This document shows, piece by piece, positions 1 through 43,820 of a stretch of 43,820 nt of DNA. Numbering within the stretch: position 1 is the first letter of the stretch; every line of letters begins with the position of its first letter. Source of the stretch: an uncultured bacterium (GTDB lineage: Bacteria; Bacillota_I; Bacilli_A; RFN20; CAG-826). The stretch lies in the NCBI GenBank assembly GCA_949299335.1, contig CASGAD010000005.1, positions 1-43,820 on the forward strand, written 5' to 3'. The translations under genes were made by a program, and so were the position numbers. The notes under the pieces were generated by a model. That model saw only the letters and a program-made list of their open reading frames with translations. It was not told where the DNA came from and did no database searches.

Positions 1-48
1 GAGTTGCAAAAAAAGGCAGCAAGCAAAGACTTAAACAATTTAAAAATT

Positions 49-68
49 AAACATACATAAGTATGTTT
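49..68. repeat. Inverted repeat (8-bp arms)
   Basis: AAACATAC and GTATGTTT form perfect 8-bp arms around a 4-nt loop (ATAA). No T-tract follows on either strand, so it does not look like a terminator. The rest of bases 1-96 is AT-rich sequence in which I see no gene. It may be an operator or part of the end of a gene lying outside the window. Confidence 0.4.
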
Positions 69-96
69 AAAAACATAAAAATGTCAACAAAAAAGA

Positions 97-149
97 GCTG
101 TTGAATCAACCTCTTTTTATTCCAGGTTTTTCAACAGCCCCGTTTTTTT
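97..149. terminator. Bidirectional intrinsic terminator
   Basis: GCTGTTGAA at 97-105 pairs with TTCAACAGC at 130-138, and the stem continues with a slightly imperfect second half. A T-run follows at 143-149 on the + strand and an A-run at 87-94 gives a U-tract on the - strand. It would end the flavoprotein gene on the - strand and any + strand gene entering from the left. Confidence 0.75.
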
Positions 150-161
150 ATTTAAATAAAA

Positions 162-779
162 TTAATCAATAAAGTTAGTTATTATTTTGCTTTCTTCTTC
201 AGGTAGACCAACTTTCTCTTTCCCTAATTGTATAGACTTAATTAAAAATGCCATATTTCTTCCTAATGTTCGCATAGTTTGTAACCCTTCTAAATCTTTA
301 ATAGCCTCTCCTACTTTTCTACCATGAACACTATTCCAATATTGACTTGAAACAACAGGCATTTGAGCAATTGTAAAATATTTATTTAATTCATCAAAAG
401 TAGCACTTGCTCCACCTCTTCTACAAACCGCTATCGAAGCGCCAACTTTAAATTTTTTATCAAAATTTGTACTATAAAATAATCTATCTAAAAAAGAAAT
501 CAATGTTCCATTAGCACTTGCATAATAAACAGGTGAAGCAATAACTAATCCATCAGCTACTTCAAATTTAGGTGCAACTTCATTAACTAAATCATTAAAT
601 ACACACTTATGATTTTTATAACAACTTCCACATCCAATACAACCTCTTATAATTTGGTTACCAATAGTTATTACTTCAGTTTCTATATCGTTTTCATTTA
701 ATGTTTTTACTAATTCGCTAATAGCTATTGAGGTGTTTCCATTAACTCTTGGTGAGCCATTTATTATTAATACTTTCAT
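162..779 (-). CDS. Flavodoxin-fold NAD(P)H-dependent oxidoreductase, iron-sulfur flavoprotein-like
   Basis: This 205-residue soluble protein belongs to the flavodoxin-like NADPH-dependent FMN reductase superfamily. The N-terminus has the FMN-phosphate loop GSPRVNGNTS (residues 8-17), and residues 77-92 carry the ASPVYYASANG segment that lines the FMN site. Cys47, Cys50, Cys53 and Cys59 form a CX2CX2CX5C cluster like the compact Cys motif of archaeal and clostridial iron-sulfur flavoproteins, so it may bind a 4Fe-4S cluster as well as FMN. Members of the family pass electrons from ferredoxin or NAD(P)H to small acceptors such as quinones, nitro compounds or oxygen; the substrate cannot be read from sequence. 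An AGGAGG site sits 5 nt before the ATG. It is monocistronic: the pseudogene upstream ends in its own terminator. Family sure, Fe-S content likely, function open. Confidence 0.85.
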   Translation of the reverse strand: MKVLIINGSPRVNGNTSIAISELVKTLNENDIETEVITIGNQIIRGCIGCGSCYKNHKCVFNDLVNEVAPKFEVADGLVIASPVYYASANGTLISFLDRLFYSTNFDKKFKVGASIAVCRRGGASATFDELNKYFTIAQMPVVSSQYWNSVHGRKVGEAIKDLEGLQTMRTLGRNMAFLIKSIQLGKEKVGLPEEESKIITNFID

Positions 780-796
780 AAAATCCTCCTAGCCAT

Positions 797-824
797 ATTA
801 TACAACTAATATAAAAGCGGACAA
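797..824 (-). promoter_or_regulatory. Probable sigma-A promoter of the flavoprotein gene
   Basis: On the - strand, TTGTCC (819-824) and a perfect TATAAT (797-802) are separated by 16 bp, 18 bp before the start codon at 779. The -35 box lies inside the terminator hairpin of the preceding locus. Confidence 0.55.
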
Positions 825-837
825 TTAATTGCCCGCT
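814..837 (-). terminator. Intrinsic terminator of the malic enzyme remnant
   Basis: AGCGGGCAATT/AATTGTCCGCT (816-837 read on the - strand) forms a long stem with a single G-U pair, followed by TTTTAT. It lies just after the stop codon of the malic enzyme remnant. Confidence 0.65.
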
Positions 838-856
838 CTAATTTTAAGAGACCTTA

Positions 857-1411
857 TTACATTCTAATTAAATTCATTTTAATGGCGCACCCTTTAACAG
901 CTTTTGCAACTGCTTCATGAGCTTTTTTATCATAAGCACAAGGTAAAATGTATTCCCTATTGAGATCTTTGGTTTCTACACATCCTGCAATTGCAATTGA
1001 TGCAGCCATCATCATATCTAAATTAATTGTAGTTGCTTTAGCATCAATTGCCCCCTTAAATAACCGTGGGAATACTAAAACATTATTTATTTGATTAGGA
1101 TATTGACTTGAGCCAGTTCCAATTATATATGCTCCAGCCTCTTTAGCATCTAGAGGATCAATTTCAGGAATTGGATTAGCACATGTAAAGAGAATTGGCT
1201 TGTCATTCATTGATTTAACCATTTCTTTAGTTACACAATTAGCAACAGAAACTCCAACAAAGACATTGCTATTTTTCATAGCATCATCATAAGTGTTTGC
1301 TTTTAAAGAATCAAATGCTTCTTCTAGTTCAGGAATTTCTTCTCCACTTACTGGAGTTGGTGCTTCAAATGAATCTGCGCCTATATGAGTGATGGTTGTG
1401 TCAAATTCCAT
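857..1411 (-). pseudogene. Malic enzyme C-terminal fragment (remnant)
   Basis: From about residue 44 onward this 184-residue frame matches the C-terminal part of the NAD-binding domain of bacterial malic enzymes (oxidative decarboxylation of malate to pyruvate). Recognisable blocks are NVFVGVSVANCVTKEMV, ILFTCANPIPEI, GTGSSQYPNQINNVLVFPR and an Ala-rich helix. The whole N-terminal catalytic domain and the dinucleotide-binding GxGxxG are missing, so it cannot be a working enzyme. Its first ~43 residues do not resemble malic enzyme; they continue the lipoprotein reading frame lying upstream (see next entry). The ATG at 1411 has no ribosome-binding site and is probably just an internal Met of the fused frame. 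I read this as the 3' end of a malic enzyme gene joined by deletion to a lipoprotein gene. An assembly misjoin is the main alternative. Confidence 0.75.
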
Positions 1412-2168
1412 AGTTTCTGTACAAGTCCAACCTGTATATTCATAAGGGGGAATTTGCCACTAAATCCAGTGATTTTCGTTCCATCTGTTTTAATTGTTAA
1501 TTCTTCAACTGAATAATTATATGGTTCCGCATAAATATAATTAGCAATTAATTGATAGATTGTAGTAAGTTTAAAGTCATCTTTATTTAAAGTATATGTT
1601 GTATCATCGACTTTTGTAAAATCATCTTCTGTTAAATATTTGAATGGATTTTCAAATGTTGTGCTATATGTTAAAGCTTCATTACTAGCACTTCAATAAC
1701 ATCTTCATAATGAATGACATTATCTATTCCTAAATAACTGCTTGCTAATGTTCCACTAGTAGGATTTTTAGTAAATATAGAAATTGAGACTAAATCATCT
1801 TCACTATGTGCATACTCAAATTCTCCGCTTGTAACTTCTTCTTCACTTAAGTAATCGCTATAGTATTTATAAGATAGAAGTGCATCTCCACTTACATCAA
1901 CATCTCTACATATTGTATACCATGAGTAGCTGTCTTCGCCTTCACTATTTTTCCCAAAATATTGTGTTACAAATAGTCTACTTTCTGCACTAAATCCTTC
2001 ACCAAGATCTTTTAACATACCGTTAATTGCGTCTGGTCCTGGGGTGTCTGGACAAACTGGGCACTCTTCACACTCAGGTTCTTTGCATACATCGCACTCT
2101 GGACAATTTGCTTCACAACTAGTCGCTAACAAAAAAGGAAGCGCTAATAACATTATTTTCTTTTTTAT
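1412..2168 (-). pseudogene. Decayed Cys-rich lipoprotein gene (lost start codon, two frameshifts)
   Basis: The 5' end encodes a clear lipoprotein signal: a hydrophobic stretch ending LLATSC, followed by a Cys-rich segment with repeated CPxC and CxxC units. The usual start has been lost. A GGAGG site is followed 8 nt later by ATA AAA AAG AAA ATA ATG, and a start at that ATA (2166-2168) would give the expected IKKKIMLLALP signal sequence, whereas the first ATG (2153) lies about 23 nt from the site. The frame then breaks twice by single bases. Near 1690 an A appears to be missing (GAAGTG for GAAAGTG). At 1446-1450 a run of five C residues on the coding strand needs a sixth. Restoring both gives a continuous lipoprotein-like product running straight into the malic enzyme fragment. 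The function of the intact protein is unknown. Confidence 0.7.
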
Positions 2169-2290
2169 ATTTTATTCCTCCACAATACATTTTGTTTAAA
2201 TTTATGTGTCATATACAAAATATTAATCATGATGTTCTTAATATTATCTTAATTTCTTAAATAATAAATGCGTTTCTTTTATTAATATTC

Positions 2291-2318
2291 TATAATACTA
2301 GAGAAAAACGAAGGAAAA
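2291..2318 (+). promoter_or_regulatory. -10 box and ribosome-binding site of the desaturase-like operon
   Basis: A perfect TATAAT lies at 2291-2296 and an AAGGAAAA site 5' of the ATG at 2322. I see no good -35 hexamer at normal spacing, so the promoter may depend on an activator. Confidence 0.5.
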
Positions 2319-2321
2319 CAT

Positions 2322-3869
2322 ATGAACAAAACATTAAATAAATCCTATGATTGTATTGTTATAGGTGCTGGAAATGGTGGTTTGGCAGCCGCTATTAGAA
2401 TTTTACAAAAAAATTTAACGTGTCTTGTGCTGGAAAAGCATAACTTACCTGGAGGATTTGCAACTTCATTTAGAAGAGGAAGATTTGAATTTGAGGCTTC
2501 TTTGCATGAACTAAATGATTTCGGTCCAAAAGATAATCCTGGTGATGTTAGACAATTATTTAGGGACCTTGGTGTTGAAGACAAAATTGATTGGATAAGA
2601 ATTAATGAGGCTTATCACATGATTACTAAGGATGGAAAATACGATGTCATAATGCCATTTGGTGTTGAAGAATTTAAAGCCAAAATGGTTGAGTATGTTC
2701 CAAACTCTAAAAAATCTATTAACGAATTTTTTGAACTTGCGGAAGAAATTGTCAAAGCCCAAGCGTATACAAATAGCGTTAATGGTGCAACCGACAAAAA
2801 CTATATGATTAAAAATTTCCCTAATTTCATTAAAACAGGTTCATATAGTGTAAATGAAGTTTTACATGCAATAAAAATGCCTCAAAAAGCGATTGATATT
2901 TTGGATGCTTACTGGTGCTATTTAGGTGTTGATTGTGATCGTATGTCATTTATTCATTATGCTTCAATGGTTTATAGATATATTACAAAACAAGCTTGGA
3001 TGCCTAAATTAAAAAGCCACGAAATCTCTTTAGCCTTTGAAGAAAGAATTAGAGAACTTGGTGGAGATGTATTTTATAATTCAGAAGTTAGTAAAATCAT
3101 AACTACTAATGATAGAAAAATTACTGGCGTAATGCTTAAAAATGGTACAGTCATTAATACTCATCACATTATTGCTAATTGCTCTCCACTTGTAGTTTAT
3201 GGTAAATTGCTTGATAAAAATGTTATTACTTTAGATGAAATTAAAGCTATTAATTCACGTATGCTAGCAGGTAGAGGCGTATGTATGTATTTAGGTTTAA
3301 ATAAATCAGCTGATGAATTAGGAATTAAATCACATAACTACTTTATTTACGATACTGCTGATTCTAAAAAGCAATATGAATTAATGAAAAAAGTTGAAAC
3401 AAATAACGTTCAAGCAACTGTCTGTTTAAATAGAGCTTATCCAGAATGTTCACCAAAAGGTACAACCATGATGTACTTTACTACTTTAATTAATTCTGAT
3501 GATTGGTCCAATGTTTCTGAAAGAGAATATTTCAAAGAAAAGGACAGATTTGCAGCGAAAATGATTGAAACATTTGAAAAAGTTACTGGTACAAAAATTA
3601 AAGATTCAATCGAAGAAATAGCATTTGCAACTCCTACAACTTATGCTAGATATTGTGGTCATCCTCAAGGAGTAATTTATGGATACGAAGCAGCTGATTG
3701 GGATGCATTAACTCCTAGACTTATGATGATGAATGATGATTATACATTTAAAGGTTTAAGATTCTGTGGTGGATTTGCTATGAGATCTAGCGGCTACTCT
3801 AGCGCTTATTTTTCAGGTGATATCTCAGGCAGACAAACTGCTGGCGAAATAATTAGAGAAGGTAAATAA
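2322..3869 (+). CDS. CrtI/phytoene desaturase-like FAD-dependent oxidoreductase
   Basis: This 515-residue flavoprotein is in the phytoene desaturase / retinol saturase branch of the amine-oxidase superfamily. Residues 11-40 form the N-terminal Rossmann fold with GAGNGG (15-20) and the acidic end of strand 2 (LVLEKH), followed by the family's PGGFATSFRRGRFEFEAS segment. The C-terminus has the second FAD-binding motif, GLRFCGGFAMRSSGYSSAYFSG. Length is typical. Enzymes of this family desaturate, isomerise or saturate polyene or isoprenoid chains. No phytoene synthase or other carotenoid gene is present, so a carotenoid role is not supported. It is followed one base later by a ferredoxin-type reductase, which suggests that electrons are supplied from NAD(P)H and that the reaction is a reduction; this is inference. 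The start is chosen from the AAGGAAAA site. Confidence 0.85.
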   Translation: MNKTLNKSYDCIVIGAGNGGLAAAIRILQKNLTCLVLEKHNLPGGFATSFRRGRFEFEASLHELNDFGPKDNPGDVRQLFRDLGVEDKIDWIRINEAYHMITKDGKYDVIMPFGVEEFKAKMVEYVPNSKKSINEFFELAEEIVKAQAYTNSVNGATDKNYMIKNFPNFIKTGSYSVNEVLHAIKMPQKAIDILDAYWCYLGVDCDRMSFIHYASMVYRYITKQAWMPKLKSHEISLAFEERIRELGGDVFYNSEVSKIITTNDRKITGVMLKNGTVINTHHIIANCSPLVVYGKLLDKNVITLDEIKAINSRMLAGRGVCMYLGLNKSADELGIKSHNYFIYDTADSKKQYELMKKVETNNVQATVCLNRAYPECSPKGTTMMYFTTLINSDDWSNVSEREYFKEKDRFAAKMIETFEKVTGTKIKDSIEEIAFATPTTYARYCGHPQGVIYGYEAADWDALTPRLMMMNDDYTFKGLRFCGGFAMRSSGYSSAYFSGDISGRQTAGEIIREGK

Positions 3870-3870
3870 T

Positions 3871-5031
3871 ATGAAATTTAAGAAATCTATATTCGGATTC
3901 ATTGATATGATCCGCTTTACAAAAATAGTAGAAAAAAGAAAAGAGCATTTAGCTAGTGGTAGCGATACACCTATACCATCAACATTTAAAGTTAATGAAT
4001 TAGCAAAAGAACTTCATCCTGGTTATATGGAAGTTGAATTAATCGCTATTAAAGATTTAAATCCACTCATGAAAGAATTTACTTTTAAACGTTTAAATCA
4101 TGATAAATTTCCATTTTTTAAAGCTGGTCAATATGTTTCATTACAAACAAAAATTGGGGATGCTTTAGTTTCTAGACCATATTCAATCGCGAGTAGTCCT
4201 CAAGAAGCTTTTGAAAATATCATTAAGCTTGGAATTCAAAAAGAAGGTTTATTCTCAACTTATATGTGTGAAAAAGCAAAAATTGGCGATAAGTTCGTTA
4301 TGAGTGAACCATCTGGTGATTTCCATTATGAAAGTTTAAGAGATACTAAAGATATAGTTTGTATTGCCGGAGGAAGCGGTATTACTCCATTTATTTCAAT
4401 GGCTAAAGCATTTATAGATAATGATGAAACTTACAATATGACTTTAATTTATGGCGTTAAATCATTAGACTTTGTTGCTTACAAAGAAGAATTAGAAAGT
4501 TTTAAAAAGAACGGAATTAAAGTAATAATTGTTTTAAGTGAAGATAAAAAAGAAGGCTATGAAAATGGTTTTATCACTTCTAAACTATTAGAAAAATATT
4601 GTGATATTAATAAAGCTACTTTCTTCTTATGTGGACCTACAGTTATGTATTCATTTGTTAGAAATGAACTTGCTCCATATAATTTGCCAATAAAAGCGAT
4701 TCATCAAGATGCAAGCTGTTGTGGAGATTTAGATATTAAAAATCCAAAAACTTATAAATTAGTTGTCCACGTTCAGGATGAAACTTATGAAGTTGACGCT
4801 AAAGAAAATGAAACACTTCTTGTTAGCATGGAAAGAGCTGGAATTAATGTTCCAAATAAATGTCGTGCTGGAGGATGTGGCTGGTGCAATAGTATATGCC
4901 TAAAAGGTGAATACAAAGTTGCTGATAATAGAGAAAAAAGACGTGGAGCTGATATAAAATTTAATCATATCCATCCTTGTGTTACTTATCCTTTATCGGA
5001 TATGGAAATAATAATTCCTTTAGCTTATTAA
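3871..5031 (+). CDS. Ferredoxin-NAD(P)H reductase with C-terminal 2Fe-2S ferredoxin domain
   Basis: The 386-residue protein has three parts after an N-terminal extension of about 55 residues: an FAD-binding barrel with RPYSIAS (near 102-108), an NAD(P)-binding domain with GGSGITPF (near 167) and FFLCGPTVMY, and a plant-type 2Fe-2S domain with Cys331-X4-Cys336-X2-Cys339 and Cys370. This is the layout of self-contained electron-transfer reductases of oxygenases and related flavoenzymes: NAD(P)H to FAD to 2Fe-2S to partner. The ATG comes one base after the upstream stop, so the two genes form one operon and the partner is presumably the CrtI-like protein. The N-terminal extension is basic and contains a short hydrophobic helix (GFIDMIRF) that could dock on the membrane or the partner. 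NADH or NADPH preference cannot be judged. Confidence 0.87.
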   Translation: MKFKKSIFGFIDMIRFTKIVEKRKEHLASGSDTPIPSTFKVNELAKELHPGYMEVELIAIKDLNPLMKEFTFKRLNHDKFPFFKAGQYVSLQTKIGDALVSRPYSIASSPQEAFENIIKLGIQKEGLFSTYMCEKAKIGDKFVMSEPSGDFHYESLRDTKDIVCIAGGSGITPFISMAKAFIDNDETYNMTLIYGVKSLDFVAYKEELESFKKNGIKVIIVLSEDKKEGYENGFITSKLLEKYCDINKATFFLCGPTVMYSFVRNELAPYNLPIKAIHQDASCCGDLDIKNPKTYKLVVHVQDETYEVDAKENETLLVSMERAGINVPNKCRAGGCGWCNSICLKGEYKVADNREKRRGADIKFNHIHPCVTYPLSDMEIIIPLAY

Positions 5032-5069
5032 GTGTAAACTTATAAGAATAAATATAAATTTACGTAAAA

Positions 5070-5103
5070 AAAGTGCTGTTAAGAATTTTCTTAACAGCCT
5101 TTT
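5070..5103. terminator. Bidirectional terminator between convergent genes
   Basis: GCTGTTAAGAA (5075-5085) pairs with TTCTTAACAGC (5088-5098). Downstream T-rich sequence on + and an A7 run (U-tract for -) at 5066-5072 serve both the reductase operon and the antiporter gene. Confidence 0.8.
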
Positions 5104-5105
5104 AT

Positions 5106-6485
5106 TTATTTATGAACTACATGCGAAGGTTTAATAACCACTTTATCTGTAGCTTGTATTTCTTCAGATTTAACATTATTATCTTCTAAATGAATATTCT
5201 CAATTCTTGCTACATCAACATGTTGAGCAGCAACATTGTCTATAACATCTTTCTTTTTGCTCTTAGAGTCAAGTAACATTTCTTTACTAATTGCCCCACT
5301 TCTAATTAAGGCAAACTTAGCAAGAATTGGTCCGCACATTTCATATAAAACTGAGGAGCAAAGAATAACAGACAAGAATGTATTTCCAATATCTTCAGGC
5401 AACATACGTTGTCCTAAAAAAGCTAATCCTATCGCAACTCCCGCTTGAGGAATCAACGCAAAACCCAAATAATTAGTTGTTTTATTGTCTCTTTTTGTAA
5501 TTTTACATCCAGCCCAAGCACCAAAATATTTACCAGCAATTCTGACAATAAAGTAAATTATTCCGATTAATCCAATTGTTGCAAAGGCGCTTAAATCCAT
5601 ATTCATGCCAGAAACAACAAAGAATAATAACATAATTGGTGGATCAAAATGGTCGACATATTTAAATAATTTTTCATCTTGAGTAATGTTAATATATGTT
5701 GCACCAAAGACCATGCAGGAAAGTAATGGTGAAATATCTAATAAAATACATGATCCAGAAATAACGCAAATAATTCCAACAGCAATAATTAATTTAGAAT
5801 TGGCTGATCTTCCTTTTACTAAGTATGATAAGATTATTCCTCCAACAAAACCTATAACAATAAATAATATATTATAGATAATAGGTAAAATAATATTCCA
5901 AACATTCATTGTTCCTACATCTGTTCCTTGAACAATTGCGGTAACAATTGAGAAAACCAATAAACAAATAACATCATCTAAAGCAACAACTTGCAAAAGT
6001 GTATTAACAAATTCACCTTTAGCATTGTATTGATTAATTGTCATCATTGTAGAAGCTGGTGCAGTTGCTGTAGCGATTGCCCCTAAAAGCAAGGCAAATG
6101 ACCATCCCATACTTGGGAAAGCAATTCCAACAACTAGTGTTACTAAAATTCCAGCGGCTAACGCTTCTAATGTTGTAATGATCACCACTTTTATTCCGGT
6201 AGCTTTCAATACGTCCTTTTTAAAGAATTTACCAACACCAAATGCAATAAACCCGAGTGCTAAATCGCTTAAAAAAGAAATATTATCAATAATATTATGT
6301 GGTATTAAATCAAGAACAAATGGTCCAATTAATACTCCAGATAAAATGTAACCTGTTACGTTAGGTAAACGTAAGAGTTTTGTGATTCTAGAAAGGGCAA
6401 ATCCAACTAAAAAGATAATAGCCAAAGCGATTAATATAGTTGCTCCGCCTTTGCCGTCATAAAACTCATATAGTTTTAGATTCAT
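5106..6485 (-). CDS. CPA2-family cation:proton antiporter
   Basis: This 459-residue polytopic membrane protein has about 12-13 hydrophobic segments and matches the KefB/NapA-type Na+/H+ exchanger domain. An early segment carries LRLPNVTGYILSGVLIGP, typical of the family. The ALDDVICLL segment holds a double Asp like the ion-binding pair of electrogenic CPA2 antiporters such as NapA, so electrogenic Na+(K+)/H+ exchange is likely. After the last membrane helix comes a hydrophilic tail of about 65 residues without an RCK/TrkA-N domain, so it is not a KefB/C-type channel with nucleotide gating. GGAGG lies 8 nt before the ATG. A LysR gene is transcribed divergently from a 126-bp spacer and is the obvious candidate regulator. 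Likely role: pH and sodium homeostasis. Confidence 0.85.
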   Translation of the reverse strand: MNLKLYEFYDGKGGATILIALAIIFLVGFALSRITKLLRLPNVTGYILSGVLIGPFVLDLIPHNIIDNISFLSDLALGFIAFGVGKFFKKDVLKATGIKVVIITTLEALAAGILVTLVVGIAFPSMGWSFALLLGAIATATAPASTMMTINQYNAKGEFVNTLLQVVALDDVICLLVFSIVTAIVQGTDVGTMNVWNIILPIIYNILFIVIGFVGGIILSYLVKGRSANSKLIIAVGIICVISGSCILLDISPLLSCMVFGATYINITQDEKLFKYVDHFDPPIMLLFFVVSGMNMDLSAFATIGLIGIIYFIVRIAGKYFGAWAGCKITKRDNKTTNYLGFALIPQAGVAIGLAFLGQRMLPEDIGNTFLSVILCSSVLYEMCGPILAKFALIRSGAISKEMLLDSKSKKKDVIDNVAAQHVDVARIENIHLEDNNVKSEEIQATDKVVIKPSHVVHK

Positions 6486-6550
6486 AGCTCTACCTCCTTT
6501 ACTTTTTTCTTTAATTTTTCTTTTTGCAATGCTATTATCATAACAATATT

Positions 6551-6590
6551 ATCCATAACAAAAACTAATATTAACTTATGGATGTATAAT
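6551..6590. promoter_or_regulatory. Divergent promoter region with candidate LysR operator
   Basis: The antiporter-LysR spacer holds perfect inverted arms ATCCATAA (6551-6558) and TTATGGAT (6576-6583) separated by 17 bp, which fits a LysR-type dimer site, and a TATAAT (6585-6590) correctly placed for the LysR gene. The operator would overlap the region between the two divergent promoters. Confidence 0.5.
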
Positions 6591-6611
6591 AAATGCTTAT
6601 AGAGGTGTTTT

Positions 6612-7502
6612 ATGATTGATCAAAAGTTCATTACATTTTTGGCGGTTTGCCAATATCGAAATTTTACAGTTGCTGCTAAACAACTAAATTTAACTCAACC
6701 AGCAATAAGTCAGCACATTAAACAATTAGAAAGTGAACTTGATATCACTATCTTTAACCGTACAAATAATGAGTTAAAATTAACTAATGAAGGTAATATT
6801 TTACTCAAATATGCCCGCAGAATCGCATCATTATATAAAGATTTAGAAACCAAGATTGAAGATGAGAAAAAGCAAACCAAGAGTTTAGTAATAGGAATTA
6901 CACACACAGCAGAGAGCAATGTTATAGCTGAAGTTTTAGCGATTTATTGTGCAGAAAATAAAGGTTTAAGAATAAAAATTATTACTGACACTATAAGAAA
7001 TCTTTATGATAAATTATCAACTTATGAGATTGACTTAGCTATAGTAGAAGGCCAGTTACTCAATAAAAAATATAACTCAATCTTATTAGACACCGACTCA
7101 CTTGTGGCAGTTATGAGTAATCAGAATCCATTAGCTAAAAATCAAATAATTAATATTAATGATTTAAAGAAAGAAAAAATGATATTAAGGTCCCCTACTA
7201 GCCAAACTAGATCATTATTTGTTTCTCAACTTGAGAACTTAAATATTTCGATTGAGGAATTTAATATCATTTTAGAAATAGATAATATTGCTACTATAAA
7301 AGATTTAATTGCTAAAAATATGGCTGTATCAGTTTTACCTAAAAGTACATGCTATAGTGAATTAAAGAATAATTCTTTAGCTATTAGGCCAATTGAAAAT
7401 GTAAATATCATGAGACAAACTAATATTGTTTTCTCTAAAGACTTTACAGATAGATATATTTTAGATGAACTTCTTTCCATCTATCATTCTATTGTTCATT
7501 AA
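6612..7502 (+). CDS. LysR-family transcriptional regulator
   Basis: The 296-residue protein has the standard LysR layout. An N-terminal winged helix-turn-helix (about residues 1-60) contains FLAVCQYRNFTVAAKQL and LTQPAISQHIKQLE, the most conserved LysR signature. A linker helix and a two-lobed periplasmic-binding-protein-like effector domain (about 90-295) follow. An AGAGGTG site precedes the ATG. It is transcribed away from the antiporter gene, and LysR proteins usually control the divergent gene and themselves, so the antiporter is the likely target. The effector is unknown. Confidence 0.9.
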   Translation: MIDQKFITFLAVCQYRNFTVAAKQLNLTQPAISQHIKQLESELDITIFNRTNNELKLTNEGNILLKYARRIASLYKDLETKIEDEKKQTKSLVIGITHTAESNVIAEVLAIYCAENKGLRIKIITDTIRNLYDKLSTYEIDLAIVEGQLLNKKYNSILLDTDSLVAVMSNQNPLAKNQIININDLKKEKMILRSPTSQTRSLFVSQLENLNISIEEFNIILEIDNIATIKDLIAKNMAVSVLPKSTCYSELKNNSLAIRPIENVNIMRQTNIVFSKDFTDRYILDELLSIYHSIVH

Positions 7503-7730
7503 TTAAACTGTAATTTTAACATAACAATCATCACTTTTTACTTCAACAAAAGTAAAATGACCGTTTTCTTTAACATATTTTTTCGTAATGTTAATTAATT
7601 TTAAAATGTCTTCGCTACTAAACTCATCTTCTTTAGAAACATATTTAGTAATTAATTTAGGGCTGATTAAAGAATTAGGTAAATAAATTACAATAGGAAG
7701 CTTAAATTTACTTTTAATTACAATTTTCAT
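7503..7730 (-). CDS. Small protein resembling the C-terminal domain of the upstream regulator
   Basis: This 75-residue protein starts with the A of the upstream gene's stop (a 1-bp overlap), so the two are translationally coupled. Its pattern (basic strand, ILPNSLI-like LPNSLISPKLI, a DILKLI helix, then FTFVEVKSDDCYVKITV) parallels the C-terminal part of the XRE protein upstream (INFPIPLVLAF, INWETIFMLLEEG, ELITVTEKGGDTVRIVV). Both look like the short beta-alpha-beta domain often seen at the end of Firmicute HTH proteins (SHOCT-like or DUF2089-type), and the pair may form heterodimers. I know of no characterised function. Confidence 0.65.
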   Translation of the reverse strand: MKIVIKSKFKLPIVIYLPNSLISPKLITKYVSKEDEFSSEDILKLINITKKYVKENGHFTFVEVKSDDCYVKITV

Positions 7731-8221
7731 TATTCAACCACGATTCTTACTGTATCGCCACCTTTTTCAGTGACAGTAATTAATTCGCCCACTACACCTT
7801 CTTCTAATAACATAAATATCGTTTCCCAATTAATGGATTTTAAAGCATCATTACTAGAATCAATAGAAGGCAATTTTCCTAAGTCTTTAAAAGCTAAAAC
7901 AAGTGGTATTGGGAAATTTATTCTAACTACATCTCCATCAGCACTATCGACATAAATTTTTAAGACCATCTTTTTGATATCTTTTTTATTTGTCTTTTCT
8001 AATACTTGAGTGACTTCATGAATTTCTCTACCTAATAATTCATCAATAGTAATATTAAAAGTATCAGCAATTTCACCTAATAAACCAATATCAGGACTTG
8101 AAACATCAGTCTCCCATTTAGAAACTGCTTGAGGACTTACATGAAGTTTTTCAGCTAAAGCTTCTTGAGTCATTTTCTTTTCTTTTCTTAATTTTTGTAA
8201 TCTTTGTCCAAATGTTTCCAT
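7730..8221 (-). CDS. XRE-family helix-turn-helix regulator
   Basis: The 163-residue protein has an N-terminal Cro/C1-type HTH (residues about 6-60: LQKLRKEKKMTQEALAEKLHVS, AVSKWE, IDELLG). The C-terminal part (about 85-163) is a small alpha-beta domain resembling the separate 75-residue protein encoded next. AAGGAGAT lies 6 nt before the ATG. Two identical palindromes in its promoter region, one covering the -35 box, suggest that it represses its own operon. The signal it senses is unknown. Confidence 0.88.
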   Translation of the reverse strand: METFGQRLQKLRKEKKMTQEALAEKLHVSPQAVSKWETDVSSPDIGLLGEIADTFNITIDELLGREIHEVTQVLEKTNKKDIKKMVLKIYVDSADGDVVRINFPIPLVLAFKDLGKLPSIDSSNDALKSINWETIFMLLEEGVVGELITVTEKGGDTVRIVVE

Positions 8222-8267
8222 ATTTTATCTCCTTATGCTTCAATAATAAGTTTAAAACATGAAAAAA

Positions 8268-8295
8268 TGTATAACTTATCATTTGAGTTAGTCAA
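8268..8295 (-). promoter_or_regulatory. Promoter of the XRE regulator operon
   Basis: TTGACT (8290-8295 on -) and TATACA (8268-8273) are 16 bp apart, predicting a leader of about 40 nt. The -35 box overlaps the proximal palindrome. Confidence 0.6.
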
Positions 8296-8328
8296 CTATT
8301 AGTTGTATTTTCTATCAACTATTAGTTG
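8293..8328. promoter_or_regulatory. Two identical palindromic operators
   Basis: CAACTATTAGTTG occurs at 8293-8305 and again at 8316-8328. Each is a perfect palindrome with 6-bp arms around one base, and the centres are 23 bp apart (about two helical turns). The first covers the -35 box of the XRE gene. This is the layout of a cooperative repressor site, presumably for the XRE protein itself. Confidence 0.65.
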
Positions 8329-8423
8329 ATTTTCATTATAAACCAGTAATTAATTATGCTAAATATTTATTATTACACTTTATTAAGATCTAATTTCTTA
8401 ATAAAAGATAAAAATTACAAAAT

Positions 8424-8508
8424 TGGTGCACAAGACAAGGCTCGAACTTGCACGGATTGCTCCACTAGCTTCTGAAACTAGCACGTTTACCAATTACGTC
8501 ACTTGTGC
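8424..8508 (-). tRNA. tRNA-Leu(CAG)
   Basis: Read on the - strand the sequence folds as a class II tRNA. GCACAAG/CTTGTGC is the acceptor stem with discriminator A and an encoded CCA. CTAGT/GCTAG with loop TTCAGAA is the anticodon arm with anticodon CAG at 8472-8474. A variable arm with GGA/TCC and a T-arm with loop TTCGAGC follow. Confidence 0.93.
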
Positions 8509-8575
8509 GTGAAAATATTTTACATAATATAAATAAGAAAATAAACAAAATCAAAAAATGCACTATAATAAAACT

Positions 8576-9319
8576 ATGGAAGAATACATTTATAAATTAA
8601 AAGAATTAATCGATAACGCTAAATCAATCGTCTTTTTTGGTGGCGCTGGAGTTTCTACTGAAAGTGGCATTAAAGATTTTAGAAGTAAAGATGGATTATA
8701 CGCTTTGCATTCAAAATATGGTAAACCTTATGAAGTCATGCTTTCTCATAGTTACTTTGAAAATAATACCGACACTTTTTATGAGTTCTATAAAGAATTT
8801 ATGATTAAAGATGCTAAACCTAATGCCGCTCATAAATTTTTAAGTTTTTTGGAATCAAACCTACATAAAGAAGTCACAATTATTACACAAAATATAGATG
8901 GACTACATCAAGAAGCAGGCAGTAAAAATGTTGTTGAGCTCCATGGCTCAATTCATCGCAACTATTGTACTCAATGTGGTAAGTCATTTTCATTAGAATA
9001 TATAAAAAACTATAAAGGCACACCTAGGTGTGATAAGTGTAATTCAATTATTAAGCCTGATGTAGTTTTATATGAAGAACCACTTGATGAATACGCTATA
9101 ACTAAAGCGATGATTGCTTTATCAAAAGCTGATTTATTAATTGTGGCTGGAACTAGTTTAAAAGTATATCCAGCTGCTAGTTTTTTGAATTATTTTTATG
9201 GCTCTAATATTGTAGTAATCAATAAAGAAAAATTGGATATAAATAGGAAAATTACTTTAGAAATTAATGCTCCAATTGGCGAAACCCTTGAACAAGTACA
9301 AAAACTATATAGTAAATAA
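8576..9319 (+). CDS. cobB: NAD-dependent protein deacylase (sirtuin)
   Basis: This Sir2 protein removes acyl groups from lysines using NAD. It shows the family motifs in order: GGAGVSTESGIKDFRS (NAD binding), TQNIDGLHQ with the catalytic region ending ELHGS, a four-Cys zinc module (CTQCGKSF then CDKCNS), IKPDVVLYEE and GTSLKVYPA. I start at ATG 8576 (247 residues), which matches family length. An in-frame ATG at 8558 adds six residues. Neither start has a ribosome-binding site. A TATAAT at 8564-8569 lies so close that transcription could begin at the 8576 ATG itself, giving a leaderless mRNA. It stands alone between tRNA-Leu and a terminator. Confidence 0.9.
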   Translation: MEEYIYKLKELIDNAKSIVFFGGAGVSTESGIKDFRSKDGLYALHSKYGKPYEVMLSHSYFENNTDTFYEFYKEFMIKDAKPNAAHKFLSFLESNLHKEVTIITQNIDGLHQEAGSKNVVELHGSIHRNYCTQCGKSFSLEYIKNYKGTPRCDKCNSIIKPDVVLYEEPLDEYAITKAMIALSKADLLIVAGTSLKVYPAASFLNYFYGSNIVVINKEKLDINRKITLEINAPIGETLEQVQKLYSK

Positions 9320-9335
9320 TCAATAAAACTCAATT

Positions 9336-9371
9336 AAAAACCTGCAAATCTAACATTATTTGCAGGTTTTT
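9336..9371. terminator. Bidirectional terminator
   Basis: AACCTGCAAAT (9339-9349) pairs with ATTTGCAGGTT (9358-9368), flanked by A5 and T5 runs. It serves the sirtuin gene on + and the amino acid transporter operon on -. Confidence 0.8.
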
Positions 9372-9373
9372 AA

Positions 9374-10387
9374 CTATTCAGATACTTTCTCAACCCTTAA
9401 GAATTCTTTAAGTCTATCAGTCTTAGGATTTTCGAATATATCTTTTGGAGAACCACTTTCCACAATATAACCTTTATCCATAAAGACTACTTTATTTGCA
9501 ACATTTTTAGCAAAGTTCATTTCGTGAGTAACAACTATCATAGTCATTCCTGAACTAGCTAATTTTTTCATAACATTTAAAACTTCATCAACCATTTCAG
9601 GGTCTAAAGCACTAGTAGGTTCATCAAATAAAATTATTTCAGGATTCATGCATAGAGCTCTAGCGATAGCAACTCTTTGCTTTTGACCACCACTAAGTTC
9701 AGAAACTCGATAATTCATTCTATCTTGCATATTAACACTAGTTAAATGTTTAATAGCATTTTCTTTAGCTTCTTCATAACTACGATGTAAGACTTTAGTT
9801 TGAGCTAAAATACAATTGTCCAAAACATTATAGTTATTAAATAAATTGAAGCTTTGGAAAACCATTGTTAATTCACTTCTAATGTGATTAATTTCTTTTT
9901 GACTAATTGAAAAGCTAGGAATTTCTTTAATTGCGGCTTCATAACTTTCTTTATCGAAGAAATCTCTTTTATGAATTGGATGATGTCTAACTTCTTTAAA
10001 TTCCTTTTTAGCTTTTTTAATATAAGAAAGTAATTCTTTATTTGTTTTATCTTCAATATATTTATTTTGATAAATTGCTAAATTATCTTCTGTTCTTACA
10101 AGTTCATCTTCATATTTTGCTAATGCTTCGTTATAAGCCTTATAATCAACAAAATCATCTTTACATTTATAGATTTGGAAATATGGCTCATTATGATAAA
10201 CTAATAATCCTCTAGTAGGTTCTTCTAATAAATTTAAACATCTTAAAAATGTAGATTTTCCACTTCCGCTAGGCCCAATAATAGCGATTACATCACTTTT
10301 TTTAACTTCTAAAGAAATATCTTTTAAAACTTTAGTTTTGCCAAAAAACTTAGCTAAATTTTCAACTTTTAAAATCGTTTCACTCAT
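9374..10387 (-). CDS. Amino acid ABC transporter ATP-binding protein, with ~100-residue insertion
   Basis: This cytoplasmic ATPase powers the importer encoded with the next two genes. It is GlnQ/HisP-like at both ends: Walker A GPSGSGKS (38-45), Q-loop MVFQSFNLF (near 175-183), signature LSGGQ (231-235), Walker B IILFDEP (251-257) and the switch His in VVTHEM. At 337 residues it is about 95 longer than usual. The extra part lies at about 66-165, between Walker A and the Q-loop, and is charged and helical (Lys/Glu/Tyr-rich), unlike the family. Such ATPases usually read straight from EEPTRG to the Q-loop here. The insertion may reach the ABC helical subdomain or an extra partner. It is the last gene of the lysine-riboswitch operon, starting 3 bp after the permease stop. 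Confidence 0.87.
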
Positions 10388-10390
10388 AAA

Positions 10391-11176
10391 CTAAAGCTCC
10401 TTCTTTCTTAAAAAACGGAATGGATTATAGGAGAACTTAATTCCATCAAGTTTCATTTCGACTAATTTTAAAACGCCACTAGCTAATAAAGTTAAGCATA
10501 AATAGATTAAAGCTAAGATTAAGTAACATTCTAAGTAGGCAAATTCTCTTCCAGCGATAAGGACCATTCTATAATAAAGTTCAGTGACTGCGATAACATT
10601 TAAAACACTAGAATCCTTAATATTGACAATTAATTCATTACCAATTGTTGGTAAAGCATTTCTTAATGCTTGAGGCAATATAATACTAAAAGAAGTTCTT
10701 GCACTAGACATACCTAAACTTCTTGCACCTTCAACCTGTCCAATATCAACTCCATTAAGTCCACTACGAACAATTTCGCCCATATATGCAGCTGTATTCA
10801 AAGTAATGACAATTAATCCGGCATATAGCCAACCATTAAAAACACTACTTATTTCTCCAGTAGGAGTTAAATCGTTCCAATTAAGTCCAATACCACTACA
10901 AAAATATTTAAAAACGAGAGCTTGAACCATCATTGGAGTGCCTCTTAAAACTGTTGAATATACATTACAAAAAACTAAGCATATAGTTTTCAAAGTTCTT
11001 ATTAAAGCATTATCAGTTTCTTTATATTTTACATTTTTCCCATAAGCTAAAAAGATACCAAGCAATAATCCTACTCCGGTACCAAAAATAGCTAATATTA
11101 AAGTAGAAAGGGTTCCATATAAAATCATGGAACCATTTTCACCTAATATTTCGAACATTTTTTCGAAATTAATCAT
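10391..11176 (-). CDS. Amino acid ABC transporter permease (HisM/GlnP type)
   Basis: This is a 261-residue inner-membrane subunit with five or so transmembrane helices. It has the EAA coupling loop (GARSLGMSSARTSFSIILPQ, near 150-170) and the RGTPMMVQ segment typical of polar amino acid permeases. Its start overlaps the last base of the binding-protein stop, so translation is coupled. The permease probably works as a homodimer because no second permease gene is present. Lysine is the likely substrate, inferred from the upstream riboswitch. Confidence 0.9.
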   Translation of the reverse strand: MINFEKMFEILGENGSMILYGTLSTLILAIFGTGVGLLLGIFLAYGKNVKYKETDNALIRTLKTICLVFCNVYSTVLRGTPMMVQALVFKYFCSGIGLNWNDLTPTGEISSVFNGWLYAGLIVITLNTAAYMGEIVRSGLNGVDIGQVEGARSLGMSSARTSFSIILPQALRNALPTIGNELIVNIKDSSVLNVIAVTELYYRMVLIAGREFAYLECYLILALIYLCLTLLASGVLKLVEMKLDGIKFSYNPFRFLRKKEL

Positions 11177-12060
11177 TAAGCATTTTCTCCACTTCTAGTT
11201 GAAGCAGCCCCCATTAATTGGCTTCTAGTTTCATCACTTAATTTAGCTAAAGCAGCATTTAACTCTTCTTTAAGTTCGGTATTACCTTTTTTAATTCCGA
11301 TATTAACAGATAAACCTTTTTGATCATCTTCACTTAAGAAAGAATAATCAGCATATAAAATTCCTAATTTATCCTTATCCAAGTTGACCATCGCTTCAAC
11401 AACTGGTAGTTCAGCTGGCATAGCAAATGAATTGCCACTTAAGATATCATTAGCAGCTAATGGATATGTGCTTAATGGATCAGCATGTTTAATAGTTTTT
11501 CCTGCATCATTATTTGTAAAATAATCTTCGATAATACTATCACCAACAACTGATGATTGGCAAATTAAGGTTTTTCCATCAAAGATTTCTAATAATTCAT
11601 CATAGGTTGCAGGATTTTCTTTTGAATTTCCTTCAGGAATTGCGCTCTTATTAACTAAAAAAGCAAGATCACTTTTTAAATAAGCATCAGTAAAATCGAT
11701 TTGTTCTAATCTATCTGTTGTAACGGACATCCCAGCTAAAACCATATTAATTTCGCCAGTTTGTAAGGCTGGAATTAATCCATCCCAAGTAATTCTATGG
11801 ATTTCAACTTCCTTACCAGTTTCTTCAGATAAAAATTTAGCGACTTGAATATCATATCCATCGGCATATTCACTAGTTTTATAAATTGGTAAGGTATATT
11901 CGCTACTACTTGTCTCTGTCCAGTTGAATGGTTGATAATTACATTCCATTCCAATTACTAATTTGTCGTTAGTAACTTGACTAGACGCACAGCTACTAAT
12001 TGACATTGCCCCAACAAAGGCTAATGCTAAGCCACTTGCTTTTAAAATACTTTTTTTCAT
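11176..12060 (-). CDS. Amino acid-binding lipoprotein (SBP family 3), probably for lysine
   Basis: The 294-residue protein starts with a lipoprotein signal (lipobox SISSC, Cys24) and continues as a family 3 solute-binding protein: VIGMECNYQPFNWTE, GYDIQVAKFLSEETGKEVE, WDGLIPALQTGEINMVLAGMSVTTDR and DFTDAYLKS. GMECNYQPFNW is the usual substrate-pocket opening. It delivers an amino acid to the permease on the outer face of the membrane. GGAG lies before the ATG. It is the first gene after a lysine riboswitch with a terminator, so expression should fall when lysine is plentiful; on that ground I infer a lysine importer, though diaminopimelate or arginine could also be taken up. Confidence 0.9.
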   Translation of the reverse strand: MKKSILKASGLALAFVGAMSISSCASSQVTNDKLVIGMECNYQPFNWTETSSSEYTLPIYKTSEYADGYDIQVAKFLSEETGKEVEIHRITWDGLIPALQTGEINMVLAGMSVTTDRLEQIDFTDAYLKSDLAFLVNKSAIPEGNSKENPATYDELLEIFDGKTLICQSSVVGDSIIEDYFTNNDAGKTIKHADPLSTYPLAANDILSGNSFAMPAELPVVEAMVNLDKDKLGILYADYSFLSEDDQKGLSVNIGIKKGNTELKEELNAALAKLSDETRSQLMGAASTRSGENA

Positions 12061-12078
12061 AAAATTTCTCCTTTAAGT

Positions 12079-12107
12079 AAAAAAGATTGCATCGTATCGA
12101 TGCAATC
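12079..12107 (-). terminator. Riboswitch-controlled intrinsic terminator
   Basis: On the - strand, GATTGCATCG and CGATGCAATC form a perfect 10-bp stem with a 3-nt loop, followed by a U-run ending 19 nt before the transporter start codon. An overlapping small hairpin, TCTCA-TGT-TGAGA (12106-12118), shares bases with its 5' side and could act in switching. Confidence 0.85.
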
Positions 12108-12123
12108 TCAACATGAGAAATTT

Positions 12124-12296
12124 TACACCGATAGCGCCTCTAGAAAATTTTCTAGGAGTCTATAAGGATGTTCTCCCATAGCCCAATCAACATTAACGCC
12201 TTAATGTTGTTTCGGCGACCATACCTTTCACTTATTTCACAGGATGCCTCCTTCATAAGTTACTCTTTTAGGCCGCGCCTCTATCAATCTTCGTAA
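12124..12296 (-). ncRNA. Lysine riboswitch (L-box)
   Basis: Read on the - strand this has the conserved parts of the lysine aptamer in order: GAAGAT..GATAGAGGCGCGG near the 5' end, AGAGTAAC, GTCGCCGAA, a CAACATTAA/TTAATGTTG hairpin, GGGCTATGGGAGAACATCC, the CTAGAAAATTTTCTAG hairpin, and the closing GGCGCTATC. The 5' GATAG pairs with the 3' CTATC to close P1. A consensus promoter starts transcription at its first bases and a terminator hairpin follows before the importer genes. Known L-boxes turn off lysine biosynthesis and transport when lysine binds; here termination would shut the importer down. Confidence 0.92.
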
Positions 12297-12299
12297 GTA

Positions 12300-12327
12300 A
12301 TTATATTGGAGTTTCCTTTTTTGTCAA
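12300..12327 (-). promoter_or_regulatory. Consensus sigma-A promoter of the lysine-riboswitch operon
   Basis: TTGACA (12322-12327 on -) and TATAAT (12300-12305) are both perfect and 16 bp apart. The predicted start falls near 12293, the first bases of the aptamer. Between this and the opp operon (12328-12567) I see only AT-rich sequence, an 11-bp palindrome (ACAACGGTTGT, 12475-12485) and the opp terminator. Confidence 0.85.
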
Positions 12328-12532
12328 TAAGTAATTAATAATTCACTATAGAAAATTAATTCCCTCGCTATTTAAAGTATATGAAAAATAAATAGAAAAT
12401 TTAGTTTATGATTAATAAAATTTAAAAATTTATAAAAAATGGAAAAAAGTAATATCTATTTTTGTTGTTCTTATACAACGGTTGTTTTTGCTATAAGGAT
12501 AGAATCGTATAGCATATTGTTCTTTGACATAT

Positions 12533-12562
12533 AAAAGGCAGGTTTTTTTCTTAACCTGCCTT
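12533..12562 (-). terminator. Terminator of the opp operon
   Basis: AAGGCAGGTT and AACCTGCCTT form a perfect 10-bp stem (12535-12562), followed on the - strand by TTTTAT. It lies directly after the oppF stop. Confidence 0.75.
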
Positions 12563-12567
12563 CCTAC

Positions 12568-14598
12568 TTAGGCTTTTTGGAATTTGCCTTTATTTTTTCC
12601 TTTTGAAGCATGGACTAGAAGCGTGCCATCTTGTGATTTTGCTAACGCTTTTCCATATTTTAATGCTTCCTCTTTTGTGTCGAAAGTTTTAATAACTTTT
12701 TTGCCTTCTTTAAGAATTATTTTCCATTTATTATCAACTTTTTTTAGATGATAAACTTTCTTATGATCTGGATTTCTTTCTTTTAATACCTCTTTTCTCT
12801 TTCTAGCTTCTAAAACTTCTTCGATAGTCATGATTGGTCCAGTACGTTTTTCTGCGACCGTGCTCTCTACTTTTTCCTCATTATTTTCTTCAACTACATC
12901 AGCTTTTTCTTCCAAGATGATTTCGCTTTCAATATTAGTTTGAGCATTCTCACTAGTTTCTTCATTAATAGAATTTATAGGTTCATTAGTAACTGAATCA
13001 CTATTAATGATTTCATCCTCGTTAGAAGAAATAGTTACATCCGTAAGTTCACTAGAGATGTCTTTTGTTTCTTTATTAGCATCAATAGCAGCAATTTCTT
13101 GTTTGTATTTTTCAATTTCTACACTATTAGCTAAAACAAAATGACCTGGTAAAATCTCGACAAAAGATGGCTTATCCGTTGAATAATCGTGTTCAAGTTG
13201 AGGATTATAGACAATTCTATGACGTTTTTTCTCAGTGTATGGATTTGGCTTAGGAATTGCACTTAATAAACTTTTTGTATAAGGATGTAATGGATGCTTA
13301 AATAACTCATCAGTACTTGTTAACTCAACAATTTCACCAAAATACATAACCGCTATTCTATCGCAAAAGTATTTTACTACTGATAAATCATGAGCAATAA
13401 AAAGAATAGAAAGATTCATTTCATCTTTTAAATCGTTTAAAAGGTTAATGATTTGCGCTCTAATTGAAACATCAAGCGCAGAAATAGGTTCATCACAAAT
13501 AAGCAATCGAGGATTCATCACCAAAGCTCTCGCAATTCCAATACGTTGTCTTTGACCACCACTAAATTCATGAGGATAACGATTTGCATAGTCTTCAATC
13601 AAACCAACTCTATCTAAAGCTTTAATTACACGCTGATGATTTTCTTTCTTATTTTTAAGTCCTTGTATTTGCAAACCCTCAGTAATAATTGATTCAACAG
13701 TCATTCTTGGATCCAAACTATCGATAGGATCTTGGAAAATCATTTGGATTTCGCTCATTAAGCGATGGTTATTTTCTTTAAGATTTTTGATTTCCTCTTT
13801 TAATTTAAAAATTTCATTCTCATAGTGTTGATTATTGCGATTATTTTTTCTATTTTTTTCCAATTCATTTAGTTGCTTTTTTAAGACGGTAATTTTGTCA
13901 TCATAAACTCCGAGAGAATCGGCTTTTTTATCATCATAATGAATTTGATTAATTTTAGCTTTTTGAACTTTAATAATATTATCTTTTTTAGTTTTAGCTT
14001 CACTTATTTTTTTATCAAATTCTTCTTTCGAAATTTCTCCATTTTTTAAAGATTTACTTAATTCTTTTTTAAGTTTATTAAATCTAATTTTTGTATATTT
14101 AATTTCTTTTTCGTTCCATCTAGAACCAGCACCAATTCTATATCCTTTATAATAAATAGAGCCACTTGTAATGTTATAAAGTCTTATTATTGAACGACCA
14201 GTAGTAGTTTTACCACAACCGGACTCTCCAACTAAGCCAAAACATTCTCCTTCATGAACTTGAAAAGAGACATCATGAACCGCCTTTAATTTATATTTTG
14301 CTGCCCCACTTCCAAAATAAAAGTATTGTTTTAAATGATTCACACTTAAAATCACCTTTTGGTCAACATACTCTTGTTTAAATTTACATTTAGATTTGAT
14401 TGACTTTAATATTTCTTCTTCATTTTGAGAATTTTTTAGCTCATCAATTTGATTAACTGGGTGCTCATTTGTTTCTTCATCCTCTGAAAAAATACTAGGG
14501 TCCGAATCCATTGTATTTTGATACGCTTCGATGTTTTCTGAAAGTAATTTGCTACGAAGATTTTCAAGCTTTTTTTCTTCTTTATTTGATTTACTCAT
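12568..14598 (-). CDS. oppF: Oligopeptide ABC transporter ATPase OppF with DUF2188-like C-terminal domain
   Basis: This 676-residue ATPase is about twice the usual OppF length. Layout: a charged N-terminal extension (1-80); the ABC domain with Walker A GESGCGKT (124-131); a coiled-coil-like Lys/Glu/Asn-rich insertion (about 155-283) before the Q-loop MIFQDP; signature FSGGQRQR (345-352); Walker B LLICDEP (365-371); and the Opp/Dpp C-terminal region (HPLHPYTKSLLSAIP). After that come an acidic, Ser/Asn/Glu-rich linker (about 495-585) and a compact domain at about 613-673 (KVYHLKKVDNKWKIILKEG, FDTKEEALKYGKALAK, LLVHASKGK) that matches the DUF2188 pattern. OppF works with OppD to drive peptide import; the fused domain is unusual. 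Its start overlaps the oppD end by 8 bp. Confidence 0.88.
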   Translation of the reverse strand: MSKSNKEEKKLENLRSKLLSENIEAYQNTMDSDPSIFSEDEETNEHPVNQIDELKNSQNEEEILKSIKSKCKFKQEYVDQKVILSVNHLKQYFYFGSGAAKYKLKAVHDVSFQVHEGECFGLVGESGCGKTTTGRSIIRLYNITSGSIYYKGYRIGAGSRWNEKEIKYTKIRFNKLKKELSKSLKNGEISKEEFDKKISEAKTKKDNIIKVQKAKINQIHYDDKKADSLGVYDDKITVLKKQLNELEKNRKNNRNNQHYENEIFKLKEEIKNLKENNHRLMSEIQMIFQDPIDSLDPRMTVESIITEGLQIQGLKNKKENHQRVIKALDRVGLIEDYANRYPHEFSGGQRQRIGIARALVMNPRLLICDEPISALDVSIRAQIINLLNDLKDEMNLSILFIAHDLSVVKYFCDRIAVMYFGEIVELTSTDELFKHPLHPYTKSLLSAIPKPNPYTEKKRHRIVYNPQLEHDYSTDKPSFVEILPGHFVLANSVEIEKYKQEIAAIDANKETKDISSELTDVTISSNEDEIINSDSVTNEPINSINEETSENAQTNIESEIILEEKADVVEENNEEKVESTVAEKRTGPIMTIEEVLEARKRKEVLKERNPDHKKVYHLKKVDNKWKIILKEGKKVIKTFDTKEEALKYGKALAKSQDGTLLVHASKGKNKGKFQKA

Positions 14599-16543
14599 CT
14601 TTTGCTTCTCCTTTCATATCTTTTTCGTGTTCTTTATGCTCTTTTAAAGCATTTTCAATACGTGTTTTAACAATTGTTGGCATTTCAACTTTAGGAGCGC
14701 CTGGATATAAAAGCCAAGTTGCTGCATAATGAGTATCTGACACCTTAAAAAATGGTGGATTATATTTAAAATCGATTCCCATTGCATATTTGCTTCTTAA
14801 GGCAAAAGCATCGCCAGGAGGTGGAGTTAACATATCAGGTGGGGTTCCTGGGATAGCTTCCAATTTTTCCTTACTATCTATATCTGGTATAGACGATAAT
14901 AGTGCCCAAGTATAAGGATGTCTAGGGTCAAAAAATATTTCTTCAGCCAAACCATATTCGACAATTTTACCTGCATACATTACAGCTACTCGATCAGCCA
15001 TATTTGCAACAACGCCTAAATCGTGAGTAATAAATATACAGCTCAAATTTCTTTCTTCTTTTAACTTGTTTATAAGTTCGAGAATCTGTGCTTGAATAGT
15101 CACATCCAAAGCAGTTGTTGGTTCGTCACAAATTAAAATTTCTGGATCAGCAGTTAAGGCGATAGCGATAACTATTCTTTGTCTCATACCACCAGAGAAT
15201 TCAAATGGATATTGTCTATATCTTTTTTCAGCTAATGGTATTCCAACTTCTTTCATTACTTTTAATGCCATTCTTTTAGCTTCAGCCTTAGTAATTTTAG
15301 TGCTATTAATAAATGACTGCTTTTCACTATCAATTTTTTTATTTATGAGTTTAATTTTCTCATCAAATTCATCATATTGCTCGATACCAGTCTTTAAAAT
15401 AACAAGACTATCATCTTTAGCTGTTTTAGAGATATTTTTATCTTCGCTAGTTCTACGAATTTTCTTTAATTTCTTTTCAGCTAAAGCATTATGTCTCTCT
15501 ATTTCATCAATTTTCTTTTTGTCTTCAATAGTAAGATTTAACTTATATTTTTCAAAGTCATCAATAATTGATTTTTTTTCGGATTCTAATGAAGAAAGAT
15601 TTTGCATATGAGTATTTTTAAGATCTAAATAATACTTATTATTTTCAACTTTTGCAGACTTTTTCCTTTGCTTTAGCTCTTTTTTAAGTAAAGGCTTAAG
15701 ACTTTTGTAAGAAGATGCTAAGCATTGTCTTAGTTCGTGCAAATATTTGATTCTGTCTTCTAGTATTTGCTTTCTTTCTATATTTTCTTTATTGATTTTT
15801 TTATCAAAGTTTTTTAGTAAATTAATTTGTTTCTCAATAACATCTTTCTCATATTCGTGTATCGTCTTTTTTGACACACTATCGCCTAAAGTAGCATCAT
15901 CATTTGTTATGCTTACAAGTTTTTCCTCTAATCTTTCGATCTCATTAATGTTTCTTACTTTAAGATCGTTGATAAACTTATTAATTTCTTCAGTAAAATT
16001 CGAGTCATCTTTACCTTTACTTACATGATGCTTCAAATAAGATTTTATTAATTCTAACTCATTTCCAATCTTTTCTTTTTCATAATAAAAATTGGTTACG
16101 CAATTTCTATATTTGATTAATTCATTGGATATAAGTTGACTATAGTGTCTCTTCAAAATATTTTTATTAATTAAAGTAGCTTCAGTTATTTGTTTTCCGA
16201 TTCTCATGACCGGATTAAGAGCACTTAAAGGGTCTTGGAAAATCATTCCTATTTTATGTCCTCTTATACGATGAAATTCTTCTTCGCTTACACGTACTAA
16301 ATCTTCACCTTCATACATGATTGAACCATTTTCAATTATGGCATTAGCAGAGCTAATACCCATAATAGCTTTATTTGTTACTGATTTTCCACTTCCACTT
16401 TCTCCAACAATACACAAAGTTTCTCCTTGGTAAAGGTCAAATGAAACACCTCTAACAGCATGAACAATCCCTCTATCAGTTTTAAAAGATATAGCTAAAT
16501 TTTTAACTGATAATACAATTTCCTTGTTTTCCATATTATTCAC
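14591..16543 (-). CDS. oppD: Oligopeptide ABC transporter ATPase OppD with large coiled-coil insertion
   Basis: The 650-residue ATPase keeps all core motifs: Walker A GESGSGKS (47-54), Q-loop MIFQDPLSALNP (100-111), signature FSGGMRQR (449-456), Walker B ILICDEP (469-475), switch His in FITHDL, and the HPYTWALLSSIP Opp/Dpp tail. Between the Q-loop region and the signature there are about 290 extra residues (125-415), highly charged and heptad-like, predicted to be long coiled coil. Ordinary OppD proteins are about 330-350 residues. The insertion falls in the helical subdomain, which touches the permease or the partner ATPase, so a structural or regulatory role is likely. Start and stop overlap the neighbours by 8 bp each, so oppC-oppD-oppF are translationally coupled. 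Confidence 0.88.
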   Translation of the reverse strand: MNNMENKEIVLSVKNLAISFKTDRGIVHAVRGVSFDLYQGETLCIVGESGSGKSVTNKAIMGISSANAIIENGSIMYEGEDLVRVSEEEFHRIRGHKIGMIFQDPLSALNPVMRIGKQITEATLINKNILKRHYSQLISNELIKYRNCVTNFYYEKEKIGNELELIKSYLKHHVSKGKDDSNFTEEINKFINDLKVRNINEIERLEEKLVSITNDDATLGDSVSKKTIHEYEKDVIEKQINLLKNFDKKINKENIERKQILEDRIKYLHELRQCLASSYKSLKPLLKKELKQRKKSAKVENNKYYLDLKNTHMQNLSSLESEKKSIIDDFEKYKLNLTIEDKKKIDEIERHNALAEKKLKKIRRTSEDKNISKTAKDDSLVILKTGIEQYDEFDEKIKLINKKIDSEKQSFINSTKITKAEAKRMALKVMKEVGIPLAEKRYRQYPFEFSGGMRQRIVIAIALTADPEILICDEPTTALDVTIQAQILELINKLKEERNLSCIFITHDLGVVANMADRVAVMYAGKIVEYGLAEEIFFDPRHPYTWALLSSIPDIDSKEKLEAIPGTPPDMLTPPPGDAFALRSKYAMGIDFKYNPPFFKVSDTHYAATWLLYPGAPKVEMPTIVKTRIENALKEHKEHEKDMKGEAKDE

Positions 16544-18509
16544 TTCCTTTTAAAGCTGGGTTGAAAGCATCACGAAGTCCGTTTCCGAACATATTAAACG
16601 ATACTAATAAGAATGCCATCATAATAGTTGGAATTATTAAGATATAAGTCGATTCTCCAGTATAATAACTATTAGCTTCTGAAAGAATTACGCCAAACAT
16701 TGTTTGTCCCTTAAGGCCAAGCCCTAAATAAGCAATGCTAGCTTCTGTATAAATAACTCCAGGAATCATTAAAATTGAACCTGTAATAATGGTACCCATT
16801 GAGTTAGGCAAAATATGTCTAAATATTAATCTAGAGTCTTTTGCACCTAAAGTTCTTGAAGCAAGAACATATTCACGACCTTTAAATCGATAAAATTGAG
16901 TTCTTGTTCGAGCCGCAACACCCATCCATCCAGTTAAGAATAAAGCAATTATCAAAGCTAAAACATCACTTGCTTCGCCCCATTGCCATTCAGAACCATA
17001 TAAAATACAAAGAGTTATTACGACAGTTCCAGGTATTCCGGAAAGAATTTCGCAAAATCTTTCCATCAAGATATCAGTCCATCCACCAAAATATCCTGAA
17101 ATAGATCCCCAGATTAAACCAATTATGATATTTACAGCACTGACAGAAATTGCTAAAAGAAGAGAAAATCTCAATCCTGTAAATATTAATTTAAAATAAT
17201 CTTTTCTATTGGTATTTGTACCAAATATGAAAATTGGCATATGGTCATAGCCATATAAACTATATCCATTAATTTTGCATTTAAGCGTATAACCTGAATA
17301 TTGGTGAGTTAAACTATTATAAGTTGCATCACCAATTTGCTCTATTACCTCAATAATGGCATTAGAGTCTAATATTTTAAATCTTTGACTTAAAATTTCT
17401 TTATCTGTTGTTGCTGGTTCTACTCTTTCAGTAAAATTAATTTCAATTTGACCATTAACTTCTAGTTTTAAAACATCGTTTGTTGAATAAGTGTATTCCT
17501 TTACACCATAAATGTCCTCATATTGATCATATATAAAGTCACAATAAGTATATTCAACTTTATAAGCGTTTCTTCCACTCGTTGAAGTCCATCTATTAGG
17601 ATTAGATGAATTTCTTAATAATAATTCATTGCCAGACTTAAAAGACAATGCGTCCAATCCCTCTACTTCTTCTTCGTTATTAGAAGTTAAGATTGCATCT
17701 TTAATTAAAATATTTGTTAAAGATTCCTCTTTTGCAGGGATTTCATATCGAATTCTTGCATTTATAGACTCTCTATCGTATCCAGAAGCAATTATTTTCT
17801 CATTTAAATTTACACTAAATTCAGTTGAGTTAATCAATGTATCTGATAATGAAATTGAAGTTCCATCAATTATATCCAGTGTCAATTTATATGGTGAAAT
17901 TTCATATCCAGCAATTGTTTCATTTAACGTATGAGTTGTAAAGGTATAAGTATTAGACAAATTGAATGTGTAATATGGAGATGACAAATTGCCATTATTC
18001 TCACCATTTAAACAATAAACATTTACATAACCACCCTTGCCTAATTCATTTGCACTATTTTCAAATGCTTCATATGTTACTAGATCTTTATAAACACCTT
18101 CTCTATATCCATTAGGGGTATTGGTTTCTGCATTAAATAATATTTTTGTCTTTTTTATTGTTCCATCCCAAAATCCAGTTCCACTTGGGAACAACTTTGG
18201 TTGAACCAATCTTTCAGCAACATTACCTCCAGCGGAATTTTTGTCAACGTCATAAGCACCATAGTTTGGCATTGCTAAAGGAACAATGATTGCTAATAAA
18301 GCTAAAATTCCTACAATTATGCCACCACCAACGGAAGATTTTGATTTTACAAATCTCTTCATTGCGTCTTTAAAAAATGTTGTTGCTTTTTTAGAAAATT
18401 TGACATCATGTATTTTTTTATCAATTTGAACAAACTCAAAGTCTTCTTGCTTGATATCGATTTCTTCACCTGTGTCTTTATTCAATAAAAATTTGCCTTC
18501 TTCAACCAT
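16536..18509 (-). CDS. oppC: Oligopeptide ABC transporter permease OppC with large extracytoplasmic insertion
   Basis: At 657 residues this permease is about twice the usual size. It has an N-terminal cytoplasmic part, a first membrane helix (about 61-82), then about 340 extra residues rich in Thr, Asn, Tyr and beta-type patterns (about 90-425). It resumes with GTNTNRKDYFKLIFTGLRFSLLL (the equivalent of the conserved GTDxxGRD segment) and the normal five-helix permease core with the EAA loop ASRTLGAKDSRLIFRHILPNS. By topology the insertion lies outside the cell, between helices 1 and 2, where it could contact OppA or peptides. It starts one base after the oppB stop. Confidence 0.87.
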   Translation of the reverse strand: MVEEGKFLLNKDTGEEIDIKQEDFEFVQIDKKIHDVKFSKKATTFFKDAMKRFVKSKSSVGGGIIVGILALLAIIVPLAMPNYGAYDVDKNSAGGNVAERLVQPKLFPSGTGFWDGTIKKTKILFNAETNTPNGYREGVYKDLVTYEAFENSANELGKGGYVNVYCLNGENNGNLSSPYYTFNLSNTYTFTTHTLNETIAGYEISPYKLTLDIIDGTSISLSDTLINSTEFSVNLNEKIIASGYDRESINARIRYEIPAKEESLTNILIKDAILTSNNEEEVEGLDALSFKSGNELLLRNSSNPNRWTSTSGRNAYKVEYTYCDFIYDQYEDIYGVKEYTYSTNDVLKLEVNGQIEINFTERVEPATTDKEILSQRFKILDSNAIIEVIEQIGDATYNSLTHQYSGYTLKCKINGYSLYGYDHMPIFIFGTNTNRKDYFKLIFTGLRFSLLLAISVSAVNIIIGLIWGSISGYFGGWTDILMERFCEILSGIPGTVVITLCILYGSEWQWGEASDVLALIIALFLTGWMGVAARTRTQFYRFKGREYVLASRTLGAKDSRLIFRHILPNSMGTIITGSILMIPGVIYTEASIAYLGLGLKGQTMFGVILSEANSYYTGESTYILIIPTIMMAFLLVSFNMFGNGLRDAFNPALKGSE

Positions 18510-18510
18510 A

Positions 18511-19557
18511 TTATTTCTTTGCTCCCATTCTTATTCTAGGATCAATAAATCCATATGATAAATCAACGACAATTGCTGCTGCTAATCCTATTATTGTATA
18601 AAATGCCATATCTGTCATAAGCAAGGCATAATCCCTACTTTGAAATGCGGAAATATACAAACGACCAACACCGTTTATTTGATATAAATTTTCTAAAATC
18701 ATTGAACCACCTAAAATTGCAATAAATTCGCTTACAATTGTAGGTAATACAGGAACCATCGAGTTTCTAAATGCGTGACGCATGATAGCTTGGCCTCGAG
18801 TAAGTCCTTTCGTTCTAGCAAGTAATAAATACTCACTACTTAAAACTTCACACAACTCTGCTCTAACAAAACGTGCATACCCTGCTATAGACCCTATTGA
18901 TAAAGCAGTTACAGGAATTATATATCCAGCAATTCTTCTACTTACTGGATCAGTAATCTGTGGCCAAAATGGTGGCAACCAGTCTGTTGTATAAGCACCC
19001 ATTATCAAATAGGAGATTAAAACAAATCCAGGTATTGAAATAAGTGCCATTATTATAAATTGAGATATTGTATCGAATAATGAACCCTTCTTTAACGCAC
19101 ATAAGACCCCAAAACCAATGCCAATCGGTACAGAAATGACTACACTTATAACATTTATACTAATTGTCGTTGGTAACCTGTCTAAAATAATGCTCATTGT
19201 AGGCGTATTAATAGAAAACGAACTTGATGTTCCCCAATCCCATCGAGTTAAAATATTTCCCATCCAATGAAAATAGCGTTCCATCACAGGTGTGCTATAA
19301 AAATAATAGGTAACTTGATTAACGCCTTGACCAGAATTTATAATTGCCAATTCTGGCCCATACTTTGTGCTTGGTTCTGTTAACACTATCGCAAAGCCTT
19401 TATTAACTTGATCATTGTAATAAGCCAAAATTGTTCCGGGGTTACTATTAATAACCTCTGGGATTTTAAGACAGCTTAATAATATGTAAGTTAAAGAAAG
19501 GACGATAAAGGTTGTTAAAACTACAAAACACAAACGTTTTATTACATATTTTCCCAT
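18511..19557 (-). CDS. oppB: Oligopeptide ABC transporter permease OppB
   Basis: This 348-residue permease has a first membrane helix at about 8-30, an extracytoplasmic segment (about 31-120) longer than in most OppB proteins, then five helices with the EAA loop LARTKGLTRGQAIMRHAFRNS (near 245-265) and ILGGSMILENLYQINGVGRL. These are standard OppB/DppB features. AGGAGG is present before the ATG. It pairs with OppC to form the peptide channel. Confidence 0.92.
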   Translation of the reverse strand: MGKYVIKRLCFVVLTTFIVLSLTYILLSCLKIPEVINSNPGTILAYYNDQVNKGFAIVLTEPSTKYGPELAIINSGQGVNQVTYYFYSTPVMERYFHWMGNILTRWDWGTSSSFSINTPTMSIILDRLPTTISINVISVVISVPIGIGFGVLCALKKGSLFDTISQFIIMALISIPGFVLISYLIMGAYTTDWLPPFWPQITDPVSRRIAGYIIPVTALSIGSIAGYARFVRAELCEVLSSEYLLLARTKGLTRGQAIMRHAFRNSMVPVLPTIVSEFIAILGGSMILENLYQINGVGRLYISAFQSRDYALLMTDMAFYTIIGLAAAIVVDLSYGFIDPRIRMGAKK

Positions 19558-19593
19558 TATGTTCCTCCTTATTATTTATCTTCATTATACATA

Positions 19594-19625
19594 AATATAA
19601 TCCTAGTATAAACTAGGATTATATT
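19594..19625 (-). other. Stem-loop between oppA and oppB
   Basis: AATATAATCCTAGT and ACTAGGATTATATT make a perfect stem of about 14 bp with a 4-nt loop, without a U-tract on the - strand. Such hairpins after binding-protein genes often stabilise the upstream mRNA and reduce read-through, giving more OppA than permease; that role is inferred. Confidence 0.6.
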
Positions 19626-19649
19626 AAATTTTGCAGTATTTGTTACTTC

Positions 19650-22600
19650 TTAAATAAGGCCGTAAACGTAAGCTTCTTTTTGAGCAACTTTGCCATTAGC
19701 ACCTGTAACTAAATAGGTAATGTAGCCTTCGAAATAAGTTGAACCTGGGACACCAGCGATTGAACCATCAATAAATACGCTCGAAGGAATTTCAATAGTT
19801 ATAGTATCACCTGTAACTGTAAATGAAGTACATTCTTTATATTCTGCTAAATTACTAGCAAGGAAGTATGGTTTGACTTCTGTAGAAAGTGTGCCAGTTA
19901 AGCCTTCAACAAGTTGACTTGCTTTGAATTTAACTGTTGCGCTATTTCCGTCACTAGCCATTGTTCCATCGGTTTGCTCGATTGCAAGGACATCGTTAAT
20001 TTCGATACCACCATCACCAATAACAGTACCACCATTACATGCACTCCACAAACTATTAAATGACCAATATTTACCATCATAGTAGATATCTCCACTTGGA
20101 AGTGTTGTATCAACAGCAAAATTAAGTTCAAATCCTCCCATCTTATCTGACATAAGAATGTTCATATTGTTAATAGTGTCATAAGCATTACCATCAATTA
20201 AGTAAGCATATTGAATATCAAACTTACCAGTCCATAATCCTCCTTGGACAAGTTCTTGAACTGAAGTATCGTTATTTACATAAGTTTCTGATAATTCAAA
20301 TTTAATTAAAGGTTTTTTATTGTCACCGACTAATGGATTAGTTCCATCAGCATTCTTATAAGTAAGTACTGCGGTGTTAAATTCATCTGCCCAGTTTTGT
20401 TCAATAACAGCTACTCTATCTCTATAGTAAGTGTCATCAATTGATCCTAAGCCTAATGAGACAACGGTTGGTTTACTTTCTGTACCTAATTCATAGTGTC
20501 CTGCAGCTAATTCTTCCTCAATAGCAACTCTCATATAAGAAACTGCTAAATCGGTTGTTTGTGATAAGTCATTAAATGAGTCACCATAAACATATTCCAT
20601 TGCTGCTTTATGTTCTGGAGAGTTGTTATAAAGTTCACCAGTAACAGGATTGACTTTTGCAACAGGGTTTTGATAATCGATTGATGGATTTCTATGGAAT
20701 TTATCAGCAAATCCTAATCTATCAACTCCTAAATTTAAAGCATAGAAGAACATATCATTCGATGAAATAGGTTTAACTTCCCAATTTCCACTTTGTCCTT
20801 TGTTAAATGCAGTTGACCAAGTTCCACCTTCTCCGAAGAATTGTTCCCACAAAAGTTTATCCATTCTATTAAATGTAAATTTTTGTTGTCTTTGTCCTAA
20901 AACTGCTTTCTTTCTTGGATCATTTAAATATTTTTCCCAAACATCGTCGATAATAGAACAACTTTCTACTAAATTATTTTCCCATGCGGTAACTGCAGCA
21001 CGTGAATCTGAAGCCAAAGCAGAATTTGGTTTAATATGATATCCAGCAATTTGGAATAATGGTCTATTATAACTATCTTTTGTAATAAACCAGTCTTCAT
21101 TCTTTTTGAAAGTAATAAATTGTCCAGTTAAATAATTTTCACAATAATATGGTCCAACAGATAATGAAGTATCAGCAGGTGTTAATCCAGCAGGTGTGGT
21201 TCCGTATAAATCTGCACCTTTAATTACATCTCCACCACCTAATTCTGTAATAAATGCTTCGTTCATTGGATTTGACCATAATGAGTCAATTTGATAAATA
21301 GCAAATTCTTGAGTAAATCCAGCGTTGAATTCAATGATAACTGAATTTGTATCATAATCTAATGAGACTCCAACTTTTGAAGAGAAGTCTTCATTTGTTG
21401 GTAATGTGGTCGCATTCTTAGATGAATTATAAAATTCAGCAAATCCTTTTATTTGTCTATTTGCAGTATCTTCACCAGCTTGTTCTGTGCCACGATACCA
21501 ACCAATCGATTGTGTAGCTAATAATTTAAATGGAGTTAAGTAATCATCAAGTGTAATTAATTTCTTATCATACTTAGAATATTTAGTCGAAGATGTTCTA
21601 AATCCTAAATTAGCTTTTACGCCCTTTTCAGCGTTATCAGTTGTTCCGCCAACCCAAACTGGAATTCTCCATTTTGTTGCAAGTCCTGTGGAACTGTCCA
21701 TATTTAATGGGATAGGTTGATCTACTCTAGCTAAATTGCCAACATACTCGTAAGCATCGTAATTTTCATTCAATTGTGTTTTAAAATAACTTGCTGACAT
21801 GTATGAGTACATATCATTAACTGCTGCTTGATCACTATCTAAATAATTAATTGTGCCTTTGTCGCTAGATGGATCAATTTGACTATGATAGTACATCTTA
21901 AATGCTTCAGTAGTTTCACCAGCTAATGGTTTTGTTAATTTTCCATAATCATATGTGCCAAATCCATATCCGGCTAAATAGCTATCACTATCTAATAAAG
22001 GTGCACTAACTCTATCATTATATAAAGCATAGCCACCATCATCACTTAAAGAAACACCAGTTAAGCCATTCTTTAAAGCGAATTTTTCAAGTTCTGCAGT
22101 AATTTTACTTCTTTCACGTACGTCTAATGTTGTTGAATATTGTTCAACAGTATTGCTAGCTAATTGATCACTTGGAATAACTGAAATATTAACTTTGCTC
22201 TTAATGACTTTTGCAACTTTTTCACCTTTAGCATTTGTGAGTGTCTTATCTGGAGCCTCAGCAAAAACTGTAACAACATATGATTTCTTAGATGTGACAG
22301 TTGGTGCTGTAATAGTACCATCACTACTAACTGCTAATTCAGTTGTAGCCTTTCCTAAGTCATCTGTAACAGCAACACCTAATTTATAATTGCTTGGTAC
22401 ATCATAAACGTATAATTTTGCTTTTTGAGCAGAGACCATTAAAGCATCCCCACCATTTGAAAGTAAATCTACTCCTTGTTCCGATGCATTATTAACAACG
22501 TAAACACCAAAGTATTTTGTACTTGTGTTAGTTTTTACTAAATTACTTGGTAAATTTAAATCAGCTGTTTTTTCATTTGTAACAACAAAATCGCCAACGA

Positions 22601-22703
22601 TTGTTGCTTCTGGTTCATCTTCTACTGGTTTAGGACCACATGAATAAACACCCAATGTTAAAAGTAAAGCGCTTAAAACTAATGCGTTTTTAAATCCTTT
22701 CAT
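19650..22703 (-). CDS. oppA: Oligopeptide-binding lipoprotein OppA (large SBP family 5)
   Basis: The 1017-residue lipoprotein has its signal ending at Cys22 (lipobox GVYSC) and an early acidic/Pro linker. Family 5 features are spread over the length, for example the NEAFITELGGGDVIKGADLYG block and the DTSLSVGPYYCENYLTGQFITFKKNEDW segment typical of peptide-binding proteins. Most OppA proteins are 500-600 residues; here an N-terminal beta-rich part (about 40-200) and a C-terminal Ig-like part (about 900-1017, SATVKFKASQLVEGLTGTLS...) appear to be added. It captures peptides outside the cell for OppBCDF. The first gene of the operon, it has an AAGGAGG site before the ATG. Confidence 0.87.
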   Translation of the reverse strand: MKGFKNALVLSALLLTLGVYSCGPKPVEDEPEATIVGDFVVTNEKTADLNLPSNLVKTNTSTKYFGVYVVNNASEQGVDLLSNGGDALMVSAQKAKLYVYDVPSNYKLGVAVTDDLGKATTELAVSSDGTITAPTVTSKKSYVVTVFAEAPDKTLTNAKGEKVAKVIKSKVNISVIPSDQLASNTVEQYSTTLDVRERSKITAELEKFALKNGLTGVSLSDDGGYALYNDRVSAPLLDSDSYLAGYGFGTYDYGKLTKPLAGETTEAFKMYYHSQIDPSSDKGTINYLDSDQAAVNDMYSYMSASYFKTQLNENYDAYEYVGNLARVDQPIPLNMDSSTGLATKWRIPVWVGGTTDNAEKGVKANLGFRTSSTKYSKYDKKLITLDDYLTPFKLLATQSIGWYRGTEQAGEDTANRQIKGFAEFYNSSKNATTLPTNEDFSSKVGVSLDYDTNSVIIEFNAGFTQEFAIYQIDSLWSNPMNEAFITELGGGDVIKGADLYGTTPAGLTPADTSLSVGPYYCENYLTGQFITFKKNEDWFITKDSYNRPLFQIAGYHIKPNSALASDSRAAVTAWENNLVESCSIIDDVWEKYLNDPRKKAVLGQRQQKFTFNRMDKLLWEQFFGEGGTWSTAFNKGQSGNWEVKPISSNDMFFYALNLGVDRLGFADKFHRNPSIDYQNPVAKVNPVTGELYNNSPEHKAAMEYVYGDSFNDLSQTTDLAVSYMRVAIEEELAAGHYELGTESKPTVVSLGLGSIDDTYYRDRVAVIEQNWADEFNTAVLTYKNADGTNPLVGDNKKPLIKFELSETYVNNDTSVQELVQGGLWTGKFDIQYAYLIDGNAYDTINNMNILMSDKMGGFELNFAVDTTLPSGDIYYDGKYWSFNSLWSACNGGTVIGDGGIEINDVLAIEQTDGTMASDGNSATVKFKASQLVEGLTGTLSTEVKPYFLASNLAEYKECTSFTVTGDTITIEIPSSVFIDGSIAGVPGSTYFEGYITYLVTGANGKVAQKEAYVYGLI

Positions 22704-22796
22704 ATAATAATCACCCTCCTTTTATTTGTTAATCGTAAACAAAAGGATACTCTTTTGAAGCAAAAAGTTTTCTATTCTTAATACCATCTTAATATA

Positions 22797-22810
22797 TTTA
22801 CTCGAGTAAA
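22797..22810. promoter_or_regulatory. Perfect 14-bp palindrome upstream of oppA
   Basis: TTTACTCGAGTAAA is a perfect palindrome about 94 bp before the oppA start. Further upstream, TGCAAA and TTTGCA make another inverted repeat (about 22841-22856). Both are candidate regulator sites for the opp operon; I could not fix the promoter hexamers. Confidence 0.45.
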
Positions 22811-22918
22811 ATTTATTTTTTAAATGATTTGCAATACAACTGCAAAAAAATTTGCAACTAATAAATTATATAAATTTGGCAGAAATTTACATTAATTTTA
22901 ATGTTGCAATCCTTTCAC

Positions 22919-23344
22919 TTATAAAGAGGCTTTGTAAAGGAAAAATAATATTATTGCTATTAATAAATACACAATTCCAGCAGAAATAAGCGGAAAAAAG
23001 TAAAATCTTTTACCACTTCTAGATTTTTCTTTGACTGTTTGATATTCATAAATGCCATCATATTTTTTTGTTCCGTTTTTCTTAAAAGATGAAAATAGGT
23101 TTATGAATCCAACGGTAATTACATCGAAAGTTCCAACATTAGCAGAAATATGAAGGCAACCAAAGCCTATTAATATAGCAGCAGCAACAAAGGAACCATC
23201 ATTGCTATTTAACAAATTAAATCCTCCACGAAAAAGGCAAAACAAAACGACAACTAAAATTCCAAAAAATAAAGAGCATAAAAAAATAATTAAATTTTTA
23301 ATATTAAATAATTTAGTTAAAATTTTTTTCTTTGATGAGTCCAT
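22919..23344 (-). CDS. DUF3899-like membrane protein
   Basis: This 141-residue protein has four predicted membrane helices: LIIFLCSLFFGILVVVLFCLF, SFVAAAILIGFGCLHISANVG, a weaker one after GTFDVI, and the C-terminal FPLISAGIVYLLIAIILFFLY. The second helix followed by GTFD and a basic loop with KKYDGIYEY fits my recollection of DUF3899, a small Firmicute membrane family of unknown function. No clear ribosome-binding site precedes the ATG. It lies between the LemA operon terminator and the opp operon and seems to stand alone. Confidence 0.65.
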   Translation of the reverse strand: MDSSKKKILTKLFNIKNLIIFLCSLFFGILVVVLFCLFRGGFNLLNSNDGSFVAAAILIGFGCLHISANVGTFDVITVGFINLFSSFKKNGTKKYDGIYEYQTVKEKSRSGKRFYFFPLISAGIVYLLIAIILFFLYKASL

Positions 23345-23389
23345 ATAAAATTTTGTACAAATGTTTCTAATATAATTTTTTAAATAAAA

Positions 23390-23414
23390 AATAAGGGTGC
23401 CTAAGGCGCCCTTA
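23390..23414 (-). terminator. Terminator of the LemA operon
   Basis: On the - strand AAGGGCGCC and GGCACCCTT form a stem with one mismatch and a 3-nt loop (23393-23413), followed by ATTTTTTA. Confidence 0.75.
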
Positions 23415-23433
23415 AAATAGAATTACCCGTTAT

Positions 23434-24102
23434 TTAAAAGAAAACACCTCTTGCTTTATCTTTAATTTCTTTGCTTGCAGTAAATGGAATACGAGTTGTA
23501 TAGCCTAACCTTGCTGCAACAATCATTTTAGTTGGCCAAGCTTGAATATCTGCATTCCAACGATAAACTGTATCGTTATAAAGTTCTCTAGCTGCTGTAA
23601 TTTCTTTTTGTAAATAACTATTTTGTCTTAAGCACTCTTCAATTTCGTTATGAGCTTTTAAGTTAGGATATTGTTCGAAAGCTACATTGATTTGTCCGAA
23701 TAATTTATCAATGTTGGCATTTGTTTCATTTCTTAAAGCATCGGAATCTCCTCTATTACCACTTCTATACATTGCAATTTTAGTTAAAGTATCTTTATCT
23801 AAATCAATCGCTTTATCTAAAAGCTTGGAAGCGTTTTGTAAAATAACTACTCTTTGCTCCAAATAGTTATCAATTTGTGAAGCATCATGTTGAATTTTTT
23901 GTTGTAATTGTCTTAAATAGGTTCTCGCGTTAATCTTCATAATTAAAAAGATAAGGCCAGGGAAAATACCTAAAACCCAAAGAACAATTTCAAAAATTAA
24001 TGAGCCAACACCTACTTTAACAGGTATTTGTTTTTGTATAACGTTAACATCAAGACCTTCTTCGTTAATAGGGCCATTTAATTCATCAAGTTCATTTGCC
24101 AT
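23434..24102 (-). CDS. LemA family membrane protein
   Basis: The 222-residue protein has a short cytoplasmic N-terminus, one membrane helix (about 30-56, GVGSLIFEIVLWVLGIFPGLIFLIM) and a long helical domain with the LemA pattern: NARTYLRQLQQKIQHDASQI, VILQNASKLLDKAID, YPNLKAHNEIEE and TAARELYNDTVYRWN. LemA proteins are widespread but of unclear function. It is 11 bp downstream of a 620-residue membrane protein and surely in the same operon. Here the helix is preceded by an unusual acidic 28-residue extension. Confidence 0.88.
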   Translation of the reverse strand: MANELDELNGPINEEGLDVNVIQKQIPVKVGVGSLIFEIVLWVLGIFPGLIFLIMKINARTYLRQLQQKIQHDASQIDNYLEQRVVILQNASKLLDKAIDLDKDTLTKIAMYRSGNRGDSDALRNETNANIDKLFGQINVAFEQYPNLKAHNEIEECLRQNSYLQKEITAARELYNDTVYRWNADIQAWPTKMIVAARLGYTTRIPFTASKEIKDKARGVFF

Positions 24103-24113
24103 AATAATTCCTC

Positions 24114-25976
24114 CTAATTATTTTTAAGCGATGAATATCTATTTATGATTTCAGATAATGTATCATCAAAATCTTCACTATAACTATAACATCCATTATC
24201 ATAAAATCCTAAAAAATTTTTAAATCTAGTAGGTGCAGAGAACGCTAACCTATAAGTATCATTAAATTCTTTAGATTTATTTAAGTTATTAAAGTCTTCT
24301 TCTTTGCCACTAAATGGCTTAATAGAGACAACACTATTTTTACTAACTGGAATATATTCAATCCATGGAACAGGTACATTATGCATTCTTCCATCCCCAC
24401 CCATCATAGCAATATAATCAACTCTATTAACAGTTTTGAAAGCTTGACTTGTAACATTAAAGAAATCTGCATTCTTGATTGTATTTCTATATTTAACTTT
24501 TAAAATTTGTTCAGTAGATGCTCCACTAGGTAAAAAGGCACTTCTATTCATTGAATTAACTAATGACTCCGCATCGTAGTCTGAAATATGTTGATTAAAT
24601 TCTCTTTCCAAATTATAAATTCCCGCATCTGTTTGTTGATATAAAGGAATAGATAAAACTGGTGCCATTTCAAAATATAAAGATTTAAATAAATCACACA
24701 TTGTATTTACATAACTTGTCCTAAGTTCATCATAACTATAAATATTTCTAAAGGCTTCTTCGTTGAAATTGAATAAAGTTCTTCCGTGAATCGAAGAAAT
24801 AATGTTGATTTTCTTTTGCTTATAAAAAGTAAAATCATCACCATAAGGACTCTTTGTAATTATTTCTACCATATTTTGTTGAGCTAAAGGTGTAAATAAT
24901 AATCTATATTCCGTTTCATTGTTTCTATCAATAGCACCAAACAAGGCTTCGAATTCTGTATTTGCCATCGTTTGGAAAGTTCCACCTTTAGAAATTGCTT
25001 TTTGAGTAAGCTTTTCAAGCTTCTTTTCTTTATCTTTAACAAATTTATCTATTTCATTTTCTTTTGCATTTTGCTTTATTCCGCTTGGCTGTCTAGAAAA
25101 AACTAATTTAGGTGCTGCTTCATTTCCATAAATTAAATAAGTTGCATCTGCATAATTAGGCGCTGGCTTTGAAACATTCGCTGTAAGAGTTTGTGTCCTT
25201 GTAACATATCTAGAATGTCCCTTTCCATCACTTACTCTTTCTGTCCAACTAATAACAATTGAACCTGTGTAAGTTTTGTTGAACATCGATTTTTCTAATA
25301 CTTTGATTCTAATGAATGGATTGGTGCTAATATTTCCACTCATAACACCAACTATTGATTCATCTTGAGAAGGTTCATTAGTTAATCCATAACACTTTCT
25401 AACCATCAAAAGTTTTAAAGGATCTAAATTTCTATCCAATTTAAACATTTCACTGGTTTGATTGACGATATTATTAAAATCATAATAATTAAATAAGTCA
25501 TTCAAATATTTAAGCTGCCCATATGCTTCATTGCAAAGTGATTGCAATCTTTTTTTATTTTTTTCATCGATGCTTTTAAGTTCTTTAATTTTTTTTCTTA
25601 AATATAAAAAGATTAAAAGCATGCAAGCAACAAAAACAACACTTGATACTATTAGCAATATAACGAAAGTTAATTTGTTTTCAATGTATTCGACAAATAA
25701 TAAACTTGTTGAAACTATCATTAAAACTCCAGCACAAAAAGCTAAAAAGATAATAAAGCCATTTAATAAGTTATAATTTGTTAATCTTTTTTGACTCAGC
25801 TTATTATTTTCAACTTCTTTAGCGAGCTTTTTACATGTTGCTCTATTTTCTTCAATATTTACTTTGGCAACATCTTGAAGTTTATCAAAATAAGCTTCCG
25901 CATTTTGCTTAATACTATCTTTTAATACCTTTTCATAATAATCCAATGGATCATAACATAAAGCTTTATCGACCAT
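24114..25976 (-). CDS. LemA-associated membrane protein, unknown function
   Basis: This 620-residue protein is not confidently assigned. It has an N-terminal helical part (1-65), two adjacent membrane helices (about 71-95 and 102-126), a basic helix, then a large soluble domain. That domain has a beta-rich part (VLEKSMFNKTYTGSIVISW...RTQTLTANVSKPAPNYADATYLIYGNEAAPKLVFSR), a charged coiled stretch, and AALFGAIDRNNETEYRLLFTPLAQQNMVEI. This arrangement resembles the large two-helix proteins found beside LemA in other bacteria (DUF3137-like), which is my best guess. Topology suggests a cytoplasmic C-terminal domain. It is the first gene of the LemA operon. Confidence 0.7.
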   Translation of the reverse strand: MVDKALCYDPLDYYEKVLKDSIKQNAEAYFDKLQDVAKVNIEENRATCKKLAKEVENNKLSQKRLTNYNLLNGFIIFLAFCAGVLMIVSTSLLFVEYIENKLTFVILLIVSSVVFVACMLLIFLYLRKKIKELKSIDEKNKKRLQSLCNEAYGQLKYLNDLFNYYDFNNIVNQTSEMFKLDRNLDPLKLLMVRKCYGLTNEPSQDESIVGVMSGNISTNPFIRIKVLEKSMFNKTYTGSIVISWTERVSDGKGHSRYVTRTQTLTANVSKPAPNYADATYLIYGNEAAPKLVFSRQPSGIKQNAKENEIDKFVKDKEKKLEKLTQKAISKGGTFQTMANTEFEALFGAIDRNNETEYRLLFTPLAQQNMVEIITKSPYGDDFTFYKQKKINIISSIHGRTLFNFNEEAFRNIYSYDELRTSYVNTMCDLFKSLYFEMAPVLSIPLYQQTDAGIYNLEREFNQHISDYDAESLVNSMNRSAFLPSGASTEQILKVKYRNTIKNADFFNVTSQAFKTVNRVDYIAMMGGDGRMHNVPVPWIEYIPVSKNSVVSIKPFSGKEEDFNNLNKSKEFNDTYRLAFSAPTRFKNFLGFYDNGCYSYSEDFDDTLSEIINRYSSLKNN

Positions 25977-26009
25977 AATAATCCTCTTTATTTAAGTATA
26001 ACAAAGACT

Positions 26010-26041
26010 TTTTAAAAGCGAGATAGGTTTCTCGCTTTTAA
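26010..26041 (-). terminator. Terminator of the SWIM-protein gene
   Basis: AAAAGCGAGA (26014-26023) and TCTCGCTTTT (26030-26039) form a perfect 10-bp stem. The - strand continues TTTTAAAAAG, so the end is U-rich. Confidence 0.7.
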
Positions 26042-26042
26042 A

Positions 26043-27719
26043 TTATTTCTCTAAAGTTTCAATTTCTTTTTCGATCAAATCGACGAATTTATCATCTTTT
26101 TTGAATTTTTGACTCCAGATTCTAAGAATCTTTATGGCATCGCATTTATTTCCATCAATTTTATAGACTAATTTAGCATAATTTAATACATCTGAATATT
26201 TAATTGCAAAACCAGTTTCCATAGCTTCATTAATCTTAGTATTTACAATTTCTTTTAACACTTCTTTATCCATATCTCTAAAGTGGTCAAAGTTCTTTGT
26301 TAAGAGTGATAAAGCATACTTACCATTATAATTATGATCAATTATCTTGAGTGCTAAACCATCATAACCTTCTTCAAACAATAACTCTAAAGCTTCTAAA
26401 TCGTTTAAATCAAGATAACAAGCTAATAAGTCTTTTTGATACTCTTCTTTTTCCTCGATTGTTTTAAGTTTTAATAAATAATTTTTAGATGGAGATAATT
26501 TAAACGCTCTCATTAATTGTGTTTTCGCTGCTTTATAATCGTCCACATTTCTATATAAATCAGATAATAAGACATAGACATTAGGATCTTTAATATCATA
26601 AGCAAATTCATCTCTTAGTTTTGCTTCAGATTCTTCGATTAATTTTATAGCATCTTTATATTTTCTTTGAGTAGCTAATTCATTAGCTCTTAAAGAAAGT
26701 AAGCATGGGAGGAATTTATAATCATTTACTAAATCTTTATATACTTTTGTTGATTTTGTTGCCTTGCTAAGTGAATCAACTAAAAATACTTCTGCTGTTC
26801 TACTTGCATCGATTAAATTCTTATGATCAGTTAATTCAAAGAAGGAAACTGTATCTTTAACTTTTTCAATTTCTAGGGATTCTTCAACATATCCATAGAC
26901 CATTTTTCTATAAATTAAACTTCTTTCATTATAATTAGGAGCTTCATTAAGAGCTTTTCTTAATTCTAAATATGTATATCTAATTAATTTTTCGTCATTA
27001 ATATATTTTGCGAGGTTTACATAGAAAGTAATAAATTTATCAGCAAAAACATTGAAAGTAGCTTCACTATTTTTCATTAAATGCATTAAAATTTCTGACA
27101 TTAATTTAAATGTATCTTTAACTTTTCCTTCTTTAAAATATTCTTCCAAGAAAGGAAATACTATTTCAATTGGTGCGTATTGAGGAACTATTTCAAATAA
27201 TCTTTCATCATTTTCATCAATTAAAGCATAGTAGTTTTCATAACTATCAATAACATCTCTTGCTTTATAAAGGATGTAAGACTCTTTATCGCTAGCTTTT
27301 TTCATGGCGTATTTAAATAAAACCATGTGACGATTTTCTTTACTATCGTTTCTTATGTAGTTATATAAAACTTCTTCTTTTTCTTTTTGTGTCATCTTAG
27401 TTAAAGCCCATTTAACACGATCTTCTCTATGATTATCATTAAGATCAAATGTTAAAGAGTTATGTAATTCGTTTTCTAAAGCAATAACTACAGCTGCTTC
27501 ATGACGACATCTTTTTCCTAGTTGAGATTCTAAGCAAGAACAATTCATCTTTTTAACAACATTGTTCTCAATCTCCATCTTAACTTTATATAAATCATTT
27601 CCATATACTGAAGCATAAAGCATATTATCTAGCATATGGATATTTTTTACTTTTCCTTTTTCAAAACGTCTTCTACCTTTTTCAAGTGTTTCTAATGAGA
27701 ATACTTCTTCCTTAGTCAT
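26043..27719 (-). CDS. SWIM zinc-finger protein with TPR-like repeats
   Basis: The 558-residue protein has an N-terminal SWIM domain. Cys60-x-Cys62-X8-Cys71-x-His73 (CSCLESQLGKRCRHEAAV) is a complete CxCxnCxH zinc site, preceded by the usual GRRRFEKGKVKNI strand region. The rest (about 120-558) is all-helical with repeated 34-residue-like units (for example NVYVLLSDLYRNVDDYKAAKTQLMRAFKLSPS), suggesting TPR or similar protein-binding repeats. SWIM domains bind nucleic acid or protein; in bacteria they often sit beside SNF2 helicases, but none is here. An AGGAGG site lies 7 nt before the ATG. Expression probably depends on the leader with a terminator described at 27757-27887. Confidence 0.83.
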   Translation of the reverse strand: MTKEEVFSLETLEKGRRRFEKGKVKNIHMLDNMLYASVYGNDLYKVKMEIENNVVKKMNCSCLESQLGKRCRHEAAVVIALENELHNSLTFDLNDNHREDRVKWALTKMTQKEKEEVLYNYIRNDSKENRHMVLFKYAMKKASDKESYILYKARDVIDSYENYYALIDENDERLFEIVPQYAPIEIVFPFLEEYFKEGKVKDTFKLMSEILMHLMKNSEATFNVFADKFITFYVNLAKYINDEKLIRYTYLELRKALNEAPNYNERSLIYRKMVYGYVEESLEIEKVKDTVSFFELTDHKNLIDASRTAEVFLVDSLSKATKSTKVYKDLVNDYKFLPCLLSLRANELATQRKYKDAIKLIEESEAKLRDEFAYDIKDPNVYVLLSDLYRNVDDYKAAKTQLMRAFKLSPSKNYLLKLKTIEEKEEYQKDLLACYLDLNDLEALELLFEEGYDGLALKIIDHNYNGKYALSLLTKNFDHFRDMDKEVLKEIVNTKINEAMETGFAIKYSDVLNYAKLVYKIDGNKCDAIKILRIWSQKFKKDDKFVDLIEKEIETLEK

Positions 27720-27756
27720 ATAAATAAACCTCCTTTGACTTAACGAATATTATTAT

Positions 27757-27806
27757 TAAAAAAAGGAAACTCTTTAAAATCACTTGCGAAATTAAAAAGT
27801 TTCCTT
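27757..27806 (-). terminator. Terminator inside the SWIM-gene leader
   Basis: On the - strand GGAAACT..AGTTTCC, extended by TTTTAA/TTTTAAA, forms a long stem, followed by T7. It lies about 40 nt before the start codon of the SWIM gene, in the position of an attenuator. Confidence 0.75.
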
Positions 27807-27887
27807 ATTGTGTACGCTATCAAAAACGCCAAATTTTAATACCTCAAAATTTAGTAGCAAAAATCTCCTTTTGGTAATTGCATTATA
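27757..27887 (-). ncRNA. Unrecognised leader RNA or small RNA
   Basis: A TATAAT (27882-27887 on -) starts a transcript of about 115 nt ending at the strong terminator. Within it AAATTTT/AAAATTT forms an inner hairpin and GCTA/TAGC may enclose it. The -35 region is poor. The sequence does not match purine, preQ1, SAM, T-box, fluoride or yybP-type consensus that I know. It is either a riboswitch-like attenuator of the SWIM gene or a free small RNA. From 27900 to 28120 I see only AT-rich sequence. Confidence 0.45.
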
Positions 27888-28122
27888 AACCTTGTGTTTA
27901 ATCATACTTTTAATTTATCACATAATCAAAAATTTACAAGTGGAATTAAGAGAAATGACCGACTTTAAGCTTTATTTAGAGCTAAAAGCAAAGTTTGATA
28001 ATTCGATATGTAATTCTTAAATTAATATTTATAAATTGCGATTTCCTTTAAAAAATAGAAATTAATTTAAAGTCAACTATATTTTCACTATAAATCTACT
28101 ACTTTAATACTAGAAAGATACT

Positions 28123-28150
28123 AAAAAGAGGAAAGATGAACTTTCCTCTT
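28123..28150 (-). terminator. Terminator of the lipoprotein gene
   Basis: AAGAGGAAAG (28126-28135) and CTTTCCTCTT (28141-28150) form a perfect 10-bp stem with a 5-nt loop and a short U-tract on -. Confidence 0.8.
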
Positions 28151-28170
28151 AAATGGGGGTAGAAACTCTC

Positions 28171-29019
28171 TTAGTTTAAATTAGCTACTAAAGAATAATT
28201 AGCACTTCCGTTTTCTATAGTCTTTTCAAAGGTTAATGAGAAGGTAGTAGATGTTAATTCTTCACTGACTTCTACATTATATTTCCATGTATTACTAGAA
28301 TAGTTACAAGTAACTTTTAAAGAGAAAGTTAAAACGCTTAAAGTCATAACAGGGTTATCTTTATTTAAATTAATAGAATACGACACTAAACTTACTCCGT
28401 TTAATTTGAAGCTATAATCAAACAAGTGATATGATTCTTCACCATCAACTTTAGTTTCTTCTTTAATAACTAATGAAGTGTCCTTATTTTCACCTAAATA
28501 TAAAGATAATTCTCTATTTGAATGCTTATTTTCTAAATAAGCTGTTGAAGTAAAATCTAAATGACTTGATCCATCAATTGCTACAACGCCTTCTATTGCT
28601 TCAGTGTATTCTTTATTATCGTTTAAATCGTTCATGTAGTTATAGTAGATCACTATTTCTTTTGTTTCATCGTTATTATTCTTAAAACTAATAGTTTCTT
28701 TAAAGGTATAATTTGCTCCTTCATATGCAAATTTTTCTTCGCCTTCTTCTCCTTCTACCTTAGAATCAATCTTAAAGTCATTATTTATTAAGATATCCAA
28801 TGAAGGGAGAGCTAAAGTTACTTCAGAACTAACTGATTCAGCATTAAAAGCTTTATTAACCTTGTTAGCACTATTAACTCCGAATAAATTAATTCCACTA
28901 GCTAATCTAAGATTTCTAGATTCAGCATCATTTAAATCAACTTCATTATTCGAACAAGAAGCTAAAGTTGTTCCTAATAACATACAAGCCCCTACCATAC
29001 ATAACATTCTTTTTTTCAT
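28171..29019 (-). CDS. Lipoprotein of unknown function, probable ECF target
   Basis: This 282-residue secreted lipoprotein has its signal ending at Cys22 (TTLASC). The mature part is rich in Ser, Asn, Lys and Glu with alternating beta-strand patterns and no recognised domain. GAGG precedes the ATG. It follows the sigma/anti-sigma pair but is separated from it by a terminator and has its own promoter region, which shares a 15-bp motif with the sigma gene promoter. I infer that it is transcribed by the ECF sigma factor, perhaps as an envelope-stress product or sensor. In overall style (short strands, many Asn/Tyr) it resembles the extracellular part of the anti-sigma protein. Confidence 0.75.
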   Translation of the reverse strand: MKKRMLCMVGACMLLGTTLASCSNNEVDLNDAESRNLRLASGINLFGVNSANKVNKAFNAESVSSEVTLALPSLDILINNDFKIDSKVEGEEGEEKFAYEGANYTFKETISFKNNNDETKEIVIYYNYMNDLNDNKEYTEAIEGVVAIDGSSHLDFTSTAYLENKHSNRELSLYLGENKDTSLVIKEETKVDGEESYHLFDYSFKLNGVSLVSYSINLNKDNPVMTLSVLTFSLKVTCNYSSNTWKYNVEVSEELTSTTFSLTFEKTIENGSANYSLVANLN

Positions 29020-29035
29020 AAGTTTTCCTCACTTT

Positions 29036-29050
29036 CAATTACTAGTACAA
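29036..29050 (-). promoter_or_regulatory. Candidate ECF promoter/operator motif, copy 2
   Basis: On the - strand TTGTACTAGTAATTG lies about 17 bp before the lipoprotein start. It matches the motif before the sigma gene (30764-30778) at 14 of 15 positions. The core TACTAGTA is a palindrome. Confidence 0.6.
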
Positions 29051-29087
29051 ATAAACTTTTTAATTTATTGGAATTTTTTTAAGAAAA

Positions 29088-29119
29088 TAAAAAGCACATC
29101 TTTTATCGATGCACCTTTT
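29088..29119 (-). terminator. Terminator of the sigma/anti-sigma operon
   Basis: On the - strand GGTGCATC and GATGTGC(T) pair across a 7-nt loop and are followed by TTTTTATTTT. It starts directly after the anti-sigma stop codon. Confidence 0.7.
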
Positions 29120-29120
29120 A

Positions 29121-30245
29121 TTAATTGATTGGGACTTCTACTTTCAAATCATCCCCGAAATCATATACATTATTATTGTCTTCTTTACTTAGGCTTACTT
29201 TTTCAATACTTTTAGTAAAACCAGAAATCAAATCATGATAATCAACTTTAAAGATCAAAGTAAATAAACTTAATAAATCACTTGATATATCAAAATAAGA
29301 AATTAAATAATCATCTTTTATTTCTAAAGTATACGTTGAATCATAATCATTTAATCCAAAATTTATAATGAAACGCTCATAATAATCTGAATCATTAGTA
29401 TAATTTTCTAGATAAGTTGAAAAAGTAAATGAGGAATAGTTATCATCAATTTGTTTCTCGTTATCTATTTTATAAACATTGTTTTCGTTATATAGAACTG
29501 TTTTATAATAGCTTGAGTCACCTTCTTTTACTTCAAATAGTTCGACTTTATAATACTCACTAATAAATAGTGTTTTAATTTCTAAATATCCATAATCTAA
29601 CTCAGTATCATTATTATAGTAATAATTAAACTTAATTAGTCCTAAGGCAAATGAATACTCATTAACATAGTTAAATTTATCTCCATTAATTGTTACTTCA
29701 TGATCAAGTTTAGTTGATGAATAATCTATCGAGTCTAAATCAAACAAAGAATTAATGAAAATTAATGATATTTTTTCAAATCCTGAAACAATTCGATCAA
29801 TTATTAAAGAATTAGAATCATCTAAAAAGTTTATTTGATTTGCTTTAGCATAATTAACTAAGGCTTTTTTACTCACTTCTTCACTGGTATCCTCATCATT
29901 AAGATTAAATAAGAGGAATTCCTTACCAATTGTTTTAATGGCTTCACTATTTTGATTGCCTATAACACTTAAATTATTAGAAATATTAATTGAACTGTTG
30001 CTATCTTTTAAAGCAAAAGGTAATGATACACCTAAAATTATGGCTACTAAAGCGAAAGAAGAAGCGAAAGCAATCGCTTTTTTGGACATAAAGAAGTTTA
30101 ATTTTTTCTTAGATTCAACATTTTGTTTGCTTTTTAAGGAATTAAACTTACTTAGTATAGTCTTGGAATCAGTTTTAAAATCGTAATCTTTAGAATTACT
30201 TATTAAATTGTCAATCTTATCATCTTTAATTGGTTTAATAATCAT
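29121..30245 (-). CDS. Probable anti-sigma factor (single-pass membrane protein)
   Basis: The 374-residue protein has a cytoplasmic N-terminus of about 54 residues, one membrane helix (about 55-78, KKAIAFASSFALVAIILGVSLPFAL) and a large outside domain rich in Tyr, Asp, Asn and Ser. Its ATG overlaps the sigma gene stop in an ATGA, and an AAGGAG site sits at the end of the sigma gene. Size, topology and position are those of a membrane anti-sigma factor, though no classical zinc anti-sigma motif (HxxxCxxC) is present. The outside domain is presumably the sensor and is not recognised. Inference rests mainly on position and topology. Confidence 0.7.
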   Translation of the reverse strand: MIIKPIKDDKIDNLISNSKDYDFKTDSKTILSKFNSLKSKQNVESKKKLNFFMSKKAIAFASSFALVAIILGVSLPFALKDSNSSINISNNLSVIGNQNSEAIKTIGKEFLLFNLNDEDTSEEVSKKALVNYAKANQINFLDDSNSLIIDRIVSGFEKISLIFINSLFDLDSIDYSSTKLDHEVTINGDKFNYVNEYSFALGLIKFNYYYNNDTELDYGYLEIKTLFISEYYKVELFEVKEGDSSYYKTVLYNENNVYKIDNEKQIDDNYSSFTFSTYLENYTNDSDYYERFIINFGLNDYDSTYTLEIKDDYLISYFDISSDLLSLFTLIFKVDYHDLISGFTKSIEKVSLSKEDNNNVYDFGDDLKVEVPIN

Positions 30246-30760
30246 AACTTCAACTCCTTTCTTAACTTTTTAATTCCTGAATTATATAGCCAAATAATCG
30301 TACCAAGTGGTTTAGAGCTCATTTTTGAAATTTCTTCAAAAGTTAACTCAGAGTAGTAATGAAGCATAAACACATTAAGTTCCTTTTTGTTTAATATATT
30401 TTTTATTTGTTCCATTAAAATGACTTCATCACTTTTATATTCATCAATCGAGGAAGCTTTATATTCGTAATCTTCAAAATCATCTTCTTTAGATACTTTT
30501 TTTAAATAATTAATTGCCACATTTCTAGAAAGAGTTATAAAGTATCCACCAATCGACTTACTTACATCAATAGTATCAATATTTTCTAAAAACTTTAGAT
30601 AAACATCTTGCATTAAATCTTCACTAGTTTCGTAACTCTTAACATAAGAATATATGTTATAAAAGACTACTTTTTTAGTTGTGCTAAAAATTTGGTCAAA
30701 CTCTTTTGTTTCACCATTTTGCATCCTTTTAACCATTTCTTTTAAAGCTGCTTCATCCAT
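30242..30760 (-). CDS. ECF-type RNA polymerase sigma factor
   Basis: This protein has sigma region 2 (KEFDQIFSTTKKVVFYNIYSYV...SEDLMQDVYLKFLENI, with the DLxQDVxLK signature and GYFITLSRNVAINYLKK) and region 4 (LNKKELNVFMLHYYSELTFEEISKMSSKPLGTIIWLYNSGIKKLRKEL, a helix-turn-helix). There is no region 3, so it is group 4 (ECF). I use the ATG at 30760; a GTG at 30766 is also in frame. Neither has a ribosome-binding site, and the shared motif ends within a few bases of the start, so the mRNA may be leaderless. It should direct RNA polymerase to its own promoter and to the lipoprotein gene at 28171. Confidence 0.9.
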   Translation of the reverse strand: MDEAALKEMVKRMQNGETKEFDQIFSTTKKVVFYNIYSYVKSYETSEDLMQDVYLKFLENIDTIDVSKSIGGYFITLSRNVAINYLKKVSKEDDFEDYEYKASSIDEYKSDEVILMEQIKNILNKKELNVFMLHYYSELTFEEISKMSSKPLGTIIWLYNSGIKKLRKELKL

Positions 30761-30763
30761 GGA

Positions 30764-30778
30764 CACTTACTAGTACAA
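30764..30778 (-). promoter_or_regulatory. Candidate ECF promoter/operator motif, copy 1
   Basis: On the - strand TTGTACTAGTAAGTG ends at the very start of the sigma gene and matches the copy before the lipoprotein gene at 14 of 15 positions. AT-rich sequence (CAAATAA / CAATAAA) lies about 17 bp upstream of TACTAG in both and could be the -35 part. Confidence 0.6.
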
Positions 30779-30792
30779 TTTAATTTATGATT

Positions 30793-31485
30793 TTATTTGA
30801 ATAAATTTTCATCAACCTTTGGATATTTATATTTTGTAGTCACACTTAAAAAATGAGAAAGGGTGTTTTTTACCTTGAAATAATTTAATATATCAATTAA
30901 AAAAGCGATAGTAGATTTATTAATTTCGCTATTAATTATAATGTCTTGCATCTTTATATTATTGTAGCATTTGATAAATTCTTTAGTTAGTAATCCAAAT
31001 TTCTTCTTATTAATGTTATGAATTTTAGAAAAATTTTCTAACACATCGAGATAAGTAATCAAAACTTTAGAAACTTTGTCAATTTTTATATTCATTGAAA
31101 CAAGAGATATATTATTTATTTTTATTACATCTTTAAATTTTTCATTTAAATAAATTTTATAGTGATATGAAGGTGTATTAATTAATCCAGCTTCATAGTA
31201 AAAAGATTCCCCTACTAAAACACCTTTTTTATTCACTAATAAAGATTTTTTGATTTCTTTTTCATTAATTTTTATTATTTCACCATCCTTAATTTTCGGT
31301 CTATAGAAAACACCTTTGGTTAGCCTAACTAAGTATTTTTTTAAACAGAGTTTGCAGATTGCATCATTAAAATCAGTAAGACTACATTTCTTGTTTTCGT
31401 TAATAATTGAATATAAATGTTCACCTATAATTAAATCGTTAACTTTATATTCGTTGACTTTTTTTAAGATAAGATCGTTATTCAT
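30793..31485 (-). CDS. DUF6088 / AbiEi-like protein (type IV antitoxin-like)
   Basis: The protein (230 residues from ATG 31485) resembles the DUF6088/AbiEi-type antitoxins. There is an N-terminal winged-helix region (SLTDFNDAICKLCLKKYLVRLTKGVFYRPKI), then the conserved GVLVGESFYYEAGLINTPSYHYKIYLN segment and a helical C-terminus. In type IV toxin-antitoxin systems such proteins bind DNA and regulate a nucleotidyltransferase toxin, but no AbiEii-like toxin gene adjoins; the IS30 element inserted upstream may have removed or displaced it. A longer frame from TTG 31521 is less likely. Neither start has a ribosome-binding site, and a TTGACA (31516-31521 on -) lies upstream, so a leaderless start is possible. 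Confidence 0.7.
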   Translation of the reverse strand: MNNDLILKKVNEYKVNDLIIGEHLYSIINENKKCSLTDFNDAICKLCLKKYLVRLTKGVFYRPKIKDGEIIKINEKEIKKSLLVNKKGVLVGESFYYEAGLINTPSYHYKIYLNEKFKDVIKINNISLVSMNIKIDKVSKVLITYLDVLENFSKIHNINKKKFGLLTKEFIKCYNNIKMQDIIINSEINKSTIAFLIDILNYFKVKNTLSHFLSVTTKYKYPKVDENLFK

Positions 31486-31581
31486 CAAAGACAAATTAAA
31501 GAGAAAAAGGCAATTTGTCAAGATAATTGCGATTTAATACGCTATAAAAATTAAACCATTGAAAAGTAGCTTAGAATTGTT

Positions 31582-31596
31582 TTTTCTCTAGCCCAT
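31582..31596. repeat. Left direct repeat flanking the IS30 element
   Basis: TTTTCTCTAGCCCAT occurs here and again at 33176-33190, exactly outside the two inverted ends of the element. It is best read as a 15-bp target duplication. Confidence 0.75.
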
Positions 31597-31603
31597 GATA
31601 ACT

Positions 31604-31824
31604 GAAAAAGTAAATTCCATTATGATTGAATTTAGTTTTTCTTTTCAAGTGAAATAATTAATTCCATATTTATGAGCATTTTCAGCATTAAAAATTAAAA
31701 CAATATGCATCTTTAATTGAATTTACTTTTTCACAATTGAAATTACAGTTGCAAAAGTCAAAAAAATTCGTATTTAAAAACTTATTTTTATGCTTTAAAA
31801 TAAAAATAGAAAAAGTAATTTCCA
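31604..31824. repeat. Iterated end-motif copies at the left end of the IS
   Basis: Copies of GAAAAAGTAAATTCCAT lie at 31604-31620 (exact), 31651-31667 (14/17) and 31809-31824 (one change in 16), and inverted at 31626-31641 and 31717-31732. The right end has inverted copies at 33121-33137 and 33151-33167. They look like transposase binding sites. CCACTGGCATG (31822-31832) also recurs inverted at the right end (near 33092-33102). Confidence 0.65.
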
Positions 31825-31841
31825 CTGGCATGTGGTAAAAA

Positions 31842-32213
31842 TTAGATAAGGTTTTTGTGAAGTGTAACCTTATCTTTTTTTATAAATTCAATTCCTAATT
31901 TAGTTGCAATTTCTATTCCAAACATAAAAGTAAACATTTCATAAGGTGTCTTATTGTTAAGTGAAGCTCTTGGATAGGAATTTATATGTGAAAACATTAA
32001 ATTTATTTTATCCTGATTTAAGTCATCAAAACTTCTACCATTTTCTAAAACATCTCTAACAAAGTTATGATTGTTTTCAACATGTGGTTTTTGACAACTT
32101 TGCATCGCATCACAATAATAAACATAAGTAATTATTTCTCCGTTTTCATCCGCTTGAAGTAAGTCGTAATTATAAAATTCTGTTCCTCTATCAGTTAAGA
32201 TCGCTGAGAACAA
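31842..32213 (-). pseudogene. IS30 transposase, C-terminal part (frameshifted)
   Basis: This 123-residue frame holds the rest of the DDE catalytic domain: LTDRGTEF with the second Asp, and KPHVENNHNFVRDVLENGRSFDDL with the catalytic Glu, then the SYPRASLNNKTPYEMF end that closes IS30 transposases. It has no ribosome-binding site of its own. Together with the next entry it makes one transposase of about 410 residues. Confidence 0.85.
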
Positions 32214-32230
32214 GTTATAAAATGATTTGC

Positions 32231-33094
32231 CTATTTATCTCTATAAATTCTAATTTGCCTTGCGACTTCTAAAGACGTTTTGCTTTTAATTAACTTTCCG
32301 AACATAAATTTTGTTTTTGGTTCAATAAAAGTCAATAGGTATGGGCCAGAAAGATTATTATATAAAGTATCCATTTCTAGATAAGTTGAAATCTCCCCAT
32401 TATTAATTTTCTCAATAAAGTCTTTAAAAGTGTGATTTATATAATGATTTGATGGCTTTTTTGGGTAGAAAATCTCTTTTACCTTTCTTTTTACTGATTC
32501 TTTAAGGTCAATTGTTGTTATTCCATAATTGCGCATTTTTCCTTCGTGAATCCAATGATAAATAGTTCTTTCAGATAGCTGAAATTCTGGATGATTCGTA
32601 ACTATTACATAAGGTGACTGACCTTGTTTTATTAGCGCAGCAATTTCAGATTTCAAATAATCAACATTTTCATGCGAATTATTATGCCCTTGTCTAGAAA
32701 CATGCAGATTGGTCTCATAAGCAGTTTGTGCCTGTTTTGCCACATATTTTATTTTGTGTAATCTACATGCTCTAATACTTTTACATCCATTACAATATCC
32801 AGGTTTTAAATCTCTCCTTTCGCATTTTCTAACTTCATATCTTAAGCAACCTTTTGGGTTGTTACAGTTGTAACATTCTCTAACATGAATACATTTTTCA
32901 ATTCCATTAACTAGAGACAACGAAACGGGTTCACTTCTAAATAAGTGAAGTTTAATTTCTTTTCCGATTGTAGATGGATCTTTCGCTAGCTTAATAGCTA
33001 TATCTTTCTTTGACATGTTTTGATTAAGACCAGCTTCGATTTCACATCTATCTTGATAAGTTAAATGGGCCATATTATTCACTCCATAAAACAT
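32231..33094 (-). pseudogene. IS30 transposase, N-terminal part (frameshifted)
   Basis: The 287-residue frame has the IS30 HTH_38 domain (HLTYQDRCEIEAGLNQNMSKKDIAIKL), a Cys-rich zinc-like middle part (CIHVRECYNCNNPKGC...CERRDLKPGYCNGCKSIRAC), a second HTH (LSERTIYHWIHEGKM) and the first catalytic Asp (YLEMDTLYN). It stops at GAT AAA TAG. Inserting one A (GAT AAA ATA GGC AAA) restores the frame into the downstream part without another stop. The A-run is only three long, so programmed slippage is unlikely; the likely cause is a single-base deletion or sequencing error. The true start is probably the second Met (NNMAHLTY). Confidence 0.87.
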
Positions 33095-33175
33095 GCCAGT
33101 GGTAATGGAATTATAACATTATGGAATTTACTTTTTCGCATCGGTGTCTAATGGAATTTACTATTTCAGTTAATG

Positions 33176-33190
33176 TTTTCTCTAGCCCAT
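33176..33190. repeat. Right direct repeat flanking the IS30 element
   Basis: TTTTCTCTAGCCCAT, identical to 31582-31596. Joining the flanks gives an imperfect inverted repeat (AATTGTTTTTT ... AAAAAAACTATT) around the duplicated bases, so the original target was hairpin-like. Confidence 0.75.
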
Positions 33191-33202
33191 TTAAAAAAAC
33201 TA

Positions 33203-33231
33203 TTGATTTTCAGGTCAAGTAAGTGCATAAT
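33203..33231 (+). promoter_or_regulatory. Promoter of tRNA-Gly
   Basis: TTGATT (33203-33208) and CATAAT (33226-33231) are 17 bp apart and 11 bp before the tRNA. The IS ends only about 28 bp before the -35 box. Confidence 0.6.
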
Positions 33232-33241
33232 AATCTAGCGC

Positions 33242-33315
33242 GCAGGTGTAGTTTAATGGTAGAGCATCAGCCTTCCAAGCTGATTACGCGGGTTCGATTC
33301 CCGTCACCTGCTCCA
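33242..33315 (+). tRNA. tRNA-Gly(TCC)
   Basis: GCAGGTG/CACCTGC makes the acceptor stem with discriminator T and encoded CCA. The anticodon arm CAGC-CTTCCAA-GCTG carries TCC, and the T-loop is TTCGATT. All arms are complete. Confidence 0.97.
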
Positions 33316-33330
33316 AACTAGTTGAAACTT

Positions 33331-33368
33331 CCCCTTAGCTTGAGCAGATGTTCGAAAAAGGGGTTTTT
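33331..33368 (+). terminator. Terminator after tRNA-Gly
   Basis: CCCCTT (33331-33336) pairs with AAGGGG (33358-33363) and is followed by TTTTT. From 33369 to 33442 I see nothing further. Confidence 0.65.
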
Positions 33369-33442
33369 ATTTGCTTGATATTTAATGTTTTGATATTCCA
33401 TATCATAAAATCACACAATAAAAGCGATAAATACCAATAAAG

Positions 33443-33471
33443 TTGACAACAAAATACCAATTTTATACACT
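33443..33471 (+). promoter_or_regulatory. Promoter of rdgB
   Basis: A perfect TTGACA (33443-33448) and TACACT (33466-33471) are 17 bp apart, with the start codon about 62 nt past the expected transcription start. Confidence 0.65.
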
Positions 33472-33539
33472 TACAAAGTCTTAATATACTTTTTATTTTG
33501 TAAAAAATAGTTAAGAATATACCTAAGAGGCAAAAATTT

Positions 33540-34127
33540 ATGCTAAAAATCGTTGTAGCCACAAATAACACACATAAAATCCAAGAGTTAAGAGCGATGC
33601 TATCTAATAGTGTCATTCTTTATTCTTTAAAAGATGTTGGGATAAAGGTTGATCCTAATGAAAACGGAAAAACTTATGCTGAAAATGCTTTTATAAAAGC
33701 TAATGAAGTCGCTAAATATACTTCTTTGCCTGTTTTAAGTGATGATTCTGGTATAGAAATTGAAAAACTTGGGGACCACTTCCCTGGAATTTATTCCCAT
33801 AGATACGCTATGGAACATGGCGGACAAGAGAAATTAAACGCTTTACTTACTAAAACTTGTAATGGCAGTAAAGCCATCTTTACTTCACATTTTGTATTAT
33901 TAAATTTAAAGCCAGGCCAAAGACTTGATTTTACCGGCTATATGTATGGAAAAATTAATAACAAGGTTGAAGGAATTAATGGTTTTGGCTACGACCCAAT
34001 TTTTGTTCCTGATGGATACACCTGTAGCGTTTCTTTATTATCTCCAGAAGAAAAAAATAAAATTTCTCACCGCTATAACGCAGCTAAAGAATTGCTATCA
34101 TATTTAAGAATAAATAATTATCTATAA
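33540..34127 (+). CDS. rdgB: XTP/dITP diphosphatase (RdgB/HAM1 family)
   Basis: This 195-residue enzyme hydrolyses non-canonical purine nucleotides (XTP, dITP/ITP) to monophosphates, keeping them out of DNA and RNA. It shows the family blocks: VVATNNTHKIQEL at the N-terminus (nucleotide binding), ENGKTYAENAFIKA, the catalytic SDDSGIEIE, PGIYSHRYA, and the closing GINGFGYDPIFVPDG and SHRYNAAKEL. Length is normal and nothing is missing. An AGAGG site lies upstream at slightly long spacing. It is monocistronic and ends in a bidirectional terminator. Confidence 0.95.
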   Translation: MLKIVVATNNTHKIQELRAMLSNSVILYSLKDVGIKVDPNENGKTYAENAFIKANEVAKYTSLPVLSDDSGIEIEKLGDHFPGIYSHRYAMEHGGQEKLNALLTKTCNGSKAIFTSHFVLLNLKPGQRLDFTGYMYGKINNKVEGINGFGYDPIFVPDGYTCSVSLLSPEEKNKISHRYNAAKELLSYLRINNYL

Positions 34128-34166
34128 AAAATGAGATTCACTCAATATGTGAACCTCATTTTTTTA
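34126..34166. terminator. Bidirectional terminator
   Basis: AAAAATGAG-TTCAC pairs with GTGAA-CTCATTTTTTT (34126-34166) with single-base bulges. It serves rdgB on +. On - the stop codon of the zinc-ribbon gene lies inside it. Confidence 0.75.
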
Positions 34167-35034
34167 CGTTAAACATTTTTTTAAAATAATAATAAGCTCC
34201 TAACCCTAATATTAATGGAATTAATAATAATAGATATAAATAATAATTTTTTAAAGTACTTCCAATAATTAGAATTATGATGGCGATAGCTAAAATTACT
34301 CCACAAACAATATAAAATTTGGTTAAGCGATTTTTAGAATCTTCATCAATTACAATCACACTTAAATCATCTATTTCACTAGGTGAATCGCTAACTTTAT
34401 ATTCTTTATTGATATCTTCATCAACTTTTTGAATGATAGAATCAAGTAAAGTTAAGACATTATCATCTTTAGAAAATTCATCGACTTCTTCTTTATAACA
34501 AATTTCAATATTTTCCTTTAAAAAATTCAAAGAATCTTTGATTTCTTTTAAACCATTTATATAGTAATCCTTATATTTTTCGCATTTAAATAATCCGTTT
34601 TCGATTAATCGAGAATTTGCTTCGGAATAAAAAACATCGACTTCTTTTAAAACATCCTTTAAAAAATTTAAATAAATAAAAGTGTTTTCATTGTTTAAAG
34701 TAATATCATAAGAATCTAAAATTGTTTTAATTTCTTTAAAAGCTAAATTATCAAATTTTTGACCATAAAGTTTACACAAAGCAATTCCCACAATGGATGT
34801 AAAATCATTACTTTTTAAAGTTAATGATTCTTTATAAGCATTAATAGCAGCTTCATAATCCATTTTGTCATAGGCGTTTTTATAAGCTAAATTTTGCAAA
34901 TATTTATACTTTTTATTAATGGCGTCTATTCCTTGCTCCTTAGAAAAATTACTACCGCATTCAGAGCAAAAACAAACATCATCTTTTTTTGATATTTCAA
35001 TTAAATTTCCGCAGCGTGGGCATATTACTTTCAT
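34156..35034 (-). CDS. Zinc-ribbon membrane protein with TPR-like domain
   Basis: The 292-residue protein starts with a zinc ribbon (Cys5-x2-Cys8 and Cys23-x2-Cys26; a further Cys21), then a helical part with a TPR-like unit (YKNAYDKMDYEAAINAYKESLTLKSNDFTSIVGIALCKLYG, about 50-95) and more helices. It ends with two membrane helices (about 238-262 and 264-285) and a basic tail. The ribbon and repeats should face the cytoplasm. It starts 6 bp after the stop of the 1903-residue helicase gene with a site (GAAAGG) inside that gene's end, so the two form an operon and may work together. Not a known family to me beyond these parts. Confidence 0.75.
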   Translation of the reverse strand: MKVICPRCGNLIEISKKDDVCFCSECGSNFSKEQGIDAINKKYKYLQNLAYKNAYDKMDYEAAINAYKESLTLKSNDFTSIVGIALCKLYGQKFDNLAFKEIKTILDSYDITLNNENTFIYLNFLKDVLKEVDVFYSEANSRLIENGLFKCEKYKDYYINGLKEIKDSLNFLKENIEICYKEEVDEFSKDDNVLTLLDSIIQKVDEDINKEYKVSDSPSEIDDLSVIVIDEDSKNRLTKFYIVCGVILAIAIIILIIGSTLKNYYLYLLLLIPLILGLGAYYYFKKMFNVKK

Positions 35035-35040
35035 AGACTT

Positions 35041-38000
35041 TTACCTTTCGATTTTACTTTGTGATAAATAATAATATACACCATCTTCTTCTCTAATAAC
35101 TTTTTTCTCTAAAGCGTATTTTATAGCAATATCACAAACGTTTTTTATAGTATCACCAATTTTAGAAAAGCCAAAACAATTTGTTATTTCTTTGATTAAT
35201 TCAGTTTCTTTTAAGGAAAGCTTCTTTTTCATAATATCGCTAATTGCAATTAGCAGTTCTTCTTTAGGAATATCAGCAAACTCTCTTTCCCCGCCAACAC
35301 GATATTTATTTAAACTTAAGTATTGTAATTCGTCACTCCAATAAAATGGTACATCTCCAGTATAAGTTACCTTGTAATCACTTAGTACTTTATAGAAAAT
35401 TTCCCTAGTTTTGGCACTATTTTTAGGAATATTATAATGATTTAAGACTTTTTTAGTTAAAAGTCGATAACTTATAGGTGCCTCATTTTTAATAAAGAAA
35501 CTACAAACATTTTTTACTTCATTTATAAACATATAAAAGTTATCACTATCATCGCTTTTTTTAATGTAACCAGTTGATACATAGTCAATTGCATGGTTAG
35601 AATTTATTACTTCATCTGATTTTTCAAATGAAATATGAGGTATTTGATAATCATTTCTAGACTCATCAAAATTAGGATTATTAATGGCTTCAACAATTTT
35701 ATCAATTACATAATTAGGTGAGTCAAAGTAATCTAATGACCAAATTCTAATAATTTTCCATCCAAGTCTATTTAATACGGCTTTTTGAGTAACATTACGA
35801 TCTTTAGCAGTCTTACTTTCAACATATGATTTGGAGTCGCATAAAATTCCTAAAACATACTTATTAGGATCATCTTTACTAATTACGCCAATATCAACTC
35901 TAAAATCACTAGTTCCAACATTAATATTACATTTATAACCTCTTGCCTCTAAGTCACGGGCAATATACTTCTCAATTCCTTCTTTATATTCTTTTTGTTC
36001 GCCGTTTTTAATTAAAATAAAAGTCTTACCTCTTCTAGCGTATTCTAAAAATTCTCTTAATCCTCGAGAACCACTATTTTGTGCTCTTGAAAGATCAATC
36101 ATATCGCTTCTTAAAGATGTATAAACAATCATTTCTTCTCTTGCTCTAGAAACAGCAACATTTAATCTCTTTTCACCACCATTAGTTGAAAGTGGACCAA
36201 AATTCAAACTAACTTTTCCATCTTTAGAAGGGCCATAGCAAATAGAGAAAATAATTACATCTCTTTCGTCTCCTTGAACATTTTCAAGATTTTTGATGAA
36301 TAATTCTTCTTTTTGTGAACTTAAAGCATTTTCTAAATCTCTATCTTTACGTAAGGCTTCTTGAAGTTTTTCTTCAATCAAAGATTGTTGAGCAATTGAG
36401 AAAGTAACAATACCAATAGATTTTTTAGATAAATTCTCATCTTTTAATCGACGTGTAACTTCCTTTACGATTTCCTCGGCTTCACGCTTATTTCTTCTAT
36501 TTTCATACACTCCATCACTAATGTAATTATAAGTGATAGCTCCTTCGATACTTTCTGGCGAAGGGAAGGTTAAAAGACGATTATCATAATATGAAGCATT
36601 GCTGAAAGCAATCAAACTTTCATCTTTACTTCTATAATGCCATGATAAATATTTTTTAGGCATTGAGATATTTAAACAATCAGATAAAACACTTTCTCCA
36701 TCTTCAATAAAGAAATCATCTTCATCACTAGTATTTGCTTGGAAGAAACTTGTTGGAGGAAGTTGCTTTTCGTCTCCAACGATTACTGCACTTTTACCTC
36801 TAGCAATCGCTCCAATTGCATCACTAGTAGTAATTTGACTTGCTTCATCAAAAATTACTATATCAAATGGTGAATTTTTAGGATCTAAATATTGAGCGAC
36901 TGATAAAGGAGACATCAAAAAGCAAGGACAGATGGCGTGCAAAATATTCGGAATAGAATCAAATAAATTTCTTAATGAAATTCCTCTACCATTATTTGAA
37001 ATAGCTTTATTTAAAATAACAAATTCACTACTTAATTTAGAATTATCGCTATTGAAGAATTGGGATGTTGATTTGGATAATCTAGCAGCAACTTCTTTAA
37101 TTGTAAGTTCATTATAACAATTTATAAGTTTTCTATAATTCTCGATAGATTCATTTTCTTTAGCTCCACTAAATAAATTAAGATCCTTATCAGCGTTAAT
37201 TCTTTGCATTGCTAAATTGTAATTAATTTCTTTTTTATAAAATGAGATCACATCTTCATCTTTAATAAAACCATTTAGTGTTAAGGTGACTAAGTTACCT
37301 ACTGGCATAGAAAGTAATTTAGTTTTTTCTTCATTAAAGAGAACATACTCTTTGAGTTTTTCTAAATTATTTTTTAGCGACTCAATAAATTTAGTTGTTT
37401 CATTAAAGTAATTTGAATATCCAAGAGACTTAATAGATAATTTAAACTTATCTTTTAATTTTTCTTCGATAGAGTTGTTATTCTCGAAAATAATCTTATA
37501 TCTATCAAAGCCATTTTCAACTAAATCATTCAAAAGTTTGAACTTATCGCTAGCTTCAAAATTATCAAAAACTTTTCTAAATTCTTTATTAATTAAAATA
37601 TTACTAGAGATTTTAATTGAATCAGTATTAAATTCATCATAGTCACTAGCAAAGAATAATTTAAGATCATCATTATGTGACTTTAATTCCTTATAGTAAG
37701 AACTAAACTTACTTAATTCCTCTACTAAACTATAAACATTCTTTTTATTAACATTTTTTGGATTTAACGCATACTTTTTGAGTTCATTAATAACACTTTT
37801 TATCTCTTTATTTTTAGCAAAGAAAGATAAATTTTTAGTTCTTTGAAGGCTAAATAGCAAATTATTAAAATCAAGATTTAATATTTGAGTATTAAATTCC
37901 GAGTAAACTTTTTCATAAGTTGTCTTAAAAGCAGCCATTTTATCGATTAAATTCTCGACATGAGCTTTTTTAACATCATCATTAGAAACTATAAATTCTT

Positions 38001-40752
38001 GATATATACAATTCTTTTTTGAAGCGTAAAAGCTTGCTGCCAGATAAAGATTATATAAATTAATGTAGTTTAAAGGCAAATCAATATTTAACGATTGAAT
38101 TTTACTTTGAATAAAACTTGAATAATTAAATAATGAAATTGAATATTGATCTAATGTTTCTTTAAAATCCGTTCTTAAAGATATTGAATATTCATCTAAT
38201 TTAATTGGAGAAAATAGGCTTATGTATTTATCGCCTAATTCACGTTTATAATTTAAAAATGTTTCTATTTCATTTAGGGTGTTTAGATAAATTTCTTTAT
38301 TTATTTTTGAATAATCAATGCCCTCTAATTTTATTGATTTATATAAATTTTTATACTCTTCATAGCAAGTAATATTTTCATATAAATCAAATCCATTATT
38401 ACTATTTTTATGTAGCTTTTTAATGTCATTATTTAATTCATTTCTTTTCTCTAATAATTGGGCACAAATAATATCATATTCTTCTGGTTTTTTAAGTTTA
38501 CCAGTATCTAAAATTCTCTTAATTTGAGCTAAAACATCTGATTTTTGCGCCTTATTTGAATGAAGTTCAAGGCAAAATAAGCCTAAACCAGTTTCATCAA
38601 GTCTTTTTTTAACTACTTCTAATGCAGCCATTTTTTGAGCAACAAAAAGAACTGTTTTTTTATTGTAAAGAGAATTAATTATCATATTTGTAATAGTTTG
38701 AGATTTTCCAGTTCCTGGAGGACCATTTAAAACAAAAGATAATCCTCTACTTGCATCAACTATTGCCTCTGTTTGACTCGAATCTGCCATTAAAGGAATA
38801 GCATATTTATTTGGTGCTAAAATTAAATCTAAGTCATTAATATTCACTGGTTCATTTTTATTTTTAAAAGGGATTGTATTATCAACTAATGATTTAACAA
38901 TATCGTTTTTTAATAAATCATCTTTTCTATTACGTAAGTCATTCCACATGATGAATCTAGTGAATGAAAAGATACCTATATATGAAGTCTCACTAACAGT
39001 CCAGCCTTCTAAACCAGTAATTTTGCTTCTTAAAGTATCAAAATAAGCTTTTAAATCATAACTATCATTCTCTGCATCATAAGGAATCTTTCTTAATTCA
39101 TCAAATTGTAAATCAAAATTAACCTTTAAATACTCAAATAATGTATTGTTCACTAAAATTTCATCATCTCTATGAGATAAAGAATAGTTTCTACCAATTG
39201 AATTTTTAACTATATCAACAGGAACTAAAATTAAAGGAGCGTATCTTACTCGACCTTTCTCTTTATAAGTTAAAGTACCAAATGTTACAAATAAAGTATT
39301 ACTACCACTCTCTTCAATTGAACTTTTTGCACTACTTTGTAAATTTCTTAAGATTGTAGGTAATCTTTTTTCAGTAATAAGTAATCTAATTCTCTCGTTT
39401 TCGATATCATTTTCGAAGATCGATTTATTTTGAGCAAAATTAATGTCAAATTGCTTATCAACAAGCTCCTTATAAATCTCCATTTTTTCAGATAAAATAA
39501 GTAAATTTTGATGAATTAAAGCATCAAAAAACTTATAAATATCATAGGCAAAAAATTGGAAATGTTGTAATGATGGGGTAAAACTAACTAATTTATTTCT
39601 ATTTGTCAAATCCAAAAGTTTCTTTTCCCATACATCAAATCTATCTTTATTAATCTTATTTTCAATTATTCTCACATCTTCAACTGAATAATTTAAATCA
39701 GGCTTAATAGTTAGGTCTTTTTCATTAACTAAAACATATTTTCCACTATCATCACTAGTGATAGGAAGAGGTTTAATTTGACTTGCTCTTGCACTTCTTA
39801 TATCAATAGCAAAAAATGATTTAGTTTTATTATTTAAATTATGCTTTCCAGCATTAATTGCTTCTTCAAAAGTTGGATTAAGCTTACTCGTAATGTAAGT
39901 TGTTTCGACTAAAACAATTTCATTATTTTTTACTTTATTTTCAATATAGGCTTTATCTTCTATTAAAACACTTGGATAATTTTCATCATCAAGCCAAATT
40001 CCTAAATATGCGTGACCATCAATTAAAATAATTAAAGAATTTAGACCTGCGAGTTCTAATGCTCCAGAAAATAATAAAGTAGAATCTAAACAGGTAGCAA
40101 ATTTACTAGTTACAATTTCAAGAGGCAAACGTATTTTTTGTCCATTTAATTCAAAACTTGGTTTAGGTAAAGAATAAGAAATATTTTCTTTTAATAAAGA
40201 ATAATAAATTGCTCCAGCTTCTTTCAAAACTAAATTTTTATCACCTTCAACATATCCTGAAAAACACTTTAGACTAGATTCGTTAGATAAAATTTCTTCG
40301 GCGTTTTTTAAAATTCTTTTTACAACATTATCATTTGGCAATACAAAACTAGCTAAATATTGAGTTGCAACTTGAGAACCATCCCATTGATCAAAAGTTA
40401 AAACTTCAATTTCTTGAATATGGCTAATTAAAAGATTTTCACCATCATAAACTTCACAAATTAAATTAGCTTTAAATGATTCATTAAGGGAATATAAATA
40501 ATCAAAATTTATAGGTAATTTTACTTTTCTTTCGATGATTGATTGATTTTTATCAATAAAGGAAACTTCAAAAGTATAGCCATCAGCAAAAGCAGGTTCA
40601 AATCTAACAACAACTTTCAAATTTCTATAGATTTCGCTACTTTGATTGATGATTTTAATTGAACTAATTATGTCTACACCATTATGAACAAGACAATAAT
40701 TAACCTTCTTAATTCCATCAATTTCTAAAATAAGATTATTTTCGCTTGCCAT
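35041..40752 (-). CDS. DUF4011 - SF1 helicase - Vsr/PD-(D/E)XK-like nuclease - DUF3320 protein
   Basis: This 1903-residue protein has several domains: an N-terminal beta domain (1-120); a transglutaminase-like segment with Cys221 and His247 (TCLDSTLLFSGALELAGL, LIDGHAYLGIW); DUF4011 with WEKKLLDLTNRNKLVSF (375-391); an SF1 helicase with Walker A GPPGTGKS (677-684), a long coiled-coil insertion (about 740-1230), Walker B IVIFDEASQ (near 1300) with GDEKQLPPT, and the motif V/VI region LENVQGDERDVII and RLNVAVSRAREEM. A Vsr/DUF559-like nuclease domain follows (about 1590-1690; FRVDIGVI, LCDSK, GWKIIRIWS), then a DUF3320 winged helix (about 1760-1830). The same architecture has been reported as a single-gene anti-phage system (the Hhe type of Gao and colleagues, from memory). 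GGGAGG lies 7 nt before the ATG. It probably unwinds and cuts foreign DNA; this is inferred. Confidence 0.87.
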   Translation of the reverse strand: MASENNLILEIDGIKKVNYCLVHNGVDIISSIKIINQSSEIYRNLKVVVRFEPAFADGYTFEVSFIDKNQSIIERKVKLPINFDYLYSLNESFKANLICEVYDGENLLISHIQEIEVLTFDQWDGSQVATQYLASFVLPNDNVVKRILKNAEEILSNESSLKCFSGYVEGDKNLVLKEAGAIYYSLLKENISYSLPKPSFELNGQKIRLPLEIVTSKFATCLDSTLLFSGALELAGLNSLIILIDGHAYLGIWLDDENYPSVLIEDKAYIENKVKNNEIVLVETTYITSKLNPTFEEAINAGKHNLNNKTKSFFAIDIRSARASQIKPLPITSDDSGKYVLVNEKDLTIKPDLNYSVEDVRIIENKINKDRFDVWEKKLLDLTNRNKLVSFTPSLQHFQFFAYDIYKFFDALIHQNLLILSEKMEIYKELVDKQFDINFAQNKSIFENDIENERIRLLITEKRLPTILRNLQSSAKSSIEESGSNTLFVTFGTLTYKEKGRVRYAPLILVPVDIVKNSIGRNYSLSHRDDEILVNNTLFEYLKVNFDLQFDELRKIPYDAENDSYDLKAYFDTLRSKITGLEGWTVSETSYIGIFSFTRFIMWNDLRNRKDDLLKNDIVKSLVDNTIPFKNKNEPVNINDLDLILAPNKYAIPLMADSSQTEAIVDASRGLSFVLNGPPGTGKSQTITNMIINSLYNKKTVLFVAQKMAALEVVKKRLDETGLGLFCLELHSNKAQKSDVLAQIKRILDTGKLKKPEEYDIICAQLLEKRNELNNDIKKLHKNSNNGFDLYENITCYEEYKNLYKSIKLEGIDYSKINKEIYLNTLNEIETFLNYKRELGDKYISLFSPIKLDEYSISLRTDFKETLDQYSISLFNYSSFIQSKIQSLNIDLPLNYINLYNLYLAASFYASKKNCIYQEFIVSNDDVKKAHVENLIDKMAAFKTTYEKVYSEFNTQILNLDFNNLLFSLQRTKNLSFFAKNKEIKSVINELKKYALNPKNVNKKNVYSLVEELSKFSSYYKELKSHNDDLKLFFASDYDEFNTDSIKISSNILINKEFRKVFDNFEASDKFKLLNDLVENGFDRYKIIFENNNSIEEKLKDKFKLSIKSLGYSNYFNETTKFIESLKNNLEKLKEYVLFNEEKTKLLSMPVGNLVTLTLNGFIKDEDVISFYKKEINYNLAMQRINADKDLNLFSGAKENESIENYRKLINCYNELTIKEVAARLSKSTSQFFNSDNSKLSSEFVILNKAISNNGRGISLRNLFDSIPNILHAICPCFLMSPLSVAQYLDPKNSPFDIVIFDEASQITTSDAIGAIARGKSAVIVGDEKQLPPTSFFQANTSDEDDFFIEDGESVLSDCLNISMPKKYLSWHYRSKDESLIAFSNASYYDNRLLTFPSPESIEGAITYNYISDGVYENRRNKREAEEIVKEVTRRLKDENLSKKSIGIVTFSIAQQSLIEEKLQEALRKDRDLENALSSQKEELFIKNLENVQGDERDVIIFSICYGPSKDGKVSLNFGPLSTNGGEKRLNVAVSRAREEMIVYTSLRSDMIDLSRAQNSGSRGLREFLEYARRGKTFILIKNGEQKEYKEGIEKYIARDLEARGYKCNINVGTSDFRVDIGVISKDDPNKYVLGILCDSKSYVESKTAKDRNVTQKAVLNRLGWKIIRIWSLDYFDSPNYVIDKIVEAINNPNFDESRNDYQIPHISFEKSDEVINSNHAIDYVSTGYIKKSDDSDNFYMFINEVKNVCSFFIKNEAPISYRLLTKKVLNHYNIPKNSAKTREIFYKVLSDYKVTYTGDVPFYWSDELQYLSLNKYRVGGEREFADIPKEELLIAISDIMKKKLSLKETELIKEITNCFGFSKIGDTIKNVCDIAIKYALEKKVIREEDGVYYYLSQSKIER

Positions 40753-40820
40753 AATTATTCCTCCCTTGCAAATACTAATTTATTTTATCATTCTCATATT
40801 GATTTATCTTTAAAAAAGTT

Positions 40821-40846
40821 GCAAAAATTTAGAATTTTTTCTAAAA
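40821..40846 (-). terminator. Weak terminator of mgsA
   Basis: On the - strand TTTAGAA and TTCTAAA pair across a 4-nt loop, followed by TTTTTGC. The stem is AU-only, so this is a modest call. The spacer 40847-40975 otherwise holds AT-rich sequence and a short SD-led frame (see findings). Confidence 0.45.
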
Positions 40847-40975
40847 GAAAAGTGTCTCGAATTTCAAGTAAAGCATATCAACAATAAACAATATTTAAAG
40901 TATATGGGAATCAAGTATGAAACTATTAAATAGGAGGTATTTATGTTTATCGAAATTCAAAACACTTTTTATAAA

Positions 40976-41362
40976 TTATTTTCTAGGATCAATTGTATTA
41001 TTTCTTAAGGCATTAAGCATTATTTCAGCACTACTTATGTTTGTAGCAAGTGGTGTTTTAGTAACATCACATAATCTTAGTAATGCTGTAACGTCTGGTT
41101 CATGAGGTTGAGCAGTTAAAGGATCACGTAAGAAAATCACTAAATCTAGATCATTATCAGCAATCATTGAACCAATTTGTTGATCTCCACCCAATGGTCC
41201 ACTTTTTAAACATTTTATATTTAACCCAGTTGCTTGACTAACAAGTTTACCAGTTGTACCAGTAGCGTATAATTCCTGATTTTCTAAACAATCCTTATAT
41301 TTTACTGTCAAACCGATCATTTCTGGCTTTTCTTTATCGTGTGCAATTAAAGCAATTCTCAT
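40976..41362 (-). CDS. mgsA: Methylglyoxal synthase
   Basis: The enzyme converts dihydroxyacetone phosphate to methylglyoxal and phosphate, a bypass of lower glycolysis when phosphate is short. The 128-residue form from ATG 41362 has all family blocks: [38 protein letters not shown] (phosphate binding), [19 protein letters not shown] with the catalytic Asp and His, and [17 protein letters not shown] site 5 nt upstream decides this start. A GTG at 41416, overlapping the preceding stop, would add 18 residues not seen in the family. It follows the ABC-2 permease gene closely and is probably co-transcribed. Confidence 0.95.
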
Positions 41363-41415
41363 TTTTCTTCTCCAATCTATCGAGAATATTTTAAAATATT
41401 TGGTCTTATTTTTCA

Positions 41416-43674
41416 CTATAAAGGTAAATCTTTTTTCTTAAAAATAATAAATGAAGAAATATATGTAATTAACGCAATTAAAACCAGGCCAATTAGCTTG
41501 TAGTAGAAAATAACATTGCCATCCATTACTGCTTGTACATCGAATAATCTAATAATTGTAAAATAATTAAAGAAATTCATTGAATCAATTCTTAAAGCTA
41601 AAGGCATGGCATCAAGTCCAAATAAACCTAGTATTGAAGAAACTAAGAAGAAAATGCTTAATCCACCACCAACTCCAATTGAGTATTTTGTTTTGTTAAA
41701 TATCGTGCTTGCTAAGAAACAAATTCCACTAATTGCAACAGTAACTAAGTAAGCTCCTAAAGTATATAAGCATAAATCCATTATTGAAAAACTGGATACA
41801 AAGTCATCCCCACCACAAGCTATTGAAATTTCACGAGCGCATAATCCGAATAAAAACAAAATTACAAACATTAATGTTATAGCTAAAAGCTGATAAATAG
41901 CTTTAGTCATAATTATCGTAGTGCGTTTAATTGGACTTGATAAAGTAAATGCTAATGACCCATTTTCAACTTCTGTGCAAACTAAAGAATTACTAGTTAA
42001 AATAGTATAAACAATTGGTAAAAGCAAACCAGCCATTGAAAAGAACATGCCACCTATCACAAGACCATATAAATTCCTTGATGATAGATCATAGAGTTTA
42101 ACATATATATCTTCAGGTAGCTGGTCAGTTAAAGTATCACTAGCTTTGACTAAAGAAACTAATAAAGATGTCCTTTCATCATACTCTTTCTCTAAACAAG
42201 CCTTATATTCAACTTTATAAACGCTAATAGATGAAATTGCATAATCGTTTACTTTACCAAGTAATTCATTTCCATCTAAGCCATATTTATCTTTAGTTAA
42301 ATCACTTATACTTTCTAAATCGAACATATTTTTAATTAATGGCTCAGCATATGTTTTCAAATCTTCACCAACTTTGGAAACAAGGGCTTCTTCATTGACA
42401 GCTTTCGATTCTTCATCATAATAAACGGATGTATTTTTAACATAATCTATTAAAAAATCATAAACAAAATCATGACCTAAATTATAAAATTCTTTAGAAT
42501 CAGCTTTAGCTTCATTTAATTCTTTTTCCGTATATGCGCTACCAGTTAATATCTCTTTATATTGTTTTTCTAAAATATTAGCTTTTTTACCCATTCCGTC
42601 TTTAACTTTAACTAATTTGTCTCTATCTTTAATATCTTCAATTAATACTTCTTCATTATTGGAATCTAAATAATATGGTATACCTCTTTCATTAGTTAAA
42701 TATTCAACCGTAAAAGTTGGCAACGCTTCTAAATAATAATTATCTTCAAAAACAGTCCCCATAATTGAAGAAAGTACCTCAATATATAATTTGTCTTTAT
42801 ATCCAATATCACCTTCAATTATTTCGTTATTCGTATAAGCATCTTTATTGTTAATATAGCCATCAAGCAAAATTTCTGTAGGAACATCAATTGTAAAATA
42901 AGATATTTGTTCTTTTGCGATTTCATCAATAATTGAATCTATAGTGACTCTAGCTCTTTCATCGAACTTAGTTTCATCAGTTTCAAGTAAGATATCATCT
43001 ACACCACTTAATACAATATTAATTTCACTCTCATCTAAAGCAACATTTTCAGATAAATATGTTTTTATAGTTTCTTTAATAGAAGATTTTACTAAATCAG
43101 AATTACTACCTGATTTATTTGCACTATAAGAGTCTAAAAAATCATCTATAAAAACAGGCAAAATTTCACTTTGAGAGCTATCTAAATTGAATAATGGCAA
43201 AAATATTTCTATTAAACCTATAGTTCCTTCTTTAGCATAAACATGTTTTTCTTCTTCAGTTGTTCCAGTATTTAAAGATGAATTATATAAACCATCATAA
43301 GTTGTTTTGATTAAGTTTAAAGCTGTGTCATATTCACCATTATTTAATTTCATTACGGTTATAAAGTTATCATATAATAACGGGACACTATCTCCTAAAG
43401 TTGGCATAACCTCGTTATAGGCTATAATCCCTTCGTCATACGATAAATATAAAGAAACAGCCCCTTCTTTAATCTGCCTTTCCATACTTGCATTATTAAA
43501 TAAATTAGTCATAGATTGTCTTGTAACATTAATTGTTAAACTAGATAAAATTAATATGACAACAAAAAGCAATAATGCATTTCCAAAAGCTACAATTAAA
43601 AAACTTAAATAATTACTTTTTAATGAAACCCAAAATAATGATAGATTAAAAAACGATTTACCTTTATTTTTCAT
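41416..43674 (-). CDS. ABC-2 type transporter permease with large extracytoplasmic domain
   Basis: This 752-residue membrane protein has one helix at about 19-45 ([25 protein letters not shown]), an outside domain of about 480 residues that is charged, helical and unlike known domains, and six helices at the end (from about 530). Those include the ABC-2 style segment [39 protein letters not shown]. This layout (helix, big loop, helical bundle) is seen in ABC exporters of lantibiotic/multidrug type and in YhgE-like proteins. No ATPase gene is in the window; in many operons it lies upstream, here beyond 43820. There is no clear ribosome-binding site before the ATG at 43674, only a strong predicted RNA pseudoknot. 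The next gene is mgsA. Confidence 0.8.
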
Positions 43675-43680
43675 TTTCGT

Positions 43681-43816
43681 TACGTATTATCTAATCGTAC
43701 CCGGATTTAGAGATTAGATAACTTTTCCTTTCCCCGGGTATAATCTAACTATGCTGTGTACCTGTATTTTCATATTTACAGTTCGACTGTTTCGAGGTAA
43801 TTCAGGCCACAGTTTT
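43681..43816 (-). ncRNA. Structured leader RNA with predicted pseudoknot, class unknown
   Basis: Read on the - strand, an outer stem (CTGTG..CCTG with CAGG..CACAG, about 43753-43813) encloses a CAGT-CGA-ACTG hairpin. Next come TACCCGG, then TTATCTAATC pairing with GATTAGATAA (10 bp), and the loop of that hairpin holds CCGGGTA, which pairs with TACCCGG (7 bp). This is an H-type pseudoknot ending about 10 nt before the permease start. On the + strand the outer stem is followed by T6 and could instead end an RNA running rightwards. I cannot match it to a known riboswitch. It runs close to the window edge, so it may be incomplete. Confidence 0.5.
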
Positions 43817-43820
43817 TTAA

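What the first reader, a model, noticed from the sequence alone, without database searches (positions are those of the whole stretch)
43681..43816. Strong pseudoknot before the permease gene, possible new regulatory RNA
A 10-bp hairpin (TTATCTAATC/GATTAGATAA) has its loop base CCGGGTA paired to an upstream TACCCGG, and a further multi-part stem precedes it. The GC-rich CCCGGG stands out in this AT-rich genome. It ends about 10 nt from a start codon without a ribosome site, as in translation-controlling riboswitches. The reverse strand, ending in T6, is an alternative RNA.
Basis: partly seen in the sequence, partly recalled or inferred. Interest (0 to 1): 0.6.

Follow-up and report, generated by a model that had tools for sequence, protein, structure and literature searches.

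The report
IS110 left end splitting SD from ATG
The pseudoknot beside the permease gene is the end of a jumping gene (an IS110 insertion sequence) whose guide RNA aims it at ribosome-binding sites, and its other strand looks like a spare ribosome-binding leader that related bacteria have kept in front of many unrelated genes.

Summary
The structure is real and covaries in relatives, but it is not a stand-alone riboswitch. The 141 nt at the contig edge are the left end of a multicopy IS110-family insertion sequence, inserted between the Shine-Dalgarno (SD) sequence and the start codon. The same 136 nt end own-genome contigs C26 and C27, before unrelated genes. As read from the window first, contigs C31, C34 and C35 proved to carry the matching right end directly after an SD. 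Relatives keep two of these genes with an ordinary SD-ATG and no insert.

On the + strand the region reads as an IS110 bridge RNA: 5' hairpin, target loop, a guide GAGGTAATT equal to the SD flanks, and a guide containing CAT. SD-ATG targeting resembles IS900.

New here: on the mRNA strand the end forms an H-type pseudoknot carrying its own SD (AAAGGA). About 26 transposase-less copies keep pseudoknot, SD and hairpin before start codons of unrelated genes, and their wobble pairs fit only the mRNA strand. I infer that the leader re-supplies translation initiation after insertion and has been retained as a 5' leader; this step is untested.

The parts
43672..43674 (-). start codon (ATG) of the ABC-type permease gene 41416-43674; its complement CAT is part of the left target of the IS
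   Evidence: orthologues without insert
43681..43682 (.). core dinucleotide TA at the left junction; also at the right junctions (GGAGG-TA-ATTAACTATTAG, C34)
   Evidence: joining C34 and C26 flanks gives GGAGGTAATTATG, same length as the empty G014 site GGAGGCAATTATG
43683..43820 (+). left end (LE) of an IS110-family insertion sequence; continues beyond the contig edge (transposase on the + strand in full copies of relatives)
43685..43690 (+). TATTAT, -10-like; joined to the right end in a circle it gives TTGATT-N17-TATTAT
43687..43696 (+). hairpin stem S1, arm 1 (TTATCTAATC); bridge RNA 5' stem-loop and, on the minus strand, the hairpin between SD and ATG
   Evidence: covariation
43712..43721 (+). 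hairpin stem S1, arm 2 (GATTAGATAA)
   Evidence: covariation
43698..43704 (+). pseudoknot stem S2, loop strand (TACCCGG)
   Evidence: covariation
43734..43740 (+). pseudoknot stem S2, outer strand (CCGGGTA)
   Evidence: covariation
43726..43731 (-). SD-like AAAGGA on the mRNA strand, in the loop between S2 and S1; AAAGGA/AAAGGAG in most copies
43754..43812 (+). target-binding loop of the bridge RNA: closing stem CTGTG..CCTG / CAGG..CACAG
   Evidence: stem in the MFE fold; same architecture in full copies; model in PMC11208160 and PMC11208158
43765..43777 (+). left target guide, TATTTTCATATTT (contains CAT, complement of the start codon)
   Evidence: weak support
43791..43802 (+). right target guide, TTCGAGGTAATT; GAGGTAATT equals the SD-side junctions of contigs C31, C34 and C35
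43813..43818 (+). T6 run after the target-binding loop; T-rich here in all clades; donor-binding loop and transposase follow in relatives

Best explanation
The region is the left end of an IS110-family insertion sequence. Shown by sequence: the element is multicopy in this genome, sits between SD and start codon, has a TA core, and its + strand has the layout of an IS110 bridge RNA (5' stem-loop, target loop with left and right guides, then a donor loop in relatives). Its right guide equals the SD-side flank and its left guide contains the complement of ATG, so the bridge RNA most likely steers insertion into translation initiation regions. Insertion separates the target gene from its own SD. 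Inferred: on the mRNA strand the left end folds into an H-type pseudoknot that carries a new SD (AAAGGA) just upstream of hairpin S1. With S1 folded, the SD lies about 12 nt from the start codon instead of about 49, so the target gene can still be translated. In relatives this leader outlives the rest of the element and is kept, under selection on the mRNA strand, as a 5' leader of unrelated genes.
For: IS110: full copies in relatives carry PF01548+PF02371 transposases with this region upstream of tnp on the tnp strand. Copy number: 136 nt shared exactly by ends of C5, C26, C27; after the right guide had been read from the window, C31, C34, C35 were found to carry the right end directly after GAGGTA. 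Empty sites: ArsR and Wzz orthologues have plain SD-N(4-7)-ATG; the C34 flank holds the ArsR promoter syntenic with G014. Guides: right guide matches its own flank better than other flanks, 0/20000 permutations, 128/20000 within clades with only outside bases and w=6; L077 is a natural retarget (TTGTCAATT guide and flank; TTCACATC left guide and flank). Leader: 83 of 90 units have a start codon 5-11 nt downstream opening at least 40 codons, against 214/3600 random positions; S1 and S2 covary; in 26 solo copies wobbles are 19 G.U on the mRNA strand, 0 on the other, of which 10:0 in S2, which was not in the search model; effective spacing median 12.5 against 49 linear; six genus-g26 species keep the leader with changed, still-paired stems before lipoprotein genes.
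Against: The transposase and right half of the element are not in the own assembly, so family membership of the window copy rests on its ends and on relatives. The pairing of C5 with C35 is by elimination. Left-guide pairing is weak and in a fixed register fails for C5. One right end (C33) has no SD flank; L077 and L084 are not at good SDs. The within-clade guide test is only moderately significant (w7: 3110/20000). Stems were hand-curated, and three C.A pairs at trimmed ends or imperfect stems were left out of the wobble count. No expression data.
Confidence: 0.8

Rival explanations
1. The pseudoknot and hairpin serve only the IS (bridge RNA 5' stem-loop or recombinase binding). Tnp-less copies before genes are mere debris, and the SD-like loop is a coincidence of a pyrimidine-rich bridge RNA loop.
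For: 5' stem-loops of bridge RNAs are structurally conserved while their sequences vary (PMC11208158); the TCCTTT loop is conserved in full copies too; multicopy elements leave debris.
Against: Debris should lose structure and show no strand preference; solo copies keep S1, S2 and AAAGGA(G) and show 19:0 wobbles for the mRNA strand; orthologous leaders persist in six species of one genus. With the junction promoter, transcription would be expected to start inside S1, so arm 1 may not even be in the bridge RNA.
Confidence: 0.27
2. The leader is an off-switch: the pseudoknot hides the SD and silences the target gene until some signal opens it.
For: SD lies in the pseudoknot loop, as in translation-controlling pseudoknots; structure is strongly conserved.
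Against: AAAGGA is not base-paired in S1 or S2; downstream genes share no pathway (lipoproteins, FTHFS-like, PlsX-like, MscL-like, deaminase-like; names by eye), so no common ligand is likely; a silencing insert would not be expected to be retained before so many genes.
Confidence: 0.15
3. A host 5' leader family came first and an IS110 captured it as its left end.
For: Solo leaders are more diverse in S1/S2 sequence than IS-borne ones and some are vertically inherited.
Against: The same S1-S2-SD layout occurs in full IS110 copies of clades with 40-50% transposase identity, which needs repeated capture or a very old one; partial remnants at all stages of decay (L039-L041, L047-L049, L052, L053) favour IS to leader.
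Confidence: 0.1
4. A genuine stand-alone riboswitch of the permease gene, as first proposed.
For: Pseudoknot close to the start codon, no Rfam match.
Against: Identical copies before Wzz and ArsR genes in the same genome; permease orthologue lacks it; IS right ends found.
Confidence: 0.02

Closest known systems
IS621 and other IS110 elements with bridge RNA (PMC11208160, PMC11208158)
   Same: DEDD transposase family in relatives; ncRNA region in the left end with 5' stem-loop, target loop (left guide equals top strand of left target, right guide equals reverse complement of top strand of right target) and a following region resembling the right-end tip; promoter formed at the right-end/left-end junction.
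   Different: Targets are SD-ATG spacers; core is TA here and CT in sister copies L069-L071; the 5' stem-loop loop is tied into a pseudoknot, a word that does not occur in either IS621 paper.
IS900 of Mycobacterium avium subsp. paratuberculosis (IS110 family)
   Same: Inserts at CATGNNNNNNTCTCCTT, i.e. between start codon and SD complement (PMC8141618).
   Different: IS900 is described with an ORF on the opposite strand (hed) lacking its own start and RBS; here the opposite strand instead carries a pseudoknot leader with an SD. Guide-target pairing for IS900 was not tested here.
T4 gene 38 and gene 25 mRNA leaders (PMC3014915)
   Same: A structure between SD and AUG shortens an over-long spacing (22 to 5 and 27 to 11 nt). 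The leader here would shorten about 49 to about 12 nt.
   Different: Here the hairpin is part of a pseudoknot, is mobile, and occurs before many genes.
Translation-controlling pseudoknot riboswitches (preQ1 type; from memory)
   Same: H-type pseudoknot near the start codon with the SD in the element.
   Different: No SD base-pairing, no shared downstream pathway, element is an IS end; no Rfam match.

Membership tests
IS110 family insertion sequence | DEDD transposase (PF01548 + PF02371) encoded next to this end | tested here: met
   Met in full copies of relatives. In the own assembly the element's interior is missing and PF01548 is not found, so for the window copy itself it is indirect.
IS110 family insertion sequence | Multicopy element with two defined ends at unrelated sites | tested here: met
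   3 left ends (C5, C26, C27) and 3 right ends at SDs plus one without (C31, C34, C35; C33) in the own genome.
IS110 family insertion sequence | Short core dinucleotide shared by target and both junctions | tested here: met
   TA for the own element; ArsR flanks rejoin to the length of the empty G014 site.
IS110 family insertion sequence | Circular intermediate | not testable with these tools
   Only the predicted junction promoter TTGATT-N17-TATTAT was seen.
IS110 bridge RNA | 5' stem-loop followed by target and donor loops in the left end | tested here: met
   Stem-loop covaries; target loop stem in window fold; donor loop assigned by eye in relatives only.
IS110 bridge RNA | Right target guide complementary to top strand of right target | tested here: met
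   0/20000 permutations overall; moderate within clades; own guide GAGGTAATT = C31/C34/C35 junctions.
IS110 bridge RNA | Left target guide complementary to bottom strand of left target | tested here: inconclusive
   48 to 599 of 20000, not corrected for relatedness; poor for C5 in fixed register.
IS110 bridge RNA | Expressed ncRNA bound by the recombinase | not testable with these tools
   No RNA data.
IS900-type SD-ATG targeting | Insertion between SD and start codon in fixed orientation | tested here: met
Known Rfam riboswitch or leader family | Covariance-model match on either strand | tested here: not met
   No match at gathering threshold or at E up to 1.

The most novel reading that the evidence does not exclude
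An insertion sequence whose bridge RNA targets translation initiation regions carries, on its other strand, a pseudoknotted leader with its own SD that restores translation of the invaded gene, and bacteria have domesticated this leader as a family of 5' leaders before unrelated genes.
Probability: 0.5. Interest if true: 0.82.

Novelty: new variant of a known kind. Interest (0 to 1): 0.66.

Why it matters
It links RNA-guided insertion to a benign niche: a guide aimed at the most conserved short motif upstream of genes, with the damage repaired by the element's own other strand. It would explain how an SD-targeting IS can spread without killing genes, gives natural guide-target pairs (including a natural retarget, L077) useful for bridge-RNA work, and describes a leader class absent from Rfam that can be tested with simple reporters.

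Tried and rejected
Riboswitch of the permease: rejected (identical copies before other genes, orthologue lacks it). Rfam scan at gathering and E up to 1: nothing. PF01548 in own genome: none, interior collapsed in assembly. First right-end search with a guessed tip GAGGTAATTTAACTATTA gave only interior chance hits; reading all contig ends solved it. Automatic stem finder over-extended stems, replaced by curated stems. Alignment A3 contains a placeholder row and was not used. The AF structure tools were not needed. Naming the organism through genome contigs with the permease failed; with the transposase it gave Bacilli/Erysipelotrichaceae MAGs, which places the family only. IS200/IS605 ends, integron attC sites and DNA-inversion promoters were considered for the repeat at ATGs and dropped once the IS110 transposases and right ends were found.

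Full report
OBSERVATION. The hairpin (43687-43696/43712-43721), the pseudoknot strands (43698-43704/43734-43740) and a further stem (43754-43812) are in the sequence. Both strands fold better than shuffles (z about -3). Rfam has no match on either strand.

WHAT IT IS. The window is a whole contig, C5. Its last 141 nt recur exactly (136 nt) at the starts of contigs C26 and C27, each time a few nt from the start codon of an unrelated gene: ABC permease, Wzz-like and ArsR-like (the names are from reading the translations). This is what a collapsed multicopy repeat looks like; many contig ends of this assembly overlap by about 141 nt. In same-family genomes the sequence lies directly upstream of IS110 transposases on the opposite strand to the invaded gene (Pfam PF01548 and PF02371).

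PREDICTION AND TEST. In full IS110 copies the right end abuts an SD. From the window I read the right target guide as CGAGGTAATT and noted it before any right end of this genome had been seen. Reading all contig ends then showed C31 (ATAGAGGTA), C34 (TAGGAGGTA) and C35 (AAGGAGGTA), each followed by ATTAACTATTAG. C34 also holds the ArsR promoter, syntenic with G014, where the empty site is GGAGGCAATTATG; rejoining C34 and C26 gives GGAGGTAATTATG, the same length, so the core is TA. The Wzz orthologue in G014 is GAGGTTTATATG without insert. The element has thus inserted between SD and ATG. A fourth right end (C33) has no SD next to it.

BRIDGE RNA. [quoted passage not shown] PMC11208160). The same layout is present here. 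Right guides match their own flanks beyond other flanks: 0/20000 permutations overall; restricted to within clades and to bases strictly outside the element, 128/20000 (w6), 675/20000 (suffix 7) and 3110/20000 (w7), so the within-clade signal is moderate. The left guide contains CAT, the complement of the start codon; its match is weaker. L077 has both guides changed together with its flanks. The predicted circle junction has TTGATT-N17-TATTAT. SD-ATG targeting itself is known from IS900, motif CATGNNNNNNTCTCCTT (PMC8141618). I found no paper in the held library joining bridge RNA guides to start-codon targeting, but the library is incomplete.

THE OTHER STRAND. A covariance model of the terminal unit found about 93 matches in 45 of 224 family genomes, and a broader model found none in the searched genomes of other families of the order. 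Of 90 units inspected, 83 have a start codon 5-11 nt downstream opening at least 40 codons, against 214 of 3600 random positions. The hairpin and the pseudoknot covary. The SD-like AAAGGA/AAAGGAG is the most frequent motif between them. About 26 units have no transposase nearby. They precede lipoproteins and proteins that look like FTHFS, PlsX, MscL, a cytidine deaminase and DJ-1 (my reading of the translations). In six species of genus g26 the leader precedes lipoprotein genes with similar upstream sequence and with changed but still-paired stems. In the curated solo set G.U wobbles on the mRNA strand number 19 and on the opposite strand 0. Bias caveats: the model was built on the mRNA strand, stems were curated by hand and three C.A pairs at trimmed ends or in an imperfect stem were left out, and the units are not all independent; but the 10:0 of the pseudoknot stem was not scored by the model.

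MECHANISM. Shown: insertion between SD and ATG; guide-flank identity; conserved structure; mRNA-strand wobble bias. Inferred: bridge RNA guides the insertion; the hairpin brings the IS-borne SD within about 12 nt of the ATG (median 12.5 against 49 linear), as in T4 genes 38 and 25 (PMC3014915); the leader is retained because the gene, having lost its own SD, needs it. The spacing of about 12 nt is on the long side and this step needs reporters. An off-switch and a pure bridge-RNA role remain open.

VERDICT. A new variant of a known kind: IS110 with IS900-like targeting. The open and interesting part is the SD-carrying antisense leader and its apparent domestication.

Noticed in passing
L090-L093, L095-L098 (same bacterial family): A second IS110 clade sits with its right end directly on a start codon in the gene's own orientation (GATAATAGTTGTATG), with a -10-like box on the other side in some copies; its right guide reads CATAC or CATGC, matching the ATG. 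May target leaderless promoters.
   Followed up: partly
L077 (G059:C164): Naturally retargeted IS110 copy: both guides (TTGTCAATT, TTCACATC) equal its non-SD flanks.
   Followed up: partly
L161 (own contig C33 start): Fourth right end of the own IS, flanked by ATACGTA instead of an SD; CGTATT resembles the left-end tip.
   Followed up: no
window 43813-43818 and full copies: T-rich run directly after the target-binding loop in all clades; might terminate a target-loop-only RNA, of interest because target and donor loops in the IS621 complex come from two RNA molecules.
   Followed up: no
L054/L075 (G067:C42): 22-bp tandem duplication of the left-end tip next to the start codon.
   Followed up: no
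window 12124-12291 (-): Lysine riboswitch (RF00168, 88.5 bits).
   Followed up: no
own contig ends: Several other repeat families end many contigs (shared about 141-nt overlaps), suggesting more multicopy elements in this genome.
   Followed up: no
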